Assembly: GCA_027031485.1 (NCBI GenBank)
Contig: JALVQI010000093.1
Span: forward strand, 1 to 39,425
Length of the DNA: 39,425 nucleotides
From: Candidatus Aminicenantota bacterium
GTDB lineage: Bacteria > Acidobacteriota > Aminicenantia > JAMOAD01
Direction of reading: 5' to 3'
Shown here: positions 1-39,425 of the stretch, in pieces
Numbering within the stretch: position 1 is the stretch's first letter
Layout of the letters: the number at the start of each line of letters is the position of its first letter
Translations under genes and position numbers: made by a program
Notes under the pieces: model-generated
What the model saw: the letters and a program-made list of their open reading frames with translations, nothing else
Databases searched by the model: none
Told to the model about the DNA's origin: nothing

Positions 1-84
1 TTTAACGAAAAAGGGTATATGAGAACATTCTTTTAACAAATGGTTAATCTTTTTTCAATCTTTAATTTTGAAAAGAGCTCTCTC

Positions 85-113
85 TTGAATTTATCCTGTC
101 AATGAAATAAAAT
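85..113 (+). promoter_or_regulatory. Sigma70-type promoter of the GAF/PP2C phosphatase gene
   Basis: The sequence shows TTGAAT at 85-90, a 17-nt spacer and TAAAAT at 108-113. Transcription would begin near 119-121, just before the GGAGG at 120-124 that precedes a small leader reading frame. The match to the housekeeping consensus is good, but no start site has been measured. Confidence 0.6.
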
Positions 114-128
114 TATTCCGGAGGGAAA

Positions 129-182
129 ATGGTTTATAAAAAAGAAAGAACATTTTTCAGGAGGGGGAAATATGAAGTTTAA
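129..182 (+). CDS. Possible 17-codon leader peptide
   Basis: An ATG at 129 follows GGAGG (120-124) at suitable spacing and opens 17 codons ending in TAA at 180-182. The frame overlaps the first 11 nt of the phosphatase gene at 172 and contains that gene's ribosome-binding site (AGGAGGGGG, 159-167). The peptide is basic (seven Lys or Arg) with no recognisable motif. Translating it would carry ribosomes over the downstream start region, so translational coupling or attenuation is possible. This is inferred from the reading frame and site spacing only; it may be a chance frame. Confidence 0.35.
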   Translation: MVYKKERTFFRRGKYEV

Positions 183-1497
183 AATAAAAAAATCTAAAAA
201 AAATGAAAATAGACTTCAGCTCTTAGAAGAGGAGAATAAAAAACTCAGGGAGACCATTCAGGAATTATCCATTCTAAATGATATTGCAATAGCAATAAGT
301 ACTACCCTTTCTCTTGATAAGATTATAAATTTGATAGTAGATAAATGCATTAAACATTTTGAGGTGGAGCAAGGTGCTATTATGTTAGTAGAGAACAAAA
401 GAGAAAAGCACCCTGCTCTTTACACTATGGTGCGGAGAATTGATCAAACGAATTATCTGATGCCATATAGATTAAATGAACAGTTAATAGAGTGGATGCT
501 AAACGATTCAAAGCCATTAATAATAAATGATATTTCTAAAAACAAGAAGTTTATAAAATCGGATTCAAGTCAGTTTAAAATTCATTCTCTTGTTGCAGTT
601 CCCTTAATTACAAAGAATAGAATGATCGGAGTTCTGGCTCTTTTTAATAAAAAAAATAAAAAAGGATTCACTTCTGGAGACCAAAGGCTTTTATCAATTA
701 TCGCAACAGAATCAGCTCAGGTTATTGAAAATGCAAGGCTTTATAAACAGGAGCAAGAATTTAAAAGGATTAAAGAAGAACTGAGAATGGCTTTTCAAAT
801 CCAGAGAAACCTTCTTCCTAAAGAACTCCCTTCTGTCAAAAACTATGACATTGCTGCAATTAATATTCCTGCAAGGAGTGTAAGTGGGGATTATTATGAT
901 TTTGAAGATAGTTTTAAACCTGATATATATTTCTGCGTTGGAGATGTTTCAGGAAAAGGAATGCCAGCGGCTCTTTTAGCAGCAAATCTTCAGGCAACAT
1001 TGAGAGGTCAGCTATTTTTAAACAATTCTATTGGTGTAATTTTAAAAAATACGAATTTTATTTTATACAATAACTCCAGTCCTGAAAAGTTTGCTACACT
1101 CTTTTTCTCTTCCCTGAATTATGAAACTCATCTTTTAAAGTATAGCAATGCAGGGCACAATCCTCCTATATTCTTCAAAAATAATGGTGATAAAATAATA
1201 AGATTAAAGAAAGGGGGAATGATTTTAGGAATTATGGAAAACTCTGAGTATGAAGAGGGAGAGATTAAGTTCGAAAAAGATGATCTACTGGTAGTTTTTT
1301 CTGATGGTATAACTGAAGCAATGAATACAAATGATGAGGAATTTGGTGAGGATAGACTTATAAAAGCTGTAAAGGAAAAAATAGGAGAGGATGCTAACAC
1401 AATAGTAGACTACATAGTAAAACAAATAAGAAAGTTTGCCGAAAAAAGACCCCAGAATGATGATATGACGATAATAGCAATAAAGAGAAAAGAGTGA
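172..1497 (+). CDS. GAF domain / PP2C-type (RsbU/SpoIIE) serine phosphatase
   Basis: This 441-residue cytoplasmic protein has a basic start, a short coiled coil (about 12-35), a GAF sensor domain (about 36-190), a helical linker (about 192-215) and a C-terminal PP2C/SpoIIE phosphatase domain. Metal-site motifs are intact: SGDYYD (D240), VGDVSGKGMPAAL (D258), NAGHNP, FSDGITEA (D378) and NDDMT near 429-433. Proteins of this design dephosphorylate anti-sigma-factor antagonists in partner-switching pathways and are controlled by the ligand-binding GAF domain. No cognate antagonist or anti-sigma kinase is in the window, so the target is unknown. The start at 172 is set by AGGAGGGGG four nt upstream. 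A promoter at 85-113 serves it, and the next gene has its own promoter. Confidence 0.9.
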   Translation: MKFKIKKSKKNENRLQLLEEENKKLRETIQELSILNDIAIAISTTLSLDKIINLIVDKCIKHFEVEQGAIMLVENKREKHPALYTMVRRIDQTNYLMPYRLNEQLIEWMLNDSKPLIINDISKNKKFIKSDSSQFKIHSLVAVPLITKNRMIGVLALFNKKNKKGFTSGDQRLLSIIATESAQVIENARLYKQEQEFKRIKEELRMAFQIQRNLLPKELPSVKNYDIAAINIPARSVSGDYYDFEDSFKPDIYFCVGDVSGKGMPAALLAANLQATLRGQLFLNNSIGVILKNTNFILYNNSSPEKFATLFFSSLNYETHLLKYSNAGHNPPIFFKNNGDKIIRLKKGGMILGIMENSEYEEGEIKFEKDDLLVVFSDGITEAMNTNDEEFGEDRLIKAVKEKIGEDANTIVDYIVKQIRKFAEKRPQNDDMTIIAIKRKE

Positions 1498-1778
1498 TAT
1501 TTTTTATTTTAATAAGAAGTTTATGTTGTACGGACGGATACAATCCAGGTATTAATTTTATTGCTTTGATTTCTCCGATGAAGTTTTTTAATTGAGTTAT
1601 TCTTGTGATGTTTCGGACGGATTTTGAAGAATAATATTTGGAAGGAAAAACAAAAGGTAAGCAGCAATGGCTCCAGACCTTAACAAAAAAACTTAACCGA
1701 TTATTTTAAAACAAAGATAAAAAATAATTGCGTTAAATGCCAATTTTTAAACTTTTCTCATCTTTTAGATTTCTCTGT
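1498..1778. other. Non-coding spacer with a CGGACGGAT pair and an inverted repeat
   Basis: No convincing gene is seen between the phosphatase stop and the M20 peptidase promoter. The nonamer CGGACGGAT occurs twice in direct orientation (near 1530 and 1615), conspicuous in such AT-rich sequence. Downstream, 1693-1707 and 1721-1736 form an imperfect inverted repeat (TTAAC and ATTATTTT parts pair) around a 13-nt loop. It is not followed by a T run, so it is not an evident terminator. Confidence 0.4.
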
Positions 1779-1808
1779 TTGATTTTTAAATGTTTATAAG
1801 ATTATAAT
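1779..1808 (+). promoter_or_regulatory. Promoter of the M20 peptidase gene
   Basis: TTGATT at 1779-1784 and a consensus TATAAT at 1803-1808 are separated by 18 nt. The predicted start near 1815 leaves a short leader with AAAGGAG (1825-1831) in front of the gene. Confidence 0.6.
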
Positions 1809-1837
1809 AAAAATAAATAATAGAAAAGGAGATGAAA

Positions 1838-3166
1838 ATGGCCAAAGATAATGATTTTTCAAAGATTTATGAAAATCCCGCTGAACTTCTTCAGCATCTT
1901 ATAAGGTTTAATACGACAAATCCTCCCGGTAATGAGAGGGAATGTGTTTTATTCATTAATGATATTCTAAAAAATGCAGGAATTGAGACAAAAATTCTGG
2001 CAAGAACACCTGAAAGACCAAACCTGATAGCCAAAATAAAGGGGGAAGGAAATAGAGAACCCTTTCTATTATACGGCCATGTTGATGTGGTCACAACAGA
2101 AAATCAAGAATGGGATTACCCCCCGTTTGAGGGGAAGATTGTTGAGGGATATGTATGGGGAAGAGGAGCCCTTGATATGAAGGGGGGAGTTTCAATGATG
2201 CTATCCGCATTTTTAAAGATAAAGGCTGAAAATATAAAACCTCAGGGGGATATTATCCTTACAATAGTGTCCGATGAAGAGGCAGGAGGTGATTTCGGAG
2301 CAAAATGGCTCGTTGAAAACCATAAGGAACTTTTTAAGGGAGTGCGTTATGCAATAGGAGAGTTCGGGGGCTTTTCTTTGACAATAGGAGGTAAAAAATT
2401 TTACCCGCTTCAGATTTCTGAAAAACAGATAAGCTGGATAAGAGCAAAGTTCAGAGGACCGGGAGGCCATGCCTCAATGCCTGTAAAAGGCGGTGCGATG
2501 GCAAAATTATCAAGATTTTTAAAAATAATAGATGAAAAAGAGCTCCCGGTCCATATAACTGAACCTGCAAGATTAATGATAGGGTCTATGGCTGATGCTT
2601 TAGGCGGAATGAAGGGCTTCATGCTCCGTCGTCTCCTTAACCCCTCTTTTACAGATAAAATTTTAAATATTTTAGGAGAAAATGGCTCCTTTTTTAAACC
2701 TCTTCTTCATAATACAGTAAGCCCCACAATCCTACATGGTAGTGATAAGATAAATGTAATACCGCCGGAGGTTTCTGTGGAGCTTGACGGAAGGATTCTT
2801 CCTGGTTTTAAACCTGATGATCTGATCAAAGAGATAAAAGAAATTGTAGGGGAGGATATTGAAATTGAACTCATAAGATATGATGAGGGACCTTCCAAAC
2901 CTGATATGGGATTATTCAAAACTCTTTCCTATATTTTAAAGGAGTTTGACCCTGAGGGAATTCCCATACCTCTGCTTTTAGGAGGGGTAACAGACGGAAG
3001 ATTCTTTTCAAAGCTTGGAATACAAACATACGGCTTTTTACCAATGCAATTGCCTGAAGATTTTAATTTTGCAAAAACCATTCATTCTGCAAATGAGAGG
3101 ATTCCTGTAAGAGCTCTTGAATTTGGAAGGGATGCAATCTTTAAGCTCTTGAAAGAATATAGATGA
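1838..3166 (+). CDS. M20 family zinc metallopeptidase (ArgE/DapE/carboxypeptidase G2-like)
   Basis: A 442-residue cytoplasmic dizinc amidohydrolase of the M20 family, whose members split peptides or N-acyl amino acids. Visible metal ligands are H81 in LLYGHVDVV, D113 in RGALDMKGG, E147/E148 in VSDEEAGG, E175 in IGEFGG, and the late TIHSANE histidine. HASMP near the start of the lid domain is the usual dimerisation-domain histidine. There is no signal peptide. An ATG at 1832 lies only one base from the GGAG (1828-1831); the ATG at 1838 has normal 6-nt spacing and is chosen. The gene is a single transcription unit. Substrate cannot be read from the sequence; dipeptidase, acyl-amino-acid deacylase or carboxypeptidase are all possible. 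Confidence 0.88.
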   Translation: MAKDNDFSKIYENPAELLQHLIRFNTTNPPGNERECVLFINDILKNAGIETKILARTPERPNLIAKIKGEGNREPFLLYGHVDVVTTENQEWDYPPFEGKIVEGYVWGRGALDMKGGVSMMLSAFLKIKAENIKPQGDIILTIVSDEEAGGDFGAKWLVENHKELFKGVRYAIGEFGGFSLTIGGKKFYPLQISEKQISWIRAKFRGPGGHASMPVKGGAMAKLSRFLKIIDEKELPVHITEPARLMIGSMADALGGMKGFMLRRLLNPSFTDKILNILGENGSFFKPLLHNTVSPTILHGSDKINVIPPEVSVELDGRILPGFKPDDLIKEIKEIVGEDIEIELIRYDEGPSKPDMGLFKTLSYILKEFDPEGIPIPLLLGGVTDGRFFSKLGIQTYGFLPMQLPEDFNFAKTIHSANERIPVRALEFGRDAIFKLLKEYR

Positions 3167-3171
3167 TTTCT

Positions 3172-3233
3172 GACAAAATTCATAATCTCCGGGAGCTGAA
3201 AGAAATATTTAGTAGATTTTTGTCTTTTTATTT
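3172..3233 (+). terminator. Weak candidate terminator after the M20 peptidase
   Basis: GACAAAA (3172-3178) can pair with TTTTGTC (3218-3224), followed by TTTTTATTT. The loop is about 39 nt and holds a small CTCC/GGAG hairpin. The long loop makes intrinsic termination uncertain. Confidence 0.25.
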
Positions 3234-3288
3234 CAACTATGAATAAGAATACCTCTTAAATTTATGCAGATTAACAAGAAAATCTTTC

Positions 3289-3317
3289 TTGATAAAAAAA
3301 ATTTTTACTGTTATTAT
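3289..3317 (+). promoter_or_regulatory. Promoter of the bat operon, possibly giving a leaderless mRNA
   Basis: TTGATA (3289-3294), a 17-nt spacer and TATTAT (3312-3317) form a good promoter. The first ATG of the operon is at 3326, only 8 nt after the -10 element. A normal start site would therefore fall at or within a base or two of the start codon, and there is no Shine-Dalgarno site beyond a weak AAAGAG. Confidence 0.55.
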
Positions 3318-3325
3318 TCAAAGAG

Positions 3326-4231
3326 ATGAAAAGGCTTTTGACTTACTTCTTTGCTGTATTTTTTATTATTTCATATATGAATGCCCAGATTGCTTCAATA
3401 AAGATAAAAATTCCTGAAAAAAAGATTTTTCTATTCGGAGATTTAATTGACTTTGATGTGGATATATCTTCTATTATAAAATTCAATAATGTAAAGATAA
3501 GTTTGAAGGGGAAGAATACACCAGATTTTTTTAAATATTCTTTTAAACCTCCCGTGAAAAAGGAGAGGTATAGGACAAGAGGAAAAATAAAATTCATATT
3601 TTTTAAAACAGGTGAGATATTAACTCCATCTTTTACTATTGAACTCATAGACAAAACAAAAAATGAAGATTTTGTAGTTTATAAGGAAAAATTCAAGGGG
3701 ATAAAAATAAAACAGATAACAACATTAAAGGGAGAGACCCGAATTTTAGGCCCCCTTTCTCCTGTGGAGGAAGAACCCGGATTCTATAAGATTGTATCAC
3801 TTTCCCTTATTTTTTTACTTTTTATCTTCTTTCTCCTTTTATTTCACAGAGTTTATGAAAGAAAAAAAATAAAGGTTAAAAAAGATAAAGGAAAAAATAT
3901 TTGTAAAACTTTAAAGAAAGAGCTATTAAGAGCTGAAAAACTTTTAAGTCTCTCCAAAATACGAGAATCCTCTTTTTTGACTTATGATATATTTATTAGA
4001 ATCATAAAACAAAAGCTTAAAGAGAATATAGAGAGTTTAACTGTTAAGGAGATTGAAGAAAGGATGGAAAAAGAATCTCCCTTTGACTCTGATGTCTCTC
4101 GAAAGATAATTAAAGGGTTAAAGGCTTTAAATTCCATAAAGTATGGTGTTTCACAGGAAAAAGAAGAGCTGAAAAAGAGCATAAATCTTGTGAAGTTTTT
4201 AATTGAAGAGATTGAGAATGATAAGCTTTAA
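3326..4231 (+). CDS. DUF4381-like / BatD-like membrane protein, first gene of the bat operon
   Basis: A 301-residue single-span envelope protein: signal peptide (1-20), periplasmic beta-rich domain (about 22-140), a membrane helix at about 154-174 and a lysine-rich helical cytoplasmic domain (about 185-300). The arrangement, and the PLSPVEEEPG stretch before the helix, resemble DUF4381 proteins and the N-terminal and tail regions of BatD. Genes of this kind commonly sit just before batA in aerotolerance operons. The stop overlaps batA by 14 nt. The start at 3326 gives a clean signal peptide but lacks a strong ribosome-binding site, consistent with leaderless translation. The molecular function of the family is unknown; family assignment is by architecture and context only. 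Confidence 0.6.
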   Translation: MKRLLTYFFAVFFIISYMNAQIASIKIKIPEKKIFLFGDLIDFDVDISSIIKFNNVKISLKGKNTPDFFKYSFKPPVKKERYRTRGKIKFIFFKTGEILTPSFTIELIDKTKNEDFVVYKEKFKGIKIKQITTLKGETRILGPLSPVEEEPGFYKIVSLSLIFLLFIFFLLLFHRVYERKKIKVKKDKGKNICKTLKKELLRAEKLLSLSKIRESSFLTYDIFIRIIKQKLKENIESLTVKEIEERMEKESPFDSDVSRKIIKGLKALNSIKYGVSQEKEELKKSINLVKFLIEEIENDKL

Positions 4232-5195
4232 AGAGCCCCTGTTTTTTATCTTAATATTGTTTCTTCCTCTTATAAACAGATTGTATAAGAAAAGACGGGA
4301 TGAAAGTATCGGAGCATCTTTTCTTGATTTTGCAAAAAAAGAGGGGAGAAAGGTAAAGACAAAAAAGAGATTTTTTTATATTTACCTTTTATCGATTTTT
4401 TTATTAATTTTATCTTTAATGAATCCTGTTTTCGAAAAAATAGTGGAGAAAAAATTCGGTTCGGGGATTGATATCTTTGTTGCCCTTGATATTTCCGGCT
4501 CCATGGCTTCTGAAGATTATAAACCAAAAAACAGGCTTGAGGTTGCAAAGGATGTGATTTCTGACTTTATTGACAAAAGGGCAGAGGATAAGATAGGCTT
4601 AATCCTTTTTGCCGGTCAGTCTGTGGTAAGATCTCCCCTGACATTTTCCCACGAAATCTTAAAGGATATAATTAAAGATGTAAAAATCGGAATGATAGAA
4701 GATGGAACAGCTATCGGTATGGCAATAGCTGTGGCTGTAAAACATCTTATTAAAGAAAAAGAAAAAGCCAGGACAATAATTCTTCTTACAGATGGAGTCA
4801 ACAATAAGGGAGAAATTTCTCCCGAGGATGCCGCAAAATTGGCAAAAAAATCGGGAATTAAGATCTACATAGTGGGTATCGGGAAAAAAGGAGAGGCCCT
4901 TTTCCCGATAAACAATGAGTACGGAGAAAAAGAGTATATTAAAGTTGAAGTCAAAATAGACGAACCTTTGATGAAAAAAATTTCGGAAATGACAGAAGGA
5001 AAATATTTCAGAGCACAGAATAGTAAAGAGTTAGAAAAAGTATTTTCCACCATAGATAGGGAGGAAAAGCAGAGTCCCTATGTGATAAAGGAGATGAAAA
5101 AAATCCGACTCGCCCCTTTGTTCGTAGCTTTATCTTTTATACTGCTGATGCTATGTAAAATCTTTTCATTAATTATTTTCACAGAGGTGCCATAA
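4218..5195 (+). CDS. batA: BatA: von Willebrand factor A domain membrane protein
   Basis: A 325-residue inner-membrane protein with N-terminal membrane helices (about 5-22 and 52-69), a VWA domain (about 84-280) and a C-terminal helix (about 298-320). The metal-ion-dependent adhesion site is complete: D91, S93 and S95 in DISGSM, T164 in GTAIG and D192 in TDG. BatA is known from Bacteroides aerotolerance operons, where Bat proteins form an envelope complex; its exact biochemical role is unsettled. A longer in-frame TTG start at 4203 exists, but the ATG at 4218 has GAAGAG 7 nt upstream and places the hydrophobic segment at the N-terminus. It overlaps the preceding gene by 14 nt and batB by one base (TAATG). 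Confidence 0.9.
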   Translation: MISFKEPLFFILILFLPLINRLYKKRRDESIGASFLDFAKKEGRKVKTKKRFFYIYLLSIFLLILSLMNPVFEKIVEKKFGSGIDIFVALDISGSMASEDYKPKNRLEVAKDVISDFIDKRAEDKIGLILFAGQSVVRSPLTFSHEILKDIIKDVKIGMIEDGTAIGMAIAVAVKHLIKEKEKARTIILLTDGVNNKGEISPEDAAKLAKKSGIKIYIVGIGKKGEALFPINNEYGEKEYIKVEVKIDEPLMKKISEMTEGKYFRAQNSKELEKVFSTIDREEKQSPYVIKEMKKIRLAPLFVALSFILLMLCKIFSLIIFTEVP

Positions 5196-6190
5196 TGGAT
5201 TTCGGAAGAGCGTATCTATATGTACTTTTTGCTTTTCCTCTGCTTGTTCTTATTCTGTCAATGATTCAGATTTCAAAAAAGAAAAAAATTTTGCTTCTAA
5301 TCTTTAAAAATGAATACAAAATACGGAAATACAGCGGAAAAATAAAAAAAGATTTTTTTGTAAATATTTTGTTTATCTCAGGGGTTTCTTTTCTCGTTCT
5401 TTCTTTAATGCTCCCGAGATGGGGAGTGGAGAGTGTAAGCAGAAGCGAAAATAGATCAAATATAGTTTTTGTTCTTGATAATTCCTATTCTATGCTGGCG
5501 GAAGATATTTATCCGAACAGGCTTGAGAAAGCAAAAGAAATCATTCTTTCAATTGCAAGCAAATTTTATAAGAAAGATTTTTTATCCCTTTTTATTTTCG
5601 CAGGGGATTCGGAAATACTTGTTCCTCCGACATCAGATTTTCAGAGCTTTAACACATTTTTAATGGATGTGAATCCTGAAATAAACAGTATTCAGGGTTC
5701 ATTTCTGGGTAGAGCTATTAAAAGATTATCTTCATTGTCATGTAATTCTTTAAAAAATAGTATTTTCATATTTGTTTCTGACGGAGAAAGCTTTGATGAT
5801 CCAACCAGAGAGATGGCTCAAAAGATAAGGGAGTGCGGGAATGTGATATTTTTTATAGGAGTCGGGAGTACGGAGGGAGCTCCAATCCCTGTAAGGAATG
5901 ATAATTTTGAAATTACAGGATGGAAGAAAGATTCAAGTGGTCAAACCGTAATAACAAAGCTTAATACACCACTCATTATTAATTTGATAACGAAGAATGA
6001 AAATTATGCCATAATAAATACTCCTCAAGTTAAAGATAAAGAGGTTTGTAAAAAGGTGACAAATGTTATAAAAAACTTCAAGAACAAAAAGGTATTCATT
6101 AAAAAAGCTGATAGATCCTCTTATCCTATCTTCCTTGCTCTTATGCTTTTGATTTTTTACGGAGTTTTCTGGTATGGTAAAGAGAATTGA
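5195..6190 (+). CDS. batB: BatB: von Willebrand factor A domain membrane protein
   Basis: A 331-residue BatA paralogue: membrane helices at about 6-24 and 54-72, a VWA domain (about 88-300) and a C-terminal helix (about 308-327). The adhesion-site triad reads D95-N-S97-Y-S99 with D196 in VSDGE. The usual threonine position appears as serine (QGSFLGRAI, S169), so metal binding is probably kept in altered form. The gene starts on the TAATG of batA, indicating translational coupling. BatA and BatB are thought to assemble with the TPR proteins BatC and BatE. The protein is of ordinary length and not truncated. Confidence 0.88.
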   Translation: MDFGRAYLYVLFAFPLLVLILSMIQISKKKKILLLIFKNEYKIRKYSGKIKKDFFVNILFISGVSFLVLSLMLPRWGVESVSRSENRSNIVFVLDNSYSMLAEDIYPNRLEKAKEIILSIASKFYKKDFLSLFIFAGDSEILVPPTSDFQSFNTFLMDVNPEINSIQGSFLGRAIKRLSSLSCNSLKNSIFIFVSDGESFDDPTREMAQKIRECGNVIFFIGVGSTEGAPIPVRNDNFEITGWKKDSSGQTVITKLNTPLIINLITKNENYAIINTPQVKDKEVCKKVTNVIKNFKNKKVFIKKADRSSYPIFLALMLLIFYGVFWYGKEN

Positions 6191-6770
6191 GATTATACTT
6201 TTATCGGTTGTGTTAATTTTTTCCCTGAATTTTTCTATGAAGAGAAAATTTGATTTTTACAGGGCAAGGAAATTTTATATAAAAGGTGATTATAAAAAAG
6301 CTCTAATCCTTTACTCTCAGTATTTAAAAAGCGGTAAAAAAACACCAACTCTTTACTATGATATGGGTACTGTTTTTTTAAAACTGAAAGAGTATGCTCT
6401 TGCTGAAAAATATTTACTCAAAGTTATAAAAGGGACCATGACAAAATCTCTTAAAAAGAGAGCTTTGTTTAACCTTGCTTATATTGAGTATAAAAAGGGG
6501 AACAGGGGGAAAGCCCTAACTTTATTCAAAGAATCTGCTATAATTGATTCTGATGATATTCTTTGTAAAAAAAACATTGAACTTCTTTTGAATAAAAATG
6601 AGAAGGAGAAAGAGAAAAAAGGTGAAAACAGGAGGAAAAGGAAGAATAAAAATATCTTTAAAAAGGAGGACTTGCAGATTTTGAATTATGTAAAGGATGC
6701 TGAGAGGATGAGTCTGAAAAAGTTTCTCCGGAGAAGAGAAAAAAAAGAGTCAGGAGAGAAAGATTGGTAA
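6174..6770 (+). CDS. batC: BatC: TPR protein of the aerotolerance operon
   Basis: A 198-residue protein with an N-terminal hydrophobic signal or anchor (5-21) and about three tetratricopeptide repeats (about 25-140), followed by a highly charged Lys/Glu/Arg linker (about 140-162). The C-terminal segment ends in KDW, a typical BatC ending. TPR repeats mediate protein contact, and BatC-type proteins are proposed to be periplasmic scaffolds for the VWA proteins. The ATG at 6174 lies within batB (17-nt overlap), with GGAG about 9 nt upstream. Assignment rests on operon position, repeats and tail. Confidence 0.82.
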   Translation: MVKRIEIILLSVVLIFSLNFSMKRKFDFYRARKFYIKGDYKKALILYSQYLKSGKKTPTLYYDMGTVFLKLKEYALAEKYLLKVIKGTMTKSLKKRALFNLAYIEYKKGNRGKALTLFKESAIIDSDDILCKKNIELLLNKNEKEKEKKGENRRKRKNKNIFKKEDLQILNYVKDAERMSLKKFLRRREKKESGEKDW

Positions 6771-8464
6771 AAAATATGAGGAAACTTAAGACTATAGTCT
6801 TTTTTCTCTTTCTTTCCTCTATGTCCTTTTATCTTTACGGACAAAAGGATGAAAACAAGATTGCTTTAAAAACAGAGGTAAGTTCTAACTCTATCTCAAT
6901 AAATGACAGTATTGTGTTCAAATTGTATGTTAAAGGTAAGAAAATTCCCACAAAAATTTATAATACTCAGGAAATATTAAAAGATTTTAAAATAATAAGA
7001 CAAAAAAGTTCCATAAGGACAAAGAATGATATCTTTTTAGGAAGAGTTAGGGAGAGGGAGATAACATGGGTGCTTAAACCCATAAGAAGCGGAGAATTAA
7101 CCATTCCTTCCCTTAAGATAAAATACGGGGGGAAAGAGTATACAACCTATCCTATCACTATTTTTGTTTCAGAAGAAAACCTTCAGGGTGAAAACTCAGT
7201 GCTCAAGGTGATTGTTTATTCAAGTGAAAACGATGTGATAATTAACCAGCAGGTGGTTTTGAGTTTTTCACTTATTACGAATATTTCCATAAATAGTGTG
7301 ATTATTAAAGAACCTCTTGTACTTTCGAATGTCTGGGTGGAAGAATTCCCGGAGACGGGCAAAATAAAAGGGGAGCAAATTACAGAGAAGGGAAAGACAT
7401 ATTATAAGTATATAATTAAAAGATATGCAATTTTCCCGCAAAAGGCAGGCAGAGTAATAATACCTCCTATTACATTTGAAATTTCCACCACAGACAACAA
7501 GACTCTCTATAGAAAATCCAACAAATTAATTTTAAATGTAAAAAGGTTGTCTCCTTCGATTGTACCAAGAGATTTTATGTATCTTATAGGATCTTTCTGG
7601 GTAAAAGCCTCTGTTGATAAAATAAAAACAAAAATAGGAGAGAATATAAGGTATATAATTAAGATCTCTGGAGATGGAAATATAAAATCAGTTCAACCCC
7701 CTAAATTCCGAACAAACGGTTATTTTAATGTTTATCCTCCTGAAGTTAAAGTTGAGCTGAATTATGAGGGAAATAAAATTATTGGTACCAAGGAGTGGAC
7801 ATTTTTGGTGGTTCCTCAAAAGAGAGGCCTGTTGAAGATTCCCTCCTTCTGTTTCTGGTTTTATCTTCCTGATAAAAAAATTTTTAAAAACACATGTACG
7901 AGAAGCTTTAGCATTATGGTTGAAGCTCCATTTTATTCGAAAAGTATAAAAATATTCAGAGAAAAGTTACCTCCACCGGAAACAGAAACTAAATATTTAT
8001 CAAAATGGAAAACACCTTTTTTTCTGAATTTCGTTCAAATGGTGAGAATAATAATAGGTTTGATAATATTAGAGTTTATTACATTTCTTTTATTTCCATA
8101 CTATGGAAAGAGAAGAGATAGTAATGGAGTACATAAACTTAATATCAAAAGAGAATTACGAAAAATACGAAAGGAAAAAAATTATACTATCTTCTGTAAA
8201 AAAATTCTTTCTATTGTAAATAAATTCTTTTTTTATAAATATAATAGATGGCTTCTTGATGAGGGTATTGGTTCCTTGAAGGAATTTTTGGTTAAAAAAG
8301 AGGTTAAGGAAAGACGGATTAAAGAGCTTGTTGAGCTAATTGTTTCCATTCAGGCTTTTATGTATTCACCGGGGAAAAAGAAAACAATTACTAAAAAGGA
8401 GATAACCGATAAATTATTAAAAATATTAAAGGAATTGACAGAGGAGAGAGAAAGTGAAGTTTAA
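6764..8464 (+). CDS. batD: BatD: oxygen-tolerance family membrane protein
   Basis: A 566-residue BatD protein: signal peptide (about 1-26), a long periplasmic region of tandem Ig-like beta domains (about 32-400), one membrane helix (about 426-446) and a basic cytoplasmic tail. Repeated 'P..+.G...IP' strands (for example KPIRSGELTIPS and PQKAGRVIIPP) are characteristic of the family. The likely start is the TTG at 6764, 7 nt after GGAG (6753-6756); the ATG at 6776 would be 19 nt away and would shorten the charged N-region. The gene overlaps batC by 7 nt and batE by 11 nt. BatD presumably forms the periplasmic part of the Bat complex. Confidence 0.85.
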   Translation: MVKNMRKLKTIVFFLFLSSMSFYLYGQKDENKIALKTEVSSNSISINDSIVFKLYVKGKKIPTKIYNTQEILKDFKIIRQKSSIRTKNDIFLGRVREREITWVLKPIRSGELTIPSLKIKYGGKEYTTYPITIFVSEENLQGENSVLKVIVYSSENDVIINQQVVLSFSLITNISINSVIIKEPLVLSNVWVEEFPETGKIKGEQITEKGKTYYKYIIKRYAIFPQKAGRVIIPPITFEISTTDNKTLYRKSNKLILNVKRLSPSIVPRDFMYLIGSFWVKASVDKIKTKIGENIRYIIKISGDGNIKSVQPPKFRTNGYFNVYPPEVKVELNYEGNKIIGTKEWTFLVVPQKRGLLKIPSFCFWFYLPDKKIFKNTCTRSFSIMVEAPFYSKSIKIFREKLPPPETETKYLSKWKTPFFLNFVQMVRIIIGLIILEFITFLLFPYYGKRRDSNGVHKLNIKRELRKIRKEKNYTIFCKKILSIVNKFFFYKYNRWLLDEGIGSLKEFLVKKEVKERRIKELVELIVSIQAFMYSPGKKKTITKKEITDKLLKILKELTEERESEV

Positions 8465-9152
8465 GATTATGCTTTTTATTATGATTTTATTACCGACTTT
8501 ACTATTCGCAGAATCAGTTGGCACTTTATACAAAAAAGGGATTGAAGAATTAAATAAAAAAAATTTTAATGAGGCAATAAGGATATTTAAAAGGATAGAA
8601 ACAATAAAAAAGAGTCCGGGAATATACTATAATTTAGCCCTTGCTCACTGGAATAAAGAAGAAAAGGGGTTTGCCATTTATTATCTTAAAAAAAGTTTAA
8701 GACTTTTTCCCCTTTATCAAAGATCAATAAAAGCTCTCAAAACAATAAACAAAGAGACTGAAACAGGAGAAACTATTTTCTTTATCTATATCTTCTCTCT
8801 GGGGGTTCTGCTAATATTGTTGATTATTATTCAGATTCTCTTATACAAAAAATATTATCTTAAAGGAAAAGTTAATACCTTAAAAATTTTAGCAAGCCTG
8901 TTAATCTTGAGCATCTCTTTTGCTTCTTTTTACTATTCCGGCTCCAGGCTTTTTAAAGAAAAGAAAGGTATCGTTGTAAAAAAGGTGGAGGCAAAGGTTT
9001 TTTCAGAACCAGACCCTTCTTCAATTCCCCTTTATAAGATTCAGGAAGGGGAGGAAGTAAGGATTCTTTCAACATATGGAGGATGGTATAAAATCACAAA
9101 AGATAATATACTTTTAGGCTGGATCAAGGGAGATAGTGTAAAGCTCTATTAA
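8454..9152 (+). CDS. batE: BatE: TPR and SH3-like domain membrane protein
   Basis: A 232-residue protein with a signal peptide (1-19), two or so TPR repeats (about 20-100), two membrane helices (about 108-130 and 143-160) and a C-terminal bacterial SH3-like domain (about 172-232, with the GGWYKI and GWIKGDSV strands). This is the usual BatE plan. SH3b domains often bind peptidoglycan or peptides, so BatE may tie the complex to the wall; that is inference. It starts with GTG at 8454, overlapping batD by 11 nt, after a GGAG-containing stretch. It closes the operon; the next gene is 63 nt away. Confidence 0.85.
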   Translation: MKFKIMLFIMILLPTLLFAESVGTLYKKGIEELNKKNFNEAIRIFKRIETIKKSPGIYYNLALAHWNKEEKGFAIYYLKKSLRLFPLYQRSIKALKTINKETETGETIFFIYIFSLGVLLILLIIIQILLYKKYYLKGKVNTLKILASLLILSISFASFYYSGSRLFKEKKGIVVKKVEAKVFSEPDPSSIPLYKIQEGEEVRILSTYGGWYKITKDNILLGWIKGDSVKLY

Positions 9153-9158
9153 GCCGGT

Positions 9159-9187
9159 TTTACTAAAAAAAAAAGAAGTGTTAAAAT
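9159..9187 (+). promoter_or_regulatory. Weak candidate promoter before the M14 carboxypeptidase
   Basis: TTTACT (9159-9164), a 17-nt spacer and TAAAAT (9182-9187) lie in the 63-nt gap after batE. The match is moderate, so read-through from the bat operon cannot be excluded. Confidence 0.3.
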
Positions 9188-9215
9188 CTAAAACAAATTT
9201 TATTAAGAGGTAGAA

Positions 9216-10862
9216 ATGAAGAAAAAACTCGTTCTCCTATCTTTGCTTCTTACCCTTTTGTTAACTTTTTCAAAAGCTAACGAAAGCAAACTTTTAACAA
9301 TCCCGGAACAAACAAATTTTAAAAGAACATCAACATACCGGGAAGTGATGGATTTTCTTAAAAAGTTAAAGGCAAAACATCCGGATAGGATGAAAATAAC
9401 TTTTTTTGCGACTTCAACGGAGGGTAAAAAGATTCCGCTTGTAATTTTAAGCGAAGAGGGAATCTCAAAACCTGAAGACATAAGATTTACAGGTAAACTT
9501 CCTGTTCTTATAATGGCAAACATACACGCAGGAGAGGTAGAGGGAAAGGAAGCTACTCAGATTCTGATGAGAGAGATTTTAGAAGAGGGCAGAGAGGATC
9601 TTTTAAAAAATCAAATTGTGTTAATCATACCTATTTTTAATCCTGACGGTAATGATAAAATAGCAAAGGGACATAGAAGAGACAATGGCCCTGAAGAAGC
9701 GGGTGTAAGATACAATGGGCAGGGCTATGATTTAAACAGGGATTATCTTAAACTTGAAACTCCCGAGGTCAGAGCTCTGGTAAATAAGATTTTTTTAAGG
9801 TGGGATCCAGTTCTATTTGTTGATATGCACACAACAGACGGTTCCTATCATCAGGAACCGGTTACCTATGCTCCCAACATGGCTCCTCAGGGAGATCAAA
9901 CCCTCATCGATTTTATGTGGAAGAGAATGCTTCCCGAAATAGATAAGAATCTTGAGAAAAAGTATGGTATTAAGAGTATTCCTTACGGAAATTTCGTAGA
10001 TAGAAAAGACCCTTCAAAAGGCTGGAGAAATCACGCTTATCTGGGTAGATACGGTACCTGCTATTTCGGATTGAGAAACAGATTATCAATTTTGGATGAA
10101 AATTATGCCCATGCGGACTTTAAAACAAGGGTAAAGGGAGCTCTTGCATTTATAAAATCCATTTTAGAATACACAAGTAAAAATATTAACAAAATAGCAG
10201 CTCTTGAAAAAGAAGCTGATTTAAGAGCTGTAAACAAAGTGAAAAATTCTGATTTCCCTGTGAGTTTTGAACCGGTTAAAACCTATGATTTTACAATAGA
10301 GAGCTATGTTTTCAGGATCAGAAAGATGACTGAAGAGGAGAAGAAAAAGTATCCCCCATGGTTAGGAGGTTATTTGGTGGAAAAAACGGATAAAATAAAG
10401 ACTTATAAACTCCCTCTCTTTGCAAGTTATAAACCCAGGGAATTCGTAAAATTGACAGAAGGATATGTTTTACTTCCTTCTGAAAAACAGGTGGTCGAGC
10501 TTTTAAAAACCCATGGAATAGATGTTCAGGTGATAGGAAAAGATTTTAAGGATAAAGTTAAAGTTTTCAAAATAACTGATGTAAAATCTTCAAAAAGAAT
10601 TTTTCAGGGACATCATTTAAACAAATTAAGCGGAGAGGAGATTTTAAAAGAGGTTAAAATTCCGAAAGGTTCTTTCTATGTCTCTCTTTCACAGCCTCTT
10701 TCAAGGCTTGCCGCGTATCTGCTTGAGCCTCTCTCCGAAGACGGGCTTGCCGCATGGAATTTTTTTGATAGGGTGATTGTCAGAGAGTGGAGCAATAAAT
10801 ACAGAATGTATCCTGTTTATAAGGTCATGAGAACTCCGCCTGTTTATATGTATACTTTATGA
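9216..10862 (+). CDS. Secreted M14 family zinc carboxypeptidase
   Basis: A 548-residue exported metallocarboxypeptidase that would trim peptides in the periplasm or outside the cell. A signal peptide occupies about 1-21. Zinc ligands are H104 and E107 in NIHAGEVEGKE and H205 in DMHTTDG. Substrate-site arginine is R175 in DLNRDY, and E295 in ILDENYAH is placed as the catalytic glutamate. A C-terminal region of about 200 residues follows the catalytic domain. The start at 9216 has AAGAGG upstream. Its stop overlaps the murB start (ATGA), so the two are probably co-transcribed. Specificity cannot be read from the sequence. Confidence 0.85.
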   Translation: MKKKLVLLSLLLTLLLTFSKANESKLLTIPEQTNFKRTSTYREVMDFLKKLKAKHPDRMKITFFATSTEGKKIPLVILSEEGISKPEDIRFTGKLPVLIMANIHAGEVEGKEATQILMREILEEGREDLLKNQIVLIIPIFNPDGNDKIAKGHRRDNGPEEAGVRYNGQGYDLNRDYLKLETPEVRALVNKIFLRWDPVLFVDMHTTDGSYHQEPVTYAPNMAPQGDQTLIDFMWKRMLPEIDKNLEKKYGIKSIPYGNFVDRKDPSKGWRNHAYLGRYGTCYFGLRNRLSILDENYAHADFKTRVKGALAFIKSILEYTSKNINKIAALEKEADLRAVNKVKNSDFPVSFEPVKTYDFTIESYVFRIRKMTEEEKKKYPPWLGGYLVEKTDKIKTYKLPLFASYKPREFVKLTEGYVLLPSEKQVVELLKTHGIDVQVIGKDFKDKVKVFKITDVKSSKRIFQGHHLNKLSGEEILKEVKIPKGSFYVSLSQPLSRLAAYLLEPLSEDGLAAWNFFDRVIVREWSNKYRMYPVYKVMRTPPVYMYTL

Positions 10863-11776
10863 TGTTTAGCTTTGATTATCAAAATATTGAAATTAAGGGA
10901 AATTTCAAATTAGCTGAGGTTTGTTCCCTGGGAGTAGGTAATGGAGCTCTGTTTTTCTCGGAAGTTGATTCTGCGGAAAAGCTCATAACAGCTTTGAATT
11001 TTGCAAAAGAGAGAGCTTTGAGAGTGTTTTTTTTAGGAGAGGGCTCCAATGTCCTCTTTTCCGACAGATTCTTCCCTTTTTTTGTTATTAAAAACAGGAT
11101 CAAAGGGGTAAGCTTAAACAAAGAGGGCTTTGTGGAAGTTTTTTCCGGAACCTCCCTTTCCGAATTTTTAAATTTCCTTGAGGATAATGAACTTACAGGT
11201 TATGAGGAGTTAAGCGGGATTCCAGGCAGTGTGGGCGGTGCGGTTTACGGAAATGCAGGAGCCTTCGGGAGGGAAATTAATAACTTTTTATCAGAGGTGC
11301 TTTCTTTTACAAAAGACGGATTATTAAAAAAGAGAAAAAGGAAAGATTTAAAATTTTCATACAGATGGAGCTCTTTCAAAGAAAACGGAGAGTTTATTTA
11401 TAAAATTATTTTTAAGTTGAATAAAGGTAAAAAAGAGGAGATTAAAAAAAAGAGAGAAGAGATCATTGAATACAGGAAAAACAGACTTCCCGAAAATCCT
11501 CCGATTGTAAAATCAGCCGGAAGCTTTTTTAAAAACATCTTACTTCCCGACGGGAAAAAGCTTGCAGTGGGAGCAATACTTGAAAAATTGGGAGCAAAAG
11601 AGATGAGTGTGGGAGGAGCTGCTGTTTCAAAAAAACATGCGAATTTTTTAATAAACAAAGGAAATGCGAAGGCAAAGGATTTTATGGAATTAGCACGGAG
11701 ATTAAAGAGGATTGTTAAAGAAAAAGAAGGTTTTGAGATAGAAGAAGAGGTTATTGTTCTGGATAAGTTCTTTTAA
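10859..11776 (+). CDS. murB: UDP-N-acetylmuramate dehydrogenase (MurB)
   Basis: MurB reduces UDP-GlcNAc-enolpyruvate to UDP-MurNAc with FAD and NADPH, the second step of peptidoglycan precursor synthesis. The FAD-binding part shows FLGEGSNVLF (59-68) and the signature SGIPGSVGGAVYGNAGAFG (119-137). Active-site features are R169 in SYRW, the serine S222 in SAGSFFKN, and a glutamate near 296 in IEEEV. The length of 305 residues fits the short, type II-like MurB class. The start overlaps the carboxypeptidase stop by 4 nt and lacks its own strong ribosome-binding site; a second ATG follows immediately at 10862. Confidence 0.92.
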   Translation: MMFSFDYQNIEIKGNFKLAEVCSLGVGNGALFFSEVDSAEKLITALNFAKERALRVFFLGEGSNVLFSDRFFPFFVIKNRIKGVSLNKEGFVEVFSGTSLSEFLNFLEDNELTGYEELSGIPGSVGGAVYGNAGAFGREINNFLSEVLSFTKDGLLKKRKRKDLKFSYRWSSFKENGEFIYKIIFKLNKGKKEEIKKKREEIIEYRKNRLPENPPIVKSAGSFFKNILLPDGKKLAVGAILEKLGAKEMSVGGAAVSKKHANFLINKGNAKAKDFMELARRLKRIVKEKEGFEIEEEVIVLDKFF

Positions 11777-11816
11777 ACAGATTTGAAATAATTAGGAAAA
11801 AAAAGTAAGCTATTTT

Positions 11817-12260
11817 ATGGGAAAAAATTCTTTAATAATTTTAATTGTTTTTTTTATCCTGACAAACCCTGTTTTTTCTGAAGGCAAAGCTGAGGCTAAG
11901 GATGGAAAGATTCCATTTTCATATATAATCCCAGGAGTAGAACAGATAAAAAGAGGTTACTATTTTAAGGGAATTCTGTTTTTGAGCGGATTTTCCATCT
12001 GCTTGACTGAGGCTTATTTGAAAAACAGAGAGGGTAACAGCTTTTATGACAGGTACCTTAAATCAAAGGTTATTGGGGAGATAATTTCATTAAGAGAAAA
12101 AACAGAGGAAAGTTTTAAAAAGAGAAATTATTATCTTGTAGGAGCATTTTCAGTATGGATTTTACATATTCTGGATTTACAATTCTTTGATAAAAAAAAG
12201 GGGATAAAAGGTGAAGTACATAAAGATAGTTTTTCTATCGGTTTTTATTATTATTTTTAG
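11817..12260 (+). CDS. DUF5683-like small membrane protein
   Basis: A 147-residue protein with a signal peptide (1-21), a conserved-looking IPGVEQIKRGYYFKG segment entering a membrane helix (about 43-62), and a second helix at about 105-124. The 'PG..Q...G...KG' pattern followed by a membrane segment resembles DUF5683, a family of unknown function found in many diderms. There is no strong Shine-Dalgarno site at the start. The 3' end overlaps the next gene by 50 nt, so that gene's entire signal peptide is encoded within this one's last 17 codons in another frame. Function unknown. Confidence 0.6.
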   Translation: MGKNSLIILIVFFILTNPVFSEGKAEAKDGKIPFSYIIPGVEQIKRGYYFKGILFLSGFSICLTEAYLKNREGNSFYDRYLKSKVIGEIISLREKTEESFKKRNYYLVGAFSVWILHILDLQFFDKKKGIKGEVHKDSFSIGFYYYF

Positions 12261-12918
12261 TAATTGTAAGGATATTATATTTAACAATCCTCTTGATCCG
12301 AACGGAGAGAAAGGAGTACTCATCATAATTAAAATTTTAAACACAAACAGTATGGGCGAAGGAGATCTTGCCTTTGACGGGGAAAAGATATGGAGAACAG
12401 CAGAAAACGGAAGATTGATAGCCTTTGACAGGGAAACGGGAGAGAGAATAAGAGAGATTCCCTCAGCTTATGCCAGTGGTATAGCCTTTTCGGGTAATTA
12501 TCTGTATTTAGCCTCTGAAACCAATTATTTAACGATGATAAATCCACTGTCCGGAGACATTGTCCAGAATTTTCTAACTGGAGAACTATATTTTAAATTC
12601 ATAGCGAATTCTGAGAGCAGAATCATAGGTTATGATACAAAATCCTCCTATTTTTTTACCTTTGAACCCGAAACAGGAGAGTTTGAAAAACTTTTCAGGC
12701 TCACAGGTTTTAGCATGGGAGGAATTTCCCTTTACAAGGGTAATATTATTTTAACTGAAAAAAACTCCTCATCTATCTTTTTGTTTGATTTGAGCGGTAA
12801 TGTTCTATCTGTTTACTCGGCTCCCGCCAATGAAATTTCCGGTATCACTGTTGATGAAAATTTTTATGTTTACATTCTTTCCTCAGATGGTAAAATTTAC
12901 AAAGTTTCTCTGCCTTAG
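12211..12918 (+). CDS. Lipoprotein with a beta-propeller-like repeat domain
   Basis: A 235-residue putative lipoprotein. The N-terminus is a hydrophobic signal ending in IIFSNC, so lipidation at C19 is expected. The mature part contains about five repeating blade-like units with motifs such as DGEKIWRTAENGRLIAFDRETG and a last DGKIYKVS strand, as in NHL/PQQ-type propellers; a partial or oligomerised propeller is possible. It starts with GTG at 12211 after GGGG near 12200, overlapping the DUF5683-like gene by 50 nt, and overlaps the barrel gene by 32 nt. No enzymatic residues are recognised. Placement beside an LptD-like barrel suggests an outer-membrane-associated accessory role, which is inference. 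Confidence 0.65.
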   Translation: MKYIKIVFLSVFIIIFSNCKDIIFNNPLDPNGEKGVLIIIKILNTNSMGEGDLAFDGEKIWRTAENGRLIAFDRETGERIREIPSAYASGIAFSGNYLYLASETNYLTMINPLSGDIVQNFLTGELYFKFIANSESRIIGYDTKSSYFFTFEPETGEFEKLFRLTGFSMGGISLYKGNIILTEKNSSSIFLFDLSGNVLSVYSAPANEISGITVDENFYVYILSSDGKIYKVSLP

Positions 12919-14665
12919 TTTACTCTTTCTCATAAGCTTTGATTTAACAGCTAAACCCATGAGTATAATAATAAAATCTGATTATCTTATTTACAGTGAG
13001 GATTTGCAGTATGTATTCGGAGCGGGAAATGTCATTATCACTCTGAACAAGACAAAACTTAAAGGAGATTACCTTTTTTTTGACATTAGAGAATTTAAAG
13101 GAAAGCTTCTGGGGAAAGTGAGCTTCTCTGACAAAAATTATGATGAAATTGTGTTTTCAATATTCCCTTTTAAATACAAAACCATAAATTTTAAAAAAGA
13201 GATAGAGGAAAAGGGAGAAAATATTGATAATATAAAAAACATATATTTAAAGGAGATGAGAGGATCAACCATTTACTATGAAGCCAGAGCTCTGAAAATA
13301 TTTAAAACAAAGAAGATAATTGCTTACAATTTGATTCCTTACATTGTCGGAGTACCATCTTTTCCACTGAAAAAACTCAGAGTCAAACAGGCTGAATTTT
13401 TTGAAAAATCCACTCTTTATTTGAAAAACATTAAATATGATGCCTTTTACGGTCTGTCCGTTAACCCTTCTCTTGTGATAAGGAGCAAACCTGTCAAAGG
13501 TTCACTTGATTTTAATTTTTTTGAAAGAAAATTATTTAACATTGAAGGTAAGGAAGGAGGAGTAAATGTATCGGCAGAAAGTATCTTTTATGTGAAAGAA
13601 AAGGATTTATTAAATCTTTCCGCCTTTTACAATTCGGATTCGAACTCCTATAATATAAATCTCTTTCATGAGAACAGCATTGGGGTAATTAACTATTCCA
13701 TCAGACAGAATATTAGTAAAGGTTCGGGAAATGAAACACTGTCTCAATTTGAGGCTACAATGAGAGTGAATAAAATAAAGTTTATAAATCCTCTTTTGAA
13801 ATTAACCTATGATTATAAAAAAAGCTATACATATATGATTTCAACCCCGTTAAAATTGATAAAAAATATGAATATCCTGGTTTCCTATTACAGAGAAAAA
13901 AGCGATAATAGCCTGAAAAGAGATACAAAGAGATTTTCCTCATCTTTAAATTTTTCATCCTCTCTTATAAACTTAGGCTCAAGCTTTAATCTTACAAAAG
14001 ACATAATAGAGGATTCTTTAAAAAAGGATTTTTCACTGAACTTTTCCTTCTCCCAGATAAGTCTGTTAAACAATATAAGATTCAATTTTTCTCCTTTTTA
14101 CACCTTCTCCTCATATCCCATTTCAAATAAGACTTACAGACAAAACAATTTTGGAATAAATGCGGGTTTTAATTCATCGGGTATAATCCTGCCCTTCGGA
14201 TTTTCTCTATATCCGGGCTTTTATATTTATCAACTCTGGGAAAAGGATAAGGAAGCAAAGACAAATTTTAACTATTTAATAAACTTTGAGAAGAGAGTCG
14301 GGATTTTTAGTTTTTTAATGAATTACAGCTTATATTCATCTTACAGAACAGAAAATTTCTGGGTCCAGGGTTCCAATTTGAAAAATATGAGTATAAGAAT
14401 TGACCTTCAAAATTCAAATATTTACAATTTTTTTATAAACTTTTACTTTAATAATTCATACGCTCTTGAAAACATATCTTCTAAATTCGAGCTTAACTTT
14501 TTATCAGACTGGAGGCTCTTTTCATATGCAACATATTATAAAAGAATGAATAAAATTCAAACTTTTGAAATATTCCTGGAAAAAACATTTAAGAATTTAT
14601 TAAAAATACAGGGAGGTTATTCATTAATATTAAAAAGATTTTATCTAAAAGTTATTCCTTACTGA
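12887..14665 (+). CDS. LptD/OstA-like outer-membrane beta-barrel protein
   Basis: From the chosen ATG at 12887 the protein has 592 residues. A signal peptide (about 1-23) is followed by an OstA/LptA-like segment (about 27-120, including SDYLIYSEDLQYVFGAGNV). The rest is rich in alternating aromatic and polar residues typical of outer-membrane strands, ending in ...VIPY, an aromatic C-terminal residue as in barrel proteins. LptD inserts lipopolysaccharide in the outer leaflet; this protein is shorter than typical LptD (about 780 in E. coli), so it may be a minimal LptD or another OstA-family barrel. Longer in-frame starts (back to 12800) would destroy the signal peptide. It overlaps the lipoprotein upstream by 32 nt and the next gene by 43 nt. 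Confidence 0.65.
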   Translation: MVKFTKFLCLSLLFLISFDLTAKPMSIIIKSDYLIYSEDLQYVFGAGNVIITLNKTKLKGDYLFFDIREFKGKLLGKVSFSDKNYDEIVFSIFPFKYKTINFKKEIEEKGENIDNIKNIYLKEMRGSTIYYEARALKIFKTKKIIAYNLIPYIVGVPSFPLKKLRVKQAEFFEKSTLYLKNIKYDAFYGLSVNPSLVIRSKPVKGSLDFNFFERKLFNIEGKEGGVNVSAESIFYVKEKDLLNLSAFYNSDSNSYNINLFHENSIGVINYSIRQNISKGSGNETLSQFEATMRVNKIKFINPLLKLTYDYKKSYTYMISTPLKLIKNMNILVSYYREKSDNSLKRDTKRFSSSLNFSSSLINLGSSFNLTKDIIEDSLKKDFSLNFSFSQISLLNNIRFNFSPFYTFSSYPISNKTYRQNNFGINAGFNSSGIILPFGFSLYPGFYIYQLWEKDKEAKTNFNYLINFEKRVGIFSFLMNYSLYSSYRTENFWVQGSNLKNMSIRIDLQNSNIYNFFINFYFNNSYALENISSKFELNFLSDWRLFSYATYYKRMNKIQTFEIFLEKTFKNLLKIQGGYSLILKRFYLKVIPY

Positions 14666-15060
14666 TTTTAATACTTTTATCTTTATTAACTTCTTGCACA
14701 GTAAAGCCAGGGGATCTACCCTCCCTTAAAGCACCCTATATAAACAGAATTGCTTTTTTAAAAAAGGTTTATCAAAAGAACGGAAAGCTTTTAAAAATCC
14801 CCTATGAAAACAGAGTGAAGAATCCCTTTTATATTTATATGGAAATAGCAAACACATCGGGAGAGGGAAGCTTAAAGATCTTACTTTATAAGAATAAAAA
14901 ATTAGCATATAAAAAAAAGTTTAATTTTGGGGAAAGGGGAAAAGTTTATGAAAAAATCACAATCTGGAGCAGAGTTGAGAAAAAGCTGACAGGAAAAATC
15001 AGATATGCGGTTTTTTACAATAATTCTCTGCTCTGGACAGGTAAAATAAGAATTTTTTAA
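14623..15060 (+). CDS. Small lipoprotein with an apparent ATT start codon
   Basis: The frame ending at 15060 is open back to a TAA at 14590 and contains no ATG or TTG; its only GTG start options lie at 14815 or later, inside the conserved-looking body. Read from ATT at 14623 it gives a 145-residue protein with a textbook lipoprotein signal: basic N-region (NIKKILSK), hydrophobic core and LLTSC lipobox with the cysteine near residue 28. GGGAGG at 14611-14616 lies exactly 6 nt before this ATT. ATT is a rare but documented initiator (infC). A start at 14815 would leave only 81 residues without any signal. The mature domain is basic and beta-rich, of unknown function. It overlaps the LptD-like gene by 43 nt. 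A sequencing error cannot be ruled out. Confidence 0.6.
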   Translation: MNIKKILSKSYSLLILILLSLLTSCTVKPGDLPSLKAPYINRIAFLKKVYQKNGKLLKIPYENRVKNPFYIYMEIANTSGEGSLKILLYKNKKLAYKKKFNFGERGKVYEKITIWSRVEKKLTGKIRYAVFYNNSLLWTGKIRIF

Positions 15061-15096
15061 TTAAATTAAAAAAAACAAAAATTCCATTATCTTGGA

Positions 15097-16518
15097 TTAA
15101 ACTCTTATTGCTCTTAACATATTTGTAGCTCCCTTGATGGGAGTTACGCCGCCTATCATTATAATCAAATCCCCTCTTTTGATTATTCCCTTGTCAAGCA
15201 GTATTGTTTCCCCTTCCGCTAAAAGAATATCCGTATTTGGTCTGTATTCAAGGTAAAAGGGGGTTACTCCCCAGAACAAGGACATGCGCCTTATTACACT
15301 TTCTTCCGGAGAAAAAGCTACGATCGGAACAGAAGGTTTATGCTTTGAGAGGATAAGAGCTGTTGCACCGGACCAGCTGAAAACAACTATAAGCTTGGCA
15401 TTGAGTGTTTTCGCAATATCCACAGCTGATTTTACGATAGCATCTCCGACCTTTTTTGAAGGTTTGACTTCAAGCTCAATATGGGGATTAAAATAGGGGG
15501 AATTTTCTGTGATAGAAGCAATGTTTTTAATAATTTTAACCGCTTTAACCGGATATTTTCCTACGGCTGTTTCTCCCGAAAGCATAACTGCGTCTGTCAT
15601 ATCAAGGATTGCATTGGATACATCCGTAGCCTCGGCTCTTGTCGGTCTTGGTTTTTCAATCATTGATTCCAGCATTTGCGTTGCCGTGATAACTATTTTC
15701 CCTTTTTTTGAAGCTTTTTTTATTATCTCTTTTTGAAGAATGGGAACCATCTCCTCTCTCATTTCAACTCCAAGATCTCCCCTTGCTACCATCACACCAT
15801 CGGCTTCCTCAACTATTTCATCAAGATTCTTAATAGCAGCGGGTTTTTCTATTTTGGCAATAATCGGAATGTCAGCTTTTTTTGATCTTAATATTTTCTT
15901 TAAATCTTTAATATCCTGTGCTTTTTGGACAAAGGAGAGAGCAATAAAATCAACACTGTTTTCCACTCCGAAATTAACATCTCTTTTATCCTTTTCAGTT
16001 AAGGCGGGAATATTTAATTTTGTGTTGGGAAGATTAATTCCTTTATTGGATTTTAAAATACCGCCTACAACCACCTTTGTTATAATCTCGTCTTTTTTAA
16101 CATTAATAACTTTAAGCTCAATGTTACCATCATCCATTAAGATTGTTTCCCCTTTTTTTACAAATTTAGGCAATAGTTTATAATCTGTTGGGACTATGCC
16201 TTCTTTACCTTCAATCTCCTTTGTGGTAATTATTAATTCTTTTCCTTTTTTGAGATTAATGCTTCCTCCCTTTATTTTCCCCACTCTTAATTTCGGACCT
16301 CTTAAATCCTGAAGAATTGCTACAGGTTTTTCAAGCTCTTCTGAGATTTCTCTTATGTTTTTGATTATTTTTTTATACTCCTCATAATTACCGTGTGAAA
16401 AATTTATTCTTGCAACATCAAGTCCCTCTTTGATCAAAGCTTTTAAAACTTTCAGGCTTGATGAAGCAGGTCCTATGGTACAAACCAACTTGGTTCTTGC
16501 AAATTTTTTTAAATTCAT
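15097..16518 (-). CDS. pyk: Pyruvate kinase
   Basis: Pyruvate kinase transfers phosphate from phosphoenolpyruvate to ADP, the last step of glycolysis. The 473-residue protein has the standard barrel with R37/N39/S41 in RINFSHG, D71 and R73 in LQDLRGPK, the catalytic K222 in IAKIEKP, metal ligands E224 and D248 in ARGDLG, and T280 in ITATQMLESM. The small B domain (about 80-170) and C-terminal allosteric domain (about 350-473) are present. No extra phosphohistidine domain is fused. ATG at 16518 follows GGAGGG by four nt. It is the last gene of the minus-strand operon starting at gcvH and converges on the lipoprotein gene at 15060. Confidence 0.96.
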   Translation of the reverse strand: MNLKKFARTKLVCTIGPASSSLKVLKALIKEGLDVARINFSHGNYEEYKKIIKNIREISEELEKPVAILQDLRGPKLRVGKIKGGSINLKKGKELIITTKEIEGKEGIVPTDYKLLPKFVKKGETILMDDGNIELKVINVKKDEIITKVVVGGILKSNKGINLPNTKLNIPALTEKDKRDVNFGVENSVDFIALSFVQKAQDIKDLKKILRSKKADIPIIAKIEKPAAIKNLDEIVEEADGVMVARGDLGVEMREEMVPILQKEIIKKASKKGKIVITATQMLESMIEKPRPTRAEATDVSNAILDMTDAVMLSGETAVGKYPVKAVKIIKNIASITENSPYFNPHIELEVKPSKKVGDAIVKSAVDIAKTLNAKLIVVFSWSGATALILSKHKPSVPIVAFSPEESVIRRMSLFWGVTPFYLEYRPNTDILLAEGETILLDKGIIKRGDLIIMIGGVTPIKGATNMLRAIRV

Positions 16519-16533
16519 ACTACCCTCCCTTAT

Positions 16534-16776
16534 CTACTCAAGTAAAAACTTATATCTTTTTGCAAGCATTTGCAGATTCATTTTTGCCACGGGGGTTAAA
16601 GATGAATATTTGTCAAAGAAAGTTTTAATAGCCGCATCCTCGCTCTTTTTAAATTTTATGTTTCCCTCAATATCCATATTAATCCCACTCTCTTCAAGCA
16701 TTTTACCTATTATATCTGTTCCATAAATCCCTAAACCTCTTTCAATAACCTTTTTCAAAAATTCCACTCTATTCAT
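16534..16776 (-). CDS. Unrecognised 80-residue protein
   Basis: A small soluble-looking protein, mostly helical by composition, with no signal peptide, membrane segment or cysteine. It begins MNRVEFLKKVIERGLGIYG and has a charged middle and a C-terminal helix rich in Lys and Leu. I do not recognise the family. It is very likely a real gene: AGGAGG stands at proper spacing before ATG 16776, and it sits 9 nt after the metallo-beta-lactamase gene and 15 nt before pyk in the same operon. A partner or regulator of one of these neighbours is possible, but nothing in the sequence shows it. Confidence 0.75.
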   Translation of the reverse strand: MNRVEFLKKVIERGLGIYGTDIIGKMLEESGINMDIEGNIKFKKSEDAAIKTFFDKYSSLTPVAKMNLQMLAKRYKFLLE

Positions 16777-16785
16777 TCTTTCCTC

Positions 16786-17523
16786 CTAAAGCCATTGGGC
16801 AACTTCAAGATTTTTAGCAGCTTCAATATACTTATCAATATCCTCATCTATTATAGAACCATGCTGAGGAAGAATTCTCTCTATTTCAAAAGCGGATATT
16901 TTTTTAAGTGCTGATAGAAGTGCTTCTTTTGAGCCAATATAGGGTTCCGTAAAAGCCTTAAAAGCTTCAAGATAGTATTTATTGGCATACAATGACCAGT
17001 TAATACTGAAACCTCCGAAAATATCACTTGAAAAAAGAGATTTTGTTTTGTGATCATAAGTAACATGGGATCCGGCAAAATGCACATACGGGGTGGTTAT
17101 AAAGGTTAGCTTTCTTCCACTTTCAAAAACGAATTCATCTCCATCTTCAATCGGGACAACTTCAGAGTTTACTCCATAATATCTTAAAAAAAGAGCGGAT
17201 CTTGATTGTGCATAAATTTTAACCTCAGGATTTACGATTACCTCAAAGAGAGGTAAAGCTGCACATAGATCAGGATCCTGATGCTGAACCATCATATATT
17301 TGATTTTTTCAAAATCACCTCTAAGAACTTTAGCAACTTTGTTGTGTACAACTCTGTAATGCTCCGGGGCTCTTGAACCGGGATCTATTAACATTGCTTC
17401 ATTCCCATCCACAATAAGATAAGGATTGTTTGAAAATCCAACCTTTCGGTCAGCAAATCCCACCCAGTAAATATCATCTGTCCCCCTCACAAGATGGGGA
17501 AGATGTTCATCATAGGTACTCAT
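16786..17523 (-). CDS. ODP-type metallo-beta-lactamase fold protein (flavodiiron-like diiron domain)
   Basis: A 245-residue stand-alone metallo-beta-lactamase domain resembling the oxygen-binding diiron (ODP) module of flavodiiron proteins, without a flavodoxin domain. Candidate metal ligands are H81, D83 and D85 in QHQDPDL, H148 (or H153) in YVHFAGSH, D167 in SSDIFGG and H221 in PQHGS. Compared with the classical HxExDH motif, Glu is replaced by Asp and the last His by Leu (L86). Related proteins bind or sense oxygen or reduce O2 or NO. AGGAGG precedes ATG 17523, and it lies 9 nt after glyS in the operon. A redox or oxygen-response role is inferred from the family and is not demonstrated. 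Confidence 0.8.
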   Translation of the reverse strand: MSTYDEHLPHLVRGTDDIYWVGFADRKVGFSNNPYLIVDGNEAMLIDPGSRAPEHYRVVHNKVAKVLRGDFEKIKYMMVQHQDPDLCAALPLFEVIVNPEVKIYAQSRSALFLRYYGVNSEVVPIEDGDEFVFESGRKLTFITTPYVHFAGSHVTYDHKTKSLFSSDIFGGFSINWSLYANKYYLEAFKAFTEPYIGSKEALLSALKKISAFEIERILPQHGSIIDEDIDKYIEAAKNLEVAQWL

Positions 17524-17532
17524 CTTACCTCC

Positions 17533-19599
17533 TTATACAATAATTTCATTAAAATCAGCAATCTTTTCAAAGAGAGAGGATATTCTCTGGAGCATAGCAA
17601 TCCTGTTGTTTTTGAGTTCTTCATCATCTACCATTACCATTACAGAATCAAAGTATGTATCAATGAATGGTCTTAATGTAATTAATATTTCTTCTGCCTT
17701 TAAAAAATTCCTTCTCTTTATCTCTTCTAAAACCTCCTCTTCCACTGCTTTGAATATGTCAAAAAGAGCTTTCTCTTCTTTTTCCACAAGGCCTTCTTCA
17801 TTAAAATAAAACTTTTCTTTACCTTTAACAATATTTTTAACTCTTTTGTAAGAAATAATCAATTTCCTGAAATTCTCATTCTGCTTTGTTCTTTGAACAG
17901 AGAAAGCTCTTTGGAAGTCAAGGTAAATATTGGAAAATCCTGTTTTAAGAACTGCATTTAAAACATCATAATCTATATTTTTAAAATTTGTGCAATAAAA
18001 TCTGAATCTCTGCTCCATAAAATCCAGAAATGTTGCTGCTAAATCCTCCTTGGATTTTTCAATATTATCATAGAGATTCAAGGATTTTTCGAAAAGAGAC
18101 AATAACTCAAAATCAAGCTTTCCTTCGATTAAGAGTTTTACAATTGTATTCCCCAGCCTTCTTAACCCAAAGGGGTCTTTATCTCCTGAAACTTCCATAC
18201 CAATTATAAAAGCGCCGATTAAACTGTCCAATCTATCGGCAAGGGATAATATCTTACCACTATAAATAGATGGAATTGAATCTTCAAGGTTTTGAGGTTT
18301 ATACTGTTCATAAACAGCCTTCCATACAACTTCATCCTCACCTCTTTCCTTAAGATAAAGTCCTCCCATTATACCCTGAAGAGCAGGGAACTCTTTCACC
18401 ATTTCAGTTAATTGATCAACTTTTGAGTATTTGACAGCTTTTTTAATCTTTTCTTTGAAATCATCTTCACTATCTTTTATCATTTCTTCGGCAAGAGCCT
18501 CCATTCTCAATGTTTTATCATAATATGTTCCCAATTTCTTTTCAAAGCTATATCCTTTTAACTCATCGAAAAGTTGATCAAGGTCAAGTTTGAGATCATT
18601 TTCCCAGAAAAATTTTGCATCTTCAAGGGTAGCTCTGACTACTCTCTCAAAACCTTTTACAATGTAAGGTTTTGCATCTCCCGATGCATCCGCTATTCCT
18701 ATGAATCTTCCGATTAATTCTCCTAATTGGTTTCTTGTTAAAAAGAGTCTTTTTTCCTGTTTTAAAAATATCTCTATTATTTCAAAAGGAATTTTTAAAT
18801 ACTCATCAGAAAAGGTACCTGTAAAGGCAACAGGGTGTTCCACCATATCAACAAGTTCATTCAATAGTTCTTCATTTTTAACAATCTTAATGTCAAGTTC
18901 CTCCTCTATCTTTATTATTTCACTCTGAATAATTGAAAGCCTATCCTCTTTTCTTAAAATTACATGGTTTGATTTTAAAGATTCCTCATATCTGGAAACT
19001 TTTGAAATCGTTATCTCTTCATCATCTGCAAGGATTCTATGTCCTCTTGTTCTGTTGGAAGCTTCCAAATTTGCGTATTCAAAATTGACAATCTTTTTAT
19101 CAAACAGAGAAAGAACCCCCCTTATAGGTCTTGAAAAAAGCACCCCTGTCTCATTCCATTTCATATTTTTCGGAAAAGAAATGGAATCTATTATTTCAGG
19201 GATTATTTTTTTTAAAATCTCAATTGTTTCCTTTTTCTCCTTTAATATCTTCAATCCTACATATTCACCTTTTGGAGTCTCTATTATTTCAAGCTCTTCA
19301 ACATCCTTTCCTTTTGATCTGGCAAAACCGATGGCTGCTTTAGTGGGTTCCCCATTTTCATCATAGGCTATCTTCTTGGATGGACCTAAAATGACCTCTT
19401 CTTCTGATTTTTGAGATTCTGAAATTCCTTTTACACTAACAACCAATCTTCTCTTTGTGCCTATTGTTTCAATCTTTTCAAATTCTATTCTATTCTTCTC
19501 CAACTCCTCTTCAAACTTTGATTTTAACTGTTCCAAACCTATTTTTAAATGTGAGGGAGGCAAATCCTCAACAAGAATTTCAAGTATATATTCACTCAT
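17533..19599 (-). CDS. glyS: Glycyl-tRNA synthetase beta subunit
   Basis: The 688-residue beta subunit of the bacterial alpha2beta2 glycyl-tRNA synthetase, which recognises tRNA-Gly and is needed for aminoacylation. It starts in the family manner (MSEYILEILVEDLPPSH), contains the GPSKKIAYDENGEPTKAAIGFARSKG-like block near 92-115, the KRWN-like FPKNMKWN segment, the HD-like region with GGLYLKERGED and DRLDSLIGAFIIG, and a C-terminal anticodon-binding region. Length is normal. The ATG overlaps the glyQ stop by one base (TAATG), so the two subunits are translationally coupled. Confidence 0.95.
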   Translation of the reverse strand: MSEYILEILVEDLPPSHLKIGLEQLKSKFEEELEKNRIEFEKIETIGTKRRLVVSVKGISESQKSEEEVILGPSKKIAYDENGEPTKAAIGFARSKGKDVEELEIIETPKGEYVGLKILKEKKETIEILKKIIPEIIDSISFPKNMKWNETGVLFSRPIRGVLSLFDKKIVNFEYANLEASNRTRGHRILADDEEITISKVSRYEESLKSNHVILRKEDRLSIIQSEIIKIEEELDIKIVKNEELLNELVDMVEHPVAFTGTFSDEYLKIPFEIIEIFLKQEKRLFLTRNQLGELIGRFIGIADASGDAKPYIVKGFERVVRATLEDAKFFWENDLKLDLDQLFDELKGYSFEKKLGTYYDKTLRMEALAEEMIKDSEDDFKEKIKKAVKYSKVDQLTEMVKEFPALQGIMGGLYLKERGEDEVVWKAVYEQYKPQNLEDSIPSIYSGKILSLADRLDSLIGAFIIGMEVSGDKDPFGLRRLGNTIVKLLIEGKLDFELLSLFEKSLNLYDNIEKSKEDLAATFLDFMEQRFRFYCTNFKNIDYDVLNAVLKTGFSNIYLDFQRAFSVQRTKQNENFRKLIISYKRVKNIVKGKEKFYFNEEGLVEKEEKALFDIFKAVEEEVLEEIKRRNFLKAEEILITLRPFIDTYFDSVMVMVDDEELKNNRIAMLQRISSLFEKIADFNEIIV

Positions 19600-20441
19600 T
19601 ATTCAATATCCTCCAGATAAAGTTGCACAATATCTTTAACATAGTTTCTTATTGTTAGTATTATTTTCTGTCTCTGTGTGATAGAGATCGCTCTTCTTGC
19701 ATCAAGTAGATTAAAGATATGGGAGAGTTTAAGAGCATAATCATAGGCAGGGAGATAAAGTTTTTTTTCTATCAGATTTTTAATTTCATCTTCATATAGC
19801 TCAAATGTTTTTTGAAGAGAATTAATGTTTGCTTCTTTAAAATTAAATGCTGAAAATTGATACTCTTCTTTGTATCTTAAATCTCTATAACTTATACCTC
19901 CTCCCCATTCAAGGTCATAAATATTATCCTTTCCTTCAAGAAAAAGCCCCAACCTTTCAATGCCGTATGTTATTTCCAGTGAGATGGGATAAAGATCAAT
20001 TCCGCCTGCCTGTTGAAAGTAGGTAAACTGGGTAACCTCAAGTCCATTGAGCATTACCTGCCAGCCCACACCCCACGCTCCCAAAGTCGGGGATTCCCAA
20101 TTATCCTCTTCAAAAGAAAGAAAATTCTTTTTTAAGTCTATTCCCAATGCCTTTAAACTATCTATATAAAGCTGCTGACTGTTTTCAGGGGCAGGTTTTA
20201 AAATAACCTGATACTGGAAATGTTTTTGAACTCTGTTAGGATTATCCCCATATCTTCCGTCAGTTGGTCTCCTTGAAGGCTGCATATAAGCCACTCTATA
20301 AGGTTTTGGCCCCAATACTCTAAAAATCGTATCAGGACTCATTGTTCCAGCTCCAACTTCCATATCATAGGTCGGAGCAATATAACATCCTTTCTTTTTC
20401 CAGTAATCAGATAGTGTTAAAAAAATATCTTGAATATTCAT
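19599..20441 (-). CDS. glyQ: Glycyl-tRNA synthetase alpha subunit
   Basis: The 280-residue class II catalytic subunit that activates glycine. Conserved family stretches include the N-terminal IQDIFLTLSDYWKKKGC, MEVGAGTMSPDT near 24-36, MQPSRRPTDGRYGDNPNR, and VMLNGLEVTQFTYFQQAGG. A GTG one codon upstream (20444) overlaps the gcvPB stop, but ATG 20441 is better spaced from GAGGA and is chosen. The gene lies directly after gcvPB, so glycine breakdown and glycine charging are on one mRNA. Confidence 0.95.
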   Translation of the reverse strand: MNIQDIFLTLSDYWKKKGCYIAPTYDMEVGAGTMSPDTIFRVLGPKPYRVAYMQPSRRPTDGRYGDNPNRVQKHFQYQVILKPAPENSQQLYIDSLKALGIDLKKNFLSFEEDNWESPTLGAWGVGWQVMLNGLEVTQFTYFQQAGGIDLYPISLEITYGIERLGLFLEGKDNIYDLEWGGGISYRDLRYKEEYQFSAFNFKEANINSLQKTFELYEDEIKNLIEKKLYLPAYDYALKLSHIFNLLDARRAISITQRQKIILTIRNYVKDIVQLYLEDIE

Positions 20442-20443
20442 CA

Positions 20444-21898
20444 CTATTCCTCTTTTTTATATTTTAATTTTGGTTTTTTAGCTGCTAAAACTTCATTTAA
20501 TCTTCTTACAGGAGTATAGTGAGGGGCTTCTTTTAAAAGTTCGGGATTTGTTTCAGCTTCCTTATGAATTTTTTTCATTGTTTCTATGAAAGTATCCAGT
20601 GTTCTTTTACTTTCTGTTTCTGTGGGTTCTATCATTAAAGCTCCGTGGACTATGAGAGGGAAGTATACTGTTGGTGGATGAATTCCATAATCAAGAATTC
20701 TTTTAGCAATATCAACAGTTTTAACTCCGAACTTTTTAAAACTTTCCTCTGAAAAAACAACTTCATGAAGAGTACCTGTTTTATATGGAAGCTCATAGGT
20801 ATCCTTTAAATTTTCTCTTATGTAATTGGCATTTAAAACAGCTAACTCTGTCGCTTGTTTAAGCCCCTCTGCTCCCATTTCGAGAAGATAGGTAAGGGCT
20901 TTTATCAGAACACCGAAGTTTCCGAAAAAGCTTCTGATTTTTCCTATTGAATTGGGTCTGTTGAAATCAACAATGTATTTACCTCCATTATCCTGTTTTA
21001 TAACAGGTATCGGAAGAACCTCTTCAAAATCCTCTCTAACTCCCACAGGGCCTGCTCCAGGACCTCCTCCTCCGTGGGGAGTTGAAAAGGTTTTATGAAG
21101 ATTCAGATGAAGAACATCAACTCCCAATTCAGCAGGTTTTACATAGCCCATAAGGGCATTAAAGTTTGCTCCGTCCATATAAAGATATGAACCATTCTTG
21201 TGAAGAACTTCTGCAATTTCCTTAATCTCTCTTTCATAAACTCCTAAAGTATTGGGATTTGTCATCATAAGAGCAGCAACATCCTCATTGAGAAATTCCT
21301 TTACTTTTGAAACCTCTAAATATCCGTCCTTTCCTGAAGGAATCTCCTTAACATCGTATCCTGCAAAGTGAGAACTTGCAGGATTTGTTCCATGGGCAGA
21401 ATCAGGGATAAGAACAATCTTCCTTGGATTTCCACTCAATTCAAGCTTTTTTCTTATCATAAGCATTCCTGTAAGTTCTCCGTGGGCTCCTGCTGACGGA
21501 TAAAGTGTAAAATAGGGAAAACCTGTTAATTCCGAGAGTATGTTTTCAAGAGTTTTCAAAAGTCTTAAATTCCCCTGAACCAGTTCATAGGGAGAATAAG
21601 GGTGGGATAACAGAAAGCCCTCAAGGGATGCTGTCTTCTCATTTATTTTAGGATTATATTTCATAGTACAGGAACCGAGGGGATAAAATCCCTCATCAAC
21701 CGAATAATTGTAATGGGCAAGGGCTGTATAGTGTCTGACAATTTCCACCTCTGAAACCTCTGGTAAATTCCCCATATCTTCTCTTATAAGATCTTCTGGA
21801 ATATAATCTTTATCTTCAACATCTATTTCAGGGAGAGAGTATCCTTTCTTACCTTCCTCACTTAATTCAAAGATTAATGGTTCTCTCTTTTTATTCAT
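20444..21898 (-). CDS. gcvPB: Glycine dehydrogenase (decarboxylating) subunit 2
   Basis: The 484-residue PLP-carrying half of the two-subunit P-protein of the glycine cleavage system, which decarboxylates glycine and passes the aminomethyl group to lipoyl-GcvH. The PLP lysine is K269 in HLNLHKTFSTPHGGGGPG. Other hallmarks are YPLGSCTMKYNPK (72-84), YPSAGAHGELTG (133-144) and SAHGTNPAS (167-175). It overlaps gcvPA by 8 nt and has GGAGG 6 nt before its ATG, inside the gcvPA tail. Length and motifs are complete. Confidence 0.96.
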   Translation of the reverse strand: MNKKREPLIFELSEEGKKGYSLPEIDVEDKDYIPEDLIREDMGNLPEVSEVEIVRHYTALAHYNYSVDEGFYPLGSCTMKYNPKINEKTASLEGFLLSHPYSPYELVQGNLRLLKTLENILSELTGFPYFTLYPSAGAHGELTGMLMIRKKLELSGNPRKIVLIPDSAHGTNPASSHFAGYDVKEIPSGKDGYLEVSKVKEFLNEDVAALMMTNPNTLGVYEREIKEIAEVLHKNGSYLYMDGANFNALMGYVKPAELGVDVLHLNLHKTFSTPHGGGGPGAGPVGVREDFEEVLPIPVIKQDNGGKYIVDFNRPNSIGKIRSFFGNFGVLIKALTYLLEMGAEGLKQATELAVLNANYIRENLKDTYELPYKTGTLHEVVFSEESFKKFGVKTVDIAKRILDYGIHPPTVYFPLIVHGALMIEPTETESKRTLDTFIETMKKIHKEAETNPELLKEAPHYTPVRRLNEVLAAKKPKLKYKKEE

Positions 21899-23234
21899 TT
21901 TCTTCCTCCAGAGCTTTTACAAGTTCATCAATATCATCTTTTGAATTCATATCCGTGAAAGTCAATAGAATCGAGTTCTTATCATCAGGATAAAACCAGT
22001 TCAGAGGAATACCTGCGACTATCTTCTTTTCTAAGAGTCTTTTATGAAGAGAAACTGCATCATTAACTTCTATAACAAATTCATTAAAGATTGGGCCTGA
22101 GAATTTTGTTTTTATTCCCGCTTTTTCCAAATTCTCTCTTGCATAATTGGCTTTTAGCATATTCTGTTTTGCCAACTCTTTTAAGCCTTTTTTACCATAT
22201 ACAGAAAGAAAGATGGCAGCTCTTATAACACACCAGGCCTGATTGGAGCATATGTTTGATGTGGCTCTTTCTCTTCTTATATGCTGTTCCCTTGTTGAAA
22301 GTGTAAGAACGAATCCTTTTTCTCCATCCGCATCAACTGTCTCTCCGACAATTCTTCCGGGCATTTCCCATAAAAACTTTTTATTTGATGTTGCTATAAA
22401 CCCTAAAGTAGGACCTCCGAAATTGGGATAAAGGCCAAAAGATTGAGCTTCTCCCACCGCTACATCTGCTCCGAAATAGGAGGGAGGTTTCAATAACCCC
22501 AAAGATAAAGCCTCTGCTATAACGGATATTAAAAGAGTCTTGTTATCCCCTATTTTTTCTTTAATCCATTTATAATCTTCTATTATTCCAAAAAAGTTCG
22601 GAGATTGAATTAAAATACCTCCGATCTCATCATTATATTTTTTATCAAAATCTTCTTTTGAAACTCTTCCTTCCTCATTAAAATCTATAAAATCAAATTC
22701 AATATTTAGATTTTTCACATAGGTTTTTATAGTGGCAATGTATTCGGGATGGAGGGATTTTGCAATAAGAAATTTCCTTTTTCTTGTAATTCTCCATGCG
22801 AGTAGTAAACCTTCGGCGGCAGCTGTAGCTCCGTCATATAAGGAGGCATTGGAAAATTCCATACCCAAAAGATCCGAGATCATTGTTTGATACTCAAAGG
22901 TAGCCTGCAAAGTTCCCTGAGAAACCTCCGGCTGGTACGGTGTATAAGGTGTGACAAATTCTCCTTTCAGACTCAAATAGTTAACCACTTCAGGGATAAA
23001 ATGATAGTAGGAACCTCCTCCCAAAAACAATTTAAAATCTTTTACTCTGTTTTCCTCCTCAAGCTTTTTAAAATAGGAAATCAGTTCGGATTCAGAAAGT
23101 GGCTTTCCATAGTCAACTTCATCCTTGGTTAAATTGCTTTTCGGAATTGTATCAAAAAGCTCCTCAATACTCTTAACATCAACAGAATTCAGCATTGCTT
23201 TGATGCTTTTTTCACTATTGGGAAAATACCTCAT
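21891..23234 (-). CDS. gcvPA: Glycine dehydrogenase (decarboxylating) subunit 1
   Basis: The 447-residue N-terminal-type subunit of the split P-protein, which forms a heterotetramer with GcvPB. Family features include MRYFPNSEKSIKAML at the N-terminus, the FLGGGSYYHFIPEVV block, TPYTPYQPEVSQGTLQATFEYQ, GATAAAEG, FGGPTLGFIA and the late STREQHIRRERATSNICSNQ segment. The gene lies 3 nt after gcvH. A split P-protein is common in anaerobes and Gram-positives. GcvT and dihydrolipoyl dehydrogenase genes are not in this operon. Confidence 0.96.
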   Translation of the reverse strand: MRYFPNSEKSIKAMLNSVDVKSIEELFDTIPKSNLTKDEVDYGKPLSESELISYFKKLEEENRVKDFKLFLGGGSYYHFIPEVVNYLSLKGEFVTPYTPYQPEVSQGTLQATFEYQTMISDLLGMEFSNASLYDGATAAAEGLLLAWRITRKRKFLIAKSLHPEYIATIKTYVKNLNIEFDFIDFNEEGRVSKEDFDKKYNDEIGGILIQSPNFFGIIEDYKWIKEKIGDNKTLLISVIAEALSLGLLKPPSYFGADVAVGEAQSFGLYPNFGGPTLGFIATSNKKFLWEMPGRIVGETVDADGEKGFVLTLSTREQHIRRERATSNICSNQAWCVIRAAIFLSVYGKKGLKELAKQNMLKANYARENLEKAGIKTKFSGPIFNEFVIEVNDAVSLHKRLLEKKIVAGIPLNWFYPDDKNSILLTFTDMNSKDDIDELVKALEEENE

Positions 23235-23237
23235 TCC

Positions 23238-23609
23238 TTAACCTTCTATGAATTTATTATAGGCATCCTCATCCATTAATTCATTTATTTCATCGGGGTT
23301 ACTAAACTTAATTTTGAAAATCCATCCATCTCCATAAGGATCATTGTTTATAAGCTCAGGCTCATCATCCAATTTTGAGTTAACTTCTATTATCTCACCT
23401 GAGACAGGGGCATAAACCTTTGCGGATTCCTTCGGAGATTCCACATAGCATATTTCATCACCCTTTGATACCTTTTTGCCAACTTCAGGTAATATTACTT
23501 TAATTACCTCTCCCAATTCCTCCTGGGCAAAGTTGGAAATACCACAGAAACCGGTATCCCCTTCAACTTTTACATACTCATGTTGTTTTGTAAAATAGAT
23601 ATTTGACAT
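23238..23609 (-). CDS. gcvH: Glycine cleavage system H protein
   Basis: A 123-residue lipoyl carrier that shuttles the aminomethyl group between P- and T-proteins. The modified lysine is K60 in VESPKESAKVYAP, aligned with the ESVKAASD motif of other H proteins. The N-terminal FTKQHEYVKVEGD and GISNFAQEELGEVI blocks are typical. AGGAGG (complement of 23617-23622) precedes the ATG. It is the first gene of the operon, about 30 nt from the promoter. No lipoate ligase or synthase is nearby. Confidence 0.96.
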   Translation of the reverse strand: MSNIYFTKQHEYVKVEGDTGFCGISNFAQEELGEVIKVILPEVGKKVSKGDEICYVESPKESAKVYAPVSGEIIEVNSKLDDEPELINNDPYGDGWIFKIKFSNPDEINELMDEDAYNKFIEG

Positions 23610-23638
23610 TTTTATTCCTCCTAATTTTATTATTCAAT

Positions 23639-23667
23639 AAATTACCACTATTGTCTCTATCTGTCAA
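23639..23667 (-). promoter_or_regulatory. Promoter of the gcvH-pyk operon
   Basis: On the minus strand, a consensus TTGACA (complement of 23662-23667), a 17-nt spacer and TAATTT (complement of 23639-23644) lie just upstream of gcvH. The predicted leader is only about 20-25 nt and contains the ribosome-binding site, so there is no room for a glycine riboswitch in it. Confidence 0.75.
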
Positions 23668-23709
23668 TTAAACGGGATTTATCCTAAAAATCGAATAATA
23701 GCGGTAAAT

Positions 23710-23756
23710 AGAGTGGAATAAGGATGGAGAATATGATAAATATATTATTCCACTCT
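23710..23756. repeat. Perfect 12-bp inverted repeat upstream of the gcvH promoter
   Basis: AGAGTGGAATAA (23710-23721) is the exact reverse complement of 23745-23756, with a 23-nt AT-rich loop. It lies about 40 nt upstream of the gcvH -35 element and could be an upstream operator, a cruciform or part of the adjacent repeat block. On the + strand it is followed by TTTCTTTTT, but no rightward gene ends here. Confidence 0.6.
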
Positions 23757-23875
23757 TTCTTTTTGGATTAGCGCTTCTTTGGTAAAGGACAATATTAGCA
23801 TTGAGCCTCGAGCTTTGAGATAAATTTAAAAACTAAGAGTTTATAGTTGTCTTTTTATTGAATATAATTAACTAT

Positions 23876-23924
23876 GGGGACAATTCATGAATTGCCCCTA
23901 CAATAATATAGATAACGGTAGGGG
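23876..23924. repeat. GGGG/CCCC palindrome and CCCCTAC-GTAGGGG inverted pair
   Basis: A 14-nt perfect palindrome CAATTCATGAATTG (23881-23894) is flanked by GGGG (plus an unpaired A) and CCCC. Its right arm continues into CCCCTAC (23895-23901), which pairs alternatively with GTAGGGG at 23918-23924. GTAGGGGC-type palindromes are familiar as dispersed intergenic repeats in several phyla; that comparison is from memory. Confidence 0.55.
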
Positions 23925-23927
23925 TAA

Positions 23928-24010
23928 ACCCGATAGTATGAAATTGCTTTGCAATTTTAATTTTTCATTTTGAAAAATTATTCTATCGGGTAAATCTGCA
24001 TTTTACCCGA
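23928..24010. repeat. Three-stem cloverleaf-like inverted repeat with a competing hairpin
   Basis: ACCCGATAG (23928-23936) pairs perfectly with CTATCGGGT (23983-23991), enclosing two perfect hairpins: AAATTGC-TTT-GCAATTT (23941-23957) and a 9-bp stem with a TTT loop (23959-23979). The right arm can instead pair with the next segment: TCGGGTAAA (23986-23994) with TTTACCCGA (24002-24010). The two folds are mutually exclusive. Confidence 0.55.
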
Positions 24011-24251
24011 ATTTCTAAAAATCAATATTCTGTTTCGGGCAGATTTAGTGGAATATATCAAAATTCCATCGGGCAGGCACATAGGTTTGCCCCCGCAAAT
24101 ATTTATTGCTGTTCGATATTTTTATATTTTGAAATTTATGGAAATGAATAATTGCTAACAATAAATCAACCTATCCTTTGTAGTTAGCTCAGAGCTCTAA
24201 GCTCAGTGCTTTGTATCCCTATAATTTCCTGTTTTCCCCAATTATTAATTT

Positions 24252-25568
24252 TTAAAGGTCTTTTATTTCCTCTTTGAAATTTATTCCTATGTTTTCAAGC
24301 TCTTCCAATACAGGTTCATAAATAGATGGAATTACGGGAATGTGTACGCCCGTGACTTTAATCTTGTCTTCCAAAATCATTCTTGTTGCTATTGCAGCGG
24401 GAAGTGCCACTGTTTTTGCCACAGATGTTTCAATACCTTCAACTCCATAATCAACCATCAATGATGTATAGAGTTTTCTCTTTCCATTAAAATCCCCGAT
24501 AATTTTGTGGAGAAGGATAACCATATCCCTTTCTCCCTTTTTATAATACATCTTTCCCAGAAGAAGGTCTGTTAGAACATCAATCGGAGCAATCTTACCT
24601 TTGTTTATCTTTTCTTCTGAAATTATTCCCATCCACTCTATCTTTTCCATTATTTGAGGTTTATCCTCAATTGAGAATTTTTTAATAATCTCCTCTTTGA
24701 GATTTGAGGGATTTAAGCCTGATATTTCAGCCGTATACTCAAGATAGGATTTATTATCTGTTTCTCTCTCTTTCAAATCAAGCCAGTTTAATTTGCTAAC
24801 AACACTCCAGAGCTCTGACCATCCGGGAAATCTTATTGTTCCTCTGAACATTGTTTCAATTCCATGAAAATTATAAAGCTCAATATATGAGACAGAGTCT
24901 CTGTTCGGATAGTATTCCATCTGGCCGACTCCTTCAATTTCAAGAGGATGGTGGTCATCAAAAAGATTCTCGGGAGCCACCTCAATTAATTTTCCGTTTT
25001 TAAGATACTTTGCACTATTTCTTCCTGCAAGAAGAACTCCTCTCGGGCTCCAGGAAAATTTGTATTTCAGAGGATTATCAGCTGCTTCTGGGGCGGGAAG
25101 TGCCCCGCAAAAAGATTCAAAGCTTACAACCTTTCCTCCCTTTTTTTCAATATCATGGACAAGCTTCATTGCAGACATATGGTCAATTCCCGGATCAAGT
25201 CCGATTTCATTTAAAAATAACAGGCCTTTCTCTTTTGCCTCTTTGTCCAGGGCTTTCATTTCAGGTTTTACATAGGAAGTTGTTACAAGATGTTTATTAA
25301 ACTCAAGACAAACCTTAGCAACTTTTAGATGGTAAATGTAGGGCAAAAGGGAGATTGCAATATCATTTTCCTTTACAAGCTCTTTCAGCTTATCCTCTTC
25401 TTCCACAACCCAACGAATAGCCTTTCCGTTCGGATGACCTTCAATCAATGCCTCTGCTTTTTCAACTGTTCTTGAAGCAACGGTTACTTTAAAATTGTGT
25501 TTTAACAAATAGGTGACAAGAGGTTTTGAAACCAAGCCTGCACCCAATAATAATACCTTATCTTTCAT
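24252..25568 (-). CDS. Saccharopine dehydrogenase (glutamate-forming)
   Basis: A 438-residue protein of the LYS9/AASS C-terminal family. It oxidises saccharopine to alpha-aminoadipate semialdehyde and glutamate with NAD(P)+, or works in reverse. It shows the N-terminal Rossmann motif LLGAGLVSKPLVTYL (7-21), the family stretch GLDPGIDHMSAM, and the ESFCGALPAPEAADNPLKYKF-type region with SPRGVLLAGRNSA following. It lies 12 nt after the lysine-ketoglutarate reductase gene, and together they match the two halves of the eukaryotic AASS protein. With catabolic enzymes around and no lysine-synthesis genes visible, lysine degradation is more likely. Confidence 0.88.
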   Translation of the reverse strand: MKDKVLLLGAGLVSKPLVTYLLKHNFKVTVASRTVEKAEALIEGHPNGKAIRWVVEEEDKLKELVKENDIAISLLPYIYHLKVAKVCLEFNKHLVTTSYVKPEMKALDKEAKEKGLLFLNEIGLDPGIDHMSAMKLVHDIEKKGGKVVSFESFCGALPAPEAADNPLKYKFSWSPRGVLLAGRNSAKYLKNGKLIEVAPENLFDDHHPLEIEGVGQMEYYPNRDSVSYIELYNFHGIETMFRGTIRFPGWSELWSVVSKLNWLDLKERETDNKSYLEYTAEISGLNPSNLKEEIIKKFSIEDKPQIMEKIEWMGIISEEKINKGKIAPIDVLTDLLLGKMYYKKGERDMVILLHKIIGDFNGKRKLYTSLMVDYGVEGIETSVAKTVALPAAIATRMILEDKIKVTGVHIPVIPSIYEPVLEELENIGINFKEEIKDL

Positions 25569-25580
25569 ATTAATCTCCTA

Positions 25581-26876
25581 TTATGAATTTTTTAAATATT
25601 TTTCAATATATTTATAATCCGGGGTAAGTTCTCCTTTGTGAGCTATTACAGCTCTTTTTATCGGAGCCGGCAGCTCTAACTCTTGAAAGCTTACGGAGTA
25701 GTCTGCCTTTACAATATCCGGAATAAAATCCTTTAAAACATGGCTGAAGTATTCGGAAGACTCTCTTGGAAGTTCACTCGGTAGAATATCCACCATCAGA
25801 ACCGTTGGACCATCACCACTTATACCTATGAAGTATTTATCCTTTAACGGCTCGTACACCAGAGCCGGTTTATCAGGTTCTCCGCACTCAAATGTAAACT
25901 CTATTGCTCCCTCAATATCGCAGCTTATATCTGCTATGATTTTTAAATTCTTCTTATTTTCACTCCAGAGCTTTTTCACATCCTCCTTGGTTACAAGTCT
26001 CGGATACTTTTCTTCCCAGTATATTGCATTTACCAATATATTTAAATATGGAAGATATTTGCTAAAAACCCCTCTGTATTTTTCAGGATTTCTATAATAA
26101 TCAAAAAGCTCAAATTTCGTGTTAGAAGAAATAGGTTCAACCATATGCTCTTCCTTGAAAACAACTTTAATTGCTCTGTTTTCAGGAAAGTTTCCCTTTA
26201 AAAGCTCATCAGGTGTAATTTCCACCGGATTTAAAAGATCAAATATTTCCTGTGCTCCCCTTGAAACATTTCCATATCCGGCAAAACCTATGATAAGAGG
26301 ATTAATTTGATCGGGAAGTTCGCCCTTTTCTATTTTATCCTTTAATCTGGAAATTTCAGATTTTGCCTCTTTTAAAGAGTGGTATTCATAAGCTCGTTTA
26401 ACTTCTTCAAAAATATTTGAAACACCATCTTTTTTAAGTTTTTGGCCTAGAAGATTTAGAGCATCAATTGCTCCGGCAAATCCGGCGAATCTTCCGAAAA
26501 ATATAAGCCTCCTTCCCTTGTCATCTGTTATTTTCTCATAATCAATTAAGGTATCTTTAAGCTCGAGAATCCTTTTTAGCATGGGCATATTATAGCTCTG
26601 TCCTTTTATGGTGTGGGAAAAAAACACATAGGTTTTTTCAGGTAATAGCTTTTCCTTCGGAATCTCCTTTACACCGAAAATCACCTTTGCCTCTGAAAGA
26701 TCCTTTTTAAGCTCTGCTCCAGCTTTTTCAAATTCTTCATCTTTAAAAACTCTGTGGGATGATGGCTCCACTATAACTTTAAAACCCTGTTTAACAAGGT
26801 CTTCCACAGTATCAGGTGTAATAGCAACCCTTCTTTCAAAAATTGATTTATCTTCTTCTCTAATCCCTATAATCAT
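25581..26876 (-). CDS. Lysine-ketoglutarate reductase (saccharopine-forming), AlaDH/PNT-like
   Basis: From ATG 26876 the protein has 431 residues. It begins IGIREEDKSIFERRVAITP, the N-terminal signature of the lysine-ketoglutarate reductase half of AASS, an alanine dehydrogenase/transhydrogenase-like fold. Further matching stretches are FFSHTIKGQSYNMPMLKRIL, FGRFAGFAGAIDAL, LVNAIYWEEKYPRLVT and ISCDIEGAIEFT. It condenses lysine and 2-oxoglutarate to saccharopine with a reduced nicotinamide cofactor. A longer reading to 26918 is possible, but GGAG stands 7 nt before ATG 26876 and family homology begins there. It heads a two-gene unit with its own promoter, divergent from dsbD. Confidence 0.88.
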   Translation of the reverse strand: MIIGIREEDKSIFERRVAITPDTVEDLVKQGFKVIVEPSSHRVFKDEEFEKAGAELKKDLSEAKVIFGVKEIPKEKLLPEKTYVFFSHTIKGQSYNMPMLKRILELKDTLIDYEKITDDKGRRLIFFGRFAGFAGAIDALNLLGQKLKKDGVSNIFEEVKRAYEYHSLKEAKSEISRLKDKIEKGELPDQINPLIIGFAGYGNVSRGAQEIFDLLNPVEITPDELLKGNFPENRAIKVVFKEEHMVEPISSNTKFELFDYYRNPEKYRGVFSKYLPYLNILVNAIYWEEKYPRLVTKEDVKKLWSENKKNLKIIADISCDIEGAIEFTFECGEPDKPALVYEPLKDKYFIGISGDGPTVLMVDILPSELPRESSEYFSHVLKDFIPDIVKADYSVSFQELELPAPIKRAVIAHKGELTPDYKYIEKYLKNS

Positions 26877-26908
26877 TGAATTACTCCTTAAAATATTTAT
26901 TGAAAATA

Positions 26909-26937
26909 AGTTTAACAATTAGCATTTTTCCTGTCAA
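26909..26937 (-). promoter_or_regulatory. Promoter of the lysine-ketoglutarate reductase operon
   Basis: On the minus strand, TTGACA (complement of 26932-26937), a 17-nt spacer and TAAACT (complement of 26909-26914) precede the gene by about 32 nt, leaving a short leader with the ribosome-binding site. Confidence 0.65.
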
Positions 26938-27010
26938 GGAAAGGGGAAGAAAGTGAGACAAGAAGAATGAATTTTCAAATCTGAAAATTATTTTTTTTTC
27001 TTTATATTTT

Positions 27011-27019
27011 TGCTATAAT
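27011..27019 (+). promoter_or_regulatory. Extended -10 promoter of the dsbD operon
   Basis: TGC-TATAAT (27011-27019) is a consensus extended -10 element with a poly-T tract in place of a good -35. AGGAG at 27040-27044 and ATG at 27051 follow at normal spacing. Confidence 0.6.
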
Positions 27020-27050
27020 AAATTTCATACAATTTTAGTAGGAGATAAAA

Positions 27051-28673
27051 ATGAGAAAGAAAATTATTATGGTCGCTATTGTTTTGTTTTTTTTAACTAT
27101 TATCTTAAATGCCGGAGATTTTAATCTTGTCTCAAAGAAAGTTTATAAAAAAGAGGGAAAAGCTCTTTTCTCTCTTGAATTTGAAATCTCTCCGGGGCTT
27201 GATATAAAAGATCTTAATAAATCTATCCATATTAAGACAAAGGATAAAGTTTTTTCTCTGACAAATATAAAAAAGGATAAAATAAGCCTGGGACAGGTAA
27301 AAAATGTTACAATTGAAGGTGAAATCAAAATAACGGATAGTAAGGGGTTTAACAAGAAAAAAATAACTTTTGTAATAGATTATGAGCTTTGCGAGGCTTT
27401 TTCATCCGTTTGTGTGGTTTCGGATAAAGAAGAGGTAACCGTAAATTTTGATTTTTCTCAATTACAGAAAAAAGGTTTTAATGTTCTATCCCTTGTTTTA
27501 CTTTTTCTTTCAGGGATTGCCACTTCCTTTACTCCCTGTGTTTTCCCCTTGATTCCTCTTGTATTCGGTTTCATAGGAGCAACAGGTAAAAACCCAAAAA
27601 GAGCTCTATTTTTATCTTCAACAATGGTTCTTTCAATGGGGATTGTTTACTCTGCATTGGGTGTTTTCGCAGCCCTTTCTGGAAAAGTCTTCGGTTCACT
27701 AACCAAAAGTCCCGGTTTTTTAATTACAGCAGGAGCTATTATGGTTTTAATGGGCCTTTCTTTGATGGGCTATCTTCCTTTTAAAACCCCTTCCTTTGTA
27801 TCAAAGGAGATGAAACATTACAAAGGTAAAGGTTTTCTTTCAGCCATAGCTATGGGGTTATTCCTGGGAGCGATAGGAGCTCCCTGTGTAGGTCCTGTGC
27901 TTATCTCAGTTCTCACCTATGTTTCCACAACTCAAAATGCGGTTCTTGGAGGACTTATGTTATTCTCCTACTCTCTTGGTATAGGAGTGATTTTTGTAAT
28001 CATAGGAACTCTCTCTCAGACTCTGGGTAAAAACATAACTCAGGGAAGATGGATGGAGCTTTTGAAAAACTTTTTCTCAATCCTGATTATAGGAGGAGGT
28101 GTTTACTTTATGGGAATGGGTCTTAAAAGCAATATATTATTGTATGTATTCCTCCTATTTGTCGGCTTATGGCTTATAAAAGAGTCATTTAATATTGAAA
28201 AAGTTTTATTAAAAACAGGTTTTATTATTATAGCAATCTTAACGATGGCAATTCCTTCATACAAGCTATACAATATTATTCATCACCATGGAAGTATACT
28301 TTTAAAGAAGAGCGTGAATTGGGAAAATGATTATAATGGGGCTATGAAAAAAGCAGAGAAGGAGAAAAAGATAGTATTCATAGATTTTTATGCGGATTGG
28401 TGTGAAAATTGTCATAAACTTGAAGAGTCCATTGAAAAGGTCTATCCTGAGGCAAAAGATAAGATCATATTTTTAAGAATAAACATGGAATCCAATGACA
28501 AGCTTAAGGATAAACTTGTGAAAAAATACAATATCATAGGTCTTCCGGGGGTGGTTATTGAATGTCCCGGAGGTAATAAAATAGAATCCTTTTTCGGGTT
28601 TAAAGATGAACGAGCATTAAAAGAAATTCTTAATAAGGCTTTTATTGATAGTAAAACAAAATGCGGAGGATAA
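27051..28673 (+). CDS. dsbD: Thiol:disulfide interchange protein DsbD
   Basis: A 540-residue inner-membrane protein that carries reducing power from cytoplasmic thioredoxin to periplasmic thiol enzymes. All three modules are visible: signal peptide (1-21) and N-terminal periplasmic domain with C114 and C121; the membrane domain (about 143-408) with redox cysteines C163 in TPCVFPLIP and C279 in GAPCVGP; and a C-terminal thioredoxin domain with the WCENC motif (C451, C454) and cis-proline in IIGLPG. The N-terminal cysteine pair differs in context from the E. coli CxxxxxC-YPPE motif (here followed by VVSDKE). It is followed one base later by a cytoplasmic-type thioredoxin gene, its natural electron donor. 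Confidence 0.92.
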   Translation: MRKKIIMVAIVLFFLTIILNAGDFNLVSKKVYKKEGKALFSLEFEISPGLDIKDLNKSIHIKTKDKVFSLTNIKKDKISLGQVKNVTIEGEIKITDSKGFNKKKITFVIDYELCEAFSSVCVVSDKEEVTVNFDFSQLQKKGFNVLSLVLLFLSGIATSFTPCVFPLIPLVFGFIGATGKNPKRALFLSSTMVLSMGIVYSALGVFAALSGKVFGSLTKSPGFLITAGAIMVLMGLSLMGYLPFKTPSFVSKEMKHYKGKGFLSAIAMGLFLGAIGAPCVGPVLISVLTYVSTTQNAVLGGLMLFSYSLGIGVIFVIIGTLSQTLGKNITQGRWMELLKNFFSILIIGGGVYFMGMGLKSNILLYVFLLFVGLWLIKESFNIEKVLLKTGFIIIAILTMAIPSYKLYNIIHHHGSILLKKSVNWENDYNGAMKKAEKEKKIVFIDFYADWCENCHKLEESIEKVYPEAKDKIIFLRINMESNDKLKDKLVKKYNIIGLPGVVIECPGGNKIESFFGFKDERALKEILNKAFIDSKTKCGG

Positions 28674-28674
28674 T

Positions 28675-28995
28675 ATGAGTAAATACCTGGTAAGTGCGGA
28701 TGAGTTTAAGAGTATGATAAAAGAAGGCAATCTGACAGTTGTTGATTTTTCAAGTCCATACTGTGCTCCATGTAAAAAAGTACCTCCGATTATGGAAGAG
28801 TTAGAAGCAGAGTTCGGAGATAAGGTAAAGTTTATTGAAATAAATGTAGCCGAGGAGAATGAACTTGCCCTTGAATATGATGTTTTTTCTGTCCCAACTA
28901 TAATAATTTTTAATGGGGGAGAGGAAAAGGAGAGAATTTCGGGAGTTCCAAACAGAAAAAAATTGGCATCTGTTTTACAAAATAATATTTCCTGA
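28675..28995 (+). CDS. Thioredoxin with an atypical YCAPC active site
   Basis: A 106-residue thioredoxin-fold protein with no signal peptide. The active site is PYCAPCK (C30, C33) instead of the classical WCGPC, and the cis-proline is in VFSVPTIIIF. The C-terminal GVPNRKKL helix start is typical. GGAGG (28665-28669) lies just before ATG 28675; an upstream in-frame start would read through the dsbD tail and is unlikely. It probably reduces the DsbD membrane domain or serves general disulfide reduction. The Trp-to-Tyr and Gly-to-Ala changes should shift redox potential and partner choice. Confidence 0.88.
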   Translation: MSKYLVSADEFKSMIKEGNLTVVDFSSPYCAPCKKVPPIMEELEAEFGDKVKFIEINVAEENELALEYDVFSVPTIIIFNGGEEKERISGVPNRKKLASVLQNNIS

Positions 28996-29006
28996 TATCC
29001 TTTTAT

Positions 29007-30185
29007 ATGGAAGATTTTTTAAAAGCAACCATATTTGTAATCTCTTTCATAATTTTTTCATTTTTAGCCGCAAAACTACTAAAACTCAAAAAGGAAAATC
29101 CTTTTTTCACCTCAGTTAATGTATTGGGAATTCCTTTTATCTTTTCAGGTTTGGTTTTATCTTTCTTTATAAATGATATTTTCCCAAGGGGAAAAGCTCT
29201 ATTTATCTTTGCTCCTTTTTTAATTGTAATTATTTCATTCATAGGTTTTTTATATGCAAGCAATATTGTTATAAGGTATTTAAAGGACTACGGACTTTCA
29301 CTTTTTTTAATTTCCATTTTGTATTTTGCCGCTTTATACTATGGAACATTCCATATAATTAATATATTAAGTCATGTAACCCCTGTGTTTTCCCTTAAAA
29401 AAGAGGAGATCTCCATACTCTCACTTTCATCCGTAATTTTTTCTCCCTATTTTTTGTATCTTTTCAAAAAGGAGTATTTGGATAAAGATAAAAAAATGTT
29501 TATTCTCTTCCTCTCTTATATGACAGGCTTTTTTTCCATTCTTTTTTTCGGTTTATATTTTTATAAAGAAAAAACAATAAATTTTGATACTTTTAGAGTA
29601 AATTTTTCTTTTATACTAATTCTTGTTTTTATTATACTGGCGGCTTCTCTCTTTTCCCTTTTAACATCAAAATTGAAAAGAGAGGAGGTATTGACACTTT
29701 CCATTGGAATACTTGCTGTTAGCGGAGGAATAGCAACACTTTCGGATATAAGCATAATAACCGTTGCGGCCATTCTTTCTTTTCTTTATGTAAATATGCC
29801 GTACAGAATAAAGGAGTACAAGCTGATTCCCCATTTGATTCTTCTGGAAAAACCTGTGTATATAATGCTTCTTTTTTTAATACCACTATTTTTCTTTGAT
29901 GTGAGTGATAGAAGAATCTTTTATATAACCTTAATTTTTATTTTCATAAGGCTTATTTTTAAGATTATCGGATGGAAATTTTTAATGTTAATTAAAAAAG
30001 AGATTCCTCTGAATTTTTACCTTCCCTTTGGTCCTCTTCCCTTTGCAATCGGAATATCTTACTTTTTCATAGTTGGGCAGAGAGCACTGTTAATTTTAAA
30101 TGTACTGATTCTTTCACAAATTATCTCTGACCTTGTTTCAGCTACGGTTTTCTCTTTAAAAATTAGAGGAGAAAAAGACATATGA
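29007..30185 (+). CDS. Polytopic membrane protein, CPA2 antiporter-like companion
   Basis: A 392-residue, very hydrophobic protein with about eleven membrane helices. I recognise no active-site motif. Parts such as LIPHLILLEKPVYIMLLFLIP and the C-terminal region starting GPLPFAIG recall the C-terminal half of CPA2 cation:proton antiporters, but the glycine-rich ion-binding helices of that family are not evident. It overlaps the start of the true antiporter gene by 4 nt (ATGA), so the two are translationally coupled and could form a heteromeric transporter. That partnership is an inference from position and resemblance. It lies 11 nt after the thioredoxin gene. Confidence 0.6.
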   Translation: MEDFLKATIFVISFIIFSFLAAKLLKLKKENPFFTSVNVLGIPFIFSGLVLSFFINDIFPRGKALFIFAPFLIVIISFIGFLYASNIVIRYLKDYGLSLFLISILYFAALYYGTFHIINILSHVTPVFSLKKEEISILSLSSVIFSPYFLYLFKKEYLDKDKKMFILFLSYMTGFFSILFFGLYFYKEKTINFDTFRVNFSFILILVFIILAASLFSLLTSKLKREEVLTLSIGILAVSGGIATLSDISIITVAAILSFLYVNMPYRIKEYKLIPHLILLEKPVYIMLLFLIPLFFFDVSDRRIFYITLIFIFIRLIFKIIGWKFLMLIKKEIPLNFYLPFGPLPFAIGISYFFIVGQRALLILNVLILSQIISDLVSATVFSLKIRGEKDI

Positions 30186-31489
30186 TAGTTTCAATAATTC
30201 TTATCCTATTTTACCTCCTCGTAAGACAGATATCTTTTCAAAATATTTTACCTCCCTCCGGAGAATTAACTTTTTTGCTCGGGCTTATTCTGGTAGTGTC
30301 TTATATAGGGGGGAAGCTAACTTTAAAGGCAAAAATTCCCATGATTACAGGGTACCTTTTGACAGGAATCTTGGTAGGCCCTTATATCTTAAACATAATT
30401 ACTCAAAAAAATGTGGAAAGTCTGAGCCTTATAAATGAGATAGCTTTAACTATCATAGCTCTATCCGCAGGAGGAGAGCTTGAAATAGACAAATTATTTA
30501 AAAAAATAGGCTCACTTTCGGTAATAATTCTTTTTCAGGTTCTTATTGTTTTTTTAGGCGTCGGAGTTTTATTCTTTTTTCTTTTTAAAATTACCATTTT
30601 ACCTTCAATACTAACACAGACCTCAATTTTACCCTTCTCTATTGCCTTTGCAATACTGATGGGAACAATAGCCACCGCAAAATCACCCTCAACAACAATT
30701 GCAATAATCATAGAAACAGGTTCCAGAGGAGCTTTGACAGATACTGTGCTTGCCATTACTGTTATAAAGGATGTTGTAATTATTGTAATGTTTACTTTAT
30801 CAATGGCTCTTGCATCAACAATATCCGTAGGAAAAGGGGGACTTAATATTTCCATTTTAAATGAATTGTTTTTAGAGATATTAATAGCTGTTCTAATAGG
30901 ACTTTTTATCGGTTTATTGTTAGCTTTTTACTATCTTTACATCAATAAATATAATATTTTGTTTTTAATTGCTTTGAGTTTTTTGATTTCAGCCTTTTAT
31001 TTTCAGTTTCACTTTCATTTTCTTTTAAGCTGTATGGTAGCCGGAGCCTTTGCAACAAATGTTTTTAAAAAAATAAGGGAAAGTTTTCATTCATCAATAA
31101 AACAGGCATCCCTTCCGATATTTATTATATTTTTTACAATAACAGGAGCTGATCTGAATCTTTCCATCTTCAAAAAATATTGGATTTTCGCTTTGATATA
31201 TGTAATAGCAAGAGCCGGGACAACTTTCCTCGGAACATATTTAGGGGCCTATTTAAAAAATGAAAGTTTTAAAATCAAATATTTAAGCTGGCTCGGATTT
31301 TTGGGGCAGGCAGGTTTAACCATCGGATTTTTAAATATAATTGAGAAACAATTCCCCTCCGGAGGCTATATAATAAAAGATATTGCACTGGGGGGAATAA
31401 TTTTAAATCAAATTTTCGGGCCCATAGGATTCAAGTGGGCTCTTGAAAAAGCAGGAGAAGTTAAGGAAAAATTTATAGCAAAAATTTAG
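30182..31489 (+). CDS. CPA2 family cation:proton antiporter (KefB/GerN-like)
   Basis: A 435-residue inner-membrane antiporter of the Na+/H+ exchanger superfamily with about 12-13 helices. Typical features are KIPMITGYLLTGILVGPYIL, the ALSAGGELEIDKL segment, SPSTTIAIIIETG on the discontinuous helix, and a helix with KD (VLAITVIKDVVII) at the ion-binding aspartate position. A C-terminal LGFLGQAGLTIGFL helix is also characteristic. No RCK/TrkA regulatory domain follows. Sodium, potassium or glutathione-gated specificity cannot be told from the sequence. Co-transcription with dsbD and thioredoxin may hint at redox-linked control. Confidence 0.82.
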   Translation: MIVSIILILFYLLVRQISFQNILPPSGELTFLLGLILVVSYIGGKLTLKAKIPMITGYLLTGILVGPYILNIITQKNVESLSLINEIALTIIALSAGGELEIDKLFKKIGSLSVIILFQVLIVFLGVGVLFFFLFKITILPSILTQTSILPFSIAFAILMGTIATAKSPSTTIAIIIETGSRGALTDTVLAITVIKDVVIIVMFTLSMALASTISVGKGGLNISILNELFLEILIAVLIGLFIGLLLAFYYLYINKYNILFLIALSFLISAFYFQFHFHFLLSCMVAGAFATNVFKKIRESFHSSIKQASLPIFIIFFTITGADLNLSIFKKYWIFALIYVIARAGTTFLGTYLGAYLKNESFKIKYLSWLGFLGQAGLTIGFLNIIEKQFPSGGYIIKDIALGGIILNQIFGPIGFKWALEKAGEVKEKFIAKI

Positions 31490-31536
31490 TGTTTCTTAAC
31501 AATCAGAAAGATTACTTTCAAACTTATCCCATATTC

Positions 31537-31565
31537 TTCAAATCAACCTCTATTTATGTTATATT
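31537..31565 (+). promoter_or_regulatory. Promoter of the remA-gmk-coaBC-udg-priA cluster
   Basis: TTCAAA (31537-31542), a 17-nt spacer and TATATT (31560-31565), with TG one base before the -10 as an extended element. AGGAGGAG follows about ten nt later, before the ATG at 31587. Confidence 0.55.
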
Positions 31566-31586
31566 TTAATAGTTAAGGAGGAGCAG

Positions 31587-31838
31587 ATGAGTTTAAATGA
31601 TAAAATAATAAGCATAGGTTTTAATAATTATATTATGACGGAGAAAATATCAGCCATTACATCAACAAACACAACGCCTATTAAAAAAGCGATAAAACTT
31701 GCAAGAGAAGAAAAAAGATTAATAGATGCCTCTATGGGGAAAAAGGTGAAAACAGCTATCTTTCTTGATTCGGGATTCATTGTTTTATCCGCCCTTGCAC
31801 CTCAGACCCTTTACCAGAGACTTGCGGGAGAGGAATGA
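31587..31838 (+). CDS. remA: RemA/DUF370 family DNA-binding protein
   Basis: An 83-residue member of the RemA family. The sequence follows the family closely: ISIGFNNYIMTEKISAITS, PIKKAIKLAREEKRLIDAS, KTAIFLDSGFIVLSALAPQT. In Bacillus subtilis RemA activates matrix and osmoprotection genes by binding DNA as a ring-shaped oligomer. Its role elsewhere is little known. It is the first gene of its cluster, with AGGAGGAG upstream, and overlaps gmk by 4 nt, the neighbourhood seen in Firmicutes. Confidence 0.9.
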   Translation: MSLNDKIISIGFNNYIMTEKISAITSTNTTPIKKAIKLAREEKRLIDASMGKKVKTAIFLDSGFIVLSALAPQTLYQRLAGEE

Positions 31839-32431
31839 AAAAAAATATTATATTCACATTGACAGGACCATCTGGTGCTGGAAAGTCCACTCTGATAAAA
31901 GGAATAAAGCAAAAGTTTGATGTTAATTTTTCAATCTCCCATACGACAAGAGCTCCGAGAGAGGGAGAGAAAGAGGGAGTGGACTATTTTTTCATCAGCG
32001 ATGAAACATTTGATAAAATGCTCAAAGAAGGGGATTTTCTTGAATGGACGGAAGTTTATGGAAATAGATATGGTACATCAAAGAGGGAGATAGAAAAACT
32101 TCTGAAAAAAGGAAAGGATATTGTATTGGACCTTGACCTCAAAGGAGCTTTGAGAGTAAAGGATTTTTTCAAAGATGCAATTGTGATTTTCATAGGAACA
32201 GAGAATCTAAAAGAATTAAAAAACAGGTTGAAAAAGAGAGGGGAGAGAGATTTTGAATTGAGATTATCATCCGCAAAGGAGGCTGTTGAAAAACTTGAGA
32301 ATTTTGATTATTTGATCATTAACAAAAAAATCGAAGAATCCTTAATGAAACTTGAATCAATTTTTATTGCAGAGCATTTGAAAATAAGAAACCTTTACCT
32401 TAATAAATACAAAGAGGATTTTTTAAAATGA
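31835..32431 (+). CDS. gmk: Guanylate kinase
   Basis: A 198-residue kinase that phosphorylates GMP to GDP. The P-loop is GPSGAGKST (10-18), followed by the GMP-binding segment SHTTRAPREGEKEGVDYFF and LEWTEVYGNRYGTSK. The lid region and a C-terminal basic helix are present. It overlaps remA and coaBC by 4 nt each. The omega-subunit gene rpoZ, which usually stands between gmk and coaBC in this neighbourhood, is absent. Confidence 0.95.
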   Translation: MKKNIIFTLTGPSGAGKSTLIKGIKQKFDVNFSISHTTRAPREGEKEGVDYFFISDETFDKMLKEGDFLEWTEVYGNRYGTSKREIEKLLKKGKDIVLDLDLKGALRVKDFFKDAIVIFIGTENLKELKNRLKKRGERDFELRLSSAKEAVEKLENFDYLIINKKIEESLMKLESIFIAEHLKIRNLYLNKYKEDFLK

Positions 32432-33630
32432 AAAAAGTTCTTTTGGGAGTTAGTGCATCCATATCAGCATACAAAGCTGTGGAAATAGTAAGACTTCTTA
32501 AAAAAAGAGGCTATAAAGTAAAGGTATTAATGACTGAGGATGCAACAAAATTCGTATCTCCGCTGACTTTTGAAGTGGTCTCCGAAGAGGCTGTAATTGT
32601 TGATCAGTTTAAAGATGCGGATAATAAGAAGGTGGAACATATAAGGCTTGCAAGGGAATATGACCTTTTGCTTATTGCACCGGCTTCCCTTGATTTGATA
32701 GGAAAGCTCTCCTGCGGGATTGCGGATTCTTTTTTAGCCCTTATTTTTTATGCTTTTGAGAAAAAAGTGCTTATATCTCCCGCAATGAACAGCTCAATGT
32801 ACAATCATCCTGTAAATCAAAAAAATATAGAATATTTGAAGAGCATAAGAGTTGATTTCATAGAGCCTGATTCAGGTTCACTTGCCTGCGGAGAGGAGGG
32901 GATAGGGAGACTGCCTTCTCCCGAATACATTGTGGAAAGAGTTGAAGCTGAGCTTACAGATAAAATCTTGAAAGATAAGAAAATTCTTATTACAGGTGGT
33001 CCTACAAGAGAGAAATTTGATGATTTCAGATTTTTATCAAATCCCTCCTCGGGAAAAACCGGTCTGTTTTTGGCGGAAAAAGCAAGAAATTTCGGAGCAA
33101 AAGTTACTCTGATATCAGGGAAAACAGCTTTGAAAAGACCGTGGGGGGTTGAGTATGTTGAAATTGAAAGTGCCCGGGATATGGAAAGAGAGGTAAAAAA
33201 AAGGATAAAAGATATTGATATCCTTATTATGAGCGCTGCTGTCGCTGATTTCAGGCCAGAAATTTATAAAAAAGGGAAGATAAAAAAGGAAAAAATCAAA
33301 GATACATATGATTTAAAACTTGTGAAAAATCCGGATATTTTAAAGGAAGTTTCAAAAGCAAAAAAGGAAGGGCAGATTTTCGTCGGTTTTTCAGCCCAAG
33401 AGGACCTTAATATGGATGAAGCAAAGAAAAAGCTCAAAGAGAAAAAGCTTGATCTTATAGTATTAAATAAAATTTCCGATAAAAGAGGCGGTTTTGAATC
33501 CGATGAAAATAAGGTTATCATAATATCAAAGGATGAAGATATTGAAAAAACAAGGTTTTTAAGCAAGGAAGAGATAGCGGAAAAGATTTTAAAATTCATA
33601 TATGAAAAATGGGTAAAAAAAGAAAGGTAG
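32428..33630 (+). CDS. coaBC: Bifunctional phosphopantothenoylcysteine decarboxylase / phosphopantothenate-cysteine ligase
   Basis: A 400-residue two-domain enzyme of coenzyme A synthesis. The CoaC flavoprotein half (about 1-175) shows GVSASISAYK, the catalytic histidine in VEHIRLA, PAMNSSMY and the ACGEEGIGRL cysteine. The CoaB half (about 180-400) shows ITGGPTREKFDDFRFLSNPSSGKTG, the SAAVADFRPE motif, the KIKKEK lysine segment and VLNKISDKRGGF. The usual GPV in CoaB appears as GKTAL, a minor variation. The start overlaps gmk by 4 nt, and the end overlaps the glycosylase gene by 22 nt. Confidence 0.95.
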   Translation: MKKVLLGVSASISAYKAVEIVRLLKKRGYKVKVLMTEDATKFVSPLTFEVVSEEAVIVDQFKDADNKKVEHIRLAREYDLLLIAPASLDLIGKLSCGIADSFLALIFYAFEKKVLISPAMNSSMYNHPVNQKNIEYLKSIRVDFIEPDSGSLACGEEGIGRLPSPEYIVERVEAELTDKILKDKKILITGGPTREKFDDFRFLSNPSSGKTGLFLAEKARNFGAKVTLISGKTALKRPWGVEYVEIESARDMEREVKKRIKDIDILIMSAAVADFRPEIYKKGKIKKEKIKDTYDLKLVKNPDILKEVSKAKKEGQIFVGFSAQEDLNMDEAKKKLKEKKLDLIVLNKISDKRGGFESDENKVIIISKDEDIEKTRFLSKEEIAEKILKFIYEKWVKKER

Positions 33631-34337
33631 AGCAACTCTTTTTTCTAAAAGAGATAGGAGTTAACTTTTTGTCTCCCGAGGAAGCGGAGAAAATAAGAAG
33701 GGAACTTCTGATAAAACCAGCAAACAGAGAAAAAGGGGAAGAAACACAGAAAAGAGATAAAATTTCTCCATCCAAAGAAAAATTTTTAAAAGAGATTGAG
33801 GAGGAGGTTGCCTCTTGTAAAAGATGTGAGCTTTATAAAAATAGAAAAAACTATGTTTTCGGAGAAGGAAATATAAATGCTGATATAATGTTTGTGGGTG
33901 AGGCTCCGGGAGAGGAGGAAGATAATCAGGGCAGACCATTTGTAGGTAAGGCGGGGAAAAAACTTACCGAGATGATTGAAGCCATGGGTTATAAAAGAGA
34001 GGATGTTTTCATAGGAAATATCGTAAAATGCAGGCCTCCGGGTAATGCCACACCCACACCGGCTATAAGAAGAACCTGTTTTCCCTATCTTCAAAAACAA
34101 ATTGCAATAATAAGGCCAAAAGTTTTAATAGCTTTGGGAAATGTCGCAGCTCAAACATTACTTGATACAAAGGAGACTATAACAAGGCTAAGGGGGAAAT
34201 TCGGCGAATATCAGGGGATTCCTGTTATGCCGACATTTCATCCTTCATATGTTATTAGAAATTACACGATCCCGGTGAGAAAAGCTGTATGGGAAGATCT
34301 TAAAAAGGTTTTAAATCTGCTTAATGAGAATAGCTGA
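33609..34337 (+). CDS. Family 4 (iron-sulfur) uracil-DNA glycosylase
   Basis: A 242-residue DNA repair enzyme that removes uracil from DNA. The 4Fe-4S cluster cysteines are C70, C73, C141 and C157. Catalytic motifs are GEAPGEEED (97-105) and HPSYVIRN (211-218). The core (about 62-240) is preceded by a charged N-terminal tail of about 60 residues that is not part of the glycosylase fold. The ATG at 33609 lies inside coaBC without a clear ribosome-binding site; a TTG at 33669 has AGGAG 7-8 nt upstream and would shorten the tail by 20 residues, so the start is uncertain. It overlaps priA by 14 nt. Confidence 0.9.
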   Translation: MGKKRKVEQLFFLKEIGVNFLSPEEAEKIRRELLIKPANREKGEETQKRDKISPSKEKFLKEIEEEVASCKRCELYKNRKNYVFGEGNINADIMFVGEAPGEEEDNQGRPFVGKAGKKLTEMIEAMGYKREDVFIGNIVKCRPPGNATPTPAIRRTCFPYLQKQIAIIRPKVLIALGNVAAQTLLDTKETITRLRGKFGEYQGIPVMPTFHPSYVIRNYTIPVRKAVWEDLKKVLNLLNENS

Positions 34338-36114
34338 TGTCCTGATAAATATTCCTGTTTACAAAAGTTATGCTTATATCACTGATGACGAAGATATAGT
34401 TTTAAGAAGAGTGAAGATTCCCTTTGGTAGCAGAAGTGCTCGGGGTTTTGTCTCAAACTTGAGGGATTTTCAAAAAGCTTCATACAAATACAAAAAAATA
34501 TATGAGATTTTGGATAAAAAAAACTTTATCAGTCAGGAGCATTTTAATTTTTTAGTGAAACTTTCGGATAATTTTTTACTTCCCATGGGAAAAGTTTTAT
34601 TTTTATCATTACCTCCGTTTTATGATTTTAAAGAAAAGATTGTTTTTTACAGCGGAGAAGATAAAAAAGGCGATATTTTTTTAAATATAGGTGAGTTTGA
34701 TTTTCCCGGGATTATCTCTGAAGCTGAAAAAGATGTTTCAGAGGGAAAGGATGTCAGATTTGTTTTTTCAGACTATTTCACACAGGAGCAATTTCTTGGA
34801 ACAGTTTCAAAAATTTCGAATTTGTCTTTCTTAAAATTCGGAGATAGCAGAAAATCCGGAAAAGTGTGGGAGAGTTTTTTCAGAGGAGAAGGTAGTGCGG
34901 TTTCGGGGATTTTATATCCTCTTTTTCTTCCGAAGAGAAGAGAAACTGTAATTTATCTTATAGATGAAGGACCCCAGAAATTTTACCTTGATCATCCTTT
35001 CCCAATAGATCTTAGAGAGTTGTCCTTTTTTTCATACAGAGAACAAAACCATTCCCTTAAAATATTTTCTCTCTCCCCTTCACTAAAGACATATGATTTT
35101 GTCCGTAAGGAAATGGGTAAAATCAAGAGCAATGAAATATCAAAAAAAAGAATACTCATTGCCCCCCTCAAAAGAAACACTCTTACAAAGGAGCTTAAGG
35201 CAAAGGTTAAAGAGAAAGAAAAGAAAGTTCTTTTTTTAATAAACAGGAATGCAAAGAAAAGATTTTTATACTGTCCCAGATGCAGAACAGTTTCAACCTG
35301 TCCTGACGATGGTGCGACTCTTCTTTTCAATGAGGAAACTGAGAAGGTGTTTTGTCCTGTCTGCAAAAAAGAGTTTGATTATCCCTACAAATGTCAGATA
35401 TGCGGAACAAAGGTTGCAATCATCGGAGGTGTGGGAATATCTTCACTGGAAAGAAATTTAAGAAAAAGTTTTGAAAACTCATCATTTGCAAAATATTCAA
35501 GAAAAGAGGTATCAAAAAGCAAAAAGGAAAAGGCTCTGATAGATTCTTTTTTAAAGGGTGAAAAGGATTTTCTCCTGGGTACTGAAATATCCATTAAACC
35601 CTTTACGATAAAAAATTTAAATCTGATTATTTATTTTTTCCCCGAACTTGATTTGGGAACGGAAAATCCCGAACTCACGGAAAAGATTTTCTATAATCTT
35701 TCGGCTCTTTCATCAATGTTATCTTCAGAGGGAGAGCTCATAATAAAAAGTAAGATTCCGGATTTTTATGCGATAGAGGAATTTCTGAAAGGAGATTACA
35801 AAAGTTTTATTGAAAAAGAGAGTAAGATAAGAAAAGATTTAAAATATTTTCCATTTTCAAATTTCATAATTATAGGAGTTTCCTCAAAAACAAAGGATTC
35901 TTCTCTGAAAAGGATAAAAAAATACAGAAAAATCCTGAAGGGAAATATTGAGGAAATTTACGGTCCCTTTTATAAAAAGAGACCGGACGGAGAAAATGTA
36001 TTTTATCTTGTTTTAAAGGGAAAAGAACTTGACCCTTTAAAAAATATCATTGTTGAAAAAATTTTCCCTCTTTCCGACACTTCCACATCATTCTTTATTA
36101 ACCGTTTTATTTGA
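34324..36114 (+). CDS. priA: PriA-like primosomal protein lacking ATPase motifs
   Basis: A 596-residue PriA homologue, shorter than the usual 730 or so. The 3'-DNA-end-binding domain (about 1-100: VLINIPVYKSYAYI, VKIPFGSRSARGFV) and zinc region are recognisable. There is no Walker A: the region that should hold GxTGSGKT (about 122-140) is missing it. The DEEH box is D214-E-G-P217, and the arginine-rich VAGRAGR motif is replaced by LSALSSMLSS (458-468). Seven of eight zinc cysteines remain (317, 320, 326, 344, 347, 357, 360). So it can probably bind forked DNA and load the replisome but not unwind DNA with ATP. Actinobacterial PriA proteins are known to lack these motifs too. Its 3' end overlaps metH by 27 nt. 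Confidence 0.82.
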   Translation: MRIADVLINIPVYKSYAYITDDEDIVLRRVKIPFGSRSARGFVSNLRDFQKASYKYKKIYEILDKKNFISQEHFNFLVKLSDNFLLPMGKVLFLSLPPFYDFKEKIVFYSGEDKKGDIFLNIGEFDFPGIISEAEKDVSEGKDVRFVFSDYFTQEQFLGTVSKISNLSFLKFGDSRKSGKVWESFFRGEGSAVSGILYPLFLPKRRETVIYLIDEGPQKFYLDHPFPIDLRELSFFSYREQNHSLKIFSLSPSLKTYDFVRKEMGKIKSNEISKKRILIAPLKRNTLTKELKAKVKEKEKKVLFLINRNAKKRFLYCPRCRTVSTCPDDGATLLFNEETEKVFCPVCKKEFDYPYKCQICGTKVAIIGGVGISSLERNLRKSFENSSFAKYSRKEVSKSKKEKALIDSFLKGEKDFLLGTEISIKPFTIKNLNLIIYFFPELDLGTENPELTEKIFYNLSALSSMLSSEGELIIKSKIPDFYAIEEFLKGDYKSFIEKESKIRKDLKYFPFSNFIIIGVSSKTKDSSLKRIKKYRKILKGNIEEIYGPFYKKRPDGENVFYLVLKGKELDPLKNIIVEKIFPLSDTSTSFFINRFI

Positions 36115-38535
36115 TTTTTCCAGAATTTTTTCCACTTTTTTAACAGTATCCATTGCATCCTTGCAGTATGCGTCCGCTCCTATTTCCCTTGAAAAAGAGG
36201 GAGAAACCGCAGCTCCGCCGATAAAGACCTTTGTATCAGGGATAATTTTGTTTTTTAAGGAAATAACAACTCCCATCTCTTCCATAGTGGTTGTCATCAA
36301 AGCTGAAAGGCCTATGAATTCCGCTTTTTCTTTTAGTGCTGTTTCCACAATCTCTTCCGAGGGAACATTTTTCCCTAAATCTATTACATCATATCCATAA
36401 TTTCTTAGAACAAGAGAAACAATATTTTTTCCGATATCATGAAGGTCACCTTTGACCGTTGCAATTACAATCTTTGCTTTCTTTTTTGCCTTTCCCTCCA
36501 CTTTTAAATTCTTTTCAATTATTTCCGAAGCACTCTCCATTGCTTCGGCTGATAAAATCAGCTGGGGCAAAAAGTATATCTTTTGTTCATAAAGCTCCCC
36601 AACTTTTTTTAAGGCAGGGGAGAGGATTTTCTCTAAAACATCAAGGGGAGCCCATCCATCTTCAATTAGCTCTTCAGTTAATTTTTTTGTCTCTTCCTTT
36701 TCTCCTTCTATTACAGCCTGAAAAAGCCTATCCTCCTTTGTCTTCCCGCGTTTTTCATCATTTTCATCTTTATCCTCAACATTAATTTCCATACCTCTGT
36801 AATAGTTGACATAGTTTACAAGCCCCTTGTCCCTTCCTGTGATGGCATCGGACGCTCTTATCGTATTTAATATTTCTGTTTCAAGAGGATTAAGAATAGC
36901 TGAATCAAGACCACTGAATATTGCATTTGCAAGAAAAGTTCTGTTCAAAACAGCCCTTGCCGGAAGGCCGAAGGAAAAATTGGAAAGTCCGATAACAGTG
37001 TTAAGCTCCCTCTCTTTTATTTTTTTAATGGCTTTTATTGTCTCCTCTCCGTTTTTCTGAGATGTTGAAATTGTAAGAACAATTGGATCAACCAAAATAT
37101 CCTCCTCTGTAAGACCATAATCAAGGGCTTTTTTATATAAAAACTCTATTATTTTCACTCTGTCTTCCGCCTTTTCGGGTATTCCGTTTTCATCTAATGC
37201 CAAAAGAATAGCTCCGGCTCCGTATTTTTTTGTCAGAGGAAAAAGATTTTCAAAGGAGGCAGGATCTCCGGTAATGGAATTTATAAATGACTTACCGCTA
37301 TAAACTTTTAAAGCCGCTTCTATTGACTCTTTTTTATTGTTATCTATGAGAAGAGGTAATTTTGTCACCTGTTGAATTTGTTTTATCGCATCCGCATAAA
37401 ACAGTGGTTTTTTATCGCCTGTTCTTCCGAAATTAATATCAAGGGCATGGGCTCCCGCCTCTTCCTGCTTTCTTGCCAGCCTTCTTACAATTTCAAGCTT
37501 TCCCTCCTTCAATTCTTTTAAAAGTTTCTTTTTCCCGAAAGGATTTATATTTTCCCCTATTATCTTAAAGGGAAGATCGGAACCCGCTTCAAAAATGGAG
37601 TTTCTGCTTGTGATTATTGTTATATTTTCTTTCCTTTTCTTAATTTTCTCAGGCTTTTTCCCCTTATATTTATCGGCTATCCTTTTAATGTGCTCAGGAG
37701 TTGTGCCGCAACAGCCCCCCACTATGTTAACTCCGTTTTCATAAAAAAAATCCACATATTTTATGTACTCATCAGGGCTCATAGGAAATACCACTTTCCC
37801 ATCAATTTTTTCGGGAATACCTGCATTTGCATAAACGATCATAGGCTTTTTCCAGTATTTTCTAATTTCTCTCACAAAATTAGCAAACTCCTTCGGATGT
37901 CCTCCGCAGTTTATACCGAAAATATCCGCTTCCGTTGAATTGAAAGTTGCGGCTGCAATTGAGGGTGAGGAGCCTGTCAAGGTCAATCCCCCTTCAAGAG
38001 GATAGGAGACGGAAACCGCAACAGGTATTGAGCTTGCCTCCTTTGCCGCTCTTAATGCAATCTTTGCCTCCGCTATGTCTATTTGTGTTTCTATTAAGAT
38101 AAGATCAACTCCTCCATCACTCAGAGCTTTTATCTGTTCATAATATGTTTTAAAAACAGTATCCTCATCCAATTCTCCGAGAGGGGAGATTAATTTCCCT
38201 AAGGGTCCCACGGAGCCAGCGATAAAAATATCCCGTCCCGATTCTCTCATAGCCTCCCTTGCGATTTCAACAGCTGCCATATTAAGCTCTCTTATCCTGT
38301 CTCCCAGACCGTATTCATCAAGCTTAAGCCTGTTTCCTCCGAATGTATTTGTCTCTATTATATCAGCGCCAGCTTCTATGTAACTTTTATGTATTTCCTT
38401 GATTAAATCTCTCTTTTCAATATTTAATAATTCTGGACATCCGAAATCAGCCGAGCCCAATCTTTTCATAATTTCTGTTCCCATTGCTCCGTCAAGGATC
38501 AAAACTCTTTTTTTTATTTCATCCAAAATCTTCAT
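36088..38535 (-). CDS. metH: Cobalamin-dependent methionine synthase, three-domain form
   Basis: An 815-residue MetH transferring a methyl group from methyltetrahydrofolate via cobalamin to homocysteine. The homocysteine domain (about 1-290) keeps DGAMGTE and zinc ligands C210, C275 and C276 (GINCGG, GGCCGTTPEH). The pterin domain (about 320-590) shows IIGENINPFGKK and HALDINFGRTG. The cap and B12 domain (about 620-815) has the cobalt-ligand histidine H699 in GDLHDIGKN. The C-terminal activation domain is missing from the polypeptide and is encoded by the gene just upstream, which overlaps by 4 nt. It converges with priA. Confidence 0.94.
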   Translation of the reverse strand: MKILDEIKKRVLILDGAMGTEIMKRLGSADFGCPELLNIEKRDLIKEIHKSYIEAGADIIETNTFGGNRLKLDEYGLGDRIRELNMAAVEIAREAMRESGRDIFIAGSVGPLGKLISPLGELDEDTVFKTYYEQIKALSDGGVDLILIETQIDIAEAKIALRAAKEASSIPVAVSVSYPLEGGLTLTGSSPSIAAATFNSTEADIFGINCGGHPKEFANFVREIRKYWKKPMIVYANAGIPEKIDGKVVFPMSPDEYIKYVDFFYENGVNIVGGCCGTTPEHIKRIADKYKGKKPEKIKKRKENITIITSRNSIFEAGSDLPFKIIGENINPFGKKKLLKELKEGKLEIVRRLARKQEEAGAHALDINFGRTGDKKPLFYADAIKQIQQVTKLPLLIDNNKKESIEAALKVYSGKSFINSITGDPASFENLFPLTKKYGAGAILLALDENGIPEKAEDRVKIIEFLYKKALDYGLTEEDILVDPIVLTISTSQKNGEETIKAIKKIKERELNTVIGLSNFSFGLPARAVLNRTFLANAIFSGLDSAILNPLETEILNTIRASDAITGRDKGLVNYVNYYRGMEINVEDKDENDEKRGKTKEDRLFQAVIEGEKEETKKLTEELIEDGWAPLDVLEKILSPALKKVGELYEQKIYFLPQLILSAEAMESASEIIEKNLKVEGKAKKKAKIVIATVKGDLHDIGKNIVSLVLRNYGYDVIDLGKNVPSEEIVETALKEKAEFIGLSALMTTTMEEMGVVISLKNKIIPDTKVFIGGAAVSPSFSREIGADAYCKDAMDTVKKVEKILEKSNKTVNKE

Positions 38536-39158
38536 TTTTCCACTCCTATTATTGCGGTTATTGTTTTTTGAGGCAAGAGAAGGTTTGTGTCCGTTATACT
38601 TACCCCTATTTTTTCAAGGGAAAGCTCTTTGAAAAGTTCTTTCTGAAAGGAGATATGAAGATCACCGTATCCCGGGCTAAATCTTTTTGTCAGAGAATAC
38701 TTATTCTGCCTCGCTTCAATATCAAAAAAATGATTTATTGAGTTTGCGGCACCTTCCACAGCTTCACTTCCCACTGCATCATAGATCAAAGCTTCATTAA
38801 ATACTCTCCTTTCTTTCAATTCCTTTATCTTATTATCAATAAACCAGCCGATTGTAACCCCGAAAAATATGGCTGCGAAAGAATCTGACAATAGTTTTAC
38901 AATATCTTTGCTTGTGATTTTGAGATCAGTGTTTTTAAAGAAAATTGTATCCTCTTCCACCTTTGAAACTTTCCTTACAATATAAACGGCAGCCGCCAAG
39001 GCATTCTCCTGCGTCTCCTTTAAAATAAAATCTATTTTCCCGGCAAAAGAGGGAGAAACTTTTGTTTTATCCCTTTTATAACCTAAAAGGGAAAGAACAT
39101 CCTTTTTGTTAATCATATAAGATATTCTTTCCTTAACTATAATTCTGTCAAAAATCAT
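38532..39158 (-). CDS. Stand-alone methionine synthase activation-domain protein
   Basis: A 208-residue protein whose C-terminal two thirds match the MetH reactivation domain, which binds S-adenosylmethionine to re-methylate oxidised cobalamin. Diagnostic segments are DAVGSEAVEGAANSI, TKRFSPGYGDLHISFQ and the final TNLLLPQKTITAIIGV. The N-terminal third (about 1-70) is a connecting region seen in such stand-alone forms (KKDVLSLLGYK). The gene directly precedes metH with a 4-nt overlap, giving two-subunit methionine synthase. The start at 39158 lacks a ribosome-binding site; ATG 39116 is an alternative with AAGGA at long spacing. Confidence 0.85.
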   Translation of the reverse strand: MIFDRIIVKERISYMINKKDVLSLLGYKRDKTKVSPSFAGKIDFILKETQENALAAAVYIVRKVSKVEEDTIFFKNTDLKITSKDIVKLLSDSFAAIFFGVTIGWFIDNKIKELKERRVFNEALIYDAVGSEAVEGAANSINHFFDIEARQNKYSLTKRFSPGYGDLHISFQKELFKELSLEKIGVSITDTNLLLPQKTITAIIGVEK

Positions 39159-39166
39159 GGTCTTTA

Positions 39167-39172
39167 ATTATA
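39167..39172 (-). promoter_or_regulatory. -10 element before the activation-domain gene (possibly leaderless)
   Basis: A consensus TATAAT on the minus strand (complement of 39167-39172) lies 8 nt from ATG 39158, behind a poly-T tract rather than a good -35. A normal transcription start would fall next to the start codon. Confidence 0.4.
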
Positions 39173-39313
39173 CTATCCGAAAAGGAAAAAAAAAAGATTA
39201 TTCCTGTTCTTTCGTCTTTTGAAAAAGCGGTTTGAATATTTTTGAGATGGGGAAAAATGGTTGGGATTAAAATTATCCCTTTCGTAAAGATTTTTTTAAT
39301 GGAGGGAGATTTC

Positions 39314-39342
39314 TTGTAAATTAAAAAATTTACAGGTATTAT
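39314..39342 (+). promoter_or_regulatory. Promoter with an overlapping palindromic operator
   Basis: TTGTAA (39314-39319), a 17-nt spacer and TATTAT (39337-39342) point rightward. A perfect inverted repeat, TGTAAATT, 4 nt, AATTTACA (39315-39334), covers the -35 and most of the spacer, an ideal place for a repressor dimer. I do not recognise the regulator; spacing does not fit Rex or FNR sites. Confidence 0.5.
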
Positions 39343-39358
39343 AAAAGTGGGAAAGGTT

Positions 39359-39425
39359 GTGCGTTATAAAAAGCTTTTTTTTGTTGTTTTAATTGTACTC
39401 TTTACAGAGCCAGGAGGTAAGGAAA
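39359..39425 (+). CDS. Possible 5' end of a rightward gene leaving the window
   Basis: From GTG 39359 the frame stays open to the end and reads like a signal peptide: basic RYKK, then a hydrophobic FFVVLIVLF core. GGGAAAGG stands just upstream. Alternatively, the strong AGGAGG at 39412-39417 may be the ribosome-binding site of a gene whose ATG lies just past the window edge. The sequence available cannot decide between them. Confidence 0.3.
   Translation, partial: MRYKKLFFVVLIVLFTEPGGKE

Follow-up and report, generated by a model that had tools for sequence, protein, structure and literature searches.

Most bacteria have conserved the helicase activity of PriA, even though E. coli can do without it. 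Actinobacterial PriA lacks the helicase motifs. It has been described as "smaller and very divergent" (PMC1193525). The PriA of Deinococcus radiodurans has arginine in place of the Walker A lysine, and its motifs I and II are poor matches; it shows neither ATPase nor helicase activity, yet forks and DnaB are still bound (PMC4504706). In E. coli, the parts of PriA that read the fork are the 3' DNA-binding domain (3'BD), the winged helix, which contacts the parental duplex, lobe 1 and the C-terminal domain; the zinc region docks PriB, and PriA-PriB restart in vivo does not require the ATPase (PMC10175261). The ATPase-dead mutants K230A and K230R still assemble primosomes and load DnaB (PMC10175261, PMC4504706; K230A was used for DnaB loading in vitro, PMC10175261) and are an artificial counterpart of the protein described here, which, unlike these mutants, differs from a complete helicase by far more than one substitution.

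We analyzed a stretch of 39,425 nucleotides (the window) from a genome of 2.97 Mb that is 97.8% complete and whose nearest named relative is the Candidatus Aminicenantes MAG JALXDT01 (94% protein identity). Aminicenantia lie within the Acidobacteriota, and both the kinship labels and the RpoB tree agree with this placement. Families are numbered f1 (that of the window) onwards.

A PriA homologue without helicase motifs

The open reading frame of the window gene starts with ATG and contains no internal stop codons (Table 1). It matches the PriA 3'BD model of Pfam (PF17764, PriA_3primeBD; 54.5 bits, cut-off 22.7), the NCBIfam priA model TIGR00595 (E=3e-38; 132 bits, well below the family cut-off of 230) and the PriA chains in PDB (best E=2e-18), and a profile of family f1 was aligned to canonical PriA by hhalign with E=2.9e-34 over 575 columns. 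The original prediction from the sequence, a PriA homologue with an intact reading frame, is borne out. That prediction had also raised the possibility of a second, complete PriA in the same genome; a model search of the genome found none, the other TIGR00595 matches being, on inspection, Mfd, RecG, UvrB and a DEAD-box protein. The genome thus has one copy of PriA, and the PriA-specific 3'BD also occurs once.

Table 1. Features of the priA locus (positions refer to the window; aa, residues of the priA product)
Feature	Position	Strand	Basis
rpoZ, first gene of the conserved operon	31587..31838	+	homologue at the same place in f17, f29, f1 and one f5 genome; name from sequence and context
gmk, conserved operon	31835..32431	+	synteny
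coaBC, conserved operon	32428..33630	+	synteny
udg, uracil-DNA glycosylase-type gene	33609..34337	+	synteny; name from sequence
priA homologue, helicase motifs lost, 596 aa	34324..36114	+	Pfam, NCBIfam, PDB, profile alignment
3'BD, aa 1-97	34324..34614	+	PF17764, E=1.1e-14; alignment
25-residue linker in place of winged-helix domain and P-loop strand, aa 98-122	34615..34689	+	alignment
Helicase domain 1 remnant, aa 123-300	34690..35223	+	alignments
DEGP replacing motif II DEEH, aa 214-217	34963..34974	+	sequence and alignment
FSLSPS replacing motif III GSATPA, aa 248-253	35065..35082	+	alignment
Cysteine-rich region (CxxC, CxxD, CxxC, CxxC), aa 317-360	35272..35403	+	alignment, family comparison
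Helicase domain 2 remnant, aa 361-500	35404..35823	+	alignments
LSALSSMLSS replacing motif VI QVAGRAGR, aa 459-468	35698..35727	+	alignment
PriA C-terminal domain, aa 501-596	35824..36111	+	Pfam PriA_C, E=0.11 (below cut-off); profile alignment
MetH-like protein, 815 aa	36088..38535	-	
208-aa gene beside the MetH-like gene	38532..39158	-	

The Walker A motif GxTGSGKT of an active SF2 helicase is missing: GxxGxGK[ST] was sought throughout the 596 residues and is absent, as had been predicted. A misalignment that masks the Walker A lysine was considered and rejected, because the profile-profile alignment with canonical PriA leaves the Walker A and winged-helix region in a gap, so that no alignment recovers the lysine. 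Motif II reads D214-E215-G216-P217, and this replacement and that of motif VI, both read from the sequence beforehand, are found in the alignment as well; in motif V, the GT is retained. With these motifs lost, the protein would be expected neither to bind or hydrolyze ATP nor to unwind DNA. A PriA pseudohelicase, as defined for D. radiodurans, is a priA orthologue that is maintained although its catalytic motifs have degraded, and whose product neither hydrolyzes ATP nor unwinds DNA but retains binding to forks and DnaB. By its sequence, which agrees with the first part of this definition, the window gene appears to be the sole, orthologous PriA of its genome turned into such a protein.

With canonical PriA (E. 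coli, other Acidobacteriota, and family f4 of Aminicenantia) the window protein shares the 3'BD, the zinc region, the order of the remaining domains and the single copy, whereas Walker A, DEEH, SATP, GRAGR and the winged helix are lacking and the length is reduced (596 vs. 732 aa in E. coli). In the 3'BD, the RVKIPFG sequence is kept, as is K57, which aligns to K61 of E. coli. The winged-helix domain (residues 106-200 in E. coli, 95 residues) is represented by only 20 residues. It is retained in the motif-less PriAs of most other families, and the PriA of f7 is full-length with a dead motor. The expectation that the N-terminal DNA-binding part had been kept is right for the 3'BD but not for the winged-helix domain, which is deleted together with the P-loop strand. 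The seven zinc cysteines that had been predicted (C317, C320, C326, C344, C347, C357 and C360) lie in the same place as in canonical PriA, between the two helicase lobes, and the eighth is an aspartate (D329) in 4 of the 4 family members. The C-terminal block, likewise expected to be kept, is recovered by profile alignment with a weak Pfam match. Structure prediction from a two-row alignment gave a pLDDT of 33.

Actinobacteria had been proposed as the precedent for such a protein, and PriA is indeed shortened and divergent in both (the actinobacterial protein being that of the NCBIfam PRK14873 models). The PRK14873 models, however, match the window protein poorly (best E=9e-6), far more weakly than the canonical priA model, and the PRK05580/TIGR00595 models range from E=3e-42 to 6e-19; by this measure of model scores, the window protein is not of the actinobacterial lineage. 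The pseudohelicase of Deinococcus-Thermus is the closer precedent (PMC4504706), an orthologous PriA having been retained there too despite the loss of the motor (loss of activity was shown biochemically in that case, and is predicted from the sequence in ours). The window protein has gone further, with the entire P-loop missing along with motif VI and, in its family, the winged helix, and the organism belongs to a different phylum.

Conserved operon and constraint on priA

The window gene occupies the ancestral position rpoZ-gmk-coaBC-udg-priA, with the 3' end of udg overlapping the start of priA by 14 bases. The order gmk-coaBC-udg-priA was found in eight families of Aminicenantia (f1, f2, f3, f5, f6, f7, f8 and f10; in f6, priA comes after udg, with a score under the threshold used in the synteny search) and in f17 and f29 of other Acidobacteriota, the latter with a canonical PriA (rpoZ was detected upstream in only some of these families). 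The neighborhood of coaBC and priA, called normal in the original prediction, is thus widely conserved. Downstream, on the opposite strand, the MetH-like protein is short for a full methionine synthase, and the 208-aa gene beside it may encode a separate activation domain.

Calculation of dN/dS among close relatives had been proposed as a check on the gene. Between the window genome and G001, in which PriA is 94% identical, dN/dS of priA is 0.150, compared with 0.08-0.12 for those genes of the operon and its flanks whose dN could be measured. Three more genomes of the family encode the same intact, motif-less PriA at 94, 53 and 45% identity, and chance or sequencing error is thereby excluded. 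In the one at 53% (G002), the neighboring genes are 67-81% identical. Within the former motif V/VI block (residues 437-459), 17 of the 23 residues are invariant among four family members (counted by eye), with the family-specific pattern FPELDL..NPE..EKIFYNL, which suggests a new constraint on the dead helicase lobe. Another member of the family, G003, the genome of which is 85% complete, yielded no PriA, probably because of an assembly gap.

That priA changes faster than its neighbors and that its domains were lost progressively would fit a decaying pseudogene, the reading frame of which is still unbroken in a lineage where restart has become independent of PriA. The low dN/dS and the conserved operon position argue against such decay, as do the reading frames that remain intact in distant orthologues (synonymous sites are near saturation in the more distant pairs, including that with G002), the retained zinc ligands, and the presence of motif-less PriA across 11 families. 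We therefore reject the pseudogene, which we consider highly improbable, and the original view of a helicase-dead gene under constraint is supported, with no second PriA in the genome and the same motif-less state across the class.

Distribution in Aminicenantia and other Acidobacteriota

The PriA-specific 3'BD was detected in 112 of 119 genomes of Aminicenantia, in single copy in all but two (in one of these, the two matches are pieces at contig ends). Among the 66 PriA proteins of the class that we read, Walker A GK[ST] and GRAGR were missing at the aligned places in all 59 from 11 families (f1-f3 and f5-f12), and both were present in the 7 canonical proteins from f4. The loss of the motor is thus not confined to the window gene but covers nearly the whole class. 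Outside Aminicenantia, Walker A was present in 34 of the 35 acidobacterial PriAs read, the sole exception being the motif-less PriA of G123 (f17), a 100%-complete genome in which priA stands in the ancestral operon and whose class-mates (f29) have canonical PriA. Some members of f3 and of f9 (in f9, G087 and G097) lack Walker A and GRAGR yet still show DEEH; these are intermediate states of decay. In the alignment, many families of Aminicenantia share a similar short G...R..Y pattern where the P-loop would be.

We found no paper that treats PriA in Aminicenantes. A helicase-dead PriA is an already known kind of protein and therefore not a new system; new, as far as we found, are the near class-wide spread, the case in a second acidobacterial class, and the reduced form without winged helix and P-loop.

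One loss or several losses

The original prediction of a repeated or ancient loss is borne out: the loss is old in Aminicenantia, is seen in a single genome of a second acidobacterial class, and has a precedent in Deinococcus-Thermus (PMC4504706). Either the motor was lost early and a canonical PriA was regained in f4, or there were several losses. The latter history, in which f4 kept the ancestral canonical PriA, agrees with the RpoB tree (1196 columns), in which f4 groups with f1 and f5 (support 96), and the RpoB data reject a position of f4 as sister to the rest of the class (p-AU 0.018). In the PriA trees, in contrast, f4 lies outside the PriAs of the remaining Aminicenantia, and a grouping of f1+f4+f5 is rejected with the full alignment (p-AU 0.029), though no longer when the motif columns and the N-terminal part are removed (p-AU 0.146); the shared G...R..Y replacement of the P-loop also fits one old loss. 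There are long branches in both trees, which disagree with each other, each only mildly, and these branches weaken the points against several losses. In f4 (G014, G011), neither priA nor udg lies in the ancestral operon; the relocation of priA was considered as proof of horizontal gain and rejected as such, because udg has left the operon too and no foreign origin is needed. The motif-less PriA of f17, in one class with the canonical PriA of f29 and with the ancestral operon kept, is possibly an independent loss. Several losses in the class are, in our estimate, a serious option that falls somewhat short of even odds; they bear on history, and the function of the window gene is independent of which history is correct.

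Replication partners and proposed function

The window genome encodes DnaB and a DnaC/DnaI-like AAA+ protein of 245 aa with zinc-type cysteines at its N-terminus (L199:3667-4404, G000:C45). The latter matches the DnaC/DnaI models with E=2e-25 and 6e-24 (both below the model cut-offs) and the DnaC structure 3ecc with E=1.5e-36, has a 38% identical homologue in f29, and is a candidate DnaB loader. Its gene adjoins those of a sigma factor and a MoxR-like ATPase. The same search in three further genomes (G004, G043 and G012) returned only DnaA-sized matches. The loader DciA (PF05258) was undetected in 23 genomes of Aminicenantia, save one sub-threshold match with stops in G007, and was present in 5 of 5 other Acidobacteriota tested, including G123 (f17). 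A link between the state of PriA and DciA was not seen, as f4 has canonical PriA without detectable DciA and f17 has a dead PriA with DciA.

We propose, with a probability of roughly 0.8, that the window PriA serves as a scaffold which recognizes forks without ATP and loads DnaB, its role in restart, its binding to forks and its contact with DnaB being suggested by sequence and by analogy. The retained parts, taken together with the precedents of D. radiodurans and E. coli, would fit such a role. The protein would recognize abandoned forks and D-loops, with the 3'BD gripping the 3' end of the leading strand, while the fork is held by the zinc region, the remodelled helicase lobes and the C-terminal domain. 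It would then recruit the replicative helicase DnaB, probably with the DnaC/DnaI-like loader, whereupon replication restarts; where the lagging strand is already duplex, another helicase, e.g., RecG, might unwind it, or this step might be omitted. Because the winged helix is gone, fork recognition must differ from that of canonical PriA, and contacts with the parental duplex must be weaker or come about in another way. Of the "helicase-dead loader" originally predicted, the first half is upheld by the lost motifs and the constraint on the gene, and the second is what we infer here.

Alternatively, the protein might have been recruited to another role, e.g., as a DNA-bound regulator or a recombination factor, and no longer take part in replication restart; the loss of both winged helix and motor, the weakly recognizable C-terminal domain and the new family-specific conservation in the former motif V/VI block could be read in this way. 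We regard such a change of role as unlikely, given that this is the only PriA of the genome, that it retains the 3'BD, which binds the fork end, and the zinc region (the docking site of PriB in E. coli), that its gene remains at the ancestral locus, and that the known pseudohelicase PriA retains binding to forks and DnaB (PMC4504706).

If the scaffold proposal is extended to the class, all Aminicenantia except one sampled family would restart replication via an ATP-independent PriA scaffold without a detectable DciA loader. In such a reduced route of helicase loading, PriA would be a pure structure-reading adaptor, which in the window family has been stripped of winged helix and P-loop and might even take part in loading at the origin; we offer this extension as speculation, with the odds well against it. 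The shedding of the motor in nearly a whole class, beside the canonical PriA of f4 and of the sister classes, provides a natural comparison, which could show which genes, repair habits and fork structures accompany the loss of the motor. The graded series, from a full-length protein with a dead motor to one that has lost the winged helix too, shows which parts of PriA are retained by selection.
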